NCBI RefSeq assembly: GCF_004376845.1
Contig: NZ_SNUW01000004.1
Span: forward strand, 186,001 to 250,000
Source of the DNA: Psychromonas algarum
Lineage (GTDB): Bacteria > Pseudomonadota > Gammaproteobacteria > Enterobacterales > Psychromonadaceae
DNA length: 64,000 bases
Direction: 5' to 3'
In this document: in pieces, positions 1 to 64,000 of the stretch
Layout of the letters: every line of letters starts with the position of its first letter
How positions within the stretch are numbered: position 1 is the stretch's first letter
Notes under the pieces: generated by a model
The model's input: only the letters and a program-made list of their open reading frames with translations
Told to the model about the DNA's origin: nothing
Databases searched by the model: none
Position numbers and translations under genes: made by a program

Positions 1-1
1 T

Positions 2-1102
2 GCAGGCGAAGATCTCGATACTCAATATGGGCCGAATGACACACCAGATCAAGCAAGAGCCAAAGGAGGGATCTATTCCATCAGTGGTTATCGTCCATCC
101 TTCTCCGATCGTTTATTTATAAGTTCATTAGGCTCTTATGCCTATTATCCTAATCAGCGTTTGTACCTTGATGGCAGTAATAGCTCAGAACAAAATCTCA
201 GTACTACCGATCCCAATAATATATCACCACTACAAACACAAGGTTATAACAACTGGTTCAATGTTAATTTCAGTTATATTTTACCCTGGGGTGAAAGCAA
301 ACATAATGTATTGCCAGATATTCAGCTGCGCCGAGGGCTGCCTGTTAATCGAGACCATGTAGGAGGAGGACAAGTATTCACTAGCGGACAAACCTTGCTT
401 GGAACAGAGTTATTTTATACACGTTGGACAGCCGATCGCTTTACTGAAGCGCCATCTTTAAATACAAATGGTATTCGTCTTTTTCTAGAGCATGATAATA
501 CTGACTACCCTAGCAACCCTTCTCGTGGTTATGCTTTTAAAGCAACTAGCTCTATCGACTTTGGGTTAGCCAATTCCACACAAAGTTGGAACTCATTAGA
601 ATTTGATTATAAACATTACATCGAGTTACCAACATTGCCATGGATGCGTCAAAGTGTTCTTGCTTTTAATGCTTGGACTGCTTACTCACCTTCTTGGGAT
701 AATAATAAAAAATTGAATCCGGGTGGTATATTACAAAAAAATCAAACACCTATGTGGGAAGGAGCACACTTAGGTGGCTGGAATCGAATGCGCGCTTACG
801 ACAGTAACCGTTTTAATGATAAAGCTGCGGTATACGGCGCTGCTGAATATCGTTTTATTCCACAACTTAACCCAATGGCAGATCAAAAGTGGAACCCTTT
901 TCCAATTGATTGGTTTCAACTGGTTTTATTTGCAGAAGTGGGTCGAGTCGCTGAACAATATAACACCGAGTTATTTAAAGACATGAAATATGATGTAGGC
1001 TTTAGTGTACGTGCTTTAGCGGCGAAAACCCCGGTTCGTTTTGATATGGCTTGGGGAGAAGAAGGTAGTTCAATGTGGGTAATGTTAAACCAACCATTTT
1101 AA
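2..1102 (+). CDS. BamA/TamA (Omp85)-family outer-membrane protein, C-terminal part
   Basis: The reading frame is open from the left edge of the window, so the true start lies outside it; about 366 residues are visible. The sequence is rich in alternating aromatic and polar strands. It contains LGGWNRMRAYDSNRF, resembling the Omp85 L6-loop region (VRGF-type), followed by GAAEYRF and a final Phe, which is the usual last residue of an outer-membrane barrel. These features match the bacterial surface antigen (D15/BamA) barrel domain. N-terminal POTRA domains, if present, are outside the window. Family members insert or translocate proteins or lipids at the outer membrane. It is unlikely to be BamA itself, which sits beside lpxD/skp in gammaproteobacteria; here the next gene is an unrelated reductase on the other strand. 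Family call is fairly sure, role is not. Confidence 0.75.
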   Translation, partial: AGEDLDTQYGPNDTPDQARAKGGIYSISGYRPSFSDRLFISSLGSYAYYPNQRLYLDGSNSSEQNLSTTDPNNISPLQTQGYNNWFNVNFSYILPWGESKHNVLPDIQLRRGLPVNRDHVGGGQVFTSGQTLLGTELFYTRWTADRFTEAPSLNTNGIRLFLEHDNTDYPSNPSRGYAFKATSSIDFGLANSTQSWNSLEFDYKHYIELPTLPWMRQSVLAFNAWTAYSPSWDNNKKLNPGGILQKNQTPMWEGAHLGGWNRMRAYDSNRFNDKAAVYGAAEYRFIPQLNPMADQKWNPFPIDWFQLVLFAEVGRVAEQYNTELFKDMKYDVGFSVRALAAKTPVRFDMAWGEEGSSMWVMLNQPF

Positions 1103-1104
1103 AA

Positions 1105-1144
1105 AAGTAACCTAATACCGTTCACAATCGGTATTAGGTTACTT
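1105..1144 (-). terminator. Rho-independent terminator between convergent genes
   Basis: A perfect 16-bp inverted repeat (1105-1120 and 1129-1144) with an 8-nt loop. Read on the minus strand the stem ends in a run of T, so it is a strong terminator for the ene-reductase gene. On the plus strand it can still form a hairpin after the barrel-protein gene but lacks a good U-tract. Confidence 0.8.
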
Positions 1145-1187
1145 CCAGCATTAAAGATATATAACAAATTACTTTATATTCAGAAAC

Positions 1188-2285
1188 TTATGCGCCTGTA
1201 TAAGTCGGGTAATCAGTATAACCATGCTCATTACCACCAAATAATGTTGCACCATCAAGATCCGCAAGAGGTTGATTATTTTGTAATCTTGAAACTAAAT
1301 CAGGGTTACCAACAAAAGGACGACCAAAGGCAACTAAATCAGCAAACCCTTCACTTAAAATAGTCTCTGCACGCTCTAGTGTGTAACTACCAGCAACAAT
1401 AATAGTGTTAGTAAAAACTTTACGTAAATCAACACGGAAAGTTTCAGGGATCACAGGTGCGTCATCCCAATCAGCTTCAGATAAATGTAAGTAAGCAATA
1501 TCACGAGACTGTAGTTCTTTAGCTGCTTCAATAATTGTAGGAACAATATCAGGGCAATCCATATCTTTAAAAGTGATAAATGGTGCTAAGCGAACCCCCA
1601 CTTTATCTGCACCAATTTCTGCAATAACAGCATCAATAACTTGCATTAGAAAACGCAGACGGTTTTCACGAGAACCACCATATTGATCGCTACGTTTATT
1701 CGAGTTAGTACGTAAGAATTGATCAATTAAATAACCATTACCACCATGTATTTCAATGCCATCAAATCCAGCTTCAATTGAACATTTAGCTGCATGTGCA
1801 AAGTCTTTGATCACTCTATCAATATCATCTTGGTTCATTTCACGAGGTTGAATACAATCAACCATTTTTCCATTGCCTTCTTCATCTGAAAGCCAAATTT
1901 GTGTTTCTACTGGCGCTAATGGAGAAGGTGCAATTGGTAACTCACCTTTTTGAAAGACAGGGTGTGAAACTCGACCTACATGCCAGATTTGGCAGAACAT
2001 CGCCGCCCCTTCTTTTTTCACAGCAGCTGTAGATAACTTCCAGCCTTCAACTTGTTCGTCAGTATAAACACCCGGCGTAAATGAATAACCTTGAGAGTCA
2101 TCTGAAATTTGAGTTGCCTCAGAGATAATTAATCCAGCAGAGGCACGTTGTTGATAATAATCCGCCATCATTTGGTTAGGGATATTACCCGGTTGGCTAG
2201 AACGAGCACGTGTCATAGGCGCCATTACTAAACGATTTTGTAATGTTAAGTTTTTAAGTGAAGCAGTTTCAAATAATGTAGTCAT
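1188..2285 (-). CDS. nemA: Old-yellow-enzyme-type alkene reductase (NemA-like)
   Basis: 365 residues, the usual length for NemA / N-ethylmaleimide reductase. These FMN enzymes use NADPH to reduce activated C=C bonds of electrophiles such as quinones, maleimides and methylglyoxal-type toxins. Visible features: the N-terminal LQNRLVMAPMTRAR motif that starts the TIM barrel, HVGR near residue 102, and the active-site H180-x-x-N183 followed by Y185 (IHGGNGYLIDQFLR). The HxxN pair is the yeast OYE arrangement, where several bacterial relatives have HxxH. The ATG is preceded by GGAAGAAAAG. An SDR gene lies 91 bp upstream on the same strand, so the two may share a transcript and respond to the same electrophile stress. 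No NemR-type regulator gene is adjacent. Confidence 0.88.
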   Translation of the reverse strand: MTTLFETASLKNLTLQNRLVMAPMTRARSSQPGNIPNQMMADYYQQRASAGLIISEATQISDDSQGYSFTPGVYTDEQVEGWKLSTAAVKKEGAAMFCQIWHVGRVSHPVFQKGELPIAPSPLAPVETQIWLSDEEGNGKMVDCIQPREMNQDDIDRVIKDFAHAAKCSIEAGFDGIEIHGGNGYLIDQFLRTNSNKRSDQYGGSRENRLRFLMQVIDAVIAEIGADKVGVRLAPFITFKDMDCPDIVPTIIEAAKELQSRDIAYLHLSEADWDDAPVIPETFRVDLRKVFTNTIIVAGSYTLERAETILSEGFADLVAFGRPFVGNPDLVSRLQNNQPLADLDGATLFGGNEHGYTDYPTYTGA

Positions 2286-2376
2286 ATCTTTTCTTCCATA
2301 TTAACTAGGCTTAGCTAGTGATAACTTTTAAACAATAATCGCTTTTAGCAATTAAGGTGAATTAATCAATAATTAT

Positions 2377-3045
2377 TTATTGTAGTAATGCGCCGCCATC
2401 AACATCAATAATCGCGCCGGTCATATAAGGGTTATTAATCGCTAAAGCATAAGCCATTGCAATTTCAGAAGCTTCCCCAGCTTTACCAACAGGTAAATTA
2501 CTGGCTGCATTTTGATACATAGCATCACGCGCTGATAGATCCATTTTTTGATATGCCGTTGTCATTGTTAAACCAGGACTAACCGCATTCACTCGAATAG
2601 GAGCTAACTCTTTTGCTAAAACTTTTGTGACCGCTTCTAATGCTGCATTAATAGCTGTTTTTACATAGGTATTTGCAACTACTTTTCTAGACAGCATTCC
2701 TGTAGTTAAGGTAATTGAACCATTTGCTTTTATATACTCAGCGGCATATTTCGCGACCTGAATTGAGCCCCAAAATTTAGTATCAAAAGCTTGCTTTGCA
2801 TCTGTAATATTAACATCGACAACTTTACCAGCCGGAGCAGATGAACCCGCTGTCACAACAAGATGATCAAATGGACCAATAGATTCAAAGTACTCACGTA
2901 TAGCTTGTTCGTTACTGATATCAAGTCCTGTTTGACGACTAGCAACATGAACCGTGTTGTTATCTTTATCAAAAGATGAAGCGATCGCCTTACCGATACC
3001 TGATGTACCGCCGATAATGACATAGGTTTTTGCTTCTTGGCTCAT
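2377..3045 (-). CDS. Short-chain dehydrogenase/reductase, atypical active site
   Basis: 222 residues with a Rossmann start (VIIGGTSGIGKAIA, the TGxxxGxG nucleotide motif, residues 9-22), VVTAGSSAP in the NAG position, and the C-terminal VNAVSPGL motif. The classical catalytic YxxxK is not present: Tyr127 is followed by VKTA, with Lys at +2 instead of +4. This is typical of a short SDR subgroup of unknown substrate, so activity cannot be assumed. The ATG has a clear GGAG ribosome site. It precedes nemA on the same strand, which suggests a joint role in reducing small carbonyl or enone compounds. A dyad about 90 bp upstream may be its operator. Confidence 0.8.
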   Translation of the reverse strand: MSQEAKTYVIIGGTSGIGKAIASSFDKDNNTVHVASRQTGLDISNEQAIREYFESIGPFDHLVVTAGSSAPAGKVVDVNITDAKQAFDTKFWGSIQVAKYAAEYIKANGSITLTTGMLSRKVVANTYVKTAINAALEAVTKVLAKELAPIRVNAVSPGLTMTTAYQKMDLSARDAMYQNAASNLPVGKAGEASEIAMAYALAINNPYMTGAIIDVDGGALLQ

Positions 3046-3134
3046 AATTAACTCCGATTAAGTTGTTTCAGTATGTTGGTATAGGCATGATTATATGCTT
3101 ACTTTCATCACTTAATAATTAGCTAAAACATGAA

Positions 3135-3163
3135 AACATTATTCACTATTAATGAATAATGTT
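3135..3163. promoter_or_regulatory. Perfect 11-bp dyad, candidate operator
   Basis: AACATTATTCA and its exact inverse TGAATAATGTT flank a 7-bp spacer. The dyad is 90 bp upstream of the SDR start and centred in otherwise unstructured AT-rich DNA. There is no T-run, so it does not look like a terminator. A dimeric repressor or activator site is the simplest reading. The regulator is not identifiable from this window. Confidence 0.4.
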
Positions 3164-3327
3164 ATTTTCAGTTACTCATGCACGTTTATCTAACACTGGA
3201 AATTAATATCAAATATTGTATGAATAGATCAGATTCAATAGCAAATTCTCACTTCGCAAAAAAATCATTTTCCGACTTTAGAAATACACTGTGACAAGCT
3301 TAAAAAATAGAGGGTATGTAAAAAGTA

Positions 3328-3356
3328 AAAAGCCGCATCTAAGTAATGCGGTTTTT
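3328..3356. terminator. Bidirectional Rho-independent terminator
   Basis: Stem AGCCGCAT / ATGCGGTT with a 7-nt loop. It is flanked by A-runs on the left and T-runs on the right, so both strands get a U-tract. It ends the DUF805 transcript, whose stop codon is 68 bp away. Confidence 0.8.
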
Positions 3357-3423
3357 ATAAGAAAATAAAATGCCAATCAATATCGATAAAACATTGTTGA
3401 TTATGCTTAAAAATACCTAAAGC

Positions 3424-3801
3424 TTAACCATTTCCCCCTGCTTTAGGGTTATCACCATATGAATTAATATTCGCATCCCCCTCTAATAACATAAAGATAG
3501 CAAGCACAAGCACGCCAATAATTGGAATAAGGAAGATTAAAAGCCACCAGCCAGAACGGTTAGTATCATGAAGTCGACGAACAGCAACGGCTATGCCCGG
3601 GAGAAAAACAGCTAATGTATATATGCCGCCTAATAACCCTGAGCCCGTGTGTACATTAAAACTTCCCATAGAACGATCAACAAAGCTTAACAACAAACCA
3701 ATTACGATATTAAATAAAAAGAAACACCAATACTCTTTTCTACGAGAACGTCCACTAAATGTCGCGTAGTTTTTTATTGCCATCAAATACCAGTTCATCA
3801 T
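3424..3801 (-). CDS. DUF805 inner-membrane protein
   Basis: 125 residues with about four hydrophobic segments. The family signature is visible: FSGRSRRKEYW near the N-terminus, VRRLHDTNRSGWW in the middle, then a closing hydrophobic helix pair and a GDANINSYGDNP tail (the GxxxxNxYGxxP end typical of DUF805/YhaH). The function of the family is not known; members are common single-gene inner-membrane proteins. It is followed by its own terminator and is divergent from the ABC importer genes, so it is probably monocistronic. The start is ATG-ATG with a weak GGT upstream. Confidence 0.88.
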   Translation of the reverse strand: MMNWYLMAIKNYATFSGRSRRKEYWCFFLFNIVIGLLLSFVDRSMGSFNVHTGSGLLGGIYTLAVFLPGIAVAVRRLHDTNRSGWWLLIFLIPIIGVLVLAIFMLLEGDANINSYGDNPKAGGNG

Positions 3802-4147
3802 ATTACCTATATTATGTGTTTGAATAGCAAATCATAACCAAGACTTGCATTAAGAGGTAATAATATTATTGACTAAAATAAGTAAATTGGCTGAAGTAAA
3901 AGTCACTTTGCTTTTACCCTTAGCAATAATGTAATTGAAAAAAGGCTAATTTTCACTCTTCACTGATCAGCAATTTATATTAAATCATGACATATGAATT
4001 TACTCACTCACCTAGTATTGTTTATAACGAATTTGTTACGTATAGTCGTCGAAATAACCATACTCAATATGATGATTAACTTTATTTTTTTAAAGTTTTA
4101 AAAAAATTATCACATAAAAATTCATTAAAATTGGAACAGCTTCTCTT
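3802..4147. other. Divergent intergenic region, DUF805 / ABC importer
   Basis: 346 bases separating two divergent genes. Besides the promoter listed at 4018-4046 I see no gene and no structured RNA. I looked for a Fur box (GATAATGATTATCATTATC-like) and for a cobalamin riboswitch core and saw neither. Confidence 0.6.
4018..4046 (+). promoter_or_regulatory. Sigma-70 promoter candidate for the ABC importer operon
   Basis: TTGTTT (4018-4023), a 17-bp spacer, and TATAGT (4041-4046). Transcription would begin near 4053, leaving an untranslated leader of about 95 nt before the TTG start of the ATPase gene. Confidence 0.45.
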
Positions 4148-5008
4148 TTGTTAAATAACACATCATCTTCCTTTAAAAACAATCAACAAAAAGAATCTAA
4201 TTTAAGATCTATTTTTGCTAACTACCGACCAGTAAATCTAAAATTAGATGCAGTTAGTTGGTCCCCCTATAAAAATAAACCTTTACTTAAACCTATTAGT
4301 CTTTCAATTAATGCAGGGGAATTTGTGGCTGTGGTTGGGCCTAATGGCTCAGGAAAAACAAGCTTATTGCGTTGTATTTATAGAGTAAATAAACCTTCTT
4401 CAGGTGAAGTGTTAATTGACGGTAAAAATATATGGTCCATCCCACCTCGGCAATATGCACAGCGTATTGCAACAGTATTACAAGATACCGGATCTGAATT
4501 TGGTCTTAGTGTTTTTGAAATGGTCGAAATTGGGTTAACACCTAGATCAACTCATTGGAAGCGCACTCATATTGATATAGAGGCAATTAATGAAGTCTTA
4601 ATATTATTGGATATATCTCATCTTACAGAGCGAGATTTTAGTTCTTTATCTGGCGGCGAACGCCAACGCGTTTTAATTGCCCGCGCTTTAATTCAAAGTC
4701 CTGATATATTAATTTTAGATGAGCCAACCAATCATCTAGATATCCGTCATCAACTTGAACTGTTAGAACTTCTTTCAACATTACCTTGCACTATTGTTGT
4801 TTCTTTACATGATTTATCGCTTGCTTCAGCTTATGCAGATCGCGTTTTAGTGATGGATAAAGGAGAAATGCAGGACTATTCAGTACCACAGGAAGTATTT
4901 ACAGAACAAAATATTAAAAATGTATTTGGTGTAGAGACCATTATTGATAAACACCCCATAACTCAACGCCCCCGCTTTTCTTTTTATACAAAAAAACAAC
5001 AGGATTAA
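4148..5008 (+). CDS. ABC transporter ATPase, FecE/BtuD type
   Basis: 286 residues. Walker A GPNGSGKTS, Q-loop region (VLQDTGSEF), ABC signature LSGGERQRV, Walker B ILILDEPTNHLD and the H-loop in SLHDLS are all intact. The combination and order of neighbours (ATPase, binding protein, FecCD permease) place it in the family importing ferric siderophores, heme or cobalamin. The frame has no ATG before the conserved core. A stop lies at 4115, and TTG at 4148 is the best start but has only a weak ribosome site. This gives an N-terminal extension of about 25 polar residues compared with FecE/BtuD. The next start is 3 bp after its stop, so the three genes form one operon. Substrate is undetermined. 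Confidence 0.85.
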   Translation: MLNNTSSSFKNNQQKESNLRSIFANYRPVNLKLDAVSWSPYKNKPLLKPISLSINAGEFVAVVGPNGSGKTSLLRCIYRVNKPSSGEVLIDGKNIWSIPPRQYAQRIATVLQDTGSEFGLSVFEMVEIGLTPRSTHWKRTHIDIEAINEVLILLDISHLTERDFSSLSGGERQRVLIARALIQSPDILILDEPTNHLDIRHQLELLELLSTLPCTIVVSLHDLSLASAYADRVLVMDKGEMQDYSVPQEVFTEQNIKNVFGVETIIDKHPITQRPRFSFYTKKQQD

Positions 5009-5011
5009 TCG

Positions 5012-5989
5012 ATGAAAGTTCGCTCTAACTTATTCTCTATCTTATTATTTACTAGCTTTATGGTGATGATTTTACCTGCACAAGCACAATTAGCAGATGA
5101 TCAATATTACCCAATTAATATCCAGAGCTGTGATCGCGTTGTTACATTTGATCATAAGCCTAAAGCAGCTATTTCAAACGATGTTAACTTAACCGAAATG
5201 ATGCTAGCACTAGGCTTACAGAAACAGATGGTAGGTGTTACAGGCATTTCTGGGTGGAGAACATTAGATCCAATATTACGTAAAGATATTGGAGAGCTAC
5301 CTGAGCTTTCACCTAAATATCCAACAAAAGAAGTGCTATTAGGAGCTGATGCTGACTTTTATTTCGCTGGATGGAATTACGGCATGCAAGTCGGTGGCGG
5401 TATTACGCCAGACACACTTGCTCCCTTAGGTATCAAAGTATATGAACTCAGTGAAAGTTGTGTTCATATTATGAATAAATCTAAAGTATCAATGGATGAT
5501 CTTTATAATGACCTATTAAATTTGGGTCGTATTTTCAATGTCGAAGAACGGGCTCAATTATTAGTTTCAAAATATAAAGAAGAACTAAAAAACTTTCAGA
5601 AGAACCTCACCCCACTTGCTCAATCACCAAAAGTTTTTGTATATGACTCTGGTGAAGAACAGCCTTTTACCTCAGCAGGTCTTGGTATGCCGACGGCTTT
5701 AATTAACGAAGCAGGAGGTAAGAACATTATGGAGCACATACAAAAAAGCTGGATACAAGTTGGTTGGGAATCTGTCATTGATCGCGCACCAGAGGTTATC
5801 GTTATTATTAACTATGGCGATATTACAGCACAGCAAAAAATTAACTTCTTACGTTCACGACCTGCTCTAAAAGATATTCCAGCTATTAAAAATAACCGAT
5901 TTGTTATTCTTGAATATGTTGAAGCTACGCCAGGCCCTCGTAACATCAAAGCAATTAAACGTTTAGCAGAAGCTTTTAGAGCGGAATAA
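5012..5989 (+). CDS. Periplasmic binding protein of an iron-complex/cobalamin-type ABC importer
   Basis: 325 residues starting with a signal peptide (MKVRSNLFSILLFTSFMVMI, cleavage likely after AQA near residue 25). The body has the class III binding-protein layout: an N-terminal lobe with LTEMMLALGLQKQMVGVTG, a long connecting helix (about residues 160-200), and a C-terminal lobe with AGGKNI and WIQVGWESVIDRAPEVIVI. This is the PeriplaBP_2 / BtuF-FhuD-like fold. No lipobox is present, so it should be soluble in the periplasm. It lies between its ATPase and permease genes. No TonB receptor is encoded nearby, so the ligand (siderophore, corrinoid or another metal complex) cannot be named. Confidence 0.85.
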   Translation: MKVRSNLFSILLFTSFMVMILPAQAQLADDQYYPINIQSCDRVVTFDHKPKAAISNDVNLTEMMLALGLQKQMVGVTGISGWRTLDPILRKDIGELPELSPKYPTKEVLLGADADFYFAGWNYGMQVGGGITPDTLAPLGIKVYELSESCVHIMNKSKVSMDDLYNDLLNLGRIFNVEERAQLLVSKYKEELKNFQKNLTPLAQSPKVFVYDSGEEQPFTSAGLGMPTALINEAGGKNIMEHIQKSWIQVGWESVIDRAPEVIVIINYGDITAQQKINFLRSRPALKDIPAIKNNRFVILEYVEATPGPRNIKAIKRLAEAFRAE

Positions 5990-7047
5990 TGAAAAACCCT
6001 AATATGAAAAAAATCAGCCTTGCTAATATACCTTTAAAATTTTTATTACTGATATTAATTGTTTTGCTGATTATTTTTATGAGCGTTGCAATCGCTGTAG
6101 GCTCTATTCCAATTTCACAAAGCACGGTATGGGGCGTTATTGGCCATAAGTTATCACTTACTAATAGTTTGCCAACTTGGTCAATGGGTAGAGAAAATAT
6201 TATTTGGGAAGTGCGCTTACCTAGAGTTATTTTAGCGGCTATTGTTGGGGCAACACTTGCGATTGTCGGTGCAGCCTTGCAATCAATCACTCGTAATCCT
6301 TTAGCGGATCCTCACTTATTAGGTATTTCATCAGGAGCTGCGTTAGGTGCAATTATAGCGCTATTGCATACAGGTATGATTTTGGGCGCAATAACCGTCC
6401 CTGTATTTGCTTTTCTTGGTGCCCTTTTTGCGATGTTTTTAGTCTTGGGAGTTGCAAACTTTTCAATGGCAAATAGTGCAGGACGATTAATTCTTGCAGG
6501 CGTTGCTGTTGCATTTATTCTCACCGCCTTAGGTAACTTGTTTATTTTTATGGGCGATCATAGAGCATCACATACAGTGATATTTTGGATGTTAGGTGGA
6601 TTAGGTCTTGCTCAATGGAACCAGCTTTGGTTTCCATTAGTAACTTTAATCATCGGAGCAAGTTATCTCATTTATAAAGCCAAATATTTAAATGCAATGA
6701 TATTAGGTGATGAAACAGCAAGGACATTAGGTGTGCCCGCTCAGCGTTTTAGATTGTTAGTTATTATCATTTGTGCGCTACTTACTGGCGCTGCCGTGGC
6801 ATTTTCAGGCGTTATTGGTTTCGTTGGTTTAATGATCCCCCATATAATACGCTTATTAGTTGGAGGAGATTACCGTAAAGTATTACCTTTATCAGCGTTG
6901 TTTGGTGCTCTGTTTTTAGTTTTTGCGGATATTGTGGCAAGAGTGATCATTCCACCAGAAGATATGCCAATTGGTATACTCACAGGCTTAGCGGGTGGTA
7001 TTGCATTTATCTTTTTAATGCGCCAACGCCAGAACGTATCACTTTAA
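5989..7047 (+). CDS. FecCD-family ABC transporter permease
   Basis: 352 residues, about ten hydrophobic helices, the normal size for FecCD/BtuC. Visible family motifs: EVRLPRVILAAIVGATLAIV near residue 65, LQSITRNPLADPHLLGISSG (about 90-110), and GFVGLMIPHIIRLLVGGDYR (the ATPase-contact loop) near residue 280. The ATG overlaps the last base of the binding-protein stop codon, which indicates translational coupling. It completes a minimal importer operon with the two upstream genes. A single permease gene implies a homodimeric channel, as in BtuC. Confidence 0.9.
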   Translation: MKNPNMKKISLANIPLKFLLLILIVLLIIFMSVAIAVGSIPISQSTVWGVIGHKLSLTNSLPTWSMGRENIIWEVRLPRVILAAIVGATLAIVGAALQSITRNPLADPHLLGISSGAALGAIIALLHTGMILGAITVPVFAFLGALFAMFLVLGVANFSMANSAGRLILAGVAVAFILTALGNLFIFMGDHRASHTVIFWMLGGLGLAQWNQLWFPLVTLIIGASYLIYKAKYLNAMILGDETARTLGVPAQRFRLLVIIICALLTGAAVAFSGVIGFVGLMIPHIIRLLVGGDYRKVLPLSALFGALFLVFADIVARVIIPPEDMPIGILTGLAGGIAFIFLMRQRQNVSL

Positions 7048-7071
7048 GCATAAAATAGTTAAGTATCATAA

Positions 7072-7102
7072 TGGAGCCATCATTTAATTATTGATAGCTC
7101 CA
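7072..7102. terminator. Hairpin between convergent transcripts
   Basis: TGGAGCCATCA and TGATAGCTCCA form an 11-bp stem with one mismatch and a 9-nt loop. It sits 25 bp after the permease stop and 24 bp after the MFS gene stop on the other strand. No strong U-tract on either side, so termination efficiency is uncertain. Confidence 0.4.
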
Positions 7103-7125
7103 ATATCTGATCGTTAACCTAGTCA

Positions 7126-9276
7126 TTATTGCCCATTATTTAATGACTCAGTTTGTGTTTGTACCGCATCTAATAGTTGTTGTTCTAACTCATCTTGCTC
7201 TGGTTTATCATCAATAGATTCACTCAATTCATGTGCATCAATACCTTCAGAATCTTGCAATAACTCAACCATATCCGAAGCAACTTCCGGAACAGAATCA
7301 ATAATGGTACTCGCAACATCTACTGCATATTCAGGGATATTTTCCACAACTTGAGAAAGGTAATCATTAACCGCGCTTTCAATATTTTCTACTGCATCGA
7401 CAGTATCATCTTGACTATTTTCACTTTCGATTAAGTTATTAACATATGCTTCTGCAATGACATTAGATGACTCAGGCAACGCTTCAGAAACCGTTAATGC
7501 TAATTCAGCTGAATGCTCAGGAGAAACATCACTTAGTCGACTGTATAGCTCTGTAGCAGTCTGCTCTGATGCAGCAGCACTTCTATCAACAGGACGCATT
7601 TCATCAAGAGAATCAGAGAGATCTGTCATGTATTGCTCTGTCATTTGTAATAATTCAGTTGAATCATCAGATGTCATATTTTCAGCCGCTAATTCCATCA
7701 TACGAATACCGTTATCTGGCATCGAATTAGCAATGGCAACAATAATGTTAGTAAATTGCTCTGGATAAGAAGTGGTTATCCAATCAACTAACTCTTCTGC
7801 TTGCTCTGGTGAAGCGCTCGTTAATGCTTCTGCAATATGCACTGACATTTCTGGTGCAGCATTCGTGATAGCGCCATATAATTGGCCAATATTTATTTCA
7901 TCAATAGTACTTAATGCAGCGGCTAAGTTTGCAGCATTCGTCGGGTCTCGCAGTGCTAATGCTTTTGCCATATTAACCGCGGCCGCTGGGTTGTTCGTTG
8001 CTAAACTAATCGCCACTTCTACCTCAGCTGTTGGTTCAAAAGCAGATTCAACATAATCTGTTCGCGGATCAAGCTCAGAAACCGCACCTGAAGGCGTTTG
8101 CATAACAAAGTTATCTTGTTGATCATTAGGTAAAGCGGTGCGCTGTTTCATACGAACAATAATAAATGCCAATAAGGTACTCGCGGCGATGATCATAAAG
8201 GTAAATAAAGCATTACTACCAAATAAACTCATCACCACAGATGCAACATAAGGCCCCAAAATACTGCCTAAAGCATAAATAACCAGCAAAGAAGCCATCG
8301 CTGCTAGAATTTGCTCTTTTAGTACTTTATCAAAAGCCTCTGACATGCTCATAGGATACAAACAAGCAGCCATCCCTGTGATAACTGCAATGGCAAATAA
8401 GCTTAAATGAAACATTTCAAAACGCAGCAAAAATGGAATTGTTAATGAGAATAGAATAATGGTGACAACCATACCGAGCATAATTCTTCGGCGATCAAAT
8501 TGATCAGAAAGATAAGCAATAGGAAATTGTAATATGATGGCGCCAAGAATAGCAGCACCCATAAATATAGATAAATCAAGCCCAGCAATACCATTATCAC
8601 TAGCAAAAATAGGCAACATATTTAATAGGCCTGCATATAACAAACCACAATAAAAACACCCAACAACACCCAATGGAGAGAGCTTTAAAATAGTCAGCAA
8701 TGACATCGCTTGACTATCTTCAATTTGTGGCCCCTGCTGCTTACTAATTACAATTGGCGTGATAGCTAAACTAAACAAAATACCAGATAGCACAAATAAC
8801 GTCATGCCTTCTATAGGAGCAATACTTAATAAAAATTGCCCTGAAAATAACGCGCTCATCAATACCATTTGGTTAATAGACAATATTCTTGCTCTATTTT
8901 TTTCATTCGCACTAAAGCTTAACCAACTATCTAATGTAGCATTGGCACAAGCAATACAAAAACCAGTGATCACCCGCATGATACCAAGTACTAATGGGTC
9001 AGGATGAAGGCCTGATAATAAAATAGCAACGGACGTTAAACTACCGCACATTGCAAATATTCTGATATGCCCAACACGCTGTAACAGCTTACGACTATAA
9101 ATCGCCCCAAACAGAAAACCTACCGATAACATAGAAAGTACAAGCCCTATATTATCGATACTAATACCATCGCTTTGCATACGAACAGGTAATAAAATAT
9201 TACTTAGGCCATAACCTGTCATCAGTAAAAAACAGCTTACCAGCAGCAACAAAAAAGGTTTGAGCGTTACTATCAC
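7126..9276 (-). CDS. MFS transporter with a long acidic helical-repeat C-terminal tail
   Basis: 716 residues. Residues 1 to about 380 form a 12-helix major facilitator core (YcaD-like), with an internal loop carrying SDQFDRRR, a form of the MFS loop motif A. Usual members stop near 380-420. Here about 310 more residues follow: a short linker, then a hydrophilic region rich in Ala, Glu, Asp and Ser. It is built of short amphipathic helices punctuated by Pro, with recurring units of the form P-x-x-A-x-x-(M/I)-A-x-A-L (for example NPAAAVNMAKAL, DPTNAANLAAAL, APEMSVHIAEAL). The tail should lie in the cytoplasm. Substrate is unknown. A monocistronic gene; the nearest same-strand gene is over 2 kb away. 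Confidence 0.8.
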   Translation of the reverse strand: MIVTLKPFLLLLVSCFLLMTGYGLSNILLPVRMQSDGISIDNIGLVLSMLSVGFLFGAIYSRKLLQRVGHIRIFAMCGSLTSVAILLSGLHPDPLVLGIMRVITGFCIACANATLDSWLSFSANEKNRARILSINQMVLMSALFSGQFLLSIAPIEGMTLFVLSGILFSLAITPIVISKQQGPQIEDSQAMSLLTILKLSPLGVVGCFYCGLLYAGLLNMLPIFASDNGIAGLDLSIFMGAAILGAIILQFPIAYLSDQFDRRRIMLGMVVTIILFSLTIPFLLRFEMFHLSLFAIAVITGMAACLYPMSMSEAFDKVLKEQILAAMASLLVIYALGSILGPYVASVVMSLFGSNALFTFMIIAASTLLAFIIVRMKQRTALPNDQQDNFVMQTPSGAVSELDPRTDYVESAFEPTAEVEVAISLATNNPAAAVNMAKALALRDPTNAANLAAALSTIDEINIGQLYGAITNAAPEMSVHIAEALTSASPEQAEELVDWITTSYPEQFTNIIVAIANSMPDNGIRMMELAAENMTSDDSTELLQMTEQYMTDLSDSLDEMRPVDRSAAASEQTATELYSRLSDVSPEHSAELALTVSEALPESSNVIAEAYVNNLIESENSQDDTVDAVENIESAVNDYLSQVVENIPEYAVDVASTIIDSVPEVASDMVELLQDSEGIDAHELSESIDDKPEQDELEQQLLDAVQTQTESLNNGQ

Positions 9277-9643
9277 CAGACAATTCTCTTATTTTTATAG
9301 CGGTTTTGCCAATATTACAAAGGCAGTAGGATCCCATCGTATGAATAGAGAGGAATGATGCCACTAAGGATCTCTTCCATTAGTGTTGTATTGAATTTTA
9401 AGAAAATTGGGCACTCAATAGTATTCAAATATTAACATAATGATTTTAGGTAACTCAACGTCTCTGTTTAATATTAATGAGCCGTTCAATGGACAAAATA
9501 TTTACAGAGAGGTAACGCTAAAATCACAATAAAAGTCTGATTTTATTATGAAAGAAGCCACAAAATAAAAGCCTCCTAGTGTACATAGATTAATCAACTC
9601 TTTAGATTAACGGCTTTTATAATAAGCAATTGAGTAAATCACG
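9277..9643. other. Divergent intergenic region, MFS / acyltransferase
   Basis: 367 bases. The only structure seen is ATAAAAGCC (9565-9573) with its exact inverse GGCTTTTAT (9612-9620), separated by 38 bp; its role is unclear. No gene-like frame and no confident promoter were identified. Confidence 0.5.
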
Positions 9644-11488
9644 ATGGAATTTAGAAAAGATATAAATGGGCTAAGAGCATTAGCCGTTATCGCCGTTGTA
9701 CTTTTCCATTTTAATCCTACTTTAATCCCTGGCGGTTTTGCTGGTGTTGATGTGTTTTTTGTCATTTCAGGCTTTTTAATGACAAGCATAATATTTAGAG
9801 GGATAGAACAAGACAACTTTTCGCTCATCAAATTTTATATTGCGCGTGCAAACCGAATTATTCCTGCGCTCACCGTACTTTGTTTTACGTTATTACTGCT
9901 GGGATGGTTTTCTACATTTGATGTGGTATTCGCCAAAATGTCAGAGCATATTTTGGCTTCCATTAGTTTTATCTCCAACTTTACCTACTGGCAAGAGTCA
10001 GGCTATTTTAAAGCCGTTGCTCATCAAAAGTGGCTATTGCACACTTGGTCATTATCCGCAGAATGGCAGTTTTATTTAATTTATCCATTATTGCTTGTTG
10101 TTATGCGCAAGTTTCTGACACTACAAGCAATCAAAATAGCTATTCTTATAATGGTCTTCGTAAGCTTTATTGCATCTGCCATTTTAACTTATCAATGGCC
10201 AGATCCTTCTTACTATCTGCTTCATACAAGAGCATGGGAAATGCTGTTAGGAGGAGTGGCTTATTTATATCCAATAGCGATAAAAACAAACACAAAAAAG
10301 AAAGTGGAATACTGTGGGTTGTTGCTAATCTTTACCTCTTATTTCCTTATATCACAAGATAATGCATGGCCAGGTTATTTGGCTATTTTTCCTGTTCTAG
10401 GCACCTTTTTAATCATACAAGCACAATCTAATCATAGTTTTTTAAGCAATAATATTATTTATCAAAAAATAGGAACTTGGTCTTATTCTATCTATTTATG
10501 GCACTGGCCATTAGTTGTTTATATGAATGCTTATATGGATATTAATGCACTTAATATTACATTAATGATCATATTATCAATTATATTAGGCATGTTTTCT
10601 CACCTCTTTATTGAACAAAAACTCAAAGGCAAAAAAGCAGTTATATTATGGTTTATCACTCTTGGATTAAGCTCGATTGTTTATATCAATGCAGGGCATT
10701 TTGAAATAAGAGAAAAATCCCAGGATCCTGGAAATCAAATTTTAAGTACTTATAAAAAATATAAATTAGATCCAACAAGACTTTATAACGACTGTAATAC
10801 CGCTTCACAAATGAATAGAACAGGTAAAATGCGAGTAGCTGAACGTTGTATTAGTTCAGAAACTGGAGGTTTATTTCTATGGGGAGATTCTCATGTTGCC
10901 ACTATATCAACAGGGTTAAGATATGAGATGAAAAAAGGCACTCCACTTAGCTTATTAAGCTCAAATAGTTGCGCCCCCTCTTTTGTAATGAAAAGGCCCC
11001 TTCCTGATAATAGAGATATGGGATGTAACTATTCAAATGAATTTGCTTATAAGTCAATTTTAAAGTCCAAACCCAGTACTGTCATTATGGCAACACGTTT
11101 TAAGCATGAACTTTTTGATTGGGAAGATACGATCAATACATTACATAAAATGGGGGTTGAAAAAGTGATTGTGGTCGGCCCTCTTCCACAATGGCAACCT
11201 TCTTTACCTTTGGTTTATGCAAGAAGACATATTGGTGAAGAATTTATTGTTGATTCAGGGTTTGATTACTCGCTAATAAAAAGTAACCAGTTTTTAGTGG
11301 ATTTACACAAAAAAAATAAGAATTTTATATTCATTAACATGCTTGATAACTTATGTTCTTATACACAAAATAATGAGCTTAGTTGCCGAGCAAAAGTAGA
11401 CGATGATTTAGTTGCATTTGATTATGGCCACTTAACCGTTGAAGCATCTAAATTTATAGCAAAAAATTATGTAGTACCTTTATTGTAA
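9644..11488 (+). CDS. OafA/YrhL-type O-acyltransferase with C-terminal SGNH domain
   Basis: 614 residues. The N-terminal membrane domain (about 1-345, ten or more helices) begins with the acyltransferase-3 signature FRKDINGLRALAVIAVVLFH (active-site His22) and contains PGGFAGVDVFFVISGFLM and WSLSAEWQFYLIYP. The periplasmic C-terminal domain (about 380-614) is an SGNH hydrolase fold: block I GDSH near residue 413 and the catalytic Asp/His block in DYGHLT near residue 593. Such fusions move acetyl or other acyl groups across the inner membrane onto lipopolysaccharide O-antigen, peptidoglycan or exopolysaccharide. No polysaccharide cluster is adjacent, so the acceptor is unknown. Confidence 0.9.
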   Translation: MEFRKDINGLRALAVIAVVLFHFNPTLIPGGFAGVDVFFVISGFLMTSIIFRGIEQDNFSLIKFYIARANRIIPALTVLCFTLLLLGWFSTFDVVFAKMSEHILASISFISNFTYWQESGYFKAVAHQKWLLHTWSLSAEWQFYLIYPLLLVVMRKFLTLQAIKIAILIMVFVSFIASAILTYQWPDPSYYLLHTRAWEMLLGGVAYLYPIAIKTNTKKKVEYCGLLLIFTSYFLISQDNAWPGYLAIFPVLGTFLIIQAQSNHSFLSNNIIYQKIGTWSYSIYLWHWPLVVYMNAYMDINALNITLMIILSIILGMFSHLFIEQKLKGKKAVILWFITLGLSSIVYINAGHFEIREKSQDPGNQILSTYKKYKLDPTRLYNDCNTASQMNRTGKMRVAERCISSETGGLFLWGDSHVATISTGLRYEMKKGTPLSLLSSNSCAPSFVMKRPLPDNRDMGCNYSNEFAYKSILKSKPSTVIMATRFKHELFDWEDTINTLHKMGVEKVIVVGPLPQWQPSLPLVYARRHIGEEFIVDSGFDYSLIKSNQFLVDLHKKNKNFIFINMLDNLCSYTQNNELSCRAKVDDDLVAFDYGHLTVEASKFIAKNYVVPLL

Positions 11489-11525
11489 AAAAAGCTAATG
11501 GTTGATTGCCAGTTGCATCAACCAT
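11486..11525 (-). terminator. Terminator for the haloacid dehalogenase gene
   Basis: ATGGTTGA and TCAACCAT (11498-11505, 11518-11525) form an 8-bp stem. On the minus strand the stem is followed by TTAGCTTTTTTT. It lies between the convergent acyltransferase and dehalogenase genes. Confidence 0.6.
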
Positions 11526-11561
11526 GAGTGATATGACCATGAGTGAAATGAATGACAGTAC

Positions 11562-12251
11562 TTACTCGGAAAGAATAAGTTTATCAGCTAATTCCATTAA
11601 ATCATGACTAATAAAATTTGGAATAGGGACATTTTCAGCCATTAAAACATTATTATTTGGACGCGTAATAAAAGCACCTAAGCAACCTAACGCTTGCGCG
11701 CCAATAGTATCCCATTGATGACATGCCACAAGACAGACTTTATTCAGCTCAACGCCCATCTTCTTTGCTGCATACTGATAAGTTGTTGGATGTGGTTTGA
11801 ATGCACGCACTTCAGCAACACTAAATTGATACTCAAAAAAATCATTGATGCCCGCTTTTTCTAACAATGTAGGAGAAGCCGTTGGCGCTGAATTAGTCAG
11901 CGTAGCTAAACGATAACCTGCACTTTGTAAACGCGTTAAAGCAGGTATCACATCAGGGTGTGGCGGAAGATTTCCGAGTAATTGTTTAAACGCCACAAGA
12001 TCATTCTCAGCAAGTTTAATTTGATGGTTAGTAGCGACCATTTTTAATGTCGCCACAGCTAAATTAGCAAAGGGTTCATAAAGCCCTGACAGTGTCAGTG
12101 ATTGAGAATAAAGTACTAATTCAGCAAACCAATTTCGTAATACAGAAGCATCATCAAAAGTGCGCTGAAAAAAAGGCCTTAAGATTGTAATATCCAATAG
12201 AGTTTCGTTTACATCAAAAAGTAATACATCAATGTCCTGAGCTTTATTCAT
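11562..12251 (-). CDS. Haloacid dehalogenase, type II (HAD superfamily)
   Basis: 229 residues. HAD motif I is LLFDVNETLLD (nucleophile Asp near residue 14), the variant in which DVxxT(L) replaces DxDGT and which marks the (S)-2-haloacid dehalogenase branch. Motif II is LATLTNSAP near residue 115. The motif III Lys lies in AEVRAFKPHPTTYQYA, and the C-terminal motif is VACHQWDTIGAQALG. Members hydrolyse 2-haloacids to 2-hydroxyacids, but many chromosomal copies have no tested substrate. It is divergent from the EthD-family gene, which may hint at a shared small-molecule response. Preceded by no strong ribosome site; ATG retained as the only reasonable start. Confidence 0.88.
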   Translation of the reverse strand: MNKAQDIDVLLFDVNETLLDITILRPFFQRTFDDASVLRNWFAELVLYSQSLTLSGLYEPFANLAVATLKMVATNHQIKLAENDLVAFKQLLGNLPPHPDVIPALTRLQSAGYRLATLTNSAPTASPTLLEKAGINDFFEYQFSVAEVRAFKPHPTTYQYAAKKMGVELNKVCLVACHQWDTIGAQALGCLGAFITRPNNNVLMAENVPIPNFISHDLMELADKLILSE

Positions 12252-12319
12252 TTAATAGCGACCTCTTATTTTTATGAGCATCTTTATAATATTGTACATA
12301 CAAAGTATCTTTGACTATC

Positions 12320-12347
12320 TTGACACTCCCTCATAGAATTCTACAAG
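12320..12347 (+). promoter_or_regulatory. Sigma-70 promoter candidate for the EthD-family gene
   Basis: A perfect TTGACA (12320-12325), a 16-bp spacer, and TACAAG (12342-12347). Start of transcription near 12354, giving a leader of about 50 nt. Confidence 0.5.
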
Positions 12348-12402
12348 AAATTATTTTTTACAAACAATTCGCAAACAATCTATATCTAAAAGAGAGAACC
12401 TA

Positions 12403-12714
12403 ATGATCAAAGTAACGGTTTTATACCCAAACAGTAAAGATGCAACGTTCGACATGGATTATTATTGCAACACTCACTTACCACTTGTCGCTGAATTAGT
12501 TGGTGACGCACTTATTACGTCTAATGCAGACCTTGGTATGGCAAGTAGTGTCCCTGGTGAAGCCGCTCCGTATATAGCAATGGGCTTCTTAACTTTTGAG
12601 TCAGTAGAATCATTCCAGCAGGCATTTGCACCTCATCAACCTATTATCTCAGCAGATGTTGCCAACTTTACTAATACAATCCCAGTGATACAGATTAGTA
12701 ATATTGCTAAGTAA
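12403..12714 (+). CDS. EthD-family small dimeric protein
   Basis: 103 residues with the EthD/ferredoxin-like alpha-beta barrel signature. It opens with KVTVLYPN, has the conserved DMDYYCNTHLPLV helix in the position of the family's YY-x-x-HxPL element, and carries GFLTFESVESFQQAF in the second half. EthD itself is needed for ether degradation in actinobacteria; most homologues are uncharacterised. A ribosome site AAGAGAGAA precedes ATG. It is divergently transcribed from the dehalogenase gene with 151 bp between. No terminator is apparent directly after it. Confidence 0.82.
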   Translation: MIKVTVLYPNSKDATFDMDYYCNTHLPLVAELVGDALITSNADLGMASSVPGEAAPYIAMGFLTFESVESFQQAFAPHQPIISADVANFTNTIPVIQISNIAK

Positions 12715-13114
12715 CTTGTCTTATATATAAAATAAAATTTAGACGATGAATTAAGCTCTATGCTCACTTTCAACAAATAAAAATTTGTAATAGCTTATTT
12801 GTCTTGTCGCTAATATAAGTGTAGAGCTCATAGTATTAATCGAGATGAAAGATTTACTTATAAAAATAGATGAAAACAATGATTGAGTAGTTCCAAATCC
12901 TACTTTTCATTAACAGTAAAAATTTAAAACCTTACATTAAGCATTAAAGGAGTTTATTTTTCTGGTTAAATAGAAAGAACGAACTTAAATAGTGCGAGTA
13001 AATTATAAAATAGTGCAAACTTATTTATTAAAACTTAGAGTCAAATAATTATTAGGCTGTGAAATAGTTTTATTTTGTTCTTTAAACTTAGACTAAAAAA
13101 AAATTAACGGCCCT

Positions 13115-13147
13115 TAGTTCTATTAAGTACATGATCTAATTAGAACT
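13115..13147 (+). repeat. Short derivative of the dispersed TIR element
   Basis: AGTTCTATTAAGTACATGAT continues to TCTAATTAGAACT. The left part matches the left end of the element at 50098 (shared core ATTAAGTA..TGATCTAA), and AGTTCT/AGAACT gives it its own inverted ends. It looks like an element reduced to its termini. Confidence 0.45.
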
Positions 13148-13206
13148 TCTCAGATAAACTTGAAAATACACATAAACTCTATAATAACACTGACTTTTCA
13201 ATACTC

Positions 13207-13236
13207 GCTACCTATACAAACAGGTGTATAGGTAGC
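13207..13236. repeat. Perfect 12-bp hairpin without a gene
   Basis: GCTACCTATACA and its exact inverse TGTATAGGTAGC with a 6-nt loop. It is about 490 bp after the EthD gene and 545 bp before the amidase start, so it terminates no recognisable gene. No T-run follows. Confidence 0.5.
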
Positions 13237-13464
13237 TTGATGTAAAATCAAAAACCATAGTAAACAAAAAACAAATAAAAATTAAGGCAATTAAATACCC
13301 ACATAGTTGGCAATCAATTTTTCAACAAAAAATGGCAACTAAAAATTTATTCTCCATTGACATGCACTTCCATTAAACATAAAAACCAATACAAAAATAA
13401 AGGTTAAATGTTAAAAGACATTTAATATACGTTGAATTTTTAAAATAACTTTTATCAAAACGAC

Positions 13465-13488
13465 ATCACCTAGCTTTGCTAAGGTGAT
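13465..13488. terminator. Terminator-like hairpin in gene-free DNA
   Basis: ATCACCT-AGC pairs with GCT-AAGGTGAT (one bulged A, TTT loop). A moderately T-rich stretch follows on the plus strand. It could end a small RNA started within the preceding AT-rich region; no promoter was assigned. Confidence 0.35.
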
Positions 13489-13723
13489 ATGTATTTTGTC
13501 AAAATAATCACATTTAGTTTTATTAATTTTACAACTAAGCTCATATTTTTTTAAAGAAGTAAAATATACTTCAATCAAATCAATTAAAAATTTAACTATT
13601 TTATTAATGCAATTTGTAAAGCATAAAAACCAATATTTCCTATTGGATTAAGTGGTAAATTAATTAATGGAATTCGCTTGCTCACATTGAAAACTTATTC
13701 ATTTTAAAGCTGTTTAAAATAAA

Positions 13724-13740
13724 CTTGGCATAAATACTGC
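13724..13740 (+). promoter_or_regulatory. Sigma-54-like promoter upstream of the amidase gene
   Basis: CTTGGCATAAATACTGC carries the -24 GG and -12 GC dinucleotides exactly 10 bp apart, with flanking bases close to the TTGGCAC-N5-TTGC consensus (two departures). The predicted start is near 13752, upstream of the ATG at 13782 with its ribosome site, and downstream of the other in-frame ATG at 13749. No enhancer-binding regulator is encoded nearby. Confidence 0.45.
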
Positions 13741-13781
13741 CTACTAAAATGCGATATTATCAATTTAAGTTGGAGCAAAAA

Positions 13782-15458
13782 ATGAAAGGGAAAATTAAAG
13801 CAAGTGTATTATTATCAGTTTTAATAATTGCTGGTTGTAACCAAAATAATAACGAGTCTGCCTCTAATAATGAAGGCACTCTACCATTCGATATTACAGG
13901 GAAATCGATTTCGGAAATACACCATGCAATAATGAATAAAGAAACAACTTGTGAATCAATTATTACATCTCAGCTAGAAAAAATAGAATCGCTTGATCAA
14001 AGAGGGCCTGAATTGAAATCAATGATTTCAGTAAGTCAAACGGCTTTAGCTGAAGCTAAAAAACTAGATGAGAAATTTAATCAAACAGGAAAGTTGGATC
14101 CATTACATTGCATTGCAGTGACACTTAAAGATAATGTAAATACTAGCGATATGCCAACAACAGGGGGGGCATTAGCAAATAACCAACCCGAAAAAGATGC
14201 ATATATAGTGAAAAACATACGAAATGCAGGTGGTATTATTATAGGGAAGGCTAACCTGCACGAATATGCATTTGGATATACTGGAGGTAGTTTACTAGGT
14301 GGTATTCCTCGTAATGTTTATGATTTATCTAAAGGCCCTGGTGGTTCTTCATCTGGTACTGGTGCAGCTGTTTCAGGTAGTCTTGCTGTTGTGGGTATAG
14401 GTACCGATACGGGTGGCTCAATTCGAGTACCATCAAGTGTTCAAGGTTTAATCGGCTTACGCCCTTCGATGCGATTAGTATCACAAGATGGCATTATGCC
14501 CCTCGCTCCTTTTCAAGATACAGCAGGCCCAATGTGTCGAAAAGTTTATGATTGCGCAGCATTATTAAGTGTAATTGTTGGCTATGACAGCAGTACTCAC
14601 AGTGGCCAAAGAGAAAGCTTTGCAATAGATTCTCCATTAATTACCAGCCAACAACAATACACCATAAAAATGGGTTCAGAAAATTATACTGAAGACTTAG
14701 ATATAAATGCCTTTAAAGGTGCTAGGGTAGGTATAATTCGCGATCTATTTGGTGATGGTAATAGCCCTCAAAATATAGAAGTTCAACGTATTATGGACTT
14801 AGCTATCGATAATATGAAAAAACTAGGAGCAACTGTTGAAGATGTTACAGTTCCAGAACTAGAAGATACATTAACAAATTACGTTAGTTTATCACGCTAC
14901 GAGTTTCCTGATAGTTTAACTGAATATTTAACTTCATGGTCATCTGAAGCTGACCAACATTATCGTAGTTTCGATGAAGTTTATTCTAGCGGCGATTACT
15001 TAAAAGCAAGCGAAGGCAGCTTTGCATTTTATGCTTCATTAGGAGGAGATCGTTGGAATGATGAAACTTATTTGAAAAATGTTCACGAACGTCCCGACGT
15101 AACCAGAGGACGTTTAATGAGCGCTCTTAATAATACAGATATTAATGGAGATAGTTTAGGGGATAAATACGATGTTCTCATATACCCAACTATTACAGGT
15201 TTAGCTGGTGATTACGGTAAAGGCCCAACATCAACCGGTATGGCTAATCGTCTTAGCCCATTTACAGGTTTTCCAGCACTTACAATGCCTGTCGGATATT
15301 CATCTATTGAATCGGAGCTACCATTACCCGTTGGATTAGAAATGATAGGTAGAGAGTTCAGTGAGGCAACATTGTTATCGCTTGCTTATGCATACGAACA
15401 TGCTTACCACCCTAGAATTGAACCAACATTAACTGAGAATATGACGCCAGAAAAATAA
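13782..15458 (+). CDS. Lipoprotein amidase (amidase-signature family)
   Basis: 558 residues from the ATG at 13782. I choose this start over an in-frame ATG at 13749 because TTGGAGC lies at the right distance upstream and the protein then begins with a proper lipoprotein signal peptide (LLSVLIIAGC, lipidated Cys19). The amidase-signature triad is visible: Lys in VTLKDNV (about 116), cis-Ser in GPGGSSSGTG, nucleophile Ser in DTGGSIRVPSS (about 213). Family members hydrolyse amides or C-N bonds. This one should act on the periplasmic side of the membrane; substrate unknown. It is not GatA, which is cytosolic and has gatB/gatC neighbours. It stands alone behind a sigma-54-like promoter, suggesting control by nitrogen or another inducer. 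Confidence 0.85.
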   Translation: MKGKIKASVLLSVLIIAGCNQNNNESASNNEGTLPFDITGKSISEIHHAIMNKETTCESIITSQLEKIESLDQRGPELKSMISVSQTALAEAKKLDEKFNQTGKLDPLHCIAVTLKDNVNTSDMPTTGGALANNQPEKDAYIVKNIRNAGGIIIGKANLHEYAFGYTGGSLLGGIPRNVYDLSKGPGGSSSGTGAAVSGSLAVVGIGTDTGGSIRVPSSVQGLIGLRPSMRLVSQDGIMPLAPFQDTAGPMCRKVYDCAALLSVIVGYDSSTHSGQRESFAIDSPLITSQQQYTIKMGSENYTEDLDINAFKGARVGIIRDLFGDGNSPQNIEVQRIMDLAIDNMKKLGATVEDVTVPELEDTLTNYVSLSRYEFPDSLTEYLTSWSSEADQHYRSFDEVYSSGDYLKASEGSFAFYASLGGDRWNDETYLKNVHERPDVTRGRLMSALNNTDINGDSLGDKYDVLIYPTITGLAGDYGKGPTSTGMANRLSPFTGFPALTMPVGYSSIESELPLPVGLEMIGREFSEATLLSLAYAYEHAYHPRIEPTLTENMTPEK

Positions 15459-15467
15459 ACTAAGAAA

Positions 15468-15511
15468 GGTTAGTTGTTATGAATTTAATTATTTTATCAT
15501 GACAACTAACC
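15468..15511 (+). terminator. Hairpin after the amidase gene
   Basis: A 15-bp inverted repeat with one mismatch (15468-15482 and 15497-15511, ends GGTTAGTTGT / ACAACTAACC) begins 9 bp after the stop codon. A short AATTTTT follows within 7 bases. Confidence 0.55.
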
Positions 15512-15668
15512 AACTGAATTTTTAAATATAACTTTTACTATTCATATTAAATATTCAATTTTTAGTAAGGAATTGATTTCAAACGTAGCTTACAGTTCTT
15601 GGTGCTATTCTTTTGGCCAATCTGTAACCTGACAATGTCCATTTTAAATTATTAACGTAACAATTATT

Positions 15669-16073
15669 ATGCCCCCTATTAATAATATTAATTTTCATCC
15701 ACTAATAGCACAAGAAACTAACGCTCGTATGCGGATCCGCCTTATAGCCCTTTCCCATATACAAGATGGAGCCAGTAATACTCAAACAGCAAGGTATTTA
15801 AAAGTGAGTCGCCACAGTGTAAATAACTGGGTAAAACAATTTAATGAAGAAGGTATCGCAGGCTTAAAAGAAAAATCAAGATCAGGGCGCCCTAGTAGAC
15901 TTTCACCTAATCAACAAAAACAGCTTTCAATTTATATTCGGGAAAGCAATATCAAACTCAATGGGAATAATAGTAGTGCACCTATTGTACTCAATTATAT
16001 TAAGCACGAGTTTGGTATCGAATATAAACTAAAAAATATATATCGTATTCTTAATCAATTGAATTTTTCATAG
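15669..16073 (+). CDS. Stand-alone IS630-type helix-turn-helix protein
   Basis: 134 residues. The sequence matches the N-terminal DNA-binding half of IS630/Tc1-type transposases: a first HTH (about 37-63, TARYLKVSRHSVNNWVKQFN), the GLKEKSRSGRPSRLSP linker, and a second winged-helix segment ending in LKNIYRILNQLNF. The catalytic DDE domain is missing; the frame stops exactly where it would start, and none of the three forward frames downstream continues it. It may be the truncated relic of an insertion sequence or a domesticated DNA-binding protein. The start ATG has no strong ribosome site. The intact domain boundary and lack of internal stops favour, but do not prove, that it is expressed. 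Confidence 0.6.
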   Translation: MPPINNINFHPLIAQETNARMRIRLIALSHIQDGASNTQTARYLKVSRHSVNNWVKQFNEEGIAGLKEKSRSGRPSRLSPNQQKQLSIYIRESNIKLNGNNSSAPIVLNYIKHEFGIEYKLKNIYRILNQLNFS

Positions 16074-16211
16074 AGTCAGCTTTCATTTACGAATAATTTA
16101 ATTAAAAAATATGATTATGTGGTTACGAATTTGGTATATAAGTAACTATATACTTAAGATAAATATATCTATAGCCCTACGCACACCACATTACAAAAAA
16201 AGGTAACAACA

Positions 16212-16847
16212 TTGGACGCTTTTACTTCCAATCTCAACAATAGCTCTGAATTAAGATCTCACCCTTGGACCTCCATGGAAAGTGATCAATCTAACCTTTA
16301 TATTGATTTTAAGAAAAACCCTAAATTAATACGCAAGTCGTTAGAAGATTTAATACCTTTCAAAAAATGGGAGTTTACTGAGTCTTTTTATTCATTAATT
16401 GAATGGATAAACACAACAGGATCGTTATTAGAAAGCAATGATTGTGCTTTTAATGCAGTAGAAGAAAATAATGATAAACAATATCCCTATGCTAAAAAAT
16501 GCAGTGGACGATTAATGATTTTATTTAGAGATATTCCAGAAAATTGCCAGCAAAGAAGTATCAATTGGTTAATGGAGAATATATTGCATACGGTTGTAAG
16601 CACTAAGCCTAACTTTCGAGCTGGTGCAATTTGCTTATCTCAAAATCCAACATGTTATCTTGAGTTAGGAGATCAACCAGATACGGGAGGTATGGGTCAG
16701 CAAGTCACCCTCACCTTCTTTGCTTATGGGAAAAATGAACGCCGCTGTTATGAAAGTATGAATGAAGTCATCAAACATGCCCATTTCTGCTTAAAAAAAG
16801 TGAATGGCAAAATAAAAAATGGAGAGTTAGACGAGATTTATCGTTGA
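16212..16847 (+). CDS. Unrecognised protein, 211 residues
   Basis: I do not recognise a family. The TTG start is supported by an AAAAAAAGGT ribosome site 8 bases upstream; there is no earlier in-frame start. The protein is predicted soluble: no signal peptide or membrane segment, mixed alpha/beta composition, and seven Cys residues, several in the central and C-terminal parts (ESNDC, KKCSG, ENCQQ, AICLS, TCYLE). The most structured segment, about residues 130-190, contains LELGDQPDTGGMGQQVTLTF and looks like the core. Codon use resembles the neighbours. It follows the IS630-type HTH gene by 138 bp on the same strand. Homologues and function need a profile search. Confidence 0.6.
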   Translation: MDAFTSNLNNSSELRSHPWTSMESDQSNLYIDFKKNPKLIRKSLEDLIPFKKWEFTESFYSLIEWINTTGSLLESNDCAFNAVEENNDKQYPYAKKCSGRLMILFRDIPENCQQRSINWLMENILHTVVSTKPNFRAGAICLSQNPTCYLELGDQPDTGGMGQQVTLTFFAYGKNERRCYESMNEVIKHAHFCLKKVNGKIKNGELDEIYR

Positions 16848-16983
16848 AATAAAAAATTAGATTTAATGCGATAATAATCAAGGCCTAAGTATTGTGAGCA
16901 ATTAAATATTTCATAATGATAATGGGGACTTTAAAGATATTCGCTTTTGTAATTTTATTTTTATTTCCAAAGCATTCGCTAGC

Positions 16984-17017
16984 CTACAATACAGGCATCA
17001 TGATGCCTGTATTGTAG
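16984..17017. repeat. Perfect 34-bp palindrome
   Basis: Two 17-bp halves (CTACAATACAGGCATCA and its exact inverse) abut with no spacer. It lies between the unrecognised gene and the tRNA operon terminator. There is no U-tract, so it could act as a protein-binding dyad, an extended stem for convergent transcripts, or a recombination/insertion remnant. Confidence 0.7.
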
Positions 17018-17062
17018 CTTCATTAAGCTACTTACTGTGATTGGTATTATAAATTAAAGACG

Positions 17063-17088
17063 AAAAAAAACCGCAACAAGTGCGGTTT
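17063..17088 (-). terminator. Terminator of the tRNA operon
   Basis: AAACCGCA / TGCGGTTT with a 5-nt loop, and on the minus strand a run of eight T. It begins 10 bp past the CCA end of tRNA-Pro. Confidence 0.85.
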
Positions 17089-17097
17089 CTTTAAATG

Positions 17098-17174
<77 letters not shown>

Positions 17175-17177
17175 AGA

Positions 17178-17254
17178 TGGGGCGAATGACGGGGTTTGAA
17201 CCCGCGACAACCGGAATCACAATCCGGGGCTCTACCAACTGAGCTACATCCGCC
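17178..17254 (-). tRNA. tRNA-His (anticodon GTG)
   Basis: 77 nt including the extra 5' G(-1) that pairs with the discriminator C, the hallmark of tRNA-His. Anticodon stem CCGGA/TCCGG with loop TTGTGAT, and CCA is encoded. Only 3 bp separate it from tRNA-Pro. Confidence 0.97.
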
Positions 17255-17316
17255 ACTATACTCTAAAGAACTGACCTTACTTTAAAAGTAAGCTTAAGCT
17301 ATTGCAATCCGAAATA

Positions 17317-17393
17317 TGGCGCACCCGACAGGAGTCGAACCTGTGGCCTTTGCCTCCGGAGGGCAACGCTCTATCCAGCTGAGCTACGGGTGC
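17317..17393 (-). tRNA. tRNA-Arg (anticodon CCG)
   Basis: 77 nt, acceptor GCACCCG/CGGGTGC, anticodon loop CTCCGGA, encoded CCA. First gene of the operon; matches the position of E. coli argX. Confidence 0.97.
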
Positions 17394-17415
17394 TCACGTC
17401 TTTAGCGTGGCGCGG

Positions 17416-17444
17416 ATAATACTGAAGACTGGAAAATCTGTCTA
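17416..17444 (-). promoter_or_regulatory. Stable-RNA promoter of the tRNA operon
   Basis: Reading the minus strand: TAGACA (17444-17439), exactly 17 bp, TATTAT (17421-17416), then the GC-rich discriminator CCGCGCC. A GC-rich discriminator is the known mark of stringently controlled stable-RNA promoters. The start would be near 17409, about 16 nt before tRNA-Arg. Confidence 0.75.
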
Positions 17445-17601
17445 GTCTTTTTTGTGTTTTTTTTAGCAATTCCTGTTTACTTGCTTAATACCTGAACAAT
17501 TATGACAAAAAACAAAAAAAATAACCTTTTCTTCATTAATTCAAAGGTTTTATTCATTTTCAGATATACTTTAATTAATTGCCTTATAAAGAGTCTCAAC
17601 T

Positions 17602-20118
17602 ATGACCTTAGATCCTACTGTAGATCAAGAACCCAAAATTTATGAACATCCCGTGCCTGACCGTGAGTTTATTTTAGCTTTCATTGAAAAACACGGTAAA
17701 CCTATCACTCGTGATGCCATGTTTAAAGCATTCTCACTAAGTAGTGATGAAGAAGCTGAAGGCCTACGCCGTCGCTTAAAAGCAATGGAACGTGATGGTC
17801 AACTCGTCTGGTGCCGCAATGCGACTTATGGTTTACCCGATAAACTAAACCTAGCTAAAGGTAAAGTGATCGGACATAAAGATGGTTTTGGTTTCTTAAA
17901 AACGGAAGATGATGGTAAAGATCTATTTTTACCAAATCATCAAATGCGTTTCCTATTCCATGGGGACACCATTTTAGCTCAACCAGTGAAAGTCGATTCA
18001 CGCGGTCGCACTGAAGCACGCTTTGTACGCTTATTAGAAGCTCGCAAAGAAACCATCGTTGGTCGTTATTTTGTAGAAGATGGTATTTCATCTGTTGTTC
18101 CTGATGATTCACGTATCAATCAAGAAATATTAATCAGTAAAGATAATAATGGTGGTGCACGCCATGGACAAATTGTGGTTGTTGAAATAATTCAACGCCC
18201 TAAAGCACGCTTTACTGCAACGGGGAAAATCACAGAAGTATTAGGCCAAGATATGGAGCCTGGTATGGAAGTTGAAATTGCATTACGCACACATGATATT
18301 CCTCACGAATGGCCTGAAGGCTTAGATGAAGAACTTAAGCCTTTTGGTGAGTTTGTGCCAGAAGAAGCTAAAAAAGGCCGTGTTGATTTACGCGACTTAC
18401 CATTAGTAACCATTGATGGTGAAGATGCACGTGACTTTGATGATGCGGTATTTTGTCAAAAAGAACCTGATGGTGGATGGCGTTTATGGGTTGCCATTGC
18501 AGACGTAAGTTATTACGTTCGTAAAGGAACCATTTTAGATAAAGAAGCGATTAATCGTGGTAACTCTGTTTATTTCCCAGACCAAGTTATCCCTATGTTA
18601 CCAGAAGTACTTTCAAATGGATTATGTTCATTAAACCCACAAGTTGATCGCTTATGTATGGTCAGTGAAATGGTTATTTCTAAAAATGGACATTTAACTG
18701 ATTACAAATTTTATGAAGCAGTCATGAATTCTCATGCTCGTTTCACTTACACCAAAGTAGCGGCGATTTTACAAGGTGATGAACCTTTACGTGAGCAATA
18801 CAAACCATTAGTACCTCACTTAGAAGAATTAGAGCACCTTTATAAAGCATTCAAAAAAGCACGTCATATTCGTGGTGGTATGGAATTTGAAACATTAGAA
18901 GTACGTTTCTTATTTAATGAAGCACGTAAAATTGATTCAATCGTACCGCTTGTACGTAATGATGCACATAAGATCATTGAAGAATGTATGATCCAAGCAA
19001 ACGTTGCATCAGCACGTTTAATTGGAGCCGCTGATGCAGCTGCTTTATATCGAGTACACGAAACACCAAGCGAAGAAAAATTAGCGAACTTCCGCTCATT
19101 CTTAGCGGAATTAGGGTTAAGCCTAAATGGCGGAGATAAACCTGCTCCACGTGATTATGCAGACTTAGCTGAATCGTTTGCAGATCGTGAAGATAGTGAA
19201 TTATTACAAACCATGTTACTTCGCTCGATGAAACAAGCTGTTTATCAAGATGAAAACCTAGGTCACTTTGGTTTAGCATTAGAAGAGTATGCACATTTCA
19301 CTTCACCAATTCGTCGTTATCCTGATCTTATTTTACATCGTGCGATTAAATATTTAGTTGCTCATCAAGAGAAAGGCCAATTAAAAGCAAAATGGACTGA
19401 AACAGGCGGCTATCATTACCAGCATGATGAAATGGGATACTTAGGTGAACATTGTTCTATGACTGAACGCCGAGCTGATGATGCAACACGTGATGTAGCT
19501 GATGCTTTAAAATGTGAATATATGCAAGATCATATCGGCGACACTATGGTTGGTACTATTGCCGCCGTCACTAACTTCGGTTTCTTTGTGCGTTTAAATG
19601 ATATTCATATCGATGGTCTTGTACATGTTACTGGTTTAGTTTCTGACTACTACATCTTTGATGCCGGTAAACAGACCCTAAAAGGTGAACGTACTGGCCG
19701 TGTTTATCGTATTGGCGATGTATTAGAAGTCAAAGTATTATCGGTTAATTTAGATGATAAGAAAATTGACTTTGAGTTAGCTAATGAGGCTGTTGCAGGA
19801 CAACGCAAACGTGGTCGCACACCAACAGCAAAAAATACTGATCGACCTATTGATAAACGAGCACGCACTAAAGCAGCTCGTCATGATGATAAAAAGCCGC
19901 ATAAAAAAAGTGATCAGCCTATTATTCGAGAGTTAGACAAGCAAACTGAAAAAGAGGCTGCGGCGAATAAGAAAAAAACAACGACGAAAAAGAAACGCCC
20001 TATTAAGCAAGGTGTAAAAAATACGCTTTCGTCTAAAAAGAAAAAGACAACTGCAACCAAAAAAAGTAGACCAGGTAGAGCAGAACGTACGCGTAATAAA
20101 GCGAAAAAATCAGACTAA
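17602..20118 (+). CDS. rnr: Ribonuclease R
   Basis: 838 residues (E. coli 813). RNase R is a processive 3'-5' exoribonuclease that degrades structured RNA and takes part in rRNA quality control and trans-translation. Domains in order: N-terminal helix-turn-helix (about 20-90), two cold-shock domains, the RNB catalytic domain with the metal-binding Asp cluster [13 protein letters not shown] (about 272), an S1 domain (about 645-725, [15 protein letters not shown]), and a strongly basic Lys-rich tail of about 110 residues. The tail is longer than usual and dominated by K, T and R. It precedes rlmB by 117 bp, the usual rnr-rlmB pairing. Confidence 0.97.
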
Positions 20119-20235
20119 ATATAAAGATAAATAATAGCGATGGGATTATTTGTTGAAATGAATGATTGAAATAGAAGCCATTATTCATTAAAACAAAATT
20201 TCATCGTCTATTAATACTGAGATTAGAGAATAAAC

Positions 20236-20988
20236 ATGAGTAAAAGTGAAATTATTTACGGTATGCACGCCGTTGATGCCCTATTAGAAAAACAACCAGA
20301 GCGTGTTATTGAGGTTTATGCCTTAAAAGGGCGAGATGATGAACGATTAAATGCAGTCCTTGATAAAGCTAAAGAATGGGGTGTATCAGTACAATTAATG
20401 CAACGTAAAGCTTTGGATGAAAAGTCAGATGGTGAACAACATCAAGGCATTATTGCTCGCGTTAAAGCAGTTAAAGTACTAACTGACAATGACTTAGAGC
20501 CCATTTTAAATGAATTAAACGTACCACCATTTTTATTAATTTTAGATGGTGTGACAGATCCTCATAACTTAGGTGCTTGTTTACGAAGCGCTGAAGCGGC
20601 TGGTGTTCATGCAGTGATCATCCCTAAAGATAATTCAGCAAGCTTAACACCCGTTGTACGCAAAGTAGCTTGTGGCGCGGCAGAATCTATTCCGCTTATC
20701 CATGTCACTAATTTAGCGCGAGCTATGCGTAGTTTACAAGATAAAGGTATCTGGATTTATGGTACAGCCGGTGAAGCAGAGCAAAGTATTTATGACTGCA
20801 AATTATCTGGCGGTATGGCGCTTGCAATGGGCGCAGAAGGAAAAGGTTTACGCCGTTTAACTCGTGAACATTGTGATGAGCTTATTAAGCTACCAATGGC
20901 AGGTGCGGTATCTAGTTTGAATGTATCTGTAGCGACGGGTATTTGTTTGTTTGAAGTTGTCCGTCAACGCAGAGATAGCGCTGAGTAA
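20236..20988 (+). CDS. rlmB: 23S rRNA (guanosine-2251-2'-O)-methyltransferase
   Basis: 250 residues, SpoU/TrmH (SPOUT) family. It methylates the ribose of G2251 in the P loop of 23S rRNA using S-adenosylmethionine. The three trefoil-knot motifs are visible: [34 protein letters not shown], and the C-terminal [20 protein letters not shown]. The N-terminal substrate domain begins [18 protein letters not shown]. Located just after rnr, as in other gammaproteobacteria. The convergent DUF481 gene ends 20 bp beyond its stop with no clear hairpin between them. Confidence 0.97.
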
Positions 20989-21008
20989 AATAAGACTTTT
21001 CTAATAAG

Positions 21009-22355
21009 CTAAAAAGCATACATAATATTAAATCCGGTAGAGACCTCTTGATGAACAGTATCTACCGGTACATTTTGGTTGTACTTATAAGTGGCATCAA
21101 AAATTAAATACAACTGCTTATATATCCGATTTTGCGCTCTAAACTCTGCACTATACACACTATTAGCATGTCCCGATTCAAACACACCTTCTAGTGCAAC
21201 TTGCAAACTATCAGAAACAACCCTTTCATAATTTAAACGAGTTCGAACAATAAATTCATTAACAGAAACAGCATCTTCTCCTGCATTAGGAAGTGCAAAT
21301 TTATAACCAGGCCCTACTTCCATATTAAATTTATGCGTTCGAGTATCAAAGAAAATATGCCCATACCCGGTAGAATAAGTATCTTCTCGTTCGTAGGATG
21401 AGAATTTACTGCGCTGTACATCACTTCGAGCAAAAACTACATTGGTAGGATTTAAATTATAATCTCCTTGTAATTGCCAACGAAACTTATCCGTGGTCAT
21501 CTCTTTATCTTCGGACTCAAACTCAAATTGTAGATCACTGTTGACATTAAACTTATCAACCTCGTCATAATCTAAAATTAATCGGCCAAGTAACCCTTTT
21601 GTCACTTGGTTATCTTGATCATAATTAAAGCCAAATTCGACAGCGCCACTAAAACGTTCAATGTCTGCAATTTGTTCTTCTTTTGAATCAACGGTATCAG
21701 TTTCAATGTGATTACCATTTTCATTATCTTCAACAACTTCAGCTTGAAACACATGCTGCTCTTCTGGAGTTGTTGTAATCGGTGTTTTATTTTTTAATAA
21801 ATCAGGCTTTTGTTCTATCGAACCTTTGATACGGCTAATGGGTGGATTTTCTAAATCGGCTTTTCTACTGCGTTCTTTATCTAACGAATCGGCTAACTGC
21901 TTTTCTCGTTGTTGGCTAGCCGTTAGATACGACTCTTGAATATGAACTTGATTATCTAACGTAGAGACTTGGTCAATCAGACGTTGATTTTCTGCTTTTA
22001 ATCGAGCTAACTCAGCTTGCTGTGATTGCTTTTCTTTTTGTGAGGCTTCTTTTTGTGCTTGTAACTGCTCATTCAATAACGCTATCTGCAATTGATTTTG
22101 CTGCTCTTCAGAAAGTTTATCTTTAGCATTTTCATTATTTAGGGCATCTGTAGAAGAGTTTGATTCATTGGTTATGTCCTCACTTTCCGATAAAGATTTA
22201 TCATGAGTTTGTTCTTCATCTTCAGCTTGAGATTCTGAACTCGCAATCACTTCAGATTCAGGTTTATTCTCTTTAGGATCCATAAATAACCACACATTCG
22301 CACCGAGTACGGCAATGTTGGCCATTAATATGTAAACTAGTCGAGAATTCAGCAA
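21009..22355 (-). CDS. Membrane/coiled-coil protein with DUF481 outer-membrane barrel domain
   Basis: 448 residues. Residues about 5-25 form a hydrophobic segment, either an uncleaved signal anchor or a signal peptide. Residues 30-85 are acidic and Ser/Glu-rich. Residues about 85-170 are a strong Gln/Lys/Glu coiled coil. From about 230 to the end (AYAF-type finish, last residue Phe) the sequence has the DUF481/YdiY pattern: FSGAVEFGFNYD, RWQLQGDYNLNPTNVVFARS, FNMEVGPGYKFALP, FNIMYAF. DUF481 proteins are predicted outer-membrane barrels, so the protein could span the periplasm. The start is TTG with GAG at about -10; a later ATG (residue 12) is possible but has no better ribosome site and would remove the charged N-terminus. 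Function unknown. Confidence 0.75.
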   Translation of the reverse strand: MLNSRLVYILMANIAVLGANVWLFMDPKENKPESEVIASSESQAEDEEQTHDKSLSESEDITNESNSSTDALNNENAKDKLSEEQQNQLQIALLNEQLQAQKEASQKEKQSQQAELARLKAENQRLIDQVSTLDNQVHIQESYLTASQQREKQLADSLDKERSRKADLENPPISRIKGSIEQKPDLLKNKTPITTTPEEQHVFQAEVVEDNENGNHIETDTVDSKEEQIADIERFSGAVEFGFNYDQDNQVTKGLLGRLILDYDEVDKFNVNSDLQFEFESEDKEMTTDKFRWQLQGDYNLNPTNVVFARSDVQRSKFSSYEREDTYSTGYGHIFFDTRTHKFNMEVGPGYKFALPNAGEDAVSVNEFIVRTRLNYERVVSDSLQVALEGVFESGHANSVYSAEFRAQNRIYKQLYLIFDATYKYNQNVPVDTVHQEVSTGFNIMYAF

Positions 22356-22466
22356 ATTAAGCTCATTTATATTGATTCGAAACGGTGTATTTTATGATTT
22401 TACAGTATAGATGCAAACAATAACCGTTAGTTCCAATTATTTTTACATTTATCTTTTCTTTGTTGC

Positions 22467-22495
22467 TTGCTTAAGTTGAAGGTAAATTGTACAAT
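22467..22495 (+). promoter_or_regulatory. Promoter of the rpsF operon
   Basis: TTGCTT (22467-22472), exactly 17 bp, TACAAT (22490-22495), then the GC-rich CTGCCGCC, as expected for a ribosomal-protein promoter. Start near 22502, leaving a leader of about 90 nt. Confidence 0.7.
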
Positions 22496-22530
22496 CTGCC
22501 GCCTTAAATCAGCCACCCTTTTTGTTCCTT

Positions 22531-22565
22531 GCTTCTATTGGTACGGCTGAGCCAAATTAAGAAGC
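22531..22565 (+). promoter_or_regulatory. Leader hairpin of rpsF, possible S6:S18 autoregulatory site
   Basis: GCTTCT/AGAAGC and TTGG/CCAA form a two-part stem with an internal loop and the apical loop TACGGCTGAG. It ends 27 nt before the rpsF start. Many bacterial rpsF leaders bind the S6:S18 complex to repress translation; position and shape suit this role, but I cannot match the known consensus base by base. Confidence 0.4.
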
Positions 22566-22592
22566 TACTAACCCGTAAGGAGCGATTTTTAT

Positions 22593-22988
22593 ATGCGTCA
22601 TTATGAAATCGTATTTATGGTTCACCCAGATCAGAGTGAACAAGTTAATGGTATGATCGAGCGTTACACTACTTCTATCACAGAAGCAGGTGGTACTGTT
22701 CATCGTCTAGAAGACTGGGGCCGTCGTCAACTGGCTTACCCAATCAACAAACTACACAAAGCACACTATGTTCTTATGAATATTGAAGCTGAACAACAAG
22801 TAATCGACGATTTGGAAACTGCTTTCCGTTTCAACGATGCTGTTATTCGTAACATGATCATGCGTACTAAAGCTGCTGTAACTGAAGCATCTGTTGTGGC
22901 TAAAGCAAAAGAAGAACGTGTTGAACGTGCTCCTCGTGCTCCTCGCCCAGAAGTTGAAGCTGCACCTGCTACAGAAGCTGAAGCATAA
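22593..22988 (+). CDS. rpsF: 30S ribosomal protein S6
   Basis: 131 residues. Core matches S6 ([20 protein letters not shown], the [20 protein letters not shown] motif, and [15 protein letters not shown]). S6 pairs with S18 on the 30S platform. The C-terminal tail beyond about residue 100 is rich in Ala, Pro, Arg and Glu; in E. coli the acidic tail receives Glu residues from RimK. Ribosome site TAAGGAG precedes ATG. First gene of rpsF-priB-rpsR-rplI. Confidence 0.98.
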
Positions 22989-22996
22989 GAAACTTA

Positions 22997-23302
22997 GTGA
23001 CTGATAACTTTTTGCAACTTACAGGTATCGTAACTGAAAAGCCGATACATAAAACAAGCCCTAGTGGCATTGAACACTGTAATCTGACGATAGAACATCG
23101 TTCAGTGCAAGAAGAAGCTGGATTACCACGCAATACATATTGTTATATGCCAATTGCAACAAGTGGACCGTTAGCAAGTCAGTTGAAGAATAAATTATCG
23201 AAAGGTATGCAAATTAAAGTAAGTGGTTTTATCACTTACCACCAAAGCAAGAGCAATCTTGGTAAATTGGTTCTGCATGCTCAGTACATAGAACAAATTT
23301 AA
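22997..23302 (+). CDS. priB: Primosomal replication protein N
   Basis: 101 residues, OB-fold single-strand DNA-binding protein of the PriA-PriB-DnaT restart primosome. Recognised by length, by the LTGIVTEKPIHKTSPSGIEH start, the CYMPIATSG segment, and by its fixed place between rpsF and rpsR. GTG start 8 bp after the rpsF stop, so translation is probably coupled. Confidence 0.95.
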   Translation: MTDNFLQLTGIVTEKPIHKTSPSGIEHCNLTIEHRSVQEEAGLPRNTYCYMPIATSGPLASQLKNKLSKGMQIKVSGFITYHQSKSNLGKLVLHAQYIEQI

Positions 23303-23539
<237 letters not shown>

Positions 23540-23555
23540 ATAGGAGCTATATATT

Positions 23556-24008
23556 ATGGAAATTATTCTACAAGATACAGTTGCTAACCTTGGTAAACTT
23601 GGCGATAAAGTTAATGTTAAAGCAGGTTACGCACGTAACTTTCTTTTCCCACAGCAAAAAGCTGTTCCAGCAAACAAAGCAAACTTAGAAGCTTTTGAAG
23701 CACGTCGTGCTGAATTAGAAGCTAAGCAAGCTGCTAACCTAGCTGCTGCTCAAGCACGTGGTGAAGCTATCTCTGCATTAGAAGCGGTTGTTATCACTTC
23801 TAAAGCTGGTGATGCTGGTAAACTATTCGGTTCAATCGGTACGCGTGATATTGCTGATGCAATCACTGCTGCTGGTGTACCTGTAGCTAAAAGTGAAGTT
23901 CGTCTTCCTGAAGGCGCTTTACGTTTAACTGGTTCTTACGAGATTACTGTTACAGTACACTCTGACGTAACTTCAGTTGTAAACCTTGATATTGTTGAAG
24001 CTGAGTAA
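23556..24008 (+). CDS. rplI: 50S ribosomal protein L9
   Basis: 150 residues. N-terminal domain ([33 protein letters not shown]), the long connecting helix rich in Ala and Glu (about 40-75), and the C-terminal domain with [12 protein letters not shown]9 binds domain V of 23S rRNA and reaches toward the 30S subunit. AGGAG ribosome site. Last gene of the operon. Confidence 0.98.
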
Positions 24009-24030
24009 TCAGTAACAATACCTTGATGTT

Positions 24031-24064
24031 AAAAAATACCTGCTTTCGAGCAGGTATTTTTTTA
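24031..24064. terminator. Bidirectional terminator with UUCG tetraloop
   Basis: AAAAAATACCTGCT, loop TTCG, AGCAGGTATTTTTT. A textbook stem with U-tracts on both strands. It ends the rpsF operon and, 15 bp past its stop codon, the response-regulator transcript. Confidence 0.97.
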
Positions 24065-24078
24065 TCTAAAATTTAACT

Positions 24079-24750
24079 TTACGATAAAACAAAGCGATAA
24101 CCTGCACCATAAACAGATTGAATTAAATCTTCTCCTTGGCAAATACCTGCTAATTTTTTTCTAATTTTTTTTATGTGACTATCAATGGTTCTGTAATTCA
24201 CAATACGGTGATCTGAATACATATTTTGCATTAATTGATCACGAGTAAAGATCCTTCCTGGGCTTGCAGTCAAAGGCTTTAATAATTGAAATTCAACGGA
24301 TGTTAATGCAACTTCAAGAGAATTAAAACGAGCAACTAATCTATTTTCATCAAGTATAAAAGCAACATCAGCGCTCCCCTTTGTTGTTTGAGAACGCCTC
24401 ATAACCGTTTTTACTCTTGCCACAACTTCCCTAGGGCTAAATGGCTTACAAATATAATCATCAGCACCAAGCTCTAATCCTAATAACCGATCTATTTCAT
24501 CTACTTTTGCCGTGACCATTAAAATGGGTACAGTAGAAAATTGTCGTATCTCTTTACACAATGTGATGCCATCTTTTCCTGGTAACATAATATCCAGCAG
24601 AATAACCTGAGGTTGATGGGTTTTTACCCACGCAATAACTTGATCACCATGGAAAATCTGATGAGGTTGATATTCGGTTAATTTGAAATAATCCGCTAAC
24701 AAATTCGATAGCTTTACCTCATCTTCCACAATCAAGATTGAATCTGACAC
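24079..24750 (-). CDS. OmpR-family response regulator, BaeR-like
   Basis: 223 residues. Receiver domain with the acidic pair in VEDEVKL, phospho-acceptor Asp near residue 53 in LLDIMLPGKDG, Thr in VTAKVDEIDRLLGLELGAD and Lys in ICKPFSPREVVARV. The last segments strongly resemble BaeR. The C-terminal winged helix follows (about 125-223, ending SVYGAGYRFVLS). It lies 29 bp downstream of its kinase gene, so kinase and regulator are co-transcribed. BaeSR responds to envelope stress and induces efflux and spy-like genes; whether this pair does the same is inference. Target genes may include the adjacent EF-hand gene. Confidence 0.9.
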   Translation of the reverse strand: MSDSILIVEDEVKLSNLLADYFKLTEYQPHQIFHGDQVIAWVKTHQPQVILLDIMLPGKDGITLCKEIRQFSTVPILMVTAKVDEIDRLLGLELGADDYICKPFSPREVVARVKTVMRRSQTTKGSADVAFILDENRLVARFNSLEVALTSVEFQLLKPLTASPGRIFTRDQLMQNMYSDHRIVNYRTIDSHIKKIRKKLAGICQGEDLIQSVYGAGYRFVLS

Positions 24751-24779
24751 CTTGTATTCCTTACTTTTATTTTCTGCGT

Positions 24780-26273
24780 TTAACTTAAAGGGAGTTTAAT
24801 GATAATAGCTAAACCACCCAAGCTTGAGCGCTCTGCTACGATACGTCCTTGATGCGCTGCAACAATATGAGCACATATTGATAGTCCAAGACCAGAACCG
24901 CCTGTCTTACGATTTCTAGAGTTTTCAACACGGTATAAGTGTTCAAACAAATGAGGTAAATGCACCGCTGGTACGCCTATACCGTTATCTTCAATTTTAA
25001 TAACAATCGAACTTTTCATTTCAGTATTATCCAGCGCTAAAGAAACCCTAACAACACTCGCTTCTGCGTATTTGATACTGTTATTAATTAAGTTTTCAAA
25101 CAACTGACATAAACGAGTATTATCAGAAAAGAGCATGATTTTAGTCTCTGGGATATCAACTAATAATGAGATATCAGCAGCCGCTAAATAGCTTCTATGC
25201 TTATTCATTTCAGATTGTAACCATAAGGTAAAATTATGATGTTTCTTGCGATAATGCATACCGCCAATATCAGCACTTGTTAATTGATGTAAGTCATCAA
25301 TAAGACTCTGAAGATGTTTTACTTCATCATTAGCAGAATCAATATTGCTTTTATTTAATGGTCTAATACCATCTAACATAGCTTCTAATTCACCACGTAA
25401 AATGGCGACAGGAGTCCGCAATTCATGAGATATATTCGCTAGCCAACGTTTTCTAGTACTCTCGTTTTCATTTAGAGTGATGGCCAACTCATTAAAATCT
25501 CGACTTAGATCGCCAAGTTCATCTTTTCTTTTTAAATCGATACTCTGTTGATAATCCCCTTGTGTCAATTTATGCATTCCCGATATCACAAGCTTAATAG
25601 GTTGAGCAATATGGCGTGAAAGTAATAGAGTAATTAAGGTCACTAAAAACATAGTCGCTAATGCAATGATCCATAAATAATTTTGTTGCTGCTCAATAAA
25701 AGCAAGCTCATAACCATCAGTAATTTTCTTACGTTTAGGGATAACTAACCAACCTACTACTTTTTTATTCACCGTGATCATAGTTCGGCTATGCTCAACA
25801 TTTTTACGGTAATGCCCCGCAATTAAATTTTGTTTGTTATCTAACAAAGCATAACCAGCTTTGTCTTTTGGCGGAACATGAGGAGGAATGAAATCAAGTG
25901 CTCTGTTGGGGTTGTCTGCACGATGATTAGGAGGAGCTCTTCGTTGTTCGGGTCGTCCTCCCTGCAACTCGGCTTTAGGCCTTCTTAATTGTGGTCTTGA
26001 TGATGAGCTCAACTCATGATCAGTTAACGTTGAAAAAATTAAATCATCAAAAACACGATGCTTGCCTTGTAAAGAAGACCAATTATTTTCTTTTTTATAT
26101 GCAGTTTCTAACTTAACAATAAGGGGCTTTAATGCTTCAATTTCTTTACTATTTACGTACTCAATCATTCCTTTGCCAATACTCCACTGTATTAACAAAA
26201 TTAAAACGGTTACTAATACCAGACTGAAGCTAAATAAGATGAGAAATAGTTTGTTATGAATTTTCATATTCAT
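24780..26273 (-). CDS. Sensor histidine kinase, BaeS-like
   Basis: 497 residues. First membrane segment about 8-30, a periplasmic domain of about 150 residues, second segment about 200-222, HAMP (ARHIAQPIKLVISGMHKLTQ), dimerisation/phospho-acceptor helix with His near 282 in ISHELRTPVAILRGEL (BaeS-like), then the ATPase domain with N (FENLINNSIKYAE), DNGIGVP and GGSGLGLSI boxes. The periplasmic part holds an unusual Arg/Pro-rich insert at about residues 92-135 (RPQLRRPKAELQG, RPEQRRAPPNHRAD) not seen in E. coli BaeS. It should sense envelope state and pass phosphate to the regulator downstream. Ribosome site AAGGTGG precedes ATG. Confidence 0.9.
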   Translation of the reverse strand: MNMKIHNKLFLILFSFSLVLVTVLILLIQWSIGKGMIEYVNSKEIEALKPLIVKLETAYKKENNWSSLQGKHRVFDDLIFSTLTDHELSSSSRPQLRRPKAELQGGRPEQRRAPPNHRADNPNRALDFIPPHVPPKDKAGYALLDNKQNLIAGHYRKNVEHSRTMITVNKKVVGWLVIPKRKKITDGYELAFIEQQQNYLWIIALATMFLVTLITLLLSRHIAQPIKLVISGMHKLTQGDYQQSIDLKRKDELGDLSRDFNELAITLNENESTRKRWLANISHELRTPVAILRGELEAMLDGIRPLNKSNIDSANDEVKHLQSLIDDLHQLTSADIGGMHYRKKHHNFTLWLQSEMNKHRSYLAAADISLLVDIPETKIMLFSDNTRLCQLFENLINNSIKYAEASVVRVSLALDNTEMKSSIVIKIEDNGIGVPAVHLPHLFEHLYRVENSRNRKTGGSGLGLSICAHIVAAHQGRIVAERSSLGGLAIIIKLPLS

Positions 26274-26408
26274 CCACCTTATTAATACACAGAAAGAGAA
26301 ACGTCAGTATATATTTCCTTTTACTCTGTAACGTTAAATTCTACTTGATTATTAGAGGCCGGTATTAAATTTACAAAGCACCTTTACTCATTTGATATAC
26401 AAGAAATT

Positions 26409-26470
26409 TAAAGAGGAAGCTTAAATAATACCAATTACATTAAGTACGTGATTGGTATCCCCCCTCTTTA
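26409..26470. repeat. Nested hairpin containing a short copy of the dispersed TIR element
   Basis: Inner ATACCAAT/ATTGGTAT (26428-26435, 26451-26458) encloses TACATTAAGTACGTG. The left 24 bases match the left end of the long elements at 41523 and 50098. An outer pair TAAAGAGG/CCTCTTTA (26409-26416, 26463-26470) encloses this. It lies 10 bp past the EF-hand stop, upstream of the kinase gene, and may serve as its terminator or RNA-stabilising stem. Confidence 0.5.
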
Positions 26471-26479
26471 ATATTTAGA

Positions 26480-26773
26480 TTAATCACGTTTTGGTGGACG
26501 AGGTGGTTTATGATTTTTGAACTCTTCTTCAGTTATATATCCATCTCCATCTTTATCCATATCATCAAATACCGTTTGATGATCACCATGAGGAAGTTTT
26601 TGTTGTAAAAATTCATCAAAGTCAATATCTCCGCTATTGTCGATATCTATTGAAGTAAAATCAGGACGCTCACCTTTAGGACCATTTTGTTGTTGCATTT
26701 CTTGCGCAACAAGCTGACTACTAGCACCTAAAATAACCAGCAAAGCAATTATTATATTTGAACGAGTTTTCAT
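26480..26773 (-). CDS. Small secreted EF-hand protein
   Basis: 97 residues from the ATG at 26773, which has TAAGGAAAA upstream and starts a signal peptide (SNIIIALLVILGASSQLVAQ). A longer frame to 27121 exists but overlaps the msrC start on the other strand and lacks a signal sequence, so I reject it. Two EF-hand loops are visible: DIDNSGDIDFDEF (about 43-55) and DMDKDGDGYITEEEF (about 71-85), both with the D-x-D/N-x-D/S-G pattern for calcium. The tail KPPRPPKRD is basic and Pro-rich. Periplasmic calcium binding is likely. It sits upstream of the kinase-regulator pair on the same strand and may be controlled by it. Confidence 0.85.
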   Translation of the reverse strand: MKTRSNIIIALLVILGASSQLVAQEMQQQNGPKGERPDFTSIDIDNSGDIDFDEFLQQKLPHGDHQTVFDDMDKDGDGYITEEEFKNHKPPRPPKRD

Positions 26774-27011
26774 TAAATTTTCCTTATTAGCTAAAAGTAG
26801 CCAGTCTAGATTAACAACGGAATGTGCAACAAATGTGTAAAAATAGTGAAAGAATATTTTAGATAAGAAAATAACAAACATAATTACTGGATTTACACAT
26901 AACATTATTGAAGAGGGTAGAGTTTTATTGCTTGCGTAAAGAAATCTAACTAACATGTGCTTATTATTTTTTAGCGAGCGCGCTTCTCGTATTACAAATA
27001 GGTTAAACACA

Positions 27012-27473
27012 ATGAAAACATTAAAAGAATACCAGTTACTGACTAAACAAGCAGTGGCATTAATTGAAGATGAAAAAGACTTAATTGCAAACCTTGCAAA
27101 TATTAGCGCCTTATTAAACATGAATTTAGATAATATAAATTGGGTTGGTTTTTATTTATTAAAAAATGATGAGCTTATTTTAGGACCATTCCAAGGAAAT
27201 GTTGCTTGTGTACATATTGCTTTAGGAAAAGGTGTGTGTGGTACCGCTTTTAGCACAAATTCAATTCAACGTGTTGCTGACGTGCATCAATTTCCAGGAC
27301 ATATTGCCTGCGATGCTGCAAGCCAATCTGAAATTGTTTTACCGATTAACCACAATGGAAAAACCGTCGCTGTATTAGATATTGATAGCCCTATTACAGA
27401 GCGATTTAACGACATTGATGAACAAGGTTTAAGCCATTTTGTTTCACAGATAGAAACAAAATTAAATTTCTAA
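27012..27473 (+). CDS. msrC: Free methionine-(R)-sulfoxide reductase (GAF domain)
   Basis: 153 residues from the ATG at 27012; an upstream in-frame start at 26955 adds 19 residues with no homology. Single GAF domain closely resembling E. coli MsrC (YebR): INWVGFYLL, LGPFQGNVACVHI, GKGVCGTAF, HIACDAASQSEIVLPI, AVLDIDSP. The three Cys residues used by fRMsr enzymes (in NVACVH, GVCGTA, HIACDA) are all present. The enzyme repairs oxidised free methionine in the cytoplasm with thioredoxin. Its start region lies opposite the long EF-hand upstream region; expression is independent of it. Confidence 0.93.
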   Translation: MKTLKEYQLLTKQAVALIEDEKDLIANLANISALLNMNLDNINWVGFYLLKNDELILGPFQGNVACVHIALGKGVCGTAFSTNSIQRVADVHQFPGHIACDAASQSEIVLPINHNGKTVAVLDIDSPITERFNDIDEQGLSHFVSQIETKLNF

Positions 27474-27499
27474 GAAAAGAATACTCAATGGTAGTGGAT

Positions 27500-27522
27500 A
27501 AATAGGTCACTCAAGCCTATTT
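27500..27522. terminator. Weak hairpin between convergent genes
   Basis: AAATAGG/CCTATTT around a 9-nt loop, between msrC and the barrel-protein gene. No U-tract of note, so low confidence. Confidence 0.3.
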
Positions 27523-27555
27523 GTCGCTATCAAAGTTTTACTAACAAATGGAAGA

Positions 27556-28110
27556 TCAGAACTTAATTCCAATAGTGACGGCCGTTTGTTTAAATGAATA
27601 GTCATAATTTGAATCATTAATATTAAACATATCAAAGCTAAGATCCGTATAAAAATCAATATACTGAAAACGTAGTCCTACCCCATAGTAAAAAGTATTA
27701 TCATTAAATATGGAATGAGGATCCTTGGTTGGGTCACTTGGGTTATTATCAACTCTTTCTTCAGTATAAAGAAGATAACCTAATGTAACGTAAGGTTTTA
27801 AATAAGCCTTTTGCATAGAGATTGCATACCCTAAATCCCCTCCCAATTTTAACGTTTGCCCTTCTCCATCAATGGAATTAAATTTTTCATCATTAGCTTC
27901 ATAAGAAAAATTAAAACTGACTAAAAGATTAAGATCATAACCATACTCAAGTTTAAACCCCACACCATCATCAGATGACATATTTAAAGCATCAATATAA
28001 ATATTAGATTGCGAATACCCGCCTCCAAAACGGGAACCAGTATAATCATCTGCGATAACAGGATTTAAAAATAATAGGCTTAATAACACGCAAGAAATTA
28101 AATATTTCAC
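27556..28110 (-). CDS. Small outer-membrane beta-barrel protein
   Basis: 184 residues: signal peptide (MKYLISCVLLSLLFLNPVIA, cleavage near 20), then about eight amphipathic strands with Gly/aromatic girdles (GVGFKLEYGYDLN, LKLGGDLGYAIS, FYYGVGLRFQYIDF) and a final Phe. This is the OmpX/OmpA-barrel type (porin-like family, OMP_b-brl). No peptidoglycan-binding domain follows. Role unknown; such proteins serve in adhesion or envelope stability. Transcribed alone, with its promoter in the spacer after the lysS terminator. Confidence 0.75.
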   Translation of the reverse strand: MKYLISCVLLSLLFLNPVIADDYTGSRFGGGYSQSNIYIDALNMSSDDGVGFKLEYGYDLNLLVSFNFSYEANDEKFNSIDGEGQTLKLGGDLGYAISMQKAYLKPYVTLGYLLYTEERVDNNPSDPTKDPHSIFNDNTFYYGVGLRFQYIDFYTDLSFDMFNINDSNYDYSFKQTAVTIGIKF

Positions 28111-28278
28111 CGCGACATCCTTGTGATCTTCTCACTATCTAATGGGTATTTATGCTGTATTTACATAAATATAGAGCGTCATACCAATAAAAGATAACAG
28201 ACAGCAAATTGAACTGCTAATAAGAACTCAAAAAAGGTATTAGAAAACAACGATAGAGCAATAATTTTATAACAGGCA

Positions 28279-28306
28279 TAAAAAAGCCCCGTATAAACGA
28301 GGCTTA
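28279..28306 (-). terminator. Terminator of prfB-lysS
   Basis: On the minus strand AAGCCTCG, a short loop, CGGGGCTT (one mismatch), then TTTT. It begins 20 bp after the lysS stop. Confidence 0.8.
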
Positions 28307-28325
28307 AGACAAAGACTAAAAAAGA

Positions 28326-29843
28326 TTATTTAGCTTGTGGGCGCATATGAGGGAATAATAATACATCTCGAATAGTATGGCTGTCAGTAAACAACATAAC
28401 TAAACGGTCGATACCAATACCTTCACCCGCTGTTGGCGGTAAACCATGTTCCAGAGCAGTAATATAATCAGCATCGTAGAACATTGCTTCATCATCACCA
28501 GATTCTTTCTGTGCAACTTGATCCATGAAACGTTGTGCTTGATCTTGTGCATCATTTAACTCAGAGAAACCATTCGCTAGTTCACGACCACCAACAAAAA
28601 ACTCAAAACGATCTGTTACTTCAGGGTTATCATCATTACGACGTGCTAATGGCGATACTTCTGCAGGGTAAGCTGTAATGAAAGTTGGTTGCATTAATTT
28701 ATGCTCAGCAGTTTCTTCGAAGATTTCAGTTAATACTTTACCTTCACCCCAGCTATCTTTGATATGAATATCAAGACGTTTAGCTAGTGCTTTCAAACCT
28801 TCCATACTTTCTAACTCAGACGCTTCAATACCTTCATTGTACTCAAGGATTGATTCTTTCATTGTTAAACGAACAAATGGCTTACCAAAGTCAAATTCTT
28901 CTTCACCATATTTCACAACGCTTGAGCCTAATACATTTTCAGTAATAGTACGTAACATATCTTCTGTTAAGTTCATTAGGTCAATGTAATCTGCATAAGC
29001 TTGGTAAAACTCAATCATAGTAAATTCTGGGTTATGACGAGTTGAAACACCTTCATTACGGAAGCTACGGTTAATTTCGAACACACGTTCAAAACCACCA
29101 ACGACTAAACGCTTAAGGTTTAATTCAGGCGCAATTCGCAAGAACATTGGTAAGTCTAGTGCGTTATGAAATGTTTCAAATGGACGCGCTGTTGCACCAC
29201 CAGGAATGGCTTGTAGCATTGGTGTTTCAACTTCCATGAAGTTACGTTCATTTAAGTAAGTACGAATAGCCGTTACTATTTTATTACGTAAAATAAATGT
29301 TTTACGAGATGTTTCGTTAGCAATTAAATCAAGGTAACGCTGACGGTAACAAGCTTCGGTATCAGATAAACCATGGAATTTATCAGGTAATGGACGTAAT
29401 GCTTTTGTTAAGATACGAATTTCAGATACTTTAACGCTTAACTCATCTGTTTGAGTTTTAAATAAAACACCTTTTGCACCAACAATATCGCCTAAATCCC
29501 ATTTTTTGAATTCAGTATTGTAGAAACCTTCAGCTAAGTTATCACGCGCAACATACACTTGGATTTGACCGCCCATATCTTGTACTGTTGCAAAGCTTGC
29601 TTTACCCATAATACGGCGAGTCATCATACGCCCAGCAATACTCACTTCAACAGCCAATGCTTCTAGCTCTTCTTTACTTTTTTCATTATAAAGCTGGTGC
29701 AGATCGTCAGAGATATTTTCACGACGGAAATCATTTGGGAAAGCTTGTCCCTTTTCACGCATTGCATCTAATTTAGCTTGACGTTGCGCGAGGATTTCAC
29801 TTAATTCAACTTGTGGTGCTTCTGCTTTGTTTTGCTCTGACAT
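28326..29843 (-). CDS. lysS: Lysyl-tRNA synthetase (class II)
   Basis: 505 residues, the same length as E. coli LysS. An N-terminal OB-fold anticodon-binding domain (about 60-150) is followed by the class II core: motif 2 [15 protein letters not shown] (about 265) and motif 3 [10 protein letters not shown] near the C-terminus. It charges tRNA-Lys in the cytoplasm. Lies 92 bp downstream of prfB in the conserved prfB-lysS operon. ATG is preceded by AGGAA-type purines. Confidence 0.97.
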
Positions 29844-29935
29844 GATAGTTCCTATCTGTTTAGTGTCTTACTTTAATAATCTGTTTTATTAGCGAACAAG
29901 TTACACTTCAATACTGCGTGTAATTTGTTTACCCC

Positions 29936-31034
29936 TTACAAACCTGATTTCAAGCTTGCTTCAATAAATTTGTTTAAATCACCATCTAACACAGTTTGTG
30001 TATTACGGTTTTCAACACCTGTTCTTAAATCTTTAATGCGTGAATCATCTAATACATATGAACGTATTTGACTACCCCACCCAATATCAGATTTGCCATC
30101 TTCATTAATTTGTTTCTCAGCATTCTGCAATTGTAATTCATGCTCATACAATTTTGCACGAAGTTGCTTCATTGCTTGGTCTTTATTTTTATGTTGCGAA
30201 CGGTCATTTTGACACTGTACAACAATATTAGTTGGAACATGCGTAATACGCACCGCAGATTCTGTTGTATTAACATGCTGACCACCAGCTCCAGAAGCGC
30301 GATATACATCAATACGTAGATCTGCAGGATTAATATTAATCTCGATATTGTCATCAATCTCAGGATAGATAAATGCAGATGCAAAAGAAGTATGTCGTTT
30401 ACCTGACGAATCAAATGGAGATTTACGAACTAAACGATGAACCCCTGTCTCAGTACGTAACCAACCATAAGCATACTCACCACTAAAACGGATGGTTGCC
30501 CCTTTAATACCTGCGACATCACCCGGCGTTGCTTCCATTAATTCAGTTTTATAACCGTTTGCTTCACCCCAACGTAAATACATACGCAGCAACATATTAG
30601 CCCAATCCTGCGCCTCTGTACCGCCAGAGCCCGACTGAATATCAAGATAACAAGAGCAAGCATCTTGCTTACCTGAAAACATACGACGGAATTCTAAAAC
30701 AGCTAACTGCTTTTCAAGCTCATCTGCTTCTTTAATAGCTTCATCAAAACTATCTTGATCACTTTCTTCAACGGCCATTTCAATCAGCATTTCAATTTCA
30801 TCAGTACCTTCTGTTAATGCATCAATGGTTTTCACCACTAATTCAAGGCTACTGCGCTCTTTACCTAATGCTTGAGCATGTTCAGGATTATTCCATACTT
30901 CTGGTGATTCGAGTTCGCGACTAACTTCTTCAAGTTTCTCTACTTTTGCATCATAGTCAAAGATACCCCCTAAGCATTTCAGCACGCTCAGTTAGGTCTT
31001 TAAGTTGATTCAGAATTGGATTTACTTCAAACAT
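29936..31034 (-). CDS. prfB: Peptide chain release factor 2, with programmed +1 frameshift
   Basis: Complete gene of 365 residues read as two segments: 31034-30960 (25 codons from ATG) and, after skipping one T at 30959, 30958-29936. The in-frame TGA at 30959-30957 follows CTT and is preceded by the Shine-Dalgarno-like AGGGGG, exactly as in E. coli. RF2 recognises UGA and UAA; the SPF tripeptide (RKSPFDSSG) and the GGQ catalytic loop (GAGGQHVN) are present. Low RF2 lets the ribosome shift and make more RF2, an autoregulatory loop. The 349-residue frame alone lacks its N-terminus. Confidence 0.97.
30956..30974 (-). promoter_or_regulatory. prfB programmed frameshift signal
   Basis: On the minus strand: CTTAGGGGGTATCTTTGAC. 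The AGGGGG pairs with 16S rRNA three bases upstream of the slippery CTT, followed by the TGA stop and C, the poorest termination context. Confidence 0.96.
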
Positions 31035-31441
31035 CTATGCCCGCTATTAGTCTATTCGTAAAAAGAGGCGAATTTTAACCAATTATGGCTGAAATAAATA
31101 GAGAGCAGGTGAAATTAATATCAGGTCTACGGTGCTTTTTATAAGGAAATAGAGTAGAAATTTTTGTTAACACCTTCCTAATGACTTTTACTCTTATAAA
31201 AACATCCGAACGAGTACTAAATACCTCATTTGTGTTAGCAATCATTGATGATATTAAATTGACTCTCACAAAAGTTTGAAGAGACGACAAAAAAATTAAA
31301 AAAATATACAAAATATTAAGGTTTAGGGATGCATTTTATTTTCATTAACGTAAAGTAAAACTTCACTTAAAAGAAAGGTTCGCTTCTACCCGATACAGGT
31401 AGAAAACGACGCAATTAACCGATTGTATAAGGATACAAATT
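31035..31441. other. Divergent promoter region prfB / ilvI
   Basis: 407 bases. A hairpin TTCTACC/GGTAGAA (31384-31404) lies about 40 bp before ilvI, and GGATACAAAT gives its ribosome site. No leader peptide with runs of Leu, Ile or Val codons is seen, so ilvIH is probably controlled by promoter-binding regulators (Lrp in E. coli) rather than by attenuation. An open frame at 31075-31311 on the minus strand has no gene-like features. Confidence 0.55.
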
Positions 31442-33166
31442 ATGGAAATGCTCTCAGGCGCCGAAATGGTAGTGCGTTCACTACAAGACGAAGGTATAGA
31501 ACATATCTTTGGTTACCCAGGCGGTTCAGTTCTAGATATATATGATGCAATTTTTCAATCTGATAAAATCGAGCATTATTTAGTACGTCATGAGCAAGCT
31601 GCTGTACACATGGCAGATGCTTATTCTCGTTCAACTGGTAAAGTAGGCTGTGTATTAGTAACAGCTGGACCAGGTGCAACAAACTGTATTACAGGTATCG
31701 CAACAGCTTATATGGACTCGATTCCACTGGTTGTGTTATCTGGCCAAGTACCTACTTTCTGGATTGGTGACGACGCATTCCAAGAGACTGATATGATTGG
31801 TGTTTCTCGCCCAGTTGTAAAACATAGTTTCTCTTGCCGTACTGCAGAAGAGATCCCAATTGCTATCAAAAAAGCATTTTATATTGCCTCAACAGGTCGC
31901 CCAGGCCCAGTGGTTATTGATCTGCCAAAAGATGTACAAAACCCACTAAACAAATTCCCTTACCAATATCCTGAAAGCGTTAGCTTGCGTTCATATAACC
32001 CAACACTAAGCGGCCATAAAGGACAAATAAAACGAGCTGTAAATGCATTAACAAGTGCTAAAAAACCTGTTTTATATGTAGGTGGCGGAGCTATTATTGC
32101 GAATGCTTCAAAACAAGTATTAGAGTTAGCAGAAAAATTAAATTTACCTGTTACTAATACGCTAATGGGATTGGGTGCATTTCCTGGTGCACACGAACAA
32201 TTTATTGGTATGTTAGGTATGCACGGTACTTATGAAGCAAATAAATCAATGCATAATGCCGATTTAATTTTTGCTTGTGGCGCACGCTTTGATGACCGCG
32301 TAACCAATAATGTTGAAAAATTCTGTCCAAATGCAAAAATTATGCATATTGATATCGACCCAACTTCAATTTCAAAAAATATCCATGCTGACTTACCGAT
32401 TGTAGGTAGCGTTGAAGTGGTATTACAGCAGATGTTAGATTTGATTGAAGAAACAAAAGCAACGAATGACAGTGAAAGTATTAATGCTTGGTGGGATCAA
32501 ATTAATGAATGGCGCGCTAAGAAATGCCTTGCTTACAAAACATCTGATACACACATCAAACCACAGCAAGTGATTGAGTGTTTATATAAAGTAACAAAAG
32601 GTGATGCCATTGTGACTTCTGACGTAGGTCAGCATCAAATGGTTGCCGCTCAATACTACCCATTTAAAGAACCTCGCCAATGGATCAATTCAGGTGGAGC
32701 CGGCACCATGGGCTTTGGCTTACCAGCTGCAATGGGCTGTAAAATTGCATTTCCAGATCGCCCTGTTGTTTGTGTAACAGGTGATGGCTCTATTCAAATG
32801 AATATTCAAGAGTTATCAACTTGTATGCAATACAACATTCCTGTTGTTATCTTGCTATTAAACAATCGTTCATTAGGCATGGTAAAACAGTGGCAAAAAA
32901 TGTTCTACGGTGGTCGTCAATCTCATTCTTATATGGATAGTGTGCCTGATTTTGTTAAATTATCAGAAGCATATAATCATGTTGGAATTAAAGTAGATAC
33001 GATTGATGAACTTGAGCCTGCATTAGAAAGAGCATTTGAATTAAAAGAACGAGTTGTCTTTATTGATGTTGCGATTGATCCTGAAGAACACGTTTACCCA
33101 ATGCAAGTTAAATTTGGCAGTATGCAAGACATGTACCTAAGCAAAACGGAGCAAACTGATGCGTAG
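31442..33166 (+). CDS. ilvI: Acetolactate synthase III, large subunit
   Basis: 574 residues. Thiamine-diphosphate enzyme joining two pyruvates, or pyruvate and 2-oxobutyrate, at the first committed step of valine, leucine and isoleucine synthesis. Visible: catalytic Glu in [15 protein letters not shown] (about 47), FAD-domain motif [10 protein letters not shown], ThDP motif [15 protein letters not shown] with [12 protein letters not shown]. Length and sequence fit IlvI rather than IlvB or IlvG. Overlaps ilvH by 8 bp, so the subunits are translationally coupled. Confidence 0.97.
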
Positions 33167-33659
33167 AATAATTTCTGTATTATTAGAAAATGAATCTGGT
33201 GCTCTTGCACGTGTTGTTGGTTTATTTGCACAACGTGCTTATAACATCGAATCACTAACGGTATCACCGACTAACGATAAAACATTATCTCGTATGACCA
33301 TTACAACCGATGTACTCAATAATGCAACGCTTGAACAAATGATGAAACAGTTACATAAATTAGTTGATGTATTACGTGTTTCAGAATTAACACAAAGCCC
33401 ACATGTAGAGCGTGAATTACTGTTGATCAAAGTGCGAACAGTTAACAGTGAGGGACGTGAAGAAGTAAAACGTACTTGTGATATTTATCGAGGCCAAATT
33501 GTTGATATTACTCAACACCTGTATACCATTCAATTAACTGGTGCAGGAGCTAAATTAGATGCCTTTATAGCAACAATTGATGAAGCAAGTGAGATTGTAG
33601 AAATTGTTCGTTCTGGTGTTTGTGGTATCGCTCGTGGTGATAAAGCACTGCGCGGTTAA
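33159..33659 (+). CDS. ilvH: Acetolactate synthase III, small regulatory subunit
   Basis: 166 residues. N-terminal ACT domain ([30 protein letters not shown]) that binds valine for feedback inhibition, and the C-terminal ALS_ss domain. Starts inside the ilvI 3' end. A terminator follows. Confidence 0.97.
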
Positions 33660-33687
33660 GCCACAATAAAGAATCATTAAAGTTATT

Positions 33688-33728
33688 ATGCGAAGTGCAG
33701 TTATATGTACTTTGCATTTTTCATTTTT
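33688..33728 (+). terminator. Terminator of ilvIH
   Basis: ATGCGAAGTGCA / TGTACTTTGCAT (two G-U pairs, 6-nt loop) followed by TTTTCATTTTT. It ends 11 bp before the next gene's start, so that gene needs readthrough or a promoter within this hairpin region. Confidence 0.75.
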
Positions 33729-33739
33729 AGGAGAATAAA

Positions 33740-33949
33740 ATGCTCGAGTTATCAGCACTACTGTTGTCCGCTTTTGTGCTTTTTATGTTTGGCATTTCGA
33801 TTGTTAGTTTATTCGTTATTGCAGCAATCATAATACTGAGCTTTATTCTCATTAGTACTTTTTCATTTATATTAAAATTTGGTCTCTGGTTTTTACTCGC
33901 TTACCTTATTTATTATTACTTTTTTCAATATAAAAAGGATCAACCATGA
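33740..33949 (+). CDS. PspG-like small inner-membrane protein
   Basis: 69 residues, almost entirely hydrophobic: two to three membrane segments and a short charged end (QYKKDQP). It shares the MLEL start, the FxLFMFGISI segment and the K-x-x-x-W-x-LLA segment with the phage-shock protein PspG, in the same order and spacing. PspG supports inner-membrane stress tolerance and in E. coli is driven by sigma-54 and PspF; I do not find a sigma-54 site here. AGGAG precedes ATG. Its stop overlaps the start of the copper-chaperone gene (ATGA), so the two are coupled. The call rests on weak similarity of a short sequence. Confidence 0.6.
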   Translation: MLELSALLLSAFVLFMFGISIVSLFVIAAIIILSFILISTFSFILKFGLWFLLAYLIYYYFFQYKKDQP

Positions 33950-34407
33950 AACGCTTAACACTTCTATTAGGCTCCCTTTTACTCTCAGCAAATATTTTTG
34001 CCGCAGGCTTACAGGTTAGCGACCAATATGTACGAGCGACACCACCACACGCTAAAAATAGTGCTGCATTTTTTACCATTAAAAATGATACTGATAAAAG
34101 TGTAAAACTAATCAAAGCAGAAAGTGATATTGCAGATCGTGTTGAATTGCATAACCATGTTAAAGAAGACGGTATGATGAAAATGCGTCAAGTTGATGCA
34201 GTTGTTGTAGAAGCGAATGCTAGCAACTCATTACAACCAGGTGGTTACCATGTCATGTTTTTGGGCTTGAAAAAAGCGCTCAGCGAAGGTGAAATAGTTA
34301 AAATTGCTCTTTCTTTTGATAATGGCGATAAAGTAACAATTGACGCACCAGTAAAAAAAATTAACATGTCACACAATATGTCTGATAAAAAGCATCACAA
34401 ACACTAA
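33946..34407 (+). CDS. PCu(A)C-type periplasmic copper chaperone
   Basis: 153 residues with a signal peptide (KRLTLLLGSLLLSANIFAAG). The DUF461/PCuAC copper motif is visible as HNH (about 66-68), Met residues in DGMMKMRQ, and HVMFLGL near residue 103, matching H-x10-M-x21-H-x-M. The C-terminus is rich in His and Met (MSHNMSDKKHHKH), probably more copper ligands. Members deliver Cu(I) to the CuA site of cytochrome oxidase or store periplasmic copper. Usual partner SCO1/SenC is not nearby. Overlaps the upstream PspG-like gene by 4 bp. Confidence 0.9.
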   Translation: MKRLTLLLGSLLLSANIFAAGLQVSDQYVRATPPHAKNSAAFFTIKNDTDKSVKLIKAESDIADRVELHNHVKEDGMMKMRQVDAVVVEANASNSLQPGGYHVMFLGLKKALSEGEIVKIALSFDNGDKVTIDAPVKKINMSHNMSDKKHHKH

Positions 34408-34442
34408 TTATTAATATTTATTCTATATAGGAAAAATTTACC

Positions 34443-35084
34443 ATGATGAAAAAACACGCCTTAGCCGCAATTATTGCAGCGTCTGTTAGCATGCCTTCTA
34501 TGGCAGATCATTTAGGTATTTATACTGGTATTGATTACCAAAATAATGAAACAAGCTTCGAAGGTGCTTCAATTGATTCAGATACATCAAATAACTTTTC
34601 TGGTTATGTTGCATTTGAACACTTCATCCCACTGATTCCTAATGTAAAAGTAAAATATTCAGATCTTACTAATAGTGACATAAAAAAAATTAATAACTCT
34701 GATGATGGCAGTTCAATGGCAAACGGTATCTTATATTACCAACTATTTGATAATGACCTATTTGAGTTTGATTTTGGTTTGGCTTATACCAGAATTGAAA
34801 GCTATGATGAAAAAGCTGATTTAGCTCAAGGTTATGGTGCAGCAAAATTACATATACCAGGCATGGGTATGTACGCTTTTGCTGAAGGTATTGGTGGTTC
34901 AGTGACTGATGATAAAGCATTAGATATGCAAGGTGGTTTAGCTTATACATTTAATCCTGATTCAGCTTTAATAAATTTCACCGTACGTGCTGGATACCGT
35001 GTTCAAGAAATGGAATTTGAAAACAGCGTTACACCGCAACAAAAAAATAAAGGCTTATTTGCAGGTGTAGAACTACACTTCTAA
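34443..35084 (+). CDS. TIGR04219-type outer-membrane beta-barrel protein
   Basis: 213 residues: signal peptide (KKHALAAIIAASVSMPSMA), then a barrel with the segment FEHFIPLIPNVKVKYSDL, which resembles the EHPIPLLPN-type core of the TIGR04219 family, repeated Gly/aromatic strands, and a C-terminal ELHF. The family is found in marine gammaproteobacteria; function unknown. It follows the copper chaperone by 35 bp with a GGAAAAA ribosome site and may be co-transcribed. Confidence 0.75.
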   Translation: MMKKHALAAIIAASVSMPSMADHLGIYTGIDYQNNETSFEGASIDSDTSNNFSGYVAFEHFIPLIPNVKVKYSDLTNSDIKKINNSDDGSSMANGILYYQLFDNDLFEFDFGLAYTRIESYDEKADLAQGYGAAKLHIPGMGMYAFAEGIGGSVTDDKALDMQGGLAYTFNPDSALINFTVRAGYRVQEMEFENSVTPQQKNKGLFAGVELHF

Positions 35085-35115
35085 GCCAAACTAGTTAAAA
35101 AATGAGTATAATATC

Positions 35116-35148
35116 AAGCCATAAACACTACCTGTTTATGGCTTTTTT
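35116..35148 (+). terminator. Rho-independent terminator
   Basis: AAGCCATAAACA / TGTTTATGGCTT, 5-nt loop, then TTTT. Ends the pspG-like / copper chaperone / barrel transcript. Confidence 0.92.
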
Positions 35149-35369
35149 ATTGTTACTTGACTTCCCCCCTTTTCAAAAATCAAGCCCTCCTCTCACCTTA
35201 TAAATACTCAAAATTATTACCTGCCAATCAAATTTTTTAAAATAATAAATAAAATTTAATCACGGTTTTAAATGCTATTTAGTTATAAAAGATTAGCTTT
35301 TATTCTTTTGGGACACTAAAAACCTCACGTAAACTGCGCTTATCTTAATGTATTAGTGGAAATTACTTC

Positions 35370-37169
35370 ATGGCACTTAATAATTTATCGGCCTTAACAT
35401 CGCCTTTATCAGAGTCTCAACTGGCTCAATTGCAACAAGCAACAGCCGGTCTAGATGCAGTTCAAACTGCATGGGTTAGCGGCTATTTAGCAGGCGTTAG
35501 TCAAGGACCTGTAACAGCAGCTGCACCGGTACAAAGTGCAGGACAAAGCTTAACTATCTTAGTCGGTTCACAAACCGGAAACGCAAAAGGCGTTGCACAA
35601 GAGCTAGCAGAGCAAGCTACTGCTAAAGGCATTCCTCATCAGCTAATTTCGATGGCAGACTACAAAGTAAAAGCAATCAAAGATGAAAGCCATGTCATTG
35701 TCGTTGCAAGTACCAATGGTGAAGGTGAAGCACCTGATGATGCGATTGATCTACATGCTTTCTTAGCATCTAAAAAAGCACCAAAACTAGCAGGTCTAAA
35801 GTTTGCAGTGTTAGGTTTAGGTGATTCAAGCTACGAATTCTTCTGCCAAACAGGTAAAGATTTTGAACAACGTTTACAAGCACTTGGTGGTGAAATTATC
35901 ACAGAGCGTTTAGATGCAGACGTTGATTATCAAGAAGTGACACAAGCTTGGTTTGATAAAGCCTTAACCGCTGTTGAAGCAACTCTTGAAAAAGCAGGTG
36001 TAAGCACAGCCTCTATCGCGCCAACGGCAAACACTGCAGCAAGTGAAAATAAATATAATAAGCAAAACCCATTTACAGCAAGCTTATTAACTAGCCAAAA
36101 AATCACTGGAGAGCAATCAGCTAAAGATGTTCGTCATATCGAAATAGATTTAGAAGGTTCAGACTTACATTACACAGCAGGTGATGCTCTAGGTGTTTGG
36201 TTTAAAAATGATGAATCAATGGTTGATGAACTTATTAAAAAACTAGGTTTAGATGCTAACAAAGAGATCACTCTCGGTGATAAATCACTTTCATTAAAAG
36301 ACGCGTTAATTGAAGAGTTTGAGTTAACAGGTACACACCCAGGTTTTGTTGAAGGTTATGCCGCATTAACAGCAAATAAAGCATTGTTAGCACTAGCTGA
36401 AGATAAAAATGCATGTCGTGATTTTGCTAACAATCATCAGATTGTTGATGTTGTAACAAATGAAGGTAACGATGCAGTAACAGAAGAAAACTTTATTGCC
36501 CTATTACGTCGTAGTAGTCCTCGCCTATATTCAATTGCTTCTAGCCAAACTGAAGTTGAAGATGAAGTTCATTTAACAGTAGGTGCCGTTTTATTTGAAA
36601 ATGAAACTGGGCAACAACGTGGCGGCAGCGCATCAACTTTCTTATCACACCGATTACAAGAAGGTGGTGAGGTTAAAGTCTTTATTGAAGACAATCATAA
36701 TTTCCGTTTACCAAGCAACCCTGAAACGCCAGTTATTATGGTTGGCCCAGGTACTGGTATTGCACCATTCCGCGCCTTCATGCAAGAGCGTGAAGCGAGT
36801 GATGCAACGGGTAAGAACTGGTTATTATTTGGTGACCAAACATTTAACGAAGATTTCTTATATCAAGTTGAATGGCAAGCACATTTAAAATCAGGTCTAT
36901 TAACTAAATTAGATTTAGCTTTCTCTCGTGACCAAGCAGAGAAAATCTATGTACAAGATCGTTTAAAAGAAAATGCTGCTGAAGTTTATCAATGGTTACA
37001 AGATGGTGCTCACTTCTACGTTTGTGGTGATGCAAACCGTATGGCTAAAGATGTACAAACAGCACTCATCGAAATCATCAGCGAGCAAGGTAAATTAAGC
37101 CTTGAAGACGCAGAAGAATATTTAACAGAATTACGCCAAGCAAAACGCTACCAAAGGGATGTTTACTAA
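35370..37169 (+). CDS. cysJ: Sulfite reductase (NADPH) flavoprotein alpha subunit
   Basis: 599 residues, identical in length to E. coli CysJ. Flavodoxin domain (about 62-200, [33 protein letters not shown]), connecting FAD domain (RLYSIASSQ) and NADPH domain ([30 protein letters not shown]), ending in KRYQRDVY. It passes electrons from NADPH through FAD and FMN to CysI. First gene of cysJIH; the last base of its stop codon is the first base of the cysI start. CysB-type activation is expected from the pathway, but I did not identify its site. Confidence 0.97.
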
Positions 37170-38857
37170 TGAGCCAGAAATTACACGACAACGAACGCAT
37201 TAAAATTGAAAGTAATTTCCTTCGCGGTAAATTAGTAGAAGGAATTAATGACAATACAACAGGTGCATTTCCATCTGATGAGGTACAACTCGTTAAGTTC
37301 CATGGTTTATATCAACAAGATAACCGTGATCGTCGAGCTGAGCGTAAGCAACAAAAACTTGAACCTTTATATTCATTTTTATTACGCGCACGTTTACCAG
37401 GTGGTGTTGTAACACCACAACAATGGTTAGAAATAGACCGCGTTGCTGAAGAGTTAACAGATGCGGGCAGTATTCGCCTAACAACACGTCAAACATTCCA
37501 ATACCACGGAATATTTAAACGTAACTTAAAATCAGTATTCCAAGAGCTTAAGTTCAAAGCGAATATCGATTCTATTTTTACAGCGGGTGACGTTAACCGT
37601 AATACTATTTGTACTTCTAACCCTGAACAATCAGTGTTACATACAGAAGTTTACGAGCTATCTAAAAAAATTAGTGAGCACTTTTTACCAAAATCAAATG
37701 CATATGCTGAAATTTGGTTAGATGGTGAAAAAGTATTAGATACTGAAGAAGAGCCGATTTATCACAATATCTTCTTACCACGTAAATTTAAAATTGCAGT
37801 GGCGCTACCGCCTTATAATGATGTTGATATTCATGCTAATGATCTTAACTTCATCGCTATTATTGAAGATGAAAAAATCACTGGCTACAACGTTGTTGTC
37901 GGCGCTGGTTTAGGTATGACACACGGCGATAAAACAACTTTCCCACGTTTGGGTGATGATTTTGGTTTTATTCCAACAGATAAAGTAATAGAAGTCGCTG
38001 AAGCAGTTGTGACAACACAGCGTGATTTAGGTGGTCGTGTCAGTCGTTCACATGCACGTACTAAATACACATTAGAAACACACGGCATTGAAACTTTTAA
38101 ACAAGAAGTTGAAAAACGTTCTGGTGTTACCTTTGCTGCACCAGGTGCTTATGAGTTTACTGAACGTGGCGATCGTATCGGCTGGGTTAAAGGTATCGAT
38201 AATAAATGGCACTTAACTGTATTCATTGAAAACGGCCGTATCTTAGACTTTGACGGAAAACCACTAAAATCAGGATTAGTTAAAATTGCTAAAGTACATC
38301 AAGGTACTTTCCGCATGACAGCTAACCAAAATTTAGTTATCGCAAGTGTGCCTGAGTCTGAAAAAGATAACATTGAAAAATTAGCACGTGAGTGTGGCTT
38401 AATAGACGATGGAACAAGTGCTCAACGCCTTGATTCAATGGCTTGTGTATCACTACCGACCTGTCCTCTTGCAATGGCAGAAGCGGAGCGTTACCTACCA
38501 GGTTTAACAGATGACGTTGAAGGTTTATTAGCTAAACATGGTATTGCTAAAGATCATATCATCCTACGTATTACAGGCTGTCCAAATGGCTGTGGACGTG
38601 CGATGTTGGCTGAAATTGGTTTAGTGGGTAAAGCACCAGGTCGTTATAACCTTCATTTAGGTGGTAACAAGATTGGGACTCGACTGCCAAAAATGTATGC
38701 TGAGAATATTGATGAAGCAACTATCGTTAGTACACTCGACGAATTAATTGGCCGCTGGGCAAACGAACGAAACCAAAATGAAGACTTTGGTGACTTTGTT
38801 ATCCGTGCTGGCATCATTGCTGAAGTAGTTATTGCAGCTAGGGATTTTTATGCCTAA
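37169..38857 (+). CDS. cysI: Sulfite reductase hemoprotein beta subunit
   Basis: 562 residues (E. coli 570). Contains the siroheme/4Fe-4S ligand pairs in [10 protein letters not shown] and [10 protein letters not shown], and the substrate-binding Arg/Lys segments ([12 protein letters not shown]). It reduces sulfite to sulfide by six electrons from CysJ. Coupled at both ends: it overlaps cysJ by 1 bp and cysH by 8 bp. Confidence 0.97.
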
Positions 38858-39614
38858 CAGATTAGAGCTTGCTCACTTATTAACACTCTCTAAAGCAGCG
38901 CAAACGGTTGCGCTCGCTGACACCAATGCAGCATTAGAAAAAATGACTGCATTAGAGCGTGTTCAATGGGCTGTTGAACATTTAGAAAGTGAATTTGTAC
39001 TGTCATCAAGCTTTGGTATTCAAGCCGCTGTATGTTTACATTTAATAACATCAGTGAAAGCAGACACTCCTATTATTTTGACTGATACAGGGTATTTATT
39101 TCCTGAAACGTATCAGTTTATTGATGATTTAACTAAACAGCTTAATTTAAACCTGAAAATTTACAGTGCACAGCATAGTGCAGCTTGGCAGGAAGCGCGT
39201 TATGGTAAATTATGGGACCAAGGTGTTGATGGATTAACTCAATACAACTTGATGAATAAAGTAGAACCAATGAAACGTGCATTAAAAGAACTAAATGCCA
39301 AAACATGGTTTTCTGGGTTACGTCGTACTCAATCGTCAAGCCGTGGTGATCTACCTGTTTTAAGTATTCAAAATGGTTGTTTTAAGTTTTTACCCATCAT
39401 TGATTGGAGTAATAAAGAAGTACATTATTACCTTGAAGCTAATGGTCTAAGCTACCATCCATTATGGGAACAAGGTTATGTATCTGTAGGTGATGTACAA
39501 ACATCTCGTCCACTTGAAGCGGGCATGAGTGAAGAAGAAACACGTTTCTTCGGACTGAAAAGAGAATGTGGCTTACATGAAGATCCTATTGAAGAACAAG
39601 GCAGTGGTATCTAG
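38850..39614 (+). CDS. cysH: Phosphoadenosine phosphosulfate reductase
   Basis: 254 residues from the ATG at 38850, chosen because GGGA lies 7 bases upstream and the sequence then begins [11 protein letters not shown]; an earlier in-frame start adds only six residues. Motifs: [14 protein letters not shown] (PP-loop type), [13 protein letters not shown], the [11 protein letters not shown] segment, and the C-terminal ECGLHE whose Cys is catalytic. Lacks the CCxxRK/CxxC cluster of APS reductases, so PAPS is the substrate. Produces sulfite for CysJI, thioredoxin-dependent. Confidence 0.96.
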
Positions 39615-39679
39615 TTTTATCATCACTTACTTCAAAATATTCAGATAATAAATTGCACCTCTTTAGCAAAATGATCAAA

Positions 39680-39731
39680 AAAATGAACAAATTGAGTTAT
39701 TTTTAAAATAACCCAATATTGTTCATTTTTT
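39680..39731. terminator. Bidirectional terminator, cysH / EEP lipoprotein
   Basis: AAAATGAACAA pairs with TTGTTCATTTT, with an inner ATTG-GTTAT / ATAAC-CAAT stem. T-run on the plus side and A-run on the left give U-tracts both ways. Confidence 0.85.
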
Positions 39732-39753
39732 ATAATTAAACACACCTATACAA

Positions 39754-41310
39754 TTACATTGCTAGATTTACGTACTCTTCTATCTGCTCTTTACTAATCG
39801 TTAATAGAGCATAATCTTTACGCCAACCATTAATCGTTGCATCTCTGCGTAATCGTAATTGCAAAGCTTGATCATATTCAGAGCTAGAAAGCATACTCAG
39901 CACATTGTTAGAAACTTTAATTTCAAATTGCTGATTGTTAATATCACCTTCAATTATCTCAGTTTGCCAAATACTATCACGTGCCCCACTGCGATCACCC
40001 ATGATGGCAAATATATACCCCCAATCATCACGCATCAGATCTAAGTTATTCAGTGTAAACTTAATCACTAAGTTTTCACCTTCAGCACTTAATTCTACAT
40101 TCTCGAATTGTGGCTCCCATATAACTGGCTCGCTCTGTGGTGCATCATATGGTGTCTCAACAATAAAGCTTGTTGAGTACCAAAGATGATCAGAAACAAA
40201 CTCACGCTCACCATATTGAGGCTCACCTTCAGCATCAACTTTTACACCACTATGTGGGTCCGACCAAGTATAGCTATCATCTTCACCATGAGGACCAGGG
40301 AAATAAGTATGAACTCGTGGGCCAATAAGTGATGCATCAACTAATTCTACACCTGAAGCCTGTGCGTTATAGTAAATAAAGTCTAAACGGTCTCGATCAT
40401 CTAATGCTCGACCACATTGAGTAACGTAACTGTCGCCATCAGTCCAACTATCATCTTTATGGAATGGCCAAGACAAACCAGGGTGAGTGGCGGGATTTGG
40501 ATATAGCTCTCGATAAGTATCTGTATAACCAGCATTTTTAACCAAACGATGGGTTAAAAAGTCATGTTGAGTACCTGCATGATCAAACATATAAGCTGTC
40601 TCTTCGGTCCAATCTAAACCAGAAGCTTCGTTAAAATCACCGCCAAATATAATCAAGTCATTGTTATCTTTATTATCTGTAAGCTTAGTCAGCATGTACC
40701 TAACTTGATCGGGCCTCATCGAACGTTCATTTAATATATCAAGCTCATCTGAATCAGATACCGCAACACAACCTTCACGTGCAGACCAAGTAAAACCATT
40801 ACCACCACGCGCGTCGTAAACGACATAATTCTGATAATCTAAATGAGCACTCCATACAGGGACATCACGACCATTAATATCCAAAATAGCACCAATAACG
40901 TTACCATTATCAGTATGAATATCTTGGTTATCAAAAACCTGTTTTATAGGATATTTAGAAAGTAGTCCAACACTTGATACATCATGCTTACCTTGCCACA
41001 CATACATACCTAACTCTTCACCAAGACGAGCAGTCACACCTGATGCCTCTGAAAGTAAAATAACATCGGGAGAAGCAAACTTGAGTTCCTCTACTGCGAT
41101 ATCAAAGGATAAGCGATCATTTGTAGTGAAGTTTCGACGTAAGCTATTCCACATATTAGCTGAAAGCACTTTTACTTCTGTTTGGTAAGATTCCGGTTGA
41201 GGTGCTGGAGCTGGTAATTCAGGTTCTTCTGTATCTGTATTAGAAGAGTTACTGTTACAACCAACCAACAAACTGCTGATCAAAAAAGGAAGAATTTTAG
41301 ATGTTTTCAT
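39754..41310 (-). CDS. Endonuclease/exonuclease/phosphatase-fold lipoprotein
   Basis: 518 residues from the ATG at 41310 (GAGTGG 5 bases upstream; an in-frame GTG three codons earlier is possible). Lipoprotein signal (LPFLISSLLVGC) followed by an acidic Pro-rich linker. EEP fold motifs: LSANMWNSLRR, Glu in LLSEASG, WSAHLDY, GGDFNEASG and the C-terminal SDHLWYS His. About 130 residues after the EEP domain form a separate C-terminal beta-rich region. Surface or periplasmic metal-dependent phosphodiesterase or nuclease activity is likely. Scavenging phosphate from nucleic acids or phospholipid head groups would fit the organophosphate cluster nearby, but this is inference. Confidence 0.82.
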   Translation of the reverse strand: MKTSKILPFLISSLLVGCNSNSSNTDTEEPELPAPAPQPESYQTEVKVLSANMWNSLRRNFTTNDRLSFDIAVEELKFASPDVILLSEASGVTARLGEELGMYVWQGKHDVSSVGLLSKYPIKQVFDNQDIHTDNGNVIGAILDINGRDVPVWSAHLDYQNYVVYDARGGNGFTWSAREGCVAVSDSDELDILNERSMRPDQVRYMLTKLTDNKDNNDLIIFGGDFNEASGLDWTEETAYMFDHAGTQHDFLTHRLVKNAGYTDTYRELYPNPATHPGLSWPFHKDDSWTDGDSYVTQCGRALDDRDRLDFIYYNAQASGVELVDASLIGPRVHTYFPGPHGEDDSYTWSDPHSGVKVDAEGEPQYGEREFVSDHLWYSTSFIVETPYDAPQSEPVIWEPQFENVELSAEGENLVIKFTLNNLDLMRDDWGYIFAIMGDRSGARDSIWQTEIIEGDINNQQFEIKVSNNVLSMLSSSEYDQALQLRLRRDATINGWRKDYALLTISKEQIEEYVNLAM

Positions 41311-41522
41311 TATGTCCACTCATAGGTTATTTAGTGGGTTCATCATATGATGCCAAGATGACATTCTTACGCAGATCAACCTAATAAAATAAAACCGTAC
41401 TCATAAGTATAACTTATCAATAGGTTTGAGCAGGTAATGAAACGCAGTTTGAGGGGATCGAAAACGAGCCGACACACTGCCTCACTACCATTAATAACAC
41501 ACTAAAATAGCATACGATCAGC

Positions 41523-41685
41523 TATGCCAATTACAATAAATTGCCTCTCTATTTCATTGCTTAAAAGAGACCATTTCTCAGCTGTAAATTTCGTAAATAG
41601 CACAGCCATTTACGTAAATTTTTGCTTAGAATTAAACTATTTTTCAGCGCAAAATTTAGATGGCATATTTAATGTAATCGGTATT
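41523..41685 (-). repeat. Dispersed element of about 160 bp with terminal inverted repeats (copy A)
   Basis: Ends ATGCCAATTAC (41524-41534) and GTAATCGGTAT (41674-41684) are inverted repeats with two mismatches. Read on the minus strand it aligns along its whole length with the element at 50098-50256, sharing ATCTAAATTTTGCG, ACGTAAATGG and ACGAAATTT in the same order and spacing. No coding capacity. It resembles a miniature inverted-repeat transposable element. Confidence 0.65.
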
Positions 41686-41704
41686 AATTATTGAGGAAGA
41701 ATAC

Positions 41705-41756
41705 AGAGGAGAGTGTTAACTCTCCTCTAAATATAGCGGTTTAAAAAAACGCTATA
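41705..41756 (-). terminator. Tandem hairpins after the Ugp-type ATPase gene
   Basis: Perfect 10-bp stem AGAGGAGAGT/ACTCTCCTCT with a 4-nt loop (41705-41728) and a TATAGCG/CGCTATA stem (41732-41756). No long terminal U-tract, so terminator strength is uncertain. Confidence 0.5.
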
Positions 41757-41788
41757 AAGATTGCAGATTTTTTAGGGTAGCATCACTT

Positions 41789-42925
41789 CTAATAAAGCAG
41801 TGCTTGCTCTGTTTCAATATCAAATAGATGACAATGTGACATATCAAATTTCATATAATGATCTTCATTATGCTTAACGCTGTCATCTGGATTAAACGGG
41901 ATACGTGAAATGATCTGTTCATTCCCTAATTTACAATACAAATAAAGTTCATTGCCCATCGACTCAATGACGTTAATATGAGTCAACGCTATATCCCCCT
42001 GCTCTGAAGGTGCTTGAGAGGTGTTGGCAACCGTTGATATATGTTCAGGACGCATACCAAACCATACTTTTTGTCCTATTTTATCACTTACCTTTTGTGC
42101 TTTATCATCAGGCAATAAAAAGCGTGTGCCACAGGCTAATTGTGTATACACATGCTCATTTTCTTTAATCAAGGTCGCGACAATAAGATTCATCGCAGGA
42201 GAGCCGATAAAGCCAGCAACAAACTTATTTGCGGGTAGATGATAAAGGTTCATTGGCGTATCAACTTGCATAATTCTACCTTGATTAAGAACACAGATAC
42301 GATCACCAAGAGTCATTGCTTCCACTTGATCATGTGTAACATAAATCATGGTCGCATTCTGACCTTCAGCTTTTAAATCTTGATGTAATTGCGCAATACT
42401 AATACGTGTTGAAACGCGTAATTTAGCGTCTAAATTAGACAGCGGTTCATCAAATAAAAATACATCTGGTTTACGTACCATTGCACGACCTAATGCAACT
42501 CGTTGACGCTGCCCTCCAGACATTTCACCCGGTTTATTATTTAGCAGTTGAGTGATCTCTAAGGTTTCTGCCGCTTCGTTAATACGTCGCTCTATTTCTA
42601 ATTTTTCTAGTTTTTGCTGTCTTAAACCAAAAGCCATATTTTCATAAACGGACATATGCGGATATAGCGCATAATTCTGGAATACCATCGAAATACCACG
42701 GTCTTTGGGCGGTAAATGGTTCACGCAACGATCACCAATAATGACCTCTCCTGCAGTTATATCTTCTAACCCTGCAATCATTCGTAATGTAGTAGATTTA
42801 GCACAACCTGATGGCCCAACAAACACCATAAATTCGCCTTCTTTGATAGTCAGGTCGATACCGTGAACCGCTTTAAATCCATTTGAATATTGTTTTTCAA
42901 CTTGACGTAATATTACTTCAGCCAT
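41789..42925 (-). CDS. ABC ATPase of the Ugp/Mal type
   Basis: 378 residues, usual length of UgpC/MalK. Walker A GPSGCAKSTT (Ala where most have Gly-Lys: G-C-A-K), signature MSGGQRQRVALGRAM, Walker B VFLFDEPLSNLDAKLR, H-loop YVTHDQVEAMTLGD, and a C-terminal TOBE/OB regulatory domain (about 240-378, with WFGMRPEHIS). It powers the two permeases encoded upstream. Last gene of the operon. Such ATPases are often exchangeable between sugar and glycerol-phosphate systems. Confidence 0.9.
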   Translation of the reverse strand: MAEVILRQVEKQYSNGFKAVHGIDLTIKEGEFMVFVGPSGCAKSTTLRMIAGLEDITAGEVIIGDRCVNHLPPKDRGISMVFQNYALYPHMSVYENMAFGLRQQKLEKLEIERRINEAAETLEITQLLNNKPGEMSGGQRQRVALGRAMVRKPDVFLFDEPLSNLDAKLRVSTRISIAQLHQDLKAEGQNATMIYVTHDQVEAMTLGDRICVLNQGRIMQVDTPMNLYHLPANKFVAGFIGSPAMNLIVATLIKENEHVYTQLACGTRFLLPDDKAQKVSDKIGQKVWFGMRPEHISTVANTSQAPSEQGDIALTHINVIESMGNELYLYCKLGNEQIISRIPFNPDDSVKHNEDHYMKFDMSHCHLFDIETEQALLY

Positions 42926-42968
42926 TTTTCTTCCATTTTTAATAATTATTTTAATGAGTGCTTATTTG

Positions 42969-43703
42969 TTAATTGAGATAACTAGTTAAGTGAGTATCAA
43001 AATCAGCAACTGAATTGAGTATATGATCCGCATGAGGTTTTAATTCTTCGGTAGTTGCCGTCCCTGTTAAAACCCCAATGGTAGCGGCACCAGCATTACG
43101 TCCAAAGTGCATATCTGAAACAGTATCACCAAACATAATGACATGCTGTGGTGCTAAATTGCAGTGTTCACAAAAAGCGGTGAGTAGTGCTGGAGCCGGT
43201 TTAGGCTCGATATCACCATCGGAATAACCAACAAAATCAAACAGATCATGTAGTTGACTTTGTACCAAGCTATAAATTGTTGCATTTTTTGTATCTGCTG
43301 TGGCCACTCCTAGCTTAAAACCTCTTTTCTTTAACTCAATAAGTTTATCTTTAACCCCTGGTAATGCTTGAATAAGAGATGGGTTATCTTCCACTTGCTG
43401 ATTAAAAACGTTTTTTACATGCTGACTAAATTTTTCTTCATCGATGGTTAAATGCATTAATTGGTACCAAGCTGATGCTGTATCTTCAACTGGGTTTGAT
43501 GCTAATAAACCATGGTTATCAACATGATCACCATATACACCAATCGCTGCTAATAATGCTTTGCTATCCGCTAGGCTATTTTTATTGTCAGCCTCAAAAG
43601 TATGCAGTATTTCCTGTGCTGCACCATGCGCAACTTGCAACCACATTTGATGGAATTCTAGTAGTGTGCCATCTTTATCAAACAGTAATCCTTTATTCTT
43701 CAT
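42969..43703 (-). CDS. HAD-family phosphatase (phosphoglycolate-phosphatase-like)
   Basis: 244 residues. Motif I LLFDKDGTLLEF (nucleophile Asp near 9), motif II GVATADTKNATIYS, motif III Lys in EPKPAPALLTAFCEH, motif IV MFGDTVSDMHFGRNAG. A helical cap lies between motifs I and II, placing it with the Gph-like branch of small-molecule phosphatases. Its first 11 bases overlap the end of the PHP phosphoesterase gene, so the two are made together. In this operon it probably removes the last phosphate from the product of that enzyme; cytosolic. Confidence 0.85.
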   Translation of the reverse strand: MKNKGLLFDKDGTLLEFHQMWLQVAHGAAQEILHTFEADNKNSLADSKALLAAIGVYGDHVDNHGLLASNPVEDTASAWYQLMHLTIDEEKFSQHVKNVFNQQVEDNPSLIQALPGVKDKLIELKKRGFKLGVATADTKNATIYSLVQSQLHDLFDFVGYSDGDIEPKPAPALLTAFCEHCNLAPQHVIMFGDTVSDMHFGRNAGAATIGVLTGTATTEELKPHADHILNSVADFDTHLTSYLN

Positions 43704-45174
43704 TTTCTTTTATCATCTCTGTTAATTCACCCCAAGTACCTATTAAAGGATGGGAAAAGGTTGCATTTTGTCCGTTATAAATAGGGTTAATTAGCCCCTC
43801 AAACTCGGCATTATTTTTTTCATTATTCACATTTAACTGGCCGCGACGTATATCAACACGCAACCAACCATGGTTTTTCATATCTACATTAAAAAGGATC
43901 GTTTCTGCAGATAATTGATAACGGGCAATGATTTCGCCATCAGCAATACATTCTGCAAAATAATGTGATTGGCTATCATTCACTGATAATGCATATTCAA
44001 CTACATTATTTTCAGCATCTTGCCCCGGTAATAAAGCGCCATCATTAATGTTAAACACTAAACCACATTGGCGTTCGATATAAACATGCCCTTGACGTAG
44101 ACCACTTAAAATCGCATTTCCTGATAACCAATCCGCATAAACAAAAGTGCTTGGGTCTCCATAAATAGAAGCTTCGATAGCATTGGGGTTACGCTCATGT
44201 GGTGCTAAGTGTGAATCGCTTCCCCCTACTGCAGCAATACGATAGCCTGCATTCCAAAGATGCGTTAACAACGCTAATGCCTCTTCTGTTGCTTTAGGGG
44301 AACTTGACCAAGTGGGATCACAGCAAACTTCTAGGGTATTGATTTTATTCAGTGGAATATCTGGATATTGCCAATGCCAAGGTTTCATCATTGGATGATT
44401 AATACTGATGTTACCTTCATCGATTGCAACTAAATTTATCCCCTGTTCGATAAGCGCAGCACTTGAATAATCGGCCTCTAGCATATTCAAAGATTGTCGA
44501 GGTCCATGGACGTTAAAGTGCCCTTGATCGGTCGTTACTTCAATTGCAGGTAATATTAATGTTCGCTCAGAAATAGGAAGTGCAGGATGGCAGATATTAT
44601 GTTCAGTGATAAAAAAGAAATCTAACGATTGTTGCTCTGCAATATTTACTGCGCTAGCAAGACTGTTATGACCATCTGATAATTGTGTATGTGCATGCAA
44701 ATCACCTCGATACCAACGCGGTTCTTTATTTACGCAGTAGTCATAATCAAAATCTATATGATGATTAATACTATTCACATTGATACAAGGTTGAGTCTTC
44801 GTAGCAAGTAGTTTTTCATTACTGCAGTGCTGAGAATCAATAATATCACTATCTTCAATATCAACACTGTAACGCATCGCTTTAGGTGACCTGTTTTCCC
44901 CCTCAAGGTTATATAAATGCAATTGCCAGTCACCAGCAGGTAAAGGACCAGGAATCCCCCCCAATGAAGCCGATTGCTCGGTTAAAATAAGTTTTTTACT
45001 CTCTTTTTCAAATAATAAATTTGCGCGTAACTGCTGTTCGCAGTCATACAGATAAGCATATAAAAAACCTTTTTTAATCGTCGTCGCCGTGATCGTTAAT
45101 GTTTTAATGTTAGCGCGAACGTTAAAATTTAAAACTCGATGACCAAACGTTAATTCACCGTTAAAATTCAACAT
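43693..45174 (-). CDS. CehA/McbA-type PHP-domain metallohydrolase
   Basis: 493 residues. The N-terminal about 145 residues form a beta-rich domain without signal peptide. The PHP metal site follows: YRGDLHAHTQLSDG (H160, H162, D167), FFITEHN, LPAIEVTTDQGHFNVHG, and later GGSDSH with the late ligands. This matches the CehA/McbA group, which contains phosphoesterases and the carbaryl hydrolase. Predicted to be cytosolic. In this operon it is most simply a phosphodiesterase acting on the imported compound, followed by the overlapping HAD phosphatase. The N-terminal domain is unusual and may shape substrate choice. Confidence 0.82.
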   Translation of the reverse strand: MLNFNGELTFGHRVLNFNVRANIKTLTITATTIKKGFLYAYLYDCEQQLRANLLFEKESKKLILTEQSASLGGIPGPLPAGDWQLHLYNLEGENRSPKAMRYSVDIEDSDIIDSQHCSNEKLLATKTQPCINVNSINHHIDFDYDYCVNKEPRWYRGDLHAHTQLSDGHNSLASAVNIAEQQSLDFFFITEHNICHPALPISERTLILPAIEVTTDQGHFNVHGPRQSLNMLEADYSSAALIEQGINLVAIDEGNISINHPMMKPWHWQYPDIPLNKINTLEVCCDPTWSSSPKATEEALALLTHLWNAGYRIAAVGGSDSHLAPHERNPNAIEASIYGDPSTFVYADWLSGNAILSGLRQGHVYIERQCGLVFNINDGALLPGQDAENNVVEYALSVNDSQSHYFAECIADGEIIARYQLSAETILFNVDMKNHGWLRVDIRRGQLNVNNEKNNAEFEGLINPIYNGQNATFSHPLIGTWGELTEMIKENEE

Positions 45175-45238
45175 TGTAGCTCCTTATTATTGGGGGATGG
45201 GTTGAATACACTCATCCCATCACCCCGATCAATATCAA

Positions 45239-46516
45239 TTAACGATTAGCTCGATCTAATGCACGCTGTGCGCGTTTAGCAGCTTCTTTTAGTGCTTTCT
45301 CAGCAGGAATATTTTCAATTTGAACCTGATCCGCAGCAATACTTAACGCATCGAGAATACGTCCGTTCGTCGGGTCAAAAAAGGTTTCTCTCGACATTTC
45401 CGCTTGTTTAAGTGGCATTAAAGCCTGTGGGTTTTCTTCTGTATATGCCTGATATTCAGGAACATTCTTCACGCTGTTACGCACAGGGATATAACCAGTT
45501 TGCATTGACCAATGTGCAGTATTTTTGGCATTCGTATAAAACTTCATAAACTCAAATGCCCCTTTTGCCGCTTCTTCATCAGTGCCTTTTGGCATTAAGA
45601 AGCTAACAACGCCTGCTTGTGGATTAGCTGGGTGCTCTCCCCAACCCGGCTGTACTGTTGCAGCTAATTTTGTAAAATCAAGATCACCTTGGTCACCCGA
45701 TGAACCGGTATAACCTAGAGCACGGTCTTTCATTACATCATCAATTGTTTTGTACCAATATTCCCATCCTTGGCCACCATGATGAATACGCATCGTTTTA
45801 TCTTGGTGGATCCATTGACGGAAGCTTTCCCAAACAGTGATCCATTCAGGTGAATCGATAAGTACGGTTTTACCATCATCACTAATCACTTTTGCGCCAT
45901 TAGAAAAAGCAGCATCCATTAGGTTGTTTTGTCCCCACATTGGCTCCCAACCATAGAATGTTGTGTTACCTGCAGCATCTTTTTTCTGTACAGCAGCAGA
46001 CACTTTTGCAACACCTTGCCAAGTATTTAGGTCATCTACGCTAAATCCATGCTCTTTTAGAATGAGCTTATTGTAATAAAAAATTTGCGTCGTACCGTAA
46101 GCAGGTAATGCATATACTTCACCATTATCCTTGGTCACTTGCTGACGAAATGAACCAATAAAGTCATCATAATTAAATTCCTTATCCATATAAGGTCTTA
46201 AATCACGTGTTAAGTTACGTGCAGCCATCATTTTCGCTTGACTTGAATAAAGTAAAACAAATTCAGGTGCAGTTTTTGATGCCATACCTGCTTGCAGTTT
46301 CTGGTACGTTTCATCGTAGTTACCTTGTAACGCCCCTTTAACTACATAGTCACTTTGTGAACTATTAAATTCTTCAATCAGTTCGGTTATCAGTCTCTGT
46401 GGTTTAGACCCACCTGAATACCAAAAGTTAACTTCCGTTGTCGCCATTGCATTAGCTGAGAATGCTAAAGCGCCTGCTGCGGTAGAACATAAAATTGCTA
46501 GTTTTTTAAGTTTCAT
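45239..46516 (-). CDS. UgpB-like extracellular solute-binding protein
   Basis: 425 residues with a signal peptide (LAILCSTAAGALAFSANAMA). Family 1 solute-binding protein: VNFWYSGG start, Q..GNYDETYQKLQAGMAS (as UgpB's KGNYEQNL region), IFYYNK, and the C-terminal AHWSMQTGYIPVRNSV that corresponds to UgpB's WHQKTGYLPITK. This resemblance supports glycerol-3-phosphate-like or phosphodiester ligands over plain sugars. Sits between the permease genes and the PHP gene, 6 bp from the permease. Confidence 0.85.
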   Translation of the reverse strand: MKLKKLAILCSTAAGALAFSANAMATTEVNFWYSGGSKPQRLITELIEEFNSSQSDYVVKGALQGNYDETYQKLQAGMASKTAPEFVLLYSSQAKMMAARNLTRDLRPYMDKEFNYDDFIGSFRQQVTKDNGEVYALPAYGTTQIFYYNKLILKEHGFSVDDLNTWQGVAKVSAAVQKKDAAGNTTFYGWEPMWGQNNLMDAAFSNGAKVISDDGKTVLIDSPEWITVWESFRQWIHQDKTMRIHHGGQGWEYWYKTIDDVMKDRALGYTGSSGDQGDLDFTKLAATVQPGWGEHPANPQAGVVSFLMPKGTDEEAAKGAFEFMKFYTNAKNTAHWSMQTGYIPVRNSVKNVPEYQAYTEENPQALMPLKQAEMSRETFFDPTNGRILDALSIAADQVQIENIPAEKALKEAAKRAQRALDRANR

Positions 46517-46522
46517 AGTTAT

Positions 46523-47464
46523 TTACTCTTTTACGCCGTTATCGGCAATGCCTGACAAAATTGTCTTTTGAAAAATAATGAATAGGGTTAATAGTGGTAG
46601 TACCGCAATACTGCTAGCAGCCATAATTTGTGACCAATTTAAACCGTAGTTGCCTTCAGCAATAAAGAACTGTCTGATTCCCGTTGCAATCAGGTTAAGA
46701 TCTTGAGAGGTAATTAATAAACTTGGCCACATGTAGCTGTTGTAATTGGTAATAAAAGTAATTAAAAATAAAGTCGCTAAAGCAGCTTTACATTGTGGCA
46801 ATACGATTGCCCAAAGTATTTTCACTTCTCCAGCGCCATCAATTCTCGCGGCTTCAATTAAAGAAGGATGCACTTTTAAAAATACTTGGCGTAGATAAAA
46901 CACACCAAAAACACTTGCTGCATTAGAGATAACTAAGCCCGTGTGGCTATCTAATAATCCCAAATTTGCTAGCGTGATATAAGAAGGAATGTAAGTCACA
47001 GCCCCAGGCAACATGTAACAAGCCATGACCACGAAATAGAGTAATGTTTGCGACCTAAATTTAAGCTGAGTAATGGCATAAGCGAACATTGCCGAATTAA
47101 CAATCACGATCAAAGTAGTAAATAATGCAACAGTAAAACTGTTCATAATATACAAACCAAAAGGAGCACTATTAAACGCTTCAATAAAAGATTCCCAACG
47201 AAATTGCTCAGGAAACAGGTTCATCGGATTGCTAAATATTTCATCGTTAGATTTCATCGATCCCATTAACATCCAAACAAATGGAAAAACCATAATGAGT
47301 CCAGAAAATATTAAAAAAACATGCTTTAACGATTTACTGAATATCGATTTTGAAACCCCATTAGTGACAGTTTTGCGTTGTTTAAACAAAGCCAATAAAA
47401 CTGTTAATGTTGACTTCTCATCTTGTTGCATAGCCCTTGGAAGGGGAATAGTTTGCGTTGTCAT
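46523..47464 (-). CDS. UgpE-like ABC permease
   Basis: 313 residues, six membrane segments after an N-terminal cytosolic stretch of about 45 residues that is longer than in UgpE. The ATPase-contact EAA loop reads EAARIDGAGEVKILWAIVLP. MFPFVWMLMGSMKS marks the start of the MalG/UgpE-type core. Partner of the permease encoded just upstream. Confidence 0.9.
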   Translation of the reverse strand: MTTQTIPLPRAMQQDEKSTLTVLLALFKQRKTVTNGVSKSIFSKSLKHVFLIFSGLIMVFPFVWMLMGSMKSNDEIFSNPMNLFPEQFRWESFIEAFNSAPFGLYIMNSFTVALFTTLIVIVNSAMFAYAITQLKFRSQTLLYFVVMACYMLPGAVTYIPSYITLANLGLLDSHTGLVISNAASVFGVFYLRQVFLKVHPSLIEAARIDGAGEVKILWAIVLPQCKAALATLFLITFITNYNSYMWPSLLITSQDLNLIATGIRQFFIAEGNYGLNWSQIMAASSIAVLPLLTLFIIFQKTILSGIADNGVKE

Positions 47465-47474
47465 AACGAGTTCC

Positions 47475-48362
47475 TTAGTAATATATCCAACGTTTACCCA
47501 TCTCGGTGTTAATAAGCGTTAGCACACCAGTGATCAGTAAAATAATAAGCGATGTTGCAGCTGCAGGGCCCATATCGTATAGCTCAAAGGCTTGCTGATA
47601 GAAAAGGTATAACAGCGTACGGGTACTGCCACTTGGGCCACCTTGAGTTAATATCTGGAATTGATCAAATGCTTGAATCGCGGTGATCATGTTAACGATA
47701 ACCAAGAAAAAAGTGGTTGGTGAAATAAGTGGTAAAGTAATTTTTATAAAACGTGTTAGCGGGCTACAACCATCAATTAATGAAGCTTCGTATAATGATT
47801 CAGGAATTTTATTTAAGGCGCTGATAAAAAATAACATGGTCCACCCAACTCCTTGCCATATTGTTACGATCATGACAACGATCATCGCAGTATCACCACT
47901 TTCTAACCATGGGATAGGTGCAAATCCAATTTTGCCAAGTAGTAAATTTGCTAAGCCCGATTTAGTTTCAAAAACCCAAGACCAAACAATAGAAACCGCA
48001 ACAGTAGGCGTTATCCAAGGTGAAAATATAACCGCACGATATAATTGGCTACCACGAAAGTTTTTATGCAACAGAAGAGCAAAAGCTAAACCTAACATCA
48101 CAGTTGGAATGACCACACCAAGCGCAAATACAAAGGTATTATTTAATGCTTGTAAAAATTGACTATCTTCAAGCATGTATTGGTAGTTTTCAAAACCAAC
48201 ATAACTGTACTCTGGAGAAATATAATCCCAGTCAGTAAAGCTAATATAAACACTCCAACCAAATGGAACGATCCAAAAAGTTAAAAGCGGAATTAATAAA
48301 GGAGCAATAAATAGCAATACCTTTAATTTTTCCGAAAGTGTGTGTGAATTAATTTTCATCAT
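47475..48362 (-). CDS. UgpA-like ABC permease
   Basis: 295 residues, six membrane segments; EAA loop EASLIDGCSPLTRFIKITLP, and PLLTFWIVPFGWSVYISF near the start, as in MalF/UgpA-type permeases without the large periplasmic insert. First transporter gene of the operon, 98 bp after the LysR gene. ATG-ATG start with AAGGAAAATA upstream. Confidence 0.9.
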   Translation of the reverse strand: MMKINSHTLSEKLKVLLFIAPLLIPLLTFWIVPFGWSVYISFTDWDYISPEYSYVGFENYQYMLEDSQFLQALNNTFVFALGVVIPTVMLGLAFALLLHKNFRGSQLYRAVIFSPWITPTVAVSIVWSWVFETKSGLANLLLGKIGFAPIPWLESGDTAMIVVMIVTIWQGVGWTMLFFISALNKIPESLYEASLIDGCSPLTRFIKITLPLISPTTFFLVIVNMITAIQAFDQFQILTQGGPSGSTRTLLYLFYQQAFELYDMGPAAATSLIILLITGVLTLINTEMGKRWIYY

Positions 48363-48460
48363 AGTATTTTCCTTAACTGTATGATGTGTATATTAAGTAG
48401 GCTCTGTGACAACATTGCTTTAGAAAACATTATATTTTCCACTGTCAAACCCAAGAAAAA

Positions 48461-49378
48461 CTAATGGCCAACCAATTCTTCGTTAGAAAAGGTATCTGCT
48501 GTTACCCCTTGGATATCTTGCTGATGCAACCAATCACAAAAAAAGTTTATCTTCGCGCTACGTTTATGTGGCGTGATAATGTAATGGCTTGAATCTGAGG
48601 GCATACTGCCGTTTAGCGCCAATACCAACTCACCACTAGCTAATGCCTTTGCAGCTACAAATGAGCGAACAAGCAATAAACCTATTGCTTGTTTGGCAGC
48701 CTCTAAAGCATGCAGTGAGTTATTGATTTCAAGTTTAATATTGGGCTCAACGGGAGGAATATTCAGATAACACAACCACTGCATCCAGCTTTCCTCATAA
48801 CCTTTAACTTGGATTGCTGGTAGATGAGAAATATCTTTATTAGCCAGTTCAGCATAATGTTTGCGTTTAAATGTTGGGCTACAGACCATGACCCACTGTT
48901 CTTGGCACAAGCGTTCAGATTGAATATCATCATTCGCAATAAAACCATTGGTTATTTCAACGTCTGCATCTTTACAAGCATCTCTTGAAGGCCAGTCAAC
49001 GAGTGATAAATCTAATTTGATAAAAGGAAACCTTTGGGTGAAATCACCTAACTTTGGTATCAGCCAGTTATGGCCAATTGAAGTGTTTGCTTTAATACGT
49101 AATACATCAGATTGTTGCTTGCCAAATAAAATCTGTGTTTGTAATTTAAGATGGTGCAGAGAGCCAGAAACAACAGGCAAGTATTGCTGGGCTGCCTGAG
49201 TAAGAGTGACACCACGTTGATTGCGAATAAATAAAGTGCAATCCAAAAATTCTTCAAGGCTTTTTAATTGCTGGCTAACAGCCGCCTGTGTAACGTGTAA
49301 CTCACGTGACGCAGCACCAATTGAACCAAGCCTAGAGACGGCCTCAAAAGCCATTAATGCTCGTTGTGAAGGAAGCAT
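48461..49378 (-). CDS. LysR-family regulator, GcvA-like
   Basis: 305 residues. N-terminal winged HTH (LPSQRALMAFEAVSRLGSIG, then ASRELHVTQAAVSQQLKSLE) and a C-terminal co-inducer domain. The LPSQRALMAFEAV opening is typical of the GcvA-like branch. It is on the same strand as, and directly upstream of, the transporter-phosphatase operon, so it probably controls it and may be read through into it. LysR proteins are usually divergent from their targets; here the arrangement is co-directional. Confidence 0.9.
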   Translation of the reverse strand: MLPSQRALMAFEAVSRLGSIGAASRELHVTQAAVSQQLKSLEEFLDCTLFIRNQRGVTLTQAAQQYLPVVSGSLHHLKLQTQILFGKQQSDVLRIKANTSIGHNWLIPKLGDFTQRFPFIKLDLSLVDWPSRDACKDADVEITNGFIANDDIQSERLCQEQWVMVCSPTFKRKHYAELANKDISHLPAIQVKGYEESWMQWLCYLNIPPVEPNIKLEINNSLHALEAAKQAIGLLLVRSFVAAKALASGELVLALNGSMPSDSSHYIITPHKRSAKINFFCDWLHQQDIQGVTADTFSNEELVGH

Positions 49379-49464
49379 AGATATACCCTTAATTTAAAAG
49401 CGGTTAAGGTAATCTATTTTTATGACAGGACTATGACATGATTAACAATTATTCTGAATTGCTG

Positions 49465-49815
49465 TTAATGACTGATAGTATTTGAAAAGACATTGATAAT
49501 AATACTCCCTATTAGAATAAAGGTAATACCGAGAACTGCGACCCAGTCAAGTTGCTGTCCATACCAGAGCCAACTAATCATAGTCACCAAAAAAATGCCA
49601 GCTCCGCACCAGATAGCATAAGCAATAGCAACAGGGATTGATTTAACTGTGATAGATAACAAAAAAAAGGCTAGCCCATAACAAGACAGCACTATTACAG
49701 TCGTTATTAGCTGTGTAAATTGTTGGGTCTTAGGTAGTAGCGAAGTCGCTATGACTTCAAATATGATAGCAAGTAGCAATGTAAATGCAGGCATTGAGGA
49801 GAGTAATTTAAGCAT
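49465..49815 (-). CDS. Small multidrug resistance (SMR) efflux protein
   Basis: 116 residues, four membrane helices. The essential Glu of helix 1 is present (LLAIIFEVIATSLL), as are the conserved AYAIWCGAG segment of helix 3 and Trp in SWLWYGQQ. This is the EmrE/QacE/Gdx family, proton-coupled exporters of quaternary ammonium or guanidinium compounds. The opening resembles EmrE-type more than Gdx, but no guanidine riboswitch or neighbour settles it. A second in-frame ATG eight codons later would give about 109 residues, closer to EmrE; neither start has a clear ribosome site. Confidence 0.9.
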   Translation of the reverse strand: MLKLLSSMPAFTLLLAIIFEVIATSLLPKTQQFTQLITTVIVLSCYGLAFFLLSITVKSIPVAIAYAIWCGAGIFLVTMISWLWYGQQLDWVAVLGITFILIGSIIINVFSNTISH

Positions 49816-50369
49816 AAATAGTCGTTTTATTAATTAGAATTGATAAATATTAGTCACCTAAAATACATGAGAAAAATGACAACATACCAATACCAAGCAT
49901 TAGATTTATTAATGTCCAATTTAAATTTAAGTTAAGCCCTCCCCCCTTTCATCATTTATTAAATTTTTCTCTTGAATAATCGCATGATATTTATTGTCCA
50001 ACAGCACAGAATTCTCAAAATAAAACATTCAACACTGCAAAAATATAAATAAGCTGTAAACTAATTTACAACAAAGATCACCCTACCTATTTTTATTCTA
50101 ATTCCATTAAGTATGTGATCTAAATTTTGCGTTGAAACAACAATCCACTAAGAGGCGCAAATGGACGTAAATGGTTATTCGATTAACGAAATTTGTAACC
50201 AAGAATCGAGTGATTTTAACCAGTAAAATAGAACTGCTATTTACTACGATTGGTACTAATATTAATGATCTTATTAGCAAAATAATAGGGATATGGTTAT
50301 CGTGATTAAGATTAACGACTATCAAAATAAATTAAATAAATTAAATAAATTATTATTTAAGGTGATTAA
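49816..50369. other. Divergent intergenic region with dispersed repeat
   Basis: 554 bases between the SMR gene and the GGDEF-EAL gene. It contains the long TIR element at 50098-50256. The rest is AT-rich with no gene; the ribosome site AAGGTGATT lies just before the ATG at 50370. Confidence 0.6.
50098..50256 (+). repeat. Dispersed element of about 160 bp with terminal inverted repeats (copy B)
   Basis: Second long copy, opposite in orientation to the one at 41523-41685. Left end TTCTAATTCCATTAAGTATG, right end TACTACGATTGGTAC; the ends are imperfect inverted repeats. Internal blocks ATCTAAATTTTGCG, ACGTAAATGG and ACGAAATTTG recur in the same order in both copies. No coding capacity. Confidence 0.65.
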
Positions 50370-53300
50370 ATGAATATTAATCATCTAAAAAATAACTTCC
50401 CTACTATTGCCATATTAACCAATATGATGGCAACTCCTTTCTCTGAAGGCATCATCTTTGGTGCTAAAGATTATGCGACTCAACAGCAGTATAATATTCT
50501 TTGTTTTAGTGGCGCTGAATTTGCTAAACCAGCTAAAACGAATATGTCTCGAGATAGAATTTTTGAGCTGATTGATAAGAAAGCGATTGATGGTTTAATT
50601 ATTCCAATGGGGGCATTGAGTCGATTTATTTCAATAGAAGAACAATTGCTATTTTTAGAGCAATTTTCACATATCCCTGTGATTACTGTCGCTAGTTCTA
50701 TCCCTGGTTATCTTGATGTTGGTTATACTCCCAAGCAGGGAATTGAAGAATTAGTAGAGCATTTAATCGGTGAACACCATGTTCAACGTTTTGCATTTGC
50801 AGGCCCAACAGGAACTCACCTTTCCACTCAACATAAAAAGCAATATTTTGAATCGGCACTAGCAACTCATGGTTTAAGCCTTAATCCTGGAATGTATATT
50901 ACTAGTGATATGTCAACTAATGAGCCAATTCCTCTACTTGATGAACTGCTAACCAAGCCTAAAATAGAATGGCCTCAAGCAATTGTTGTGAGTACAGACA
51001 GTCAAGCTATTTCCATTATCACCATATTAAACAAAAAAGGAATAAAGGTTCCAGAAGATATCATTGTGACTGGTAGCATGGGAGATATGGACAGCCTTTT
51101 TTCAGAGCCTCCACTAACAAGCATAATAGAACCAACCTATGAACTGGGATGGAACGCAGCTAAAAAACTAATAACATTGATTGAAGGAAATACAATAACT
51201 GAAAATACTGTACTTCCTACATCATTAGCCGTAAGGGAATCTTGTGGTTGCCTGCAATCAGACGCTGATTTGTTCCTGTTATCTAGTTTACCAAAGACAG
51301 TTAACTCCAAAAACATAGTAGATTTGGAAAATATTCAAGAAGAATTAGAACAAGTCATTAGCGCCATTTCACCTGAACAACAAAAATATGTTAATCAGGA
51401 TATCTCACACACGCTCACCATAATGCTATTTGCAGATTTAAAAGATGAAATGAGCCATCAATTAATTGCATATTTTACTAAGCATTTAGAGTCGGCCATA
51501 AAAACAGATCAAATATCCTTATGGAATAAACTTGCGCAAGCAGTTCATCATCGATTAATCCAATCGATTGATAGAATTAATAACAAAAGTAAAGCCGTCA
51601 AAATTGCTAGTGACCTATGCAAAATAGCGCAGCGATGTAATATTAAAGCAAGTCACTATCGTAGTTTTGAAACAGAAAAATATTTAGGTAGTATCAGGGA
51701 AATTGGTATTCAACTAAATTCAGAATTTAACCTTAATGAAATAGCTCAAAATTTACAAGATGGCCTTAATTTTAGCGATTGTTATATCAGTATTTTTGAA
51801 GATTTAGGTGAAGATAAAACACTAATGAGTAGTGTTTTTGCCATGCAGAATAAAGAACATTTAAGCACTTCAAACTCCCCTTACCCTTCCTCTGAATTAA
51901 TGCCACCTAACGTTAAAGCGTACGATCAATTATTTGCTTTAGTTGTTATGCCTTTATCTTTTAAAGAGGACTTTATTGGTACCTGTGTACTCGACCTTGC
52001 AGTAGGCAAAGGAGCAATATACGAAGGACTACTTACTCTTTTTTCTTCGGCATTAAAAAATCAGATACATGTTCATCGTTTAAGTGAAGCAGAAAAGAAA
52101 TTTAGTGATATTGCTCATAGTGCTTCAGACTGGCTTTGGGAAATTGATAGCAAAGCATGTTTTAAATACAGCTCAGATGGTGTTAAACAAGTATTAGGCT
52201 ATTCACAAGAGGAAATCATTGGCCGCCCAATGACTGATTTTATTGCTCATTCAGCCACGAACAATATACGAAAATTAATCAATTCTATGCAAACTCAACA
52301 TGAGCTAGAAGGCTTTGAAACTCGTTACCAACATAAAAATGGTACAGAAAGAGTATTACTTACTACTGGCAATCCTATTATTAAATATGGGAAAACAATC
52401 GGTTACCGTGGCGCCTATAAGGATATTTCACAACTAAAAGCACAACAAGAGCGAATAGAAATCCTCGCTTATCAAGATCCTCTTACCAATTTACCTAACC
52501 GTGTACAGTTCAATGAATTTTTGAATAAAACGATCTCAATATCAAAACAACAACAGCTAACATTTGCCCTTTTATTTATCGACCTAGATGGTTTTAAATT
52601 AGTAAATGACTCATTAGGTCATGATGGTGGTGACTTATTGTTAATAGAGGTTAGTAAATTATTAAAGCAATGTTTACGAAGTGGCGATATATTAGCTCGA
52701 TTTGCAGGCGATGAATTTACACTTATATTACCTAATATTAAAGATCAAAGTCTTATACAAGATACAGCTAAAAGAATATTAAAAACCCTATCAGCTCCGA
52801 TCATTATTAAAGAAAAAATTGTCTATATTAGTGCCAGTATTGGTATTGCTCTATTTCCAATTCACGGAGAGCAATCAAGGCTCTTATTAAAAAGAGCTGA
52901 TAAAGCAATGTACCTTTCAAAGCGTAATGGTAAAAACCATTTTTCTTTTTACGAGCAGGGTTTAGAAGATGCGCTTAATCGAACAGTAATGATCCGTCAG
53001 TCGCTACATACAGCAATTCGAGAAGATGATTTCTTTTTGGTATATCAACCTCAAATTGAAAATAAAACTGGAGAGATATCTGGAGTAGAAGCATTACTTC
53101 GTTTACCAGAAGAAAAATACCATAACATTACGCCAGATGAATTTATCCCTATAGCTGAAGAAGCCGGTTTAATTGAAGAAATTGGGTTATGGGTTTTTAA
53201 GACAGCCTGTATACAGCAACAACAATGGATAACCTCAGGTCTTAATTTAAAGTGCTCTATTAATGTATCAGCCAAGCAATTTAGAAACCCTAATTTGGCC

Positions 53301-53762
53301 GATAACTTCATTAATATAGTTAAAGAAAGAAAAATTGATCCTTGCATGGTCACATTAGAAATAACTGAAAATGCTATTTTCGACAATCAAGAGGAAGCAC
53401 AAGCGCTCCTACAGCAGTTATCTAACCATGGCTTTAATATTGCGATTGATGATTTTGGAACTGGTTATGCCTCCTTAAGTTGCTTACATAAAATCCCTGT
53501 CAATATTATTAAAATTGATCGCTCTTTTATAAATAATTACGCTAATAACCAAGAAAATGCGAGTATTGTTCCTGCAATTATTATGATGTCTAAAGGACTC
53601 AAATTAGAAGTTGTAGCGGAAGGAGTAGAAACAAGGGAGCAATGGAAATTTCTTAAAAAATTAGATTGTGATGTACTACAAGGATATTTATTTTCTAAGC
53701 CAATCTTAGCAAAAGAGATCCCAATTCTATTAAATAATTGGAACATCAAACAATTCGATTAA
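50370..53762 (+). CDS. Cytosolic LacI-like sensor / PAS / GGDEF / EAL protein
   Basis: 1,130 residues with no membrane segment. About 12-290: a LacI/GalR-type periplasmic-binding-fold domain without its DNA-binding headpiece (FPTIAILTNMMATPFSEGI, VSTDSQAISIITIL, TSIIEPTYELGWNAAK). About 300-575: helical linker then a GAF-like domain. About 576-700: PAS (SDWLWEIDSKACFKYS). About 700-862: GGDEF domain with DPLTNLPNR and signature RFAGDEF, i.e. AGDEF where most have GGDEF. About 880-1115: EAL domain with EALLR, DDFGTGYASL and IKIDRSFI intact. It should link a small cytosolic ligand to c-di-GMP turnover; the intact EAL motif favours phosphodiesterase activity, and cyclase activity is uncertain. 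Monocistronic. Confidence 0.9.
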   Translation: MNINHLKNNFPTIAILTNMMATPFSEGIIFGAKDYATQQQYNILCFSGAEFAKPAKTNMSRDRIFELIDKKAIDGLIIPMGALSRFISIEEQLLFLEQFSHIPVITVASSIPGYLDVGYTPKQGIEELVEHLIGEHHVQRFAFAGPTGTHLSTQHKKQYFESALATHGLSLNPGMYITSDMSTNEPIPLLDELLTKPKIEWPQAIVVSTDSQAISIITILNKKGIKVPEDIIVTGSMGDMDSLFSEPPLTSIIEPTYELGWNAAKKLITLIEGNTITENTVLPTSLAVRESCGCLQSDADLFLLSSLPKTVNSKNIVDLENIQEELEQVISAISPEQQKYVNQDISHTLTIMLFADLKDEMSHQLIAYFTKHLESAIKTDQISLWNKLAQAVHHRLIQSIDRINNKSKAVKIASDLCKIAQRCNIKASHYRSFETEKYLGSIREIGIQLNSEFNLNEIAQNLQDGLNFSDCYISIFEDLGEDKTLMSSVFAMQNKEHLSTSNSPYPSSELMPPNVKAYDQLFALVVMPLSFKEDFIGTCVLDLAVGKGAIYEGLLTLFSSALKNQIHVHRLSEAEKKFSDIAHSASDWLWEIDSKACFKYSSDGVKQVLGYSQEEIIGRPMTDFIAHSATNNIRKLINSMQTQHELEGFETRYQHKNGTERVLLTTGNPIIKYGKTIGYRGAYKDISQLKAQQERIEILAYQDPLTNLPNRVQFNEFLNKTISISKQQQLTFALLFIDLDGFKLVNDSLGHDGGDLLLIEVSKLLKQCLRSGDILARFAGDEFTLILPNIKDQSLIQDTAKRILKTLSAPIIIKEKIVYISASIGIALFPIHGEQSRLLLKRADKAMYLSKRNGKNHFSFYEQGLEDALNRTVMIRQSLHTAIREDDFFLVYQPQIENKTGEISGVEALLRLPEEKYHNITPDEFIPIAEEAGLIEEIGLWVFKTACIQQQQWITSGLNLKCSINVSAKQFRNPNLADNFINIVKERKIDPCMVTLEITENAIFDNQEEAQALLQQLSNHGFNIAIDDFGTGYASLSCLHKIPVNIIKIDRSFINNYANNQENASIVPAIIMMSKGLKLEVVAEGVETREQWKFLKKLDCDVLQGYLFSKPILAKEIPILLNNWNIKQFD

Positions 53763-53827
53763 AAACAAGTTCTGATTCAACATTGAAGCACTCATCTACA
53801 ATTTAAAACCACTTTCCTACAGACATA

Positions 53828-53856
53828 AAAAAAGAGAGCCTAAGCTCTCTTTTTTG
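53828..53856. terminator. Bidirectional terminator, GGDEF-EAL / tuf
   Basis: AAAAAAGAGAGC, loop CTAA, GCTCTCTTTTTT. U-tracts on both strands; it ends the str operon 30 bp after the tuf stop and the c-di-GMP gene on the other side. Confidence 0.95.
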
Positions 53857-53885
53857 AATGTGTTTGAAACTATAAAGAGTAGTTA

Positions 53886-55070
53886 TTACTCGATGATAGT
53901 AGAAACAACACCAGCACCTACAGTACGGCCACCTTCACGGATAGCGAAACGTAGACCTTCATCCATAGCGATTGGACCGATTAGTTCAACAACGAACTTA
54001 AGGTTATCACCAGGCATTACCATTTCTACACCTTCAGGAAGCTCAACAGCACCTGTGATGTCAGTTGTACGGAAGTAGAACTGTGGACGGTAACCTTTGA
54101 AGAATGGAGTATGACGACCACCTTCATCTTTACTTAGTACGTATACTTCAGATTCGAACTTAGTATGTGGCTTGATTGAACCAGGCTTAGCTAGAACTTG
54201 ACCACGTTCAACGTCTTCACGTTTAGTACCACGTAAAAGAACACCAACGTTCTCACCAGCACGACCTTCGTCAAGAAGTTTACGGAACATCTCAACACCA
54301 GTACATGTAGTAGTAACAGTATCTTTAAGACCAACGATCTCAACAGCTTCACCAACTTTGATGATACCGCGCTCAACACGACCAGTAACAACAGTACCAC
54401 GACCAGCAATTGAGAATACATCTTCAATTGGTAGGATGAATGGTTTGTCGATGTCACGCTCAGGCTCAGGAATGTAAGAATCTAATGCGTCAGCTAGTTC
54501 AACGATTTTCTCTTCCCACTCAGCTTCACCTTCAAGAGCTTTAAGAGCAGAACCAAGGATAACTGGTAGATCATCACCTGGGAAATCGTATTCAGAAAGA
54601 AGTTCACGAACTTCCATTTCTACTAATTCTAGTAGCTCTTCATCATCAACCATGTCACATTTGTTTAAGAAAACAACTAAGTGTGGAACACCAACTTGAC
54701 GAGAAAGTAGGATGTGCTCACGAGTTTGTGGCATAGGACCATCTGTTGCAGCAACAACTAAGATACCACCATCCATTTGAGCAGCACCAGTGATCATGTT
54801 TTTAACATAATCGGCATGTCCAGGACAGTCTACGTGTGCGTAGTGACGAGTTTCTGTATCGTATTCGATGTGAGAAGTATTGATTGTAATACCGCGCTCA
54901 CGCTCTTCTGGAGCATTATCGATTGAAGAGAAATCTTTAGTGTCGCCACCGAATTTTTTAGTTAATACAGCAGAGATTGCAGCTGTTAAAGTAGTTTTAC
55001 CATGGTCAACGTGGCCGATTGTACCTACGTTTACATGTGGTTTATTACGTTCAAATTTTTCTTTAGACAC
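53886..55070 (-). CDS. tuf: Elongation factor Tu
   Basis: 394 residues from a GTG start at 55070 (GTG-TCT-AAA-GAA with AAGG 8 bases upstream); the frame runs 12 codons further but that part is the fusA-tuf spacer. GTPase motifs [25 protein letters not shown]; effector loop with ERGITI; domain 3 ends [10 protein letters not shown]. Delivers aminoacyl-tRNA to the ribosome. Last gene of the str operon. Codon use is strongly biased, as expected for a highly expressed gene. Whether a second tuf copy exists elsewhere cannot be seen. Confidence 0.98.
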
Positions 55071-55144
55071 AGTGTGTACCTTCTTTATCAGTAAATACCT
55101 CTCCACATGCCATCACATGGAAAGACGTTAGTTTAATTTATTTT

Positions 55145-57241
55145 TTATTTCGCTTCAATAATTGCGTTAGCAATTTTTTTAGGCGCATCAGCATATTCTA
55201 AAAACTCCATCGAATAAGATGCACGACCCTGCGTTGCTGAACGAACTGCGGTTGCATAACCAAACATTTCAGACAGCGGTACTTTGGCATGAACGATTTT
55301 AACACCACCTGGGCCATCGTCCATTCCTTCAATAATACCTCGACGACCATTAAGGTCCCCGACTACAGTGCCCATCCAATCTTCAGGCGTTGTTACTTCA
55401 ACTTTCATTAGAGGCTCAAGAATGGTTGCATCAGCTTTTAATGCTCCATCTCTGAATCCCATCATGCCAGCAATTTTAAATGCCATTTCGCTAGAGTCAA
55501 CCTCATGGTATGTACCATCTAGTAAAGTAACTCGTACGTCAAGCATTGGGTAGCCAGCAAGCACACCTTGGTTCATTTGTTCTTCACAGCCTTTGCTCAC
55601 TGCTGGAATGTATTCTTTTGGAATAACATTGTCAGCCATTTCGTTCACAAATTCAAAACCAGCACCTGATTCAAGCGGTTCTAGTCTTAATTGGACATGG
55701 CCATAATGGCTAGGTCCTTCGCCTTGACGAATAAATTTACCTTCGATTTCAACCGTTTTACGGATTGTTTCACGGTATGCAACTTGTGGATTACCCACGT
55801 TACAGTTCACAGCAAACTCGCGACGCATACGGTCAACAATGATATCAAGGTGAAGCTCACCCATACCAGAGATCAGTATTTGTCCAGACTCTTCATTTGT
55901 TTCAACACGAAATGAAGGATCTTCAGCTAATAATTTATCAAGTGCTAGCGTAAGTTTCTCTTGGTCAGCCTTTGTTTTTGGCTCAACCGCAATTTGAATA
56001 ACCGGTTCAGGGAAATCCATACGCTCAAGAATAATATTCTTTCCAGCAACACAAAGCGTATCGCCCGTAGTGACGTCTTTAAGACCGATCGCAGCAGCTA
56101 TATCGCCGGCACGAACTTCTTTGACTTCCTTACGTTCATTAGCATGCATCTGTACGATACGTCCTAAACGCTCTTTTTTACCTTTAATCGGAATATAAAC
56201 TTGTTCACCAGACTTAACTACGCCTGAGTACACTCGCATAAAGGTTAACGTACCCACGAATGGGTCCGTTGCCACTTTAAACGCAAGTGCTGCAAATGGA
56301 GCGTCATCAGAAGCAGGACATTCAATCTCTTTTTCAGTATCACCATTGATAGCTTTAATCGCTTCAACTTCTACTGGAGAAGGTAAATAATCAATGACCG
56401 CATCTAGCACTGCTTGAACACCTTTATTTTTAAAGGCGCTACCACATGTTGCTAATACGATTTCATTATTTAACGTACGAATACGTAAACCTGCTTTGAC
56501 TTCTTCTTCGGAAAGTTCACCTTCTTCGAGGTATTTTTCCATCAGTTCATCATTTGCTTCTGCTGCTGTTTCTACTAGTTCCTCGTGCAAAGACTGCGCG
56601 TGATCTAATAAATCAGCTGGGATTTCAACATATTCAAATGTCATCCCTTGATCTGCATCGTTCCAATTGATCGCTTTCATTTTAATGAGGTCGATAACCC
56701 CGCTAAAGTTCTCTTCTGTACCAATATTCAAATGAATAGGAACACAAGTTGCGCCTAAGCGAGTTCGAATTTGCTCAAGTACAGACTCAAAATCAGCACC
56801 AGTACGGTCCATTTTATTAACAAATACGATACGCGGAACGTGGTATTTGTTAGCTTGGCGCCATACAGTTTCTGATTGAGGCTCCACACCTGACGAGCCA
56901 CAAAATACAACGACTGCACCATCTAACACGCGTAATGAACGTTCAACTTCAATAGTGAAATCTACGTGTCCTGGTGTATCAATGATATTAATGCGGTGCT
57001 GCTCATACTGGTTTTGCATGCCTTTCCAGAAAGTAGTAGTCGCAGCTGAGGTGATAGTAATACCACGCTCCTGCTCCTGCTCCATCCAGTCCATCGTTGC
57101 TGCACCATCATGTACTTCACCAATTCTGTGAGATACACCAGTGTAGAACAACACACGCTCTGTAGTAGTAGTTTTACCTGCATCGACATGAGCTACAATA
57201 CCGATATTACGGTAGCGCTCAATAGAAGTTGTACGTGACAA
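55145..57241 (-). CDS. fusA: Elongation factor G
   Basis: 698 residues with TTG as the start at 57241: the conserved opening is [13 protein letters not shown], and AAAAGGAC lies at the right distance upstream. No ATG is available near this point; the frame can be extended to 57292 only through non-conserved residues. GTPase motifs [41 protein letters not shown]. The [13 protein letters not shown] segment is Vibrio/Shewanella-like. EF-G drives translocation and, with RRF, ribosome recycling. The TTG start in so highly expressed a gene is unusual. Confidence 0.95.
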
Positions 57242-57318
57242 TGCAATGTCCTTTTTAAATAAAGCTTTGTGCAAATAGAAACGAAAAAGCACAAGCTAAA
57301 GCCTGTGCTAAGAATTTT

Positions 57319-57807
<489 letters not shown>

Positions 57808-57873
57808 TCAGGATATTACCCAAAACATATTAAATTTAAAATAGTGTTTGTTTGGCCTTACTTACGGAAAGTA

Positions 57874-58248
57874 TTAAGATTTAGGCTTTTTAGCACCGTA
57901 TTTAGAACGACCGTTACGACGAGCTGTTACACCTGAAGTATCAAGTGCACCACGAACTGTATGGTAACGAACACCCGGTAAATCTTTTACACGACCGCCG
58001 CGGATCAAGATTACACTATGCTCTTGCAAGTTATGGCCTTCACCACCGATGTACGAAGTTACTTCGAAACCGTTAGTTAGACGTACACGAGCAACTTTAC
58101 GCATTGCCGAGTTAGGTTTTTTTGGTGTAGTAGTATATACACGAGTACATACACCACGTTTTTGTGGACACGCTTCTAGCGCAGGAACGTTAGTTTTTTG
58201 AACTTTGTCCTTACGCGGTTTGCGTACCAATTGTGAAATTGTTGCCAT
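57874..58248 (-). CDS. rpsL: 30S ribosomal protein S12
   Basis: 124 residues. Contains the decoding-centre segments [19 protein letters not shown] (with Lys42/43, a site of streptomycin resistance changes; wild-type here) and [12 protein letters not shown]. First gene of the str operon. Confidence 0.98.
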
Positions 58249-58283
58249 TGTTAAATAGCTCCTAAGTGTGTGTGAAAAATCAA

Positions 58284-58300
58284 ACCCTAAAGATTAGGGT
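58284..58300 (-). promoter_or_regulatory. Leader hairpin of the str operon
   Basis: ACCCTAA/TTAGGGT with a 3-nt loop. On the minus strand it is followed by TTTGATTTTT, giving it the look of a weak intrinsic terminator about 36 bp before rpsL and 10-15 nt after the predicted transcript start. Could act as an attenuator or simply stabilise the 5' end. Confidence 0.4.
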
Positions 58301-58306
58301 CGCAAG

Positions 58307-58335
58307 AGTTTACGCTGATTAGAATGGCGAGTCAA
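58307..58335 (-). promoter_or_regulatory. Promoter of the str operon
   Basis: Minus strand: TTGACT (58335-58330), exactly 17 bp, TAAACT (58312-58307). Lies 58 bp or more before rpsL and after the tusB stop, so the ribosomal genes can be transcribed apart from tusDCB. Confidence 0.6.
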
Positions 58336-58454
58336 TAATTAGGCAATCGTGTTTTTGTTCACAAAACAAAAAAGTGAATACAAAAGGTAAGTCGCAATAA
58401 AAAGAGGGAATCAGAAAATAAAAAATAATGAATTTAAAGTTAGTGAAGGCAGTA

Positions 58455-58745
58455 TTACCAAGCTAACTGACTCTGACACTTAATCGTTAAATCAACAAAC
58501 CCAGCATAGTCGATGATTTGGCCAAAATCTGCATGGAGACCACGCGCTTGTAAATCATCCTGTAATATAAATAAACGCTTACTTTCATGTAACTGCAGCA
58601 AGGTAGGTTGTAATTCAAGGGAAGCACTAACCGCAATAACAGCATCGTTCATTAAAAGAACACAATCATGTTCTGATAGATGCTTTAAACAATCTTGTAA
58701 TGAAAAAGTACTCAAAGGAGAGCTTTTGATTGTGTGTAATATCAT
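58455..58745 (-). CDS. tusB: Sulfur-relay protein TusB (DsrH)
   Basis: 96 residues. Similar to E. coli TusB along its length: LHTIKSSPLS start, HDCVLLMNDAV, LQDDLQARGL, and a final SQLAW. Third subunit of the TusBCD complex that relays sulfur to TusE and MnmA for 2-thiouridine in tRNA. Start codon immediately follows the tusC stop. Confidence 0.95.
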   Translation of the reverse strand: MILHTIKSSPLSTFSLQDCLKHLSEHDCVLLMNDAVIAVSASLELQPTLLQLHESKRLFILQDDLQARGLHADFGQIIDYAGFVDLTIKCQSQLAW

Positions 58746-59105
58746 TTAAAAACTTAATAATTGATCTTGCTGAGCAAGGTATGAGTTAATTTTTTCAGTA
58801 CTTAACAGCGTTGTTTTAATAACCAATTGGTCTACTGAAATATGACGAAGCGCTAGAGATTCTTCACAAACATAAATTTGTTCAACACCGTACAACTCAA
58901 GCATTTGTAACATTGGCTGAAAATCTTTCTGCAAAATAATATCAGCTTGATGCTTTGCTAATAATTGATAAACCCCGTCGCCAATAAAAAAAAGACTCAA
59001 TGATTCATTAAAAGCGGATAATGCTAAGCTTAAATCTAATGCTTCTCTTGCATGGCTTTGACCATGTGGTAAATGTCGATTAACAATACCAACCTTCTTT
59101 TCCAT
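58746..59105 (-). CDS. tusC: Sulfur-relay protein TusC (DsrF)
   Basis: 119 residues from the ATG at 59105, which is six bases after AAGGAA; a preceding ATG at 59111 is too close to that site. E. coli TusC is also 119 residues. Conserved LPHGQSHAREALDLSLALSA, LFFIGDGVYQLL and LYGVEQIYVCEESL. Part of TusBCD. Confidence 0.95.
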   Translation of the reverse strand: MEKKVGIVNRHLPHGQSHAREALDLSLALSAFNESLSLFFIGDGVYQLLAKHQADIILQKDFQPMLQMLELYGVEQIYVCEESLALRHISVDQLVIKTTLLSTEKINSYLAQQDQLLSF

Positions 59106-59115
59106 TACCATTTCC

Positions 59116-59520
59116 TTAAAATTGCATTAGGCGATCACAATTGGCTGATAATTCAGCTAACTGCCCTAACCCGCTTAAAACAAAAGGAGATTTTAGATTG
59201 TAACTGGATAATGCTAAATGCTCAGCTTCTTGTTCATTAACAATACCGCGGCGTAATGAAGCTGCGACACAAACTTCTAAAGGGAATTGGTGTTGCAAAG
59301 CTAATGTTGACCACAATTCAGGCAAATTAACTTCATCTGTAGCAGGGCTCACTAAGTTACTCGCATTCAATACACCATCTAAGTAGAAAAACACACCACT
59401 AACTTGATGACCTGCTTCCAATAAAGCACAACAAAATTGATATGCTGTTGATGCACTTTGATGGCTAGCAGGAGAGCCAGTGACTAAAATAGAAAATTTA
59501 ACTACTTGATGGTCTGACAT
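59116..59520 (-). CDS. tusD: Sulfur-transfer protein TusD (DsrE)
   Basis: 134 residues. The sulfur-carrying Cys is in the conserved LEVCVAASLRRGI segment, equivalent to Cys78 of E. coli TusD. KFSILVTGSPASHQSAST start. It receives persulfide from TusA and passes it to TusE. First of tusDCB; only 9 bp after the ridA stop, so ridA and tusDCB probably share a transcript. Confidence 0.95.
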   Translation of the reverse strand: MSDHQVVKFSILVTGSPASHQSASTAYQFCCALLEAGHQVSGVFFYLDGVLNASNLVSPATDEVNLPELWSTLALQHQFPLEVCVAASLRRGIVNEQEAEHLALSSYNLKSPFVLSGLGQLAELSANCDRLMQF

Positions 59521-59529
59521 AGTTCAGCC

Positions 59530-59919
59530 TTATTTCGCGGTAAACGCGACAGCTTCAACTTCAACTAAAACATCTTTTGGCAAACGTGCAACTTCAACAC
59601 ATGAACGTGCAGGTGCGAGTTCAGCAAAATATTTACCATACACTTCATTAAATGCAACAAAGTCATTCATATCTTTAATAAAACAAGTTGTTTTAACCAC
59701 TGTTTCAGCAGATGCGCCTGCAGCATCTAATACAGCAAATAAATTTTTCATTACTTGCTCAGCTTGCTCTGTAATACCACCTTCTACAATTTCCATTGTT
59801 TTTGGATCTAATGGGATTTGACCAGAAGTAAAAATCATTTCGCCCATTTGATTTGCCTGAGAATATGGACCAATTGCTGCTGGAGCTTGTTCTGTGCTAA
59901 TTATTTTTTTAGTTGTCAT
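59530..59919 (-). CDS. ridA: RidA/YjgF-family enamine/imine deaminase
   Basis: 129 residues, canonical length. Conserved [28 protein letters not shown], and the Arg-containing [23 protein letters not shown] end; the Arg needed for deamination is present. RidA hydrolyses reactive 2-aminoacrylate and related enamines formed by PLP enzymes. Its location between rpoC and tusDCB is unusual compared with E. coli, where it follows pyrI. Confidence 0.95.
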
Positions 59920-60032
59920 GAGATAACCTTGTAATGGAGAATATGTTAACGCGAACCTAACTTATATCATTGTATTAAACGATGGATCAACTTAACGGTA
60001 AAAATAATATCAATTTCTATATTTAAAGGGTT

Positions 60033-60056
60033 AAAAAAAGCAGGATCAATCCTGCC
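60033..60056 (-). terminator. Second terminator downstream of rpoC
   Basis: GCAGGAT/ATCCTGC with a minimal loop (60040-60055) and seven T on the minus strand. With the hairpin at 60133 it forms a tandem terminator that isolates ridA-tusDCB-str from the rpoBC transcript. Confidence 0.85.
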
Positions 60057-60132
60057 CCCCATAAATGTAATAGTAACAACATATCCGGGGCGAGGCTTTC
60101 AAGCCACCTAATTAATTGTAAATTTCAGGCAC

Positions 60133-60158
60133 AAAAAAAGGTGCCGAAGCACCTTTTT
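60133..60158 (-). terminator. Terminator of rpoC
   Basis: AAAAAGGTGC, loop CGAA, GCACCTTTTT; T-run on the minus strand. It begins 33 bp after the rpoC stop codon. Confidence 0.93.
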
Positions 60159-60190
60159 ATTAAACATCAGTTTGATTCCGCTAGGAAATC

Positions 60191-63100
60191 TTACTCACCA
60201 AAATCAACGGCGTTTAGTAAGTCTGCTAAGTTTTGCTCAGCAGCTTCAACATCGATGATTGGCTCATCTGTTACAGGTTCAAGCTCTTTCGCTTTAGCTG
60301 CAGCACGAGTACGGTGATGTGCAAAACCAGTACCAGCTGGAATCAAGCGACCTACGATTACATTCTCTTTCAAGCCATGTAATTGGTCACATTTACCTGC
60401 AACAGCAGCTTCCGTAAGAACACGAGTCGTTTCTTGGAAAGATGCAGCTGAAATAAATGATTCAGTTGCTAGTGATGCTTTAGTAATACCTAATAACTGG
60501 TATTCAAACTTAGCTAAGTTTTTACCTTCAGCTTCTAAGCGACGGTTTTCAATAACAACACGTACAACTTCAGCTTGCTCACCTGCTAAGAACGAAGTAT
60601 CGCCAGCATCAGTGATGATACATTTACGTAGCATTTGGTTAACGATAACTTCAATGTGTTTATCGTTAATTTTTACGCCTTGTAGACGGTAAACTTCTTG
60701 TACTTCGTTAGTGATGTAGTTAGCCACTGGGCTAATACCACGTAGACGAAGGATGTCATGAGGAGACTCAGGACCATCAGAAATAACCTCACCTTTTTCA
60801 ATCTTCTCACCTTCGAAGATGTTTAGGTGACGCCATTTAGGGATCATCTCTTCATATACATCGCCATTAGCTTGAGTGATAACTAAACGACGTTTACCTT
60901 TCGTTTCTTTACCAAATGCTAATGTACCAGATACTTCAGCTAAGATAGCCGCATCTTTAGGAGTACGCGCTTCAAACAAGTCGGCTACGCGAGGTAGACC
61001 ACCCGTGATATCACGAGTTTTCGAGCTTTCTTGAGGAATACGAGCAACCGCATCACCCACTCGTACTTGAGCACCATCTTCTAGACTAACGATAGCTTTT
61101 GCAGGAAGTGCATATTGAGCAGCAACATCAGTACCAGGAATGAATAAATCATTACCTTTAGCATCAACTAGTTTAGCCATTGGACGCATTTCTTTACCAG
61201 CACTTGGACGTTGTGCAGGGTCAATAACAACAATACTTGATAAACCAGTTAATTCATCAGTTTGTTTGTTAATTGTCACGCCTTCAATGAAGTCTAAGAA
61301 TTCAATCTTACCTTCCACTTCCGTAATGATTGGATGTGTATGCGGGTCCCAGTTAGCAATGATTTCACCAGCAGTAATTGCTGTACCATCTTGCTTCTCA
61401 AGAACAGCACCGTAAGGTAGACGGTGATTCTCTTTAGTACGGCCTAACTCATCAATAACTGTTAATTCTGTTGAACGAGAAGTAACAACTACTTTTTGGT
61501 CAGAGTTAATTACAAACTTAGCGTTATGTAATTTAACTTTACCTGTATTTTTAACTTGAATGCTGTTTTCAGATGCAGAACGCGATGCTGCACCACCGAT
61601 GTGGAACGTACGCATCGTTAACTGTGTACCAGGTTCACCGATAGACTGAGCGGCCATAACACCAACTGCTTCGCCTTGACCAACCATGTGTCCACGAGCC
61701 AAATCACGACCGTAACATTGAGCACAAGCACCAAAGTCTGTATTACAAGTAATTACTGAGCGAACCCATACTTGGTCAACAGATGCTTCTTCGATTAAGT
61801 CACACTTCTTCTCATCAAGTAATACATTACGTTTGATTAATACTTCGTTATCAGTACCTGGTTTGATGATGTCACGAGCAACAACACGACCTAGTACACG
61901 TTCACGAAGTGGTTCAACAACGTCACCACCTTGAATTAACGGTGTAACTAATAGACCTTCTTCACTACCACAATCTTTTTCTGTGATAACTAAATCTTGA
62001 GCAATATCAACAAGACGACGAGTTAGGTAACCCGAGTTTGCTGTTTTAAGTGCTGTATCGGCCAAACCTTTACGTGCACCATGCGTCGAGATAAAGTACT
62101 GAAGTACGTTTAGACCTTCACGGAAGTTAGCTACGATAGGTGTTTCGATGATTGAACCATCCGGTTTAGCCATCAGACCACGCATACCAGCTAGCTGACG
62201 GATCTGAGCGGCACTACCACGTGCACCAGAATCGGCCATCATGTAAACACTGTTAAACGAATCTTGTACCGCTTCTTCGCCTTTCGCTGTTAACACAGTT
62301 TCTTTAGAAAGGTTTTCCATCATCGCTTTAGCAACTTGCTCATTCGCACTTGCCCAGATATCGATAACTTTATTGTAGCGCTCACCCGCAGTCACAAGAC
62401 CAGCTTGGAATTGCTCTTGGATTTCTAATACTTCAGCTTCAGCTTCTTCAACTAAGTGTTTCTTAGCTGCAGGAATAACCATATCGTCGATACCAACAGA
62501 AGCACCTGACAATGTAGCGTATTCAAAACCTGTGTACATTAATTGGTCAGCAAAAATAACTGTGTCTTTAATACCTAATAAACGGTAACAAGCATTCAAC
62601 ACGTTAGAGATTGCTTTTTTGCCCATGTTTAAGTCAACATGCTCAAATGGTAAACCTTCTGGCATGATAAGAGACAGAATGGCACGACCAATTGTTGTTT
62701 CAACTAGTGCTGTAGTTGATGTACGAGATTTGTCTTCAGCAATATGAACTTGAGTCATACGTACTTTAACAATCGCTTGTAAATCAACAACACCTGCACG
62801 GTATGCTTTTTCAGCTTCTTTTGCACTTTGGAAGTACATGCCTTCGCCACGCGCATTAATGCGAGTACGTGTCATGTAGTACAAACCTAATACAACGTCT
62901 TGTGAAGGTACGATAATCGGATCACCATTTGCAGGTGATAAGATATTATTCGTAGACATCATTAACGTACGAGCTTCAAGCTGCGCTTCAATTGTTAACG
63001 GTACGTGTACCGCCATTTGGTCACCATCGAAATCGGCGTTGTATGCCGCACAAACCAATGGATGTAATTGAATCGCTTTACCTTCGATTAATACAGGCTC

Positions 63101-64000
63101 AAATGCTTGGATACCTAGTCTGTGAAGTGTTGGTGCACGGTTAAGTAGCACTGGATGTTCACGGATAACACCTTCTAGGATGTCCCAAACTTCACCACCT
63201 TCACGGTCAACTAATTTCTTAGCCGCTTTAATAGTAGTAGCAAGACCTAATGCTTCTAGCTTACCGTATACGAATGGTTTAAATAGCTCTAATGCCATCT
63301 TCTTAGGAAGACCACATTGATGTAAACGTAGTGTTGGACCAACTGTGATTACAGAACGACCAGAGTAATCTACACGTTTACCTAGTAAGTTTTGACGGAA
63401 ACGACCTTGCTTACCTTTGATCATATCTGCAAGCGATTTTAGAGGACGCTTGTTCGAACCAGTAATAGCTCGGCCACGACGACCATTATCTAATAACGCA
63501 TCAACAGATTCTTGTAACATACGTTTTTCATTACGTACGATGATATCTGGTGCAGCTAATTCTAAAAGACGTTTTAGACGGTTATTACGGTTAATAACAC
63601 GACGGTATAAGTCATTTAAGTCAGATGTCGCAAAACGTCCGCCGTCTAGTGGTACTAGAGGACGTAAATCAGGTGGTAGTACTGGAAGTACTGTTAAGAT
63701 CATCCACTCTGGTTTGTTTGAAGATTGGTGGAAAGACTCAACCAATTTCAGACGTTTTGTTAATTTTTTACGGCGAGTTTCAGAATTAGTGGTTTCTAAT
63801 TCTTCACGCATGCCTTTGATCTCATGTTCTAGATCTAGTTGCTTAAGTAATGCAAATACGGCTTCTGCGCCCATCATTGCATCAAACTCATCGCCCCATT
63901 GCTCTAGGTTGTCCAAGTACTCTTCTTCAAGAAGAATTTGGCCACGCTCAAGATCCGTCATACCTGGTTCAACAACCACGAATGATTCAAAATATAGGAT
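60191..64000 (-). CDS. rpoC: RNA polymerase beta' subunit, missing its N-terminus at the window edge
   Basis: 1,269 codons are visible and the frame is still open at base 64000, which reads ILYFESF into VVVEPGM, so about 135 N-terminal residues lie outside the window; this is an edge effect, not a truncation. The catalytic [12 protein letters not shown] loop with the three Mg-binding Asp residues is present. So are the [16 protein letters not shown] rudder/lid region, the trigger-loop and bridge-helix segments ([21 protein letters not shown]) and the second zinc cluster ([15 protein letters not shown]). The start codon GTG visible at 63979 is internal. Confidence 0.98.

Follow-up and report, generated by a model that had tools for sequence, protein, structure and literature searches.

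Phosphodiesters make up a poorly explained share of marine dissolved organic phosphorus. The locus described here encodes a Ugp-like importer together with a PHP protein and a HAD protein. In the window (the whole 64-kb stretch of DNA analysed), seven minus-strand genes occupy 41789–49378, as the earlier note had described, in the order LysR, permease, permease, binding protein, PHP, HAD and ATPase (Table 1). Judged from its sequence, the operon, a set conserved among marine bacteria, looks built to import an organic phosphate compound and to remove the phosphate with two enzymes, not the usual one. A PhoB-driven, Ugp-like phosphodiester-scavenging operon, in which PHP and HAD replace UgpQ, is regarded as moderately probable.

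Gene organization and family assignment

Intergenic distances from LysR to ATPase are 98, 10, 6, 64, −11 and 43 bases. The tight spacing claimed previously holds in part: the 11-bp overlap of PHP and HAD and the 6-bp gap between permease and binding protein are exact, but 98 bases follow LysR and 64 precede PHP.

Table 1. Features of the operon and its flanks, listed in the direction of transcription
Feature	Position	Strand	Basis
SMR (Qac/EmrE-type) efflux gene, directly upstream of LysR	49465..49815	-	Pfam/NCBIfam
Pho box ATGTCATAGTCCTGTCAT, 13/14 consensus positions, between SMR gene and LysR	49422..49439	-	Motif scoring
LysR-family regulator (GcvA-like), first of seven genes	48461..49378	-	Pfam/NCBIfam; same position in 19 loci
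UgpA-like ABC permease	47475..48362	-	Pfam/NCBIfam; 33% identity to E. coli UgpA
UgpE-like ABC permease	46523..47464	-	Pfam/NCBIfam; 33% identity to E. coli UgpE
UgpB-related periplasmic binding protein retaining both tyrosines for phosphate (Y67, Y342)	45239..46516	-	Profile and alignment
Predicted stem-loop, gap between binding protein and PHP	45175..45238	-	−21.5 kcal/mol, z −2.3
CehA/McbA-family PHP metallohydrolase	43693..45174	-	NCBIfam profile, metal ligands, structure model
HAD-IA phosphatase (predicted)	42969..43703	-	Pfam/NCBIfam; intact motif residues
MalK/UgpC-type ABC ATPase	41789..42925	-	Pfam/NCBIfam; 46% identity to E. coli UgpC
Terminator-like hairpin, 11 pairs, 3' of ATPase	41704..41729	-	Hairpin prediction

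At 457 bits, the ATPase clears the cut-off of the UgpC subfamily profile (432 bits). The permeases have UgpA and UgpE as best profiles, yet score under the equivalog cut-offs (165 vs 335 and 171 vs 297 bits). UgpB is the best profile of the binding protein, which lies far under the equivalog cut-off (99.5 vs 411 bits). The PHP protein exceeds the curated cut-off of CehA/McbA (NF038032; 156 vs 80 bits) and is under that of Pfam PHP (17.2 vs 26.4); the HAD protein receives a generic family assignment only.

The hairpin downstream of the ATPase likely marks the end of the operon. An endonuclease/exonuclease/phosphatase-family gene at 39754–41319 was set aside as a possible partner, since the stretches examined in the other 18 loci contain no match to it. 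Stems are predicted in the gap between binding protein and PHP also in L020 from Moritella sp. PE36 (z −3.6), L024 (z −3.8) and L022 (z −1.9).

Conservation

The gene order is kept in 19 loci, the window's own included, sorted into ten lineage groups devised for this analysis. Seven separate genes are present in 17, PHP and HAD are fused in one, and one (L041) is without HAD in the stretch examined around it. Because the order is conserved, the seven-gene arrangement is not due to chance. The pairing of PHP and HAD beside Ugp-like transporters, for which a search of other genomes had been proposed, was found, and the supposed unit of organophosphate-type importer, PHP and HAD is supported. Coupling of the two enzymes is borne out by the fusion, a single 770-aa ORF in Photobacterium ganghwense.

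The binding protein is present in 12 of 295 sampled genomes of the order; the PHP gene is present in 14, including all 12 of these. Intermediate relatives were not detected: a PHP profile at E 1e-25 matched 2 of 369 class genomes (the own genome and one partial match), and a binding-protein profile at E 1e-60 matched 2 of 398 phylum genomes (the own genome and G021). No description of the gene set was found in literature titles and abstract openings, a scope with subscription papers mostly outside it, so that absence is unproven.

The SMR gene adjoins LysR also in five of six Moritella, in Vibrio ezurae (L026) and in Vibrio sp. THAF191d (L058), and is possibly an accessory of the operon. A Qac-type SMR protein encoded there might carry choline or another quaternary amine out of the cell.

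Regulation

The Pho box lies 44–61 bases 5' of the LysR start codon and is the top match within the window. In all 19 loci the region upstream of LysR carries a Pho-box-like site, with scores of 10–13 out of 14 and at distances varying from −59 to −86. Among control regions (n = 258), a score of at least 10 was reached in 17, at least 11 in three and at least 12 in one; the upstream region of E. coli ugpB, the positive control, scores 11. Neither any of 300 permuted motifs nor any of 100000 random draws of ten control regions attained the observed mean score, loci and control regions being partly related to one another.

Many of the sites are weak when taken singly. Compared with 300 random segments of 500 bases drawn from the same locus, sites scoring 10 (L025, L036, L038, L039, L040, L057) were equalled by 25 to 132 and sites scoring 11 or 12 by 3 to 25; the window's Pho box alone was equalled by none. 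The earlier proposal that a LysR regulator takes the place of the Pho regulon is unsupported and was rejected because the Pho-box-like site is conserved upstream of LysR itself. PhoB control is likely on the evidence of these sites, and the operon is probably switched on by phosphate starvation.

Binding protein and ligand

The binding protein is 24% identical to E. coli UgpB, and UgpB proteins head its relatives of solved structure. Pocket positions compared were Y64, S143, S266 and Y342 (phosphate) and E88, G303, R393, W188 and W191 (glycerol). Counterparts of Y64, Y342, W188 and G303 are retained in eight of eight family members, all of which have Thr at the S143 position; E88, R393, W191 and S266 are not retained or not certainly aligned, the alignment being uncertain at S266 and R393. 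The second clamp tryptophan (W191) is lost or shifted. Altogether, three of the five contacts to glycerol are altered, as are two of the four to phosphate. The AlphaFold model built from eight sequences was poor (pLDDT 35), and structure-based inference of the ligand was therefore dropped.

Since the phosphate tyrosines are kept while glycerol and phosphate contacts have changed, a phosphorylated compound other than plain glycerol phosphate is the likely ligand; the changed contacts agree with the earlier suggestion that it may not be glycerophosphate. An ordinary system for glycerophosphocholine, -ethanolamine or -glycerol, with PHP standing in for UgpQ and HAD dephosphorylating the monoester, is rather unlikely. 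The solved-structure relatives, the retained tyrosines, W188 and G303 counterparts, and the frequent Qac-type SMR neighbour speak for such a system; the non-retained glycerol contacts E88 and R393 and the altered second tryptophan speak against it.

Import of a sugar under a misleading Ugp label, with enzymes acting on sugar derivatives, is very unlikely. More distant CehA/McbA genes do lie near or after other CUT1 importers, with a GH38-type gene in Martelella, and two Haladaptatus have CehA/McbA near a CUT1 importer with a GH76 gene. Against this, both tyrosines are present in 8/8 family members and in 0/3 CUT1 binding proteins taken from those other loci, which show Asp at the UgpB phosphate-serine position (a loose comparison, two of the three giving no BLAST match to this family). 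The conserved Pho-box-like site also weighs against a sugar.

PHP enzyme

The PHP protein consists of an N-terminal beta-rich part and a metallohydrolase domain (153–466). Nine metal ligands (H160, H162, D167, H192, E212, H219, H260, D320, H322) are invariant in 11 of 11 sequences. The structure model is good (pLDDT 88); its best fold match by E-value is 3E38 (6.4e-9), a remote one at 14% identity and TM-scores of 0.36/0.49. An export signal was not seen by eye.

GDPD (PF03009, E 0.001) was not matched in the own genome, which is rated 100% complete; 11 of 14 control genomes match. This agrees with the proposal that PHP occupies the place of UgpQ. CehA/McbA genes occur in 13 of 299 phylum genomes; in the 11 besides G000 and G021, frames nearby (16–17 kb each, E 1e-6) are unlike the operon's permeases and binding protein.

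In two congeneric genomes (G011, G164), PHP relatives that are 55–58% identical depending on method adjoin DhaR, an MFS transporter, DhaK, DhaL and a glycerol-dehydrogenase-type Fe-ADH, without adjoining importer or HAD and without a consistent Pho box. The MFS protein of one cluster (L035) has no solved-structure relative at E 0.001. Because PHP is placed in a dihydroxyacetone/glycerol cluster in these genomes, it probably can serve carbon use, and a glycerol-containing diester stays possible as ligand. This setting favours the glycerophosphodiesters considered above; the own genome, without a GlpK or Dak1 match, counts against them. Since neither matches, released glycerol would be unusable by those routes, although a phosphate-starved cell might just discard it.

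A PHP enzyme acting as a phosphomonoesterase or other ester hydrolase, with import of a phosphomonoester or non-phosphate ester and HAD acting on a separate product, is unlikely. The family includes phosphatases, and just two PHP diesterases of this kind were known according to PMC11656708. CehA and McbA hydrolyse the carbamate pesticide carbaryl, according to PMC8292978, so the family name is no proof of phosphodiesterase activity. HAD is also missing from the L041 stretch and from beside the dha-cluster copies. A second phosphatase would, however, be superfluous for a monoester, fusion and overlap of PHP and HAD suggest consecutive steps, and the Pho box and phosphate tyrosines point to a phosphorus compound.

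HAD enzyme

Residues D9, D11, T135, K168, D193 and D197, which we take to be the DxD, Thr/Ser, Lys and acidic catalytic motifs, are invariant in seven of seven sequences. Outside the clade, relatives were matched at E 1e-22 in 26 of 289 phylum genomes, not counting G000 and G021. For 10 of these 26 the surrounding gene order was determined, and for seven loci the neighbours were identified; a longer frame masks the HAD frame in L127 and in L134. Three of the seven have an adjoining MttB-like methyltransferase, and the others an acyl-CoA ligase, LpxK, a MocR-type regulator or no named gene. None of these seven neighbourhoods points to a substrate.

Comparison with known systems

Ugp (ugpBAECQ of E. 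coli; UgpB of Phaeobacter sp. MED193) shares the CUT1-type importer, the UgpC-like ATPase, the phosphate tyrosines, a candidate phosphodiester-cleaving enzyme encoded within the importer's own unit and, according to PMC4415409, a Pho box. It differs in having the GDPD UgpQ where PHP and HAD stand here, in lacking LysR at the head, in gene order and in its divergent binding protein. Sb-PDE and No-PDE, of flame-retardant degradation, share the nine-ligand set, described for No-PDE (PMC11656708), and a monoesterase that finishes the pathway; 3E38 is their structural homologue. Sb-PDE differs by a putative export signal, and the PHP protein here differs from both in its dedicated importer. The carbaryl hydrolases share NF038032 and differ in substrate. 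The glycerol-1-phosphate transporter GpxB likewise serves organophosphate uptake by marine bacteria, but its binding protein is of the PhnT type and shows no similarity to UgpB in sequence (PMC12718374).

Proposed mechanism and significance

Under the phosphodiester-scavenging reading, PhoB would bind the box upstream of LysR during phosphate starvation and drive the entire unit; LysR may supply an additional, substrate-dependent signal. The UgpB-like protein would grip a phosphodiester by its phosphate, its altered pocket accommodating some tail that is not plain glycerol, and the UgpAEC-like complex would carry it inward. A cytoplasmic three-metal PHP enzyme would split the diester into an alcohol and a phosphomonoester, from which HAD would release phosphate. 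We infer the ligand class, the cytoplasmic location, both activities and their order.

More tentatively, and at somewhat less than even chances, this would be an undescribed Pho-regulon system for a marine phosphodiester of non-glycerol or unusual-glycerol type, in which the part of natural diesterase has passed from GDPD to PHP, linked here with a HAD phosphatase. Both the altered pocket of the UgpB-like protein and the fusion protein of Photobacterium open the proposal to direct testing. Known substrates of small-molecule PHP diesterases are only flame-retardant diesters and one cyclic diester (PMC11656708); if the proposal is true, these enzymes would gain a natural nutritional role, in a route that surveys looking for GDPD or alkaline phosphatases would miss.

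Operon organization

Minus-strand cluster of seven genes, in the order LysR, permease, permease, binding protein, PHP, HAD, ATPase. Its extent and common strand are as the earlier note had claimed. Intergenic gaps from LysR to ATPase are 98, 10, 6, 64, −11 and 43 bases; the 11-bp PHP/HAD overlap and the 6-base gap between permease and binding protein had been given exactly. By profile searches the regulator belongs to LysR, both permeases are Ugp-like, the binding protein is related to UgpB, PHP falls in the CehA/McbA family, HAD is a HAD-IA phosphatase and the ATPase is of UgpC type. A terminator-like hairpin lies 3′ of the ATPase gene. In 11 of 19 loci the fetched flank holds a same-strand SMR gene upstream of LysR (adjacent in 8); perhaps it exports a cationic amine freed from the substrate.

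Features in the window and in compared loci
Feature	Coordinates or locus	Remarks
Seven-gene operon	41789-49378	minus strand
Endonuclease/exonuclease/phosphatase-family protein	39754-41319	same strand, 3′ of operon; lipoprotein-like start (by eye); no match in the stretches read of the other 18 loci
Predicted stem-loop	45175-45238	gap between binding protein and PHP genes; stems predicted in the same gap in L020, L024 and L022 despite differing sequences
Pho-box-like site	49422-49439	5′ of LysR; 13/14 matches (one mismatch)
Two-mismatch site	49683-49700	within SMR gene
Qac/EmrE-type SMR efflux gene	49465-49815	immediately 5′ of LysR
1130-aa protein	50370-53762	N-terminal sugar-binding-regulator-like domain, PAS, GGDEF-EAL-like sequence (by eye)
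Single PHP + HAD ORF, 770 aa	L023:9995-12307	Photobacterium ganghwense
PHP relative in dihydroxyacetone kinase/glycerol cluster with MFS transporter	L035:822-11754; L037:6063-14584	two same-genus genomes
Rhizobial CUT1 importer, then CehA/McbA PHP	L059, L060 (S. meliloti pB, Martelella)	annotated; LacI regulator in both
Rhizobial CUT1 importer, then CehA/McbA PHP	L061, L090, L095, L097	BLAST
Sphingomonas CehA/McbA gene	L062:7737-11589	flanked by TonB receptor and GH92 gene, near inositol catabolism genes

Distribution

Among 295 genomes of the order, 14 have the PHP protein (E 1e-20) and 12 have a member of the binding-protein clade (E 1e-80); all 12 are PHP-positive. Intermediate relatives were not found, either for PHP at E 1e-25 (2 of 369 class genomes matched, the own genome and one partial match) or for the binding protein at E 1e-60 (2 of 398 phylum genomes, neither new). 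A contig-collection scan, sensitive to close relatives only, gave 11 loci: seven in Moritella, Hafnia, Photobacterium and Vibrio, two in spirochaetes and two in Endomicrobium. Nineteen importer loci were compared (window, L020-L026, L031-L034, L036, L038-L041, L057, L058). L020 and L021 coincide with the loci in genomes G103 and G144 and are each counted once; L031-L034 share one genus with G103; L038-L040 resemble named Vibrio loci; plasmid-collection matches H3 and H4, equal to H2 in identity and score, are left out. The PHP and HAD pair, which the earlier note had suggested seeking beside Ugp-like transporters elsewhere, was found: seven separate genes stand in identical order in 17 of the 19 loci, window included. 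PHP and HAD are fused in L023; in L041 HAD is absent from the stretch read and the importer is present.

Pho-box-like sites

Pho box half-sites lie 4 bases apart. Four intergenic stretches were scanned with CTGTCAT-N4-CTGTCAT, scored as matches out of 14. In E. coli, CTGTCAT is the Pho-box motif and PHO boxes occur at the ugp operon (PMC4415409); the region upstream of E. coli ugpB scores 11. With up to three mismatches, the window holds five sites vs 5.7 expected by chance, and the top-scoring one stands 5′ of LysR. Between bases −110 and −20 upstream of LysR, the best site scores 10 in six loci, 11 in six, 12 in six and 13 in one, which accounts for all 19; these sites lie from −59 to −86. 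Control regions, taken from in front of 258 other ORFs of these loci, reach 10 in 17 cases, 11 in 3 and 12 in 1. The mean across ten lineage groups is 11.4, vs 7.8 in 120 sampled control regions; none of 300 permuted units reaches this excess of 3.6 (the closest, 3.3, is the same motif displaced by one base), and random sets of ten control regions, 100000 in all, never reach the observed mean. Considered one by one, the sites are weaker: those scoring 10 are matched by 25, 90, 100, 111, 125 and 132 of 300 random 500-base same-locus segments; sites above 10, the window's excepted, are equalled by 3 to 25 of 300. A LysR regulator instead of the Pho regulon, as first supposed, is thus not borne out.

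Binding protein and enzymes

UgpB contact residues (PMC12718374) were transferred to eight members of the binding-protein family by MAFFT. All eight retain both phosphate tyrosines as well as W188 and G303, and all eight have Thr in place of S143; E88 is Ser in seven and Gly in one; W191 is missing or displaced; R393 has no reliable counterpart, with Arg, Lys or Gln close by; S266 stands opposite Tyr in one alignment and Gly in another. Three control CUT1 proteins from plasmid records have neither tyrosine and Asp at the S143 position, in a loose alignment and with two lacking a BLAST match. By this mapping the phosphate end of the pocket looks partly retained and the tail end altered. The window's genome has three SBP_bac_8 matches, the other two adjoining other transporter types (by eye).

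The nine PHP metal ligands are unchanged in 11/11 sequences, including one remote spirochaete protein, and agree with those given for No-PDE: H61, H63, D260 (alpha), E135 (bridge), H142, H203 (beta), D68, H93, H262 (gamma) (PMC11656708). Five of eight successive spacings are equal (2, 5, 25, 7, 2 residues); the others, No-PDE vs window PHP, are 42 vs 20, 61 vs 41 and 57 vs 60. Counted from the ligands, T214 is the counterpart of the No-PDE leaving-group residue T137, and C195 and M263 are those of positions 96 and 206, where aromatic substitution moved activity towards monoesterase (PMC11656708). Neither C195 nor M263 is aromatic, which hints faintly at a diesterase. The structure model (pLDDT 88) has 3E38 as best fold match by E-value (6.4e-9; TM 0.36/0.49) and a beta-rich N-terminus similar to collagen-binding and protease-associated domains. 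HAD motif residues are unchanged in 7/7 sequences.

Other neighbourhoods of the PHP family

On rhizobial plasmids, more distant CehA/McbA genes (26–28% identical) lie immediately 3′ of a different CUT1 importer; the Martelella record also has a GH38-type gene. From these arrangements, the pairing of this PHP family with CUT1 importers has emerged, or been kept, more than once. Within the window's own genus, genomes G011 and G164 carry a PHP gene 55–58% identical and lack such an importer. Neighbours of the gene there are DhaR, DhaK, DhaL, an MFS transporter and an iron alcohol dehydrogenase; the dehydrogenase of G164 scores above the cut-off for glycerol dehydrogenase (554 bits vs 336). G164 has an additional DAK protein. 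Genes of these dha clusters show no consistent Pho box within 250 bases upstream (scores 8 to 11). The setting points to a product related to glycerol or dihydroxyacetone there. The window's genome, rated 100% complete in 38 contigs, has no match to Dak1, glycerol kinase or GDPD.

Proposed function

By these comparisons the operon falls outside Ugp: the binding protein and permeases score below the equivalog cut-offs, the pocket is built of partly different residues, and the putative diesterase comes from another family. The simplest interpretation is an importer for scavenging phosphorus, driven by PhoB and equipped with PHP and HAD enzymes for a phosphodiester, working like Ugp with UgpQ. 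PhoB would drive the operon, the importer would bring in the phosphodiester, PHP would open it and HAD would dephosphorylate the product; the two-step PHP-then-HAD route of the earlier note stands as an inference. The dha clusters are probably a second use of the PHP enzyme, for carbon.
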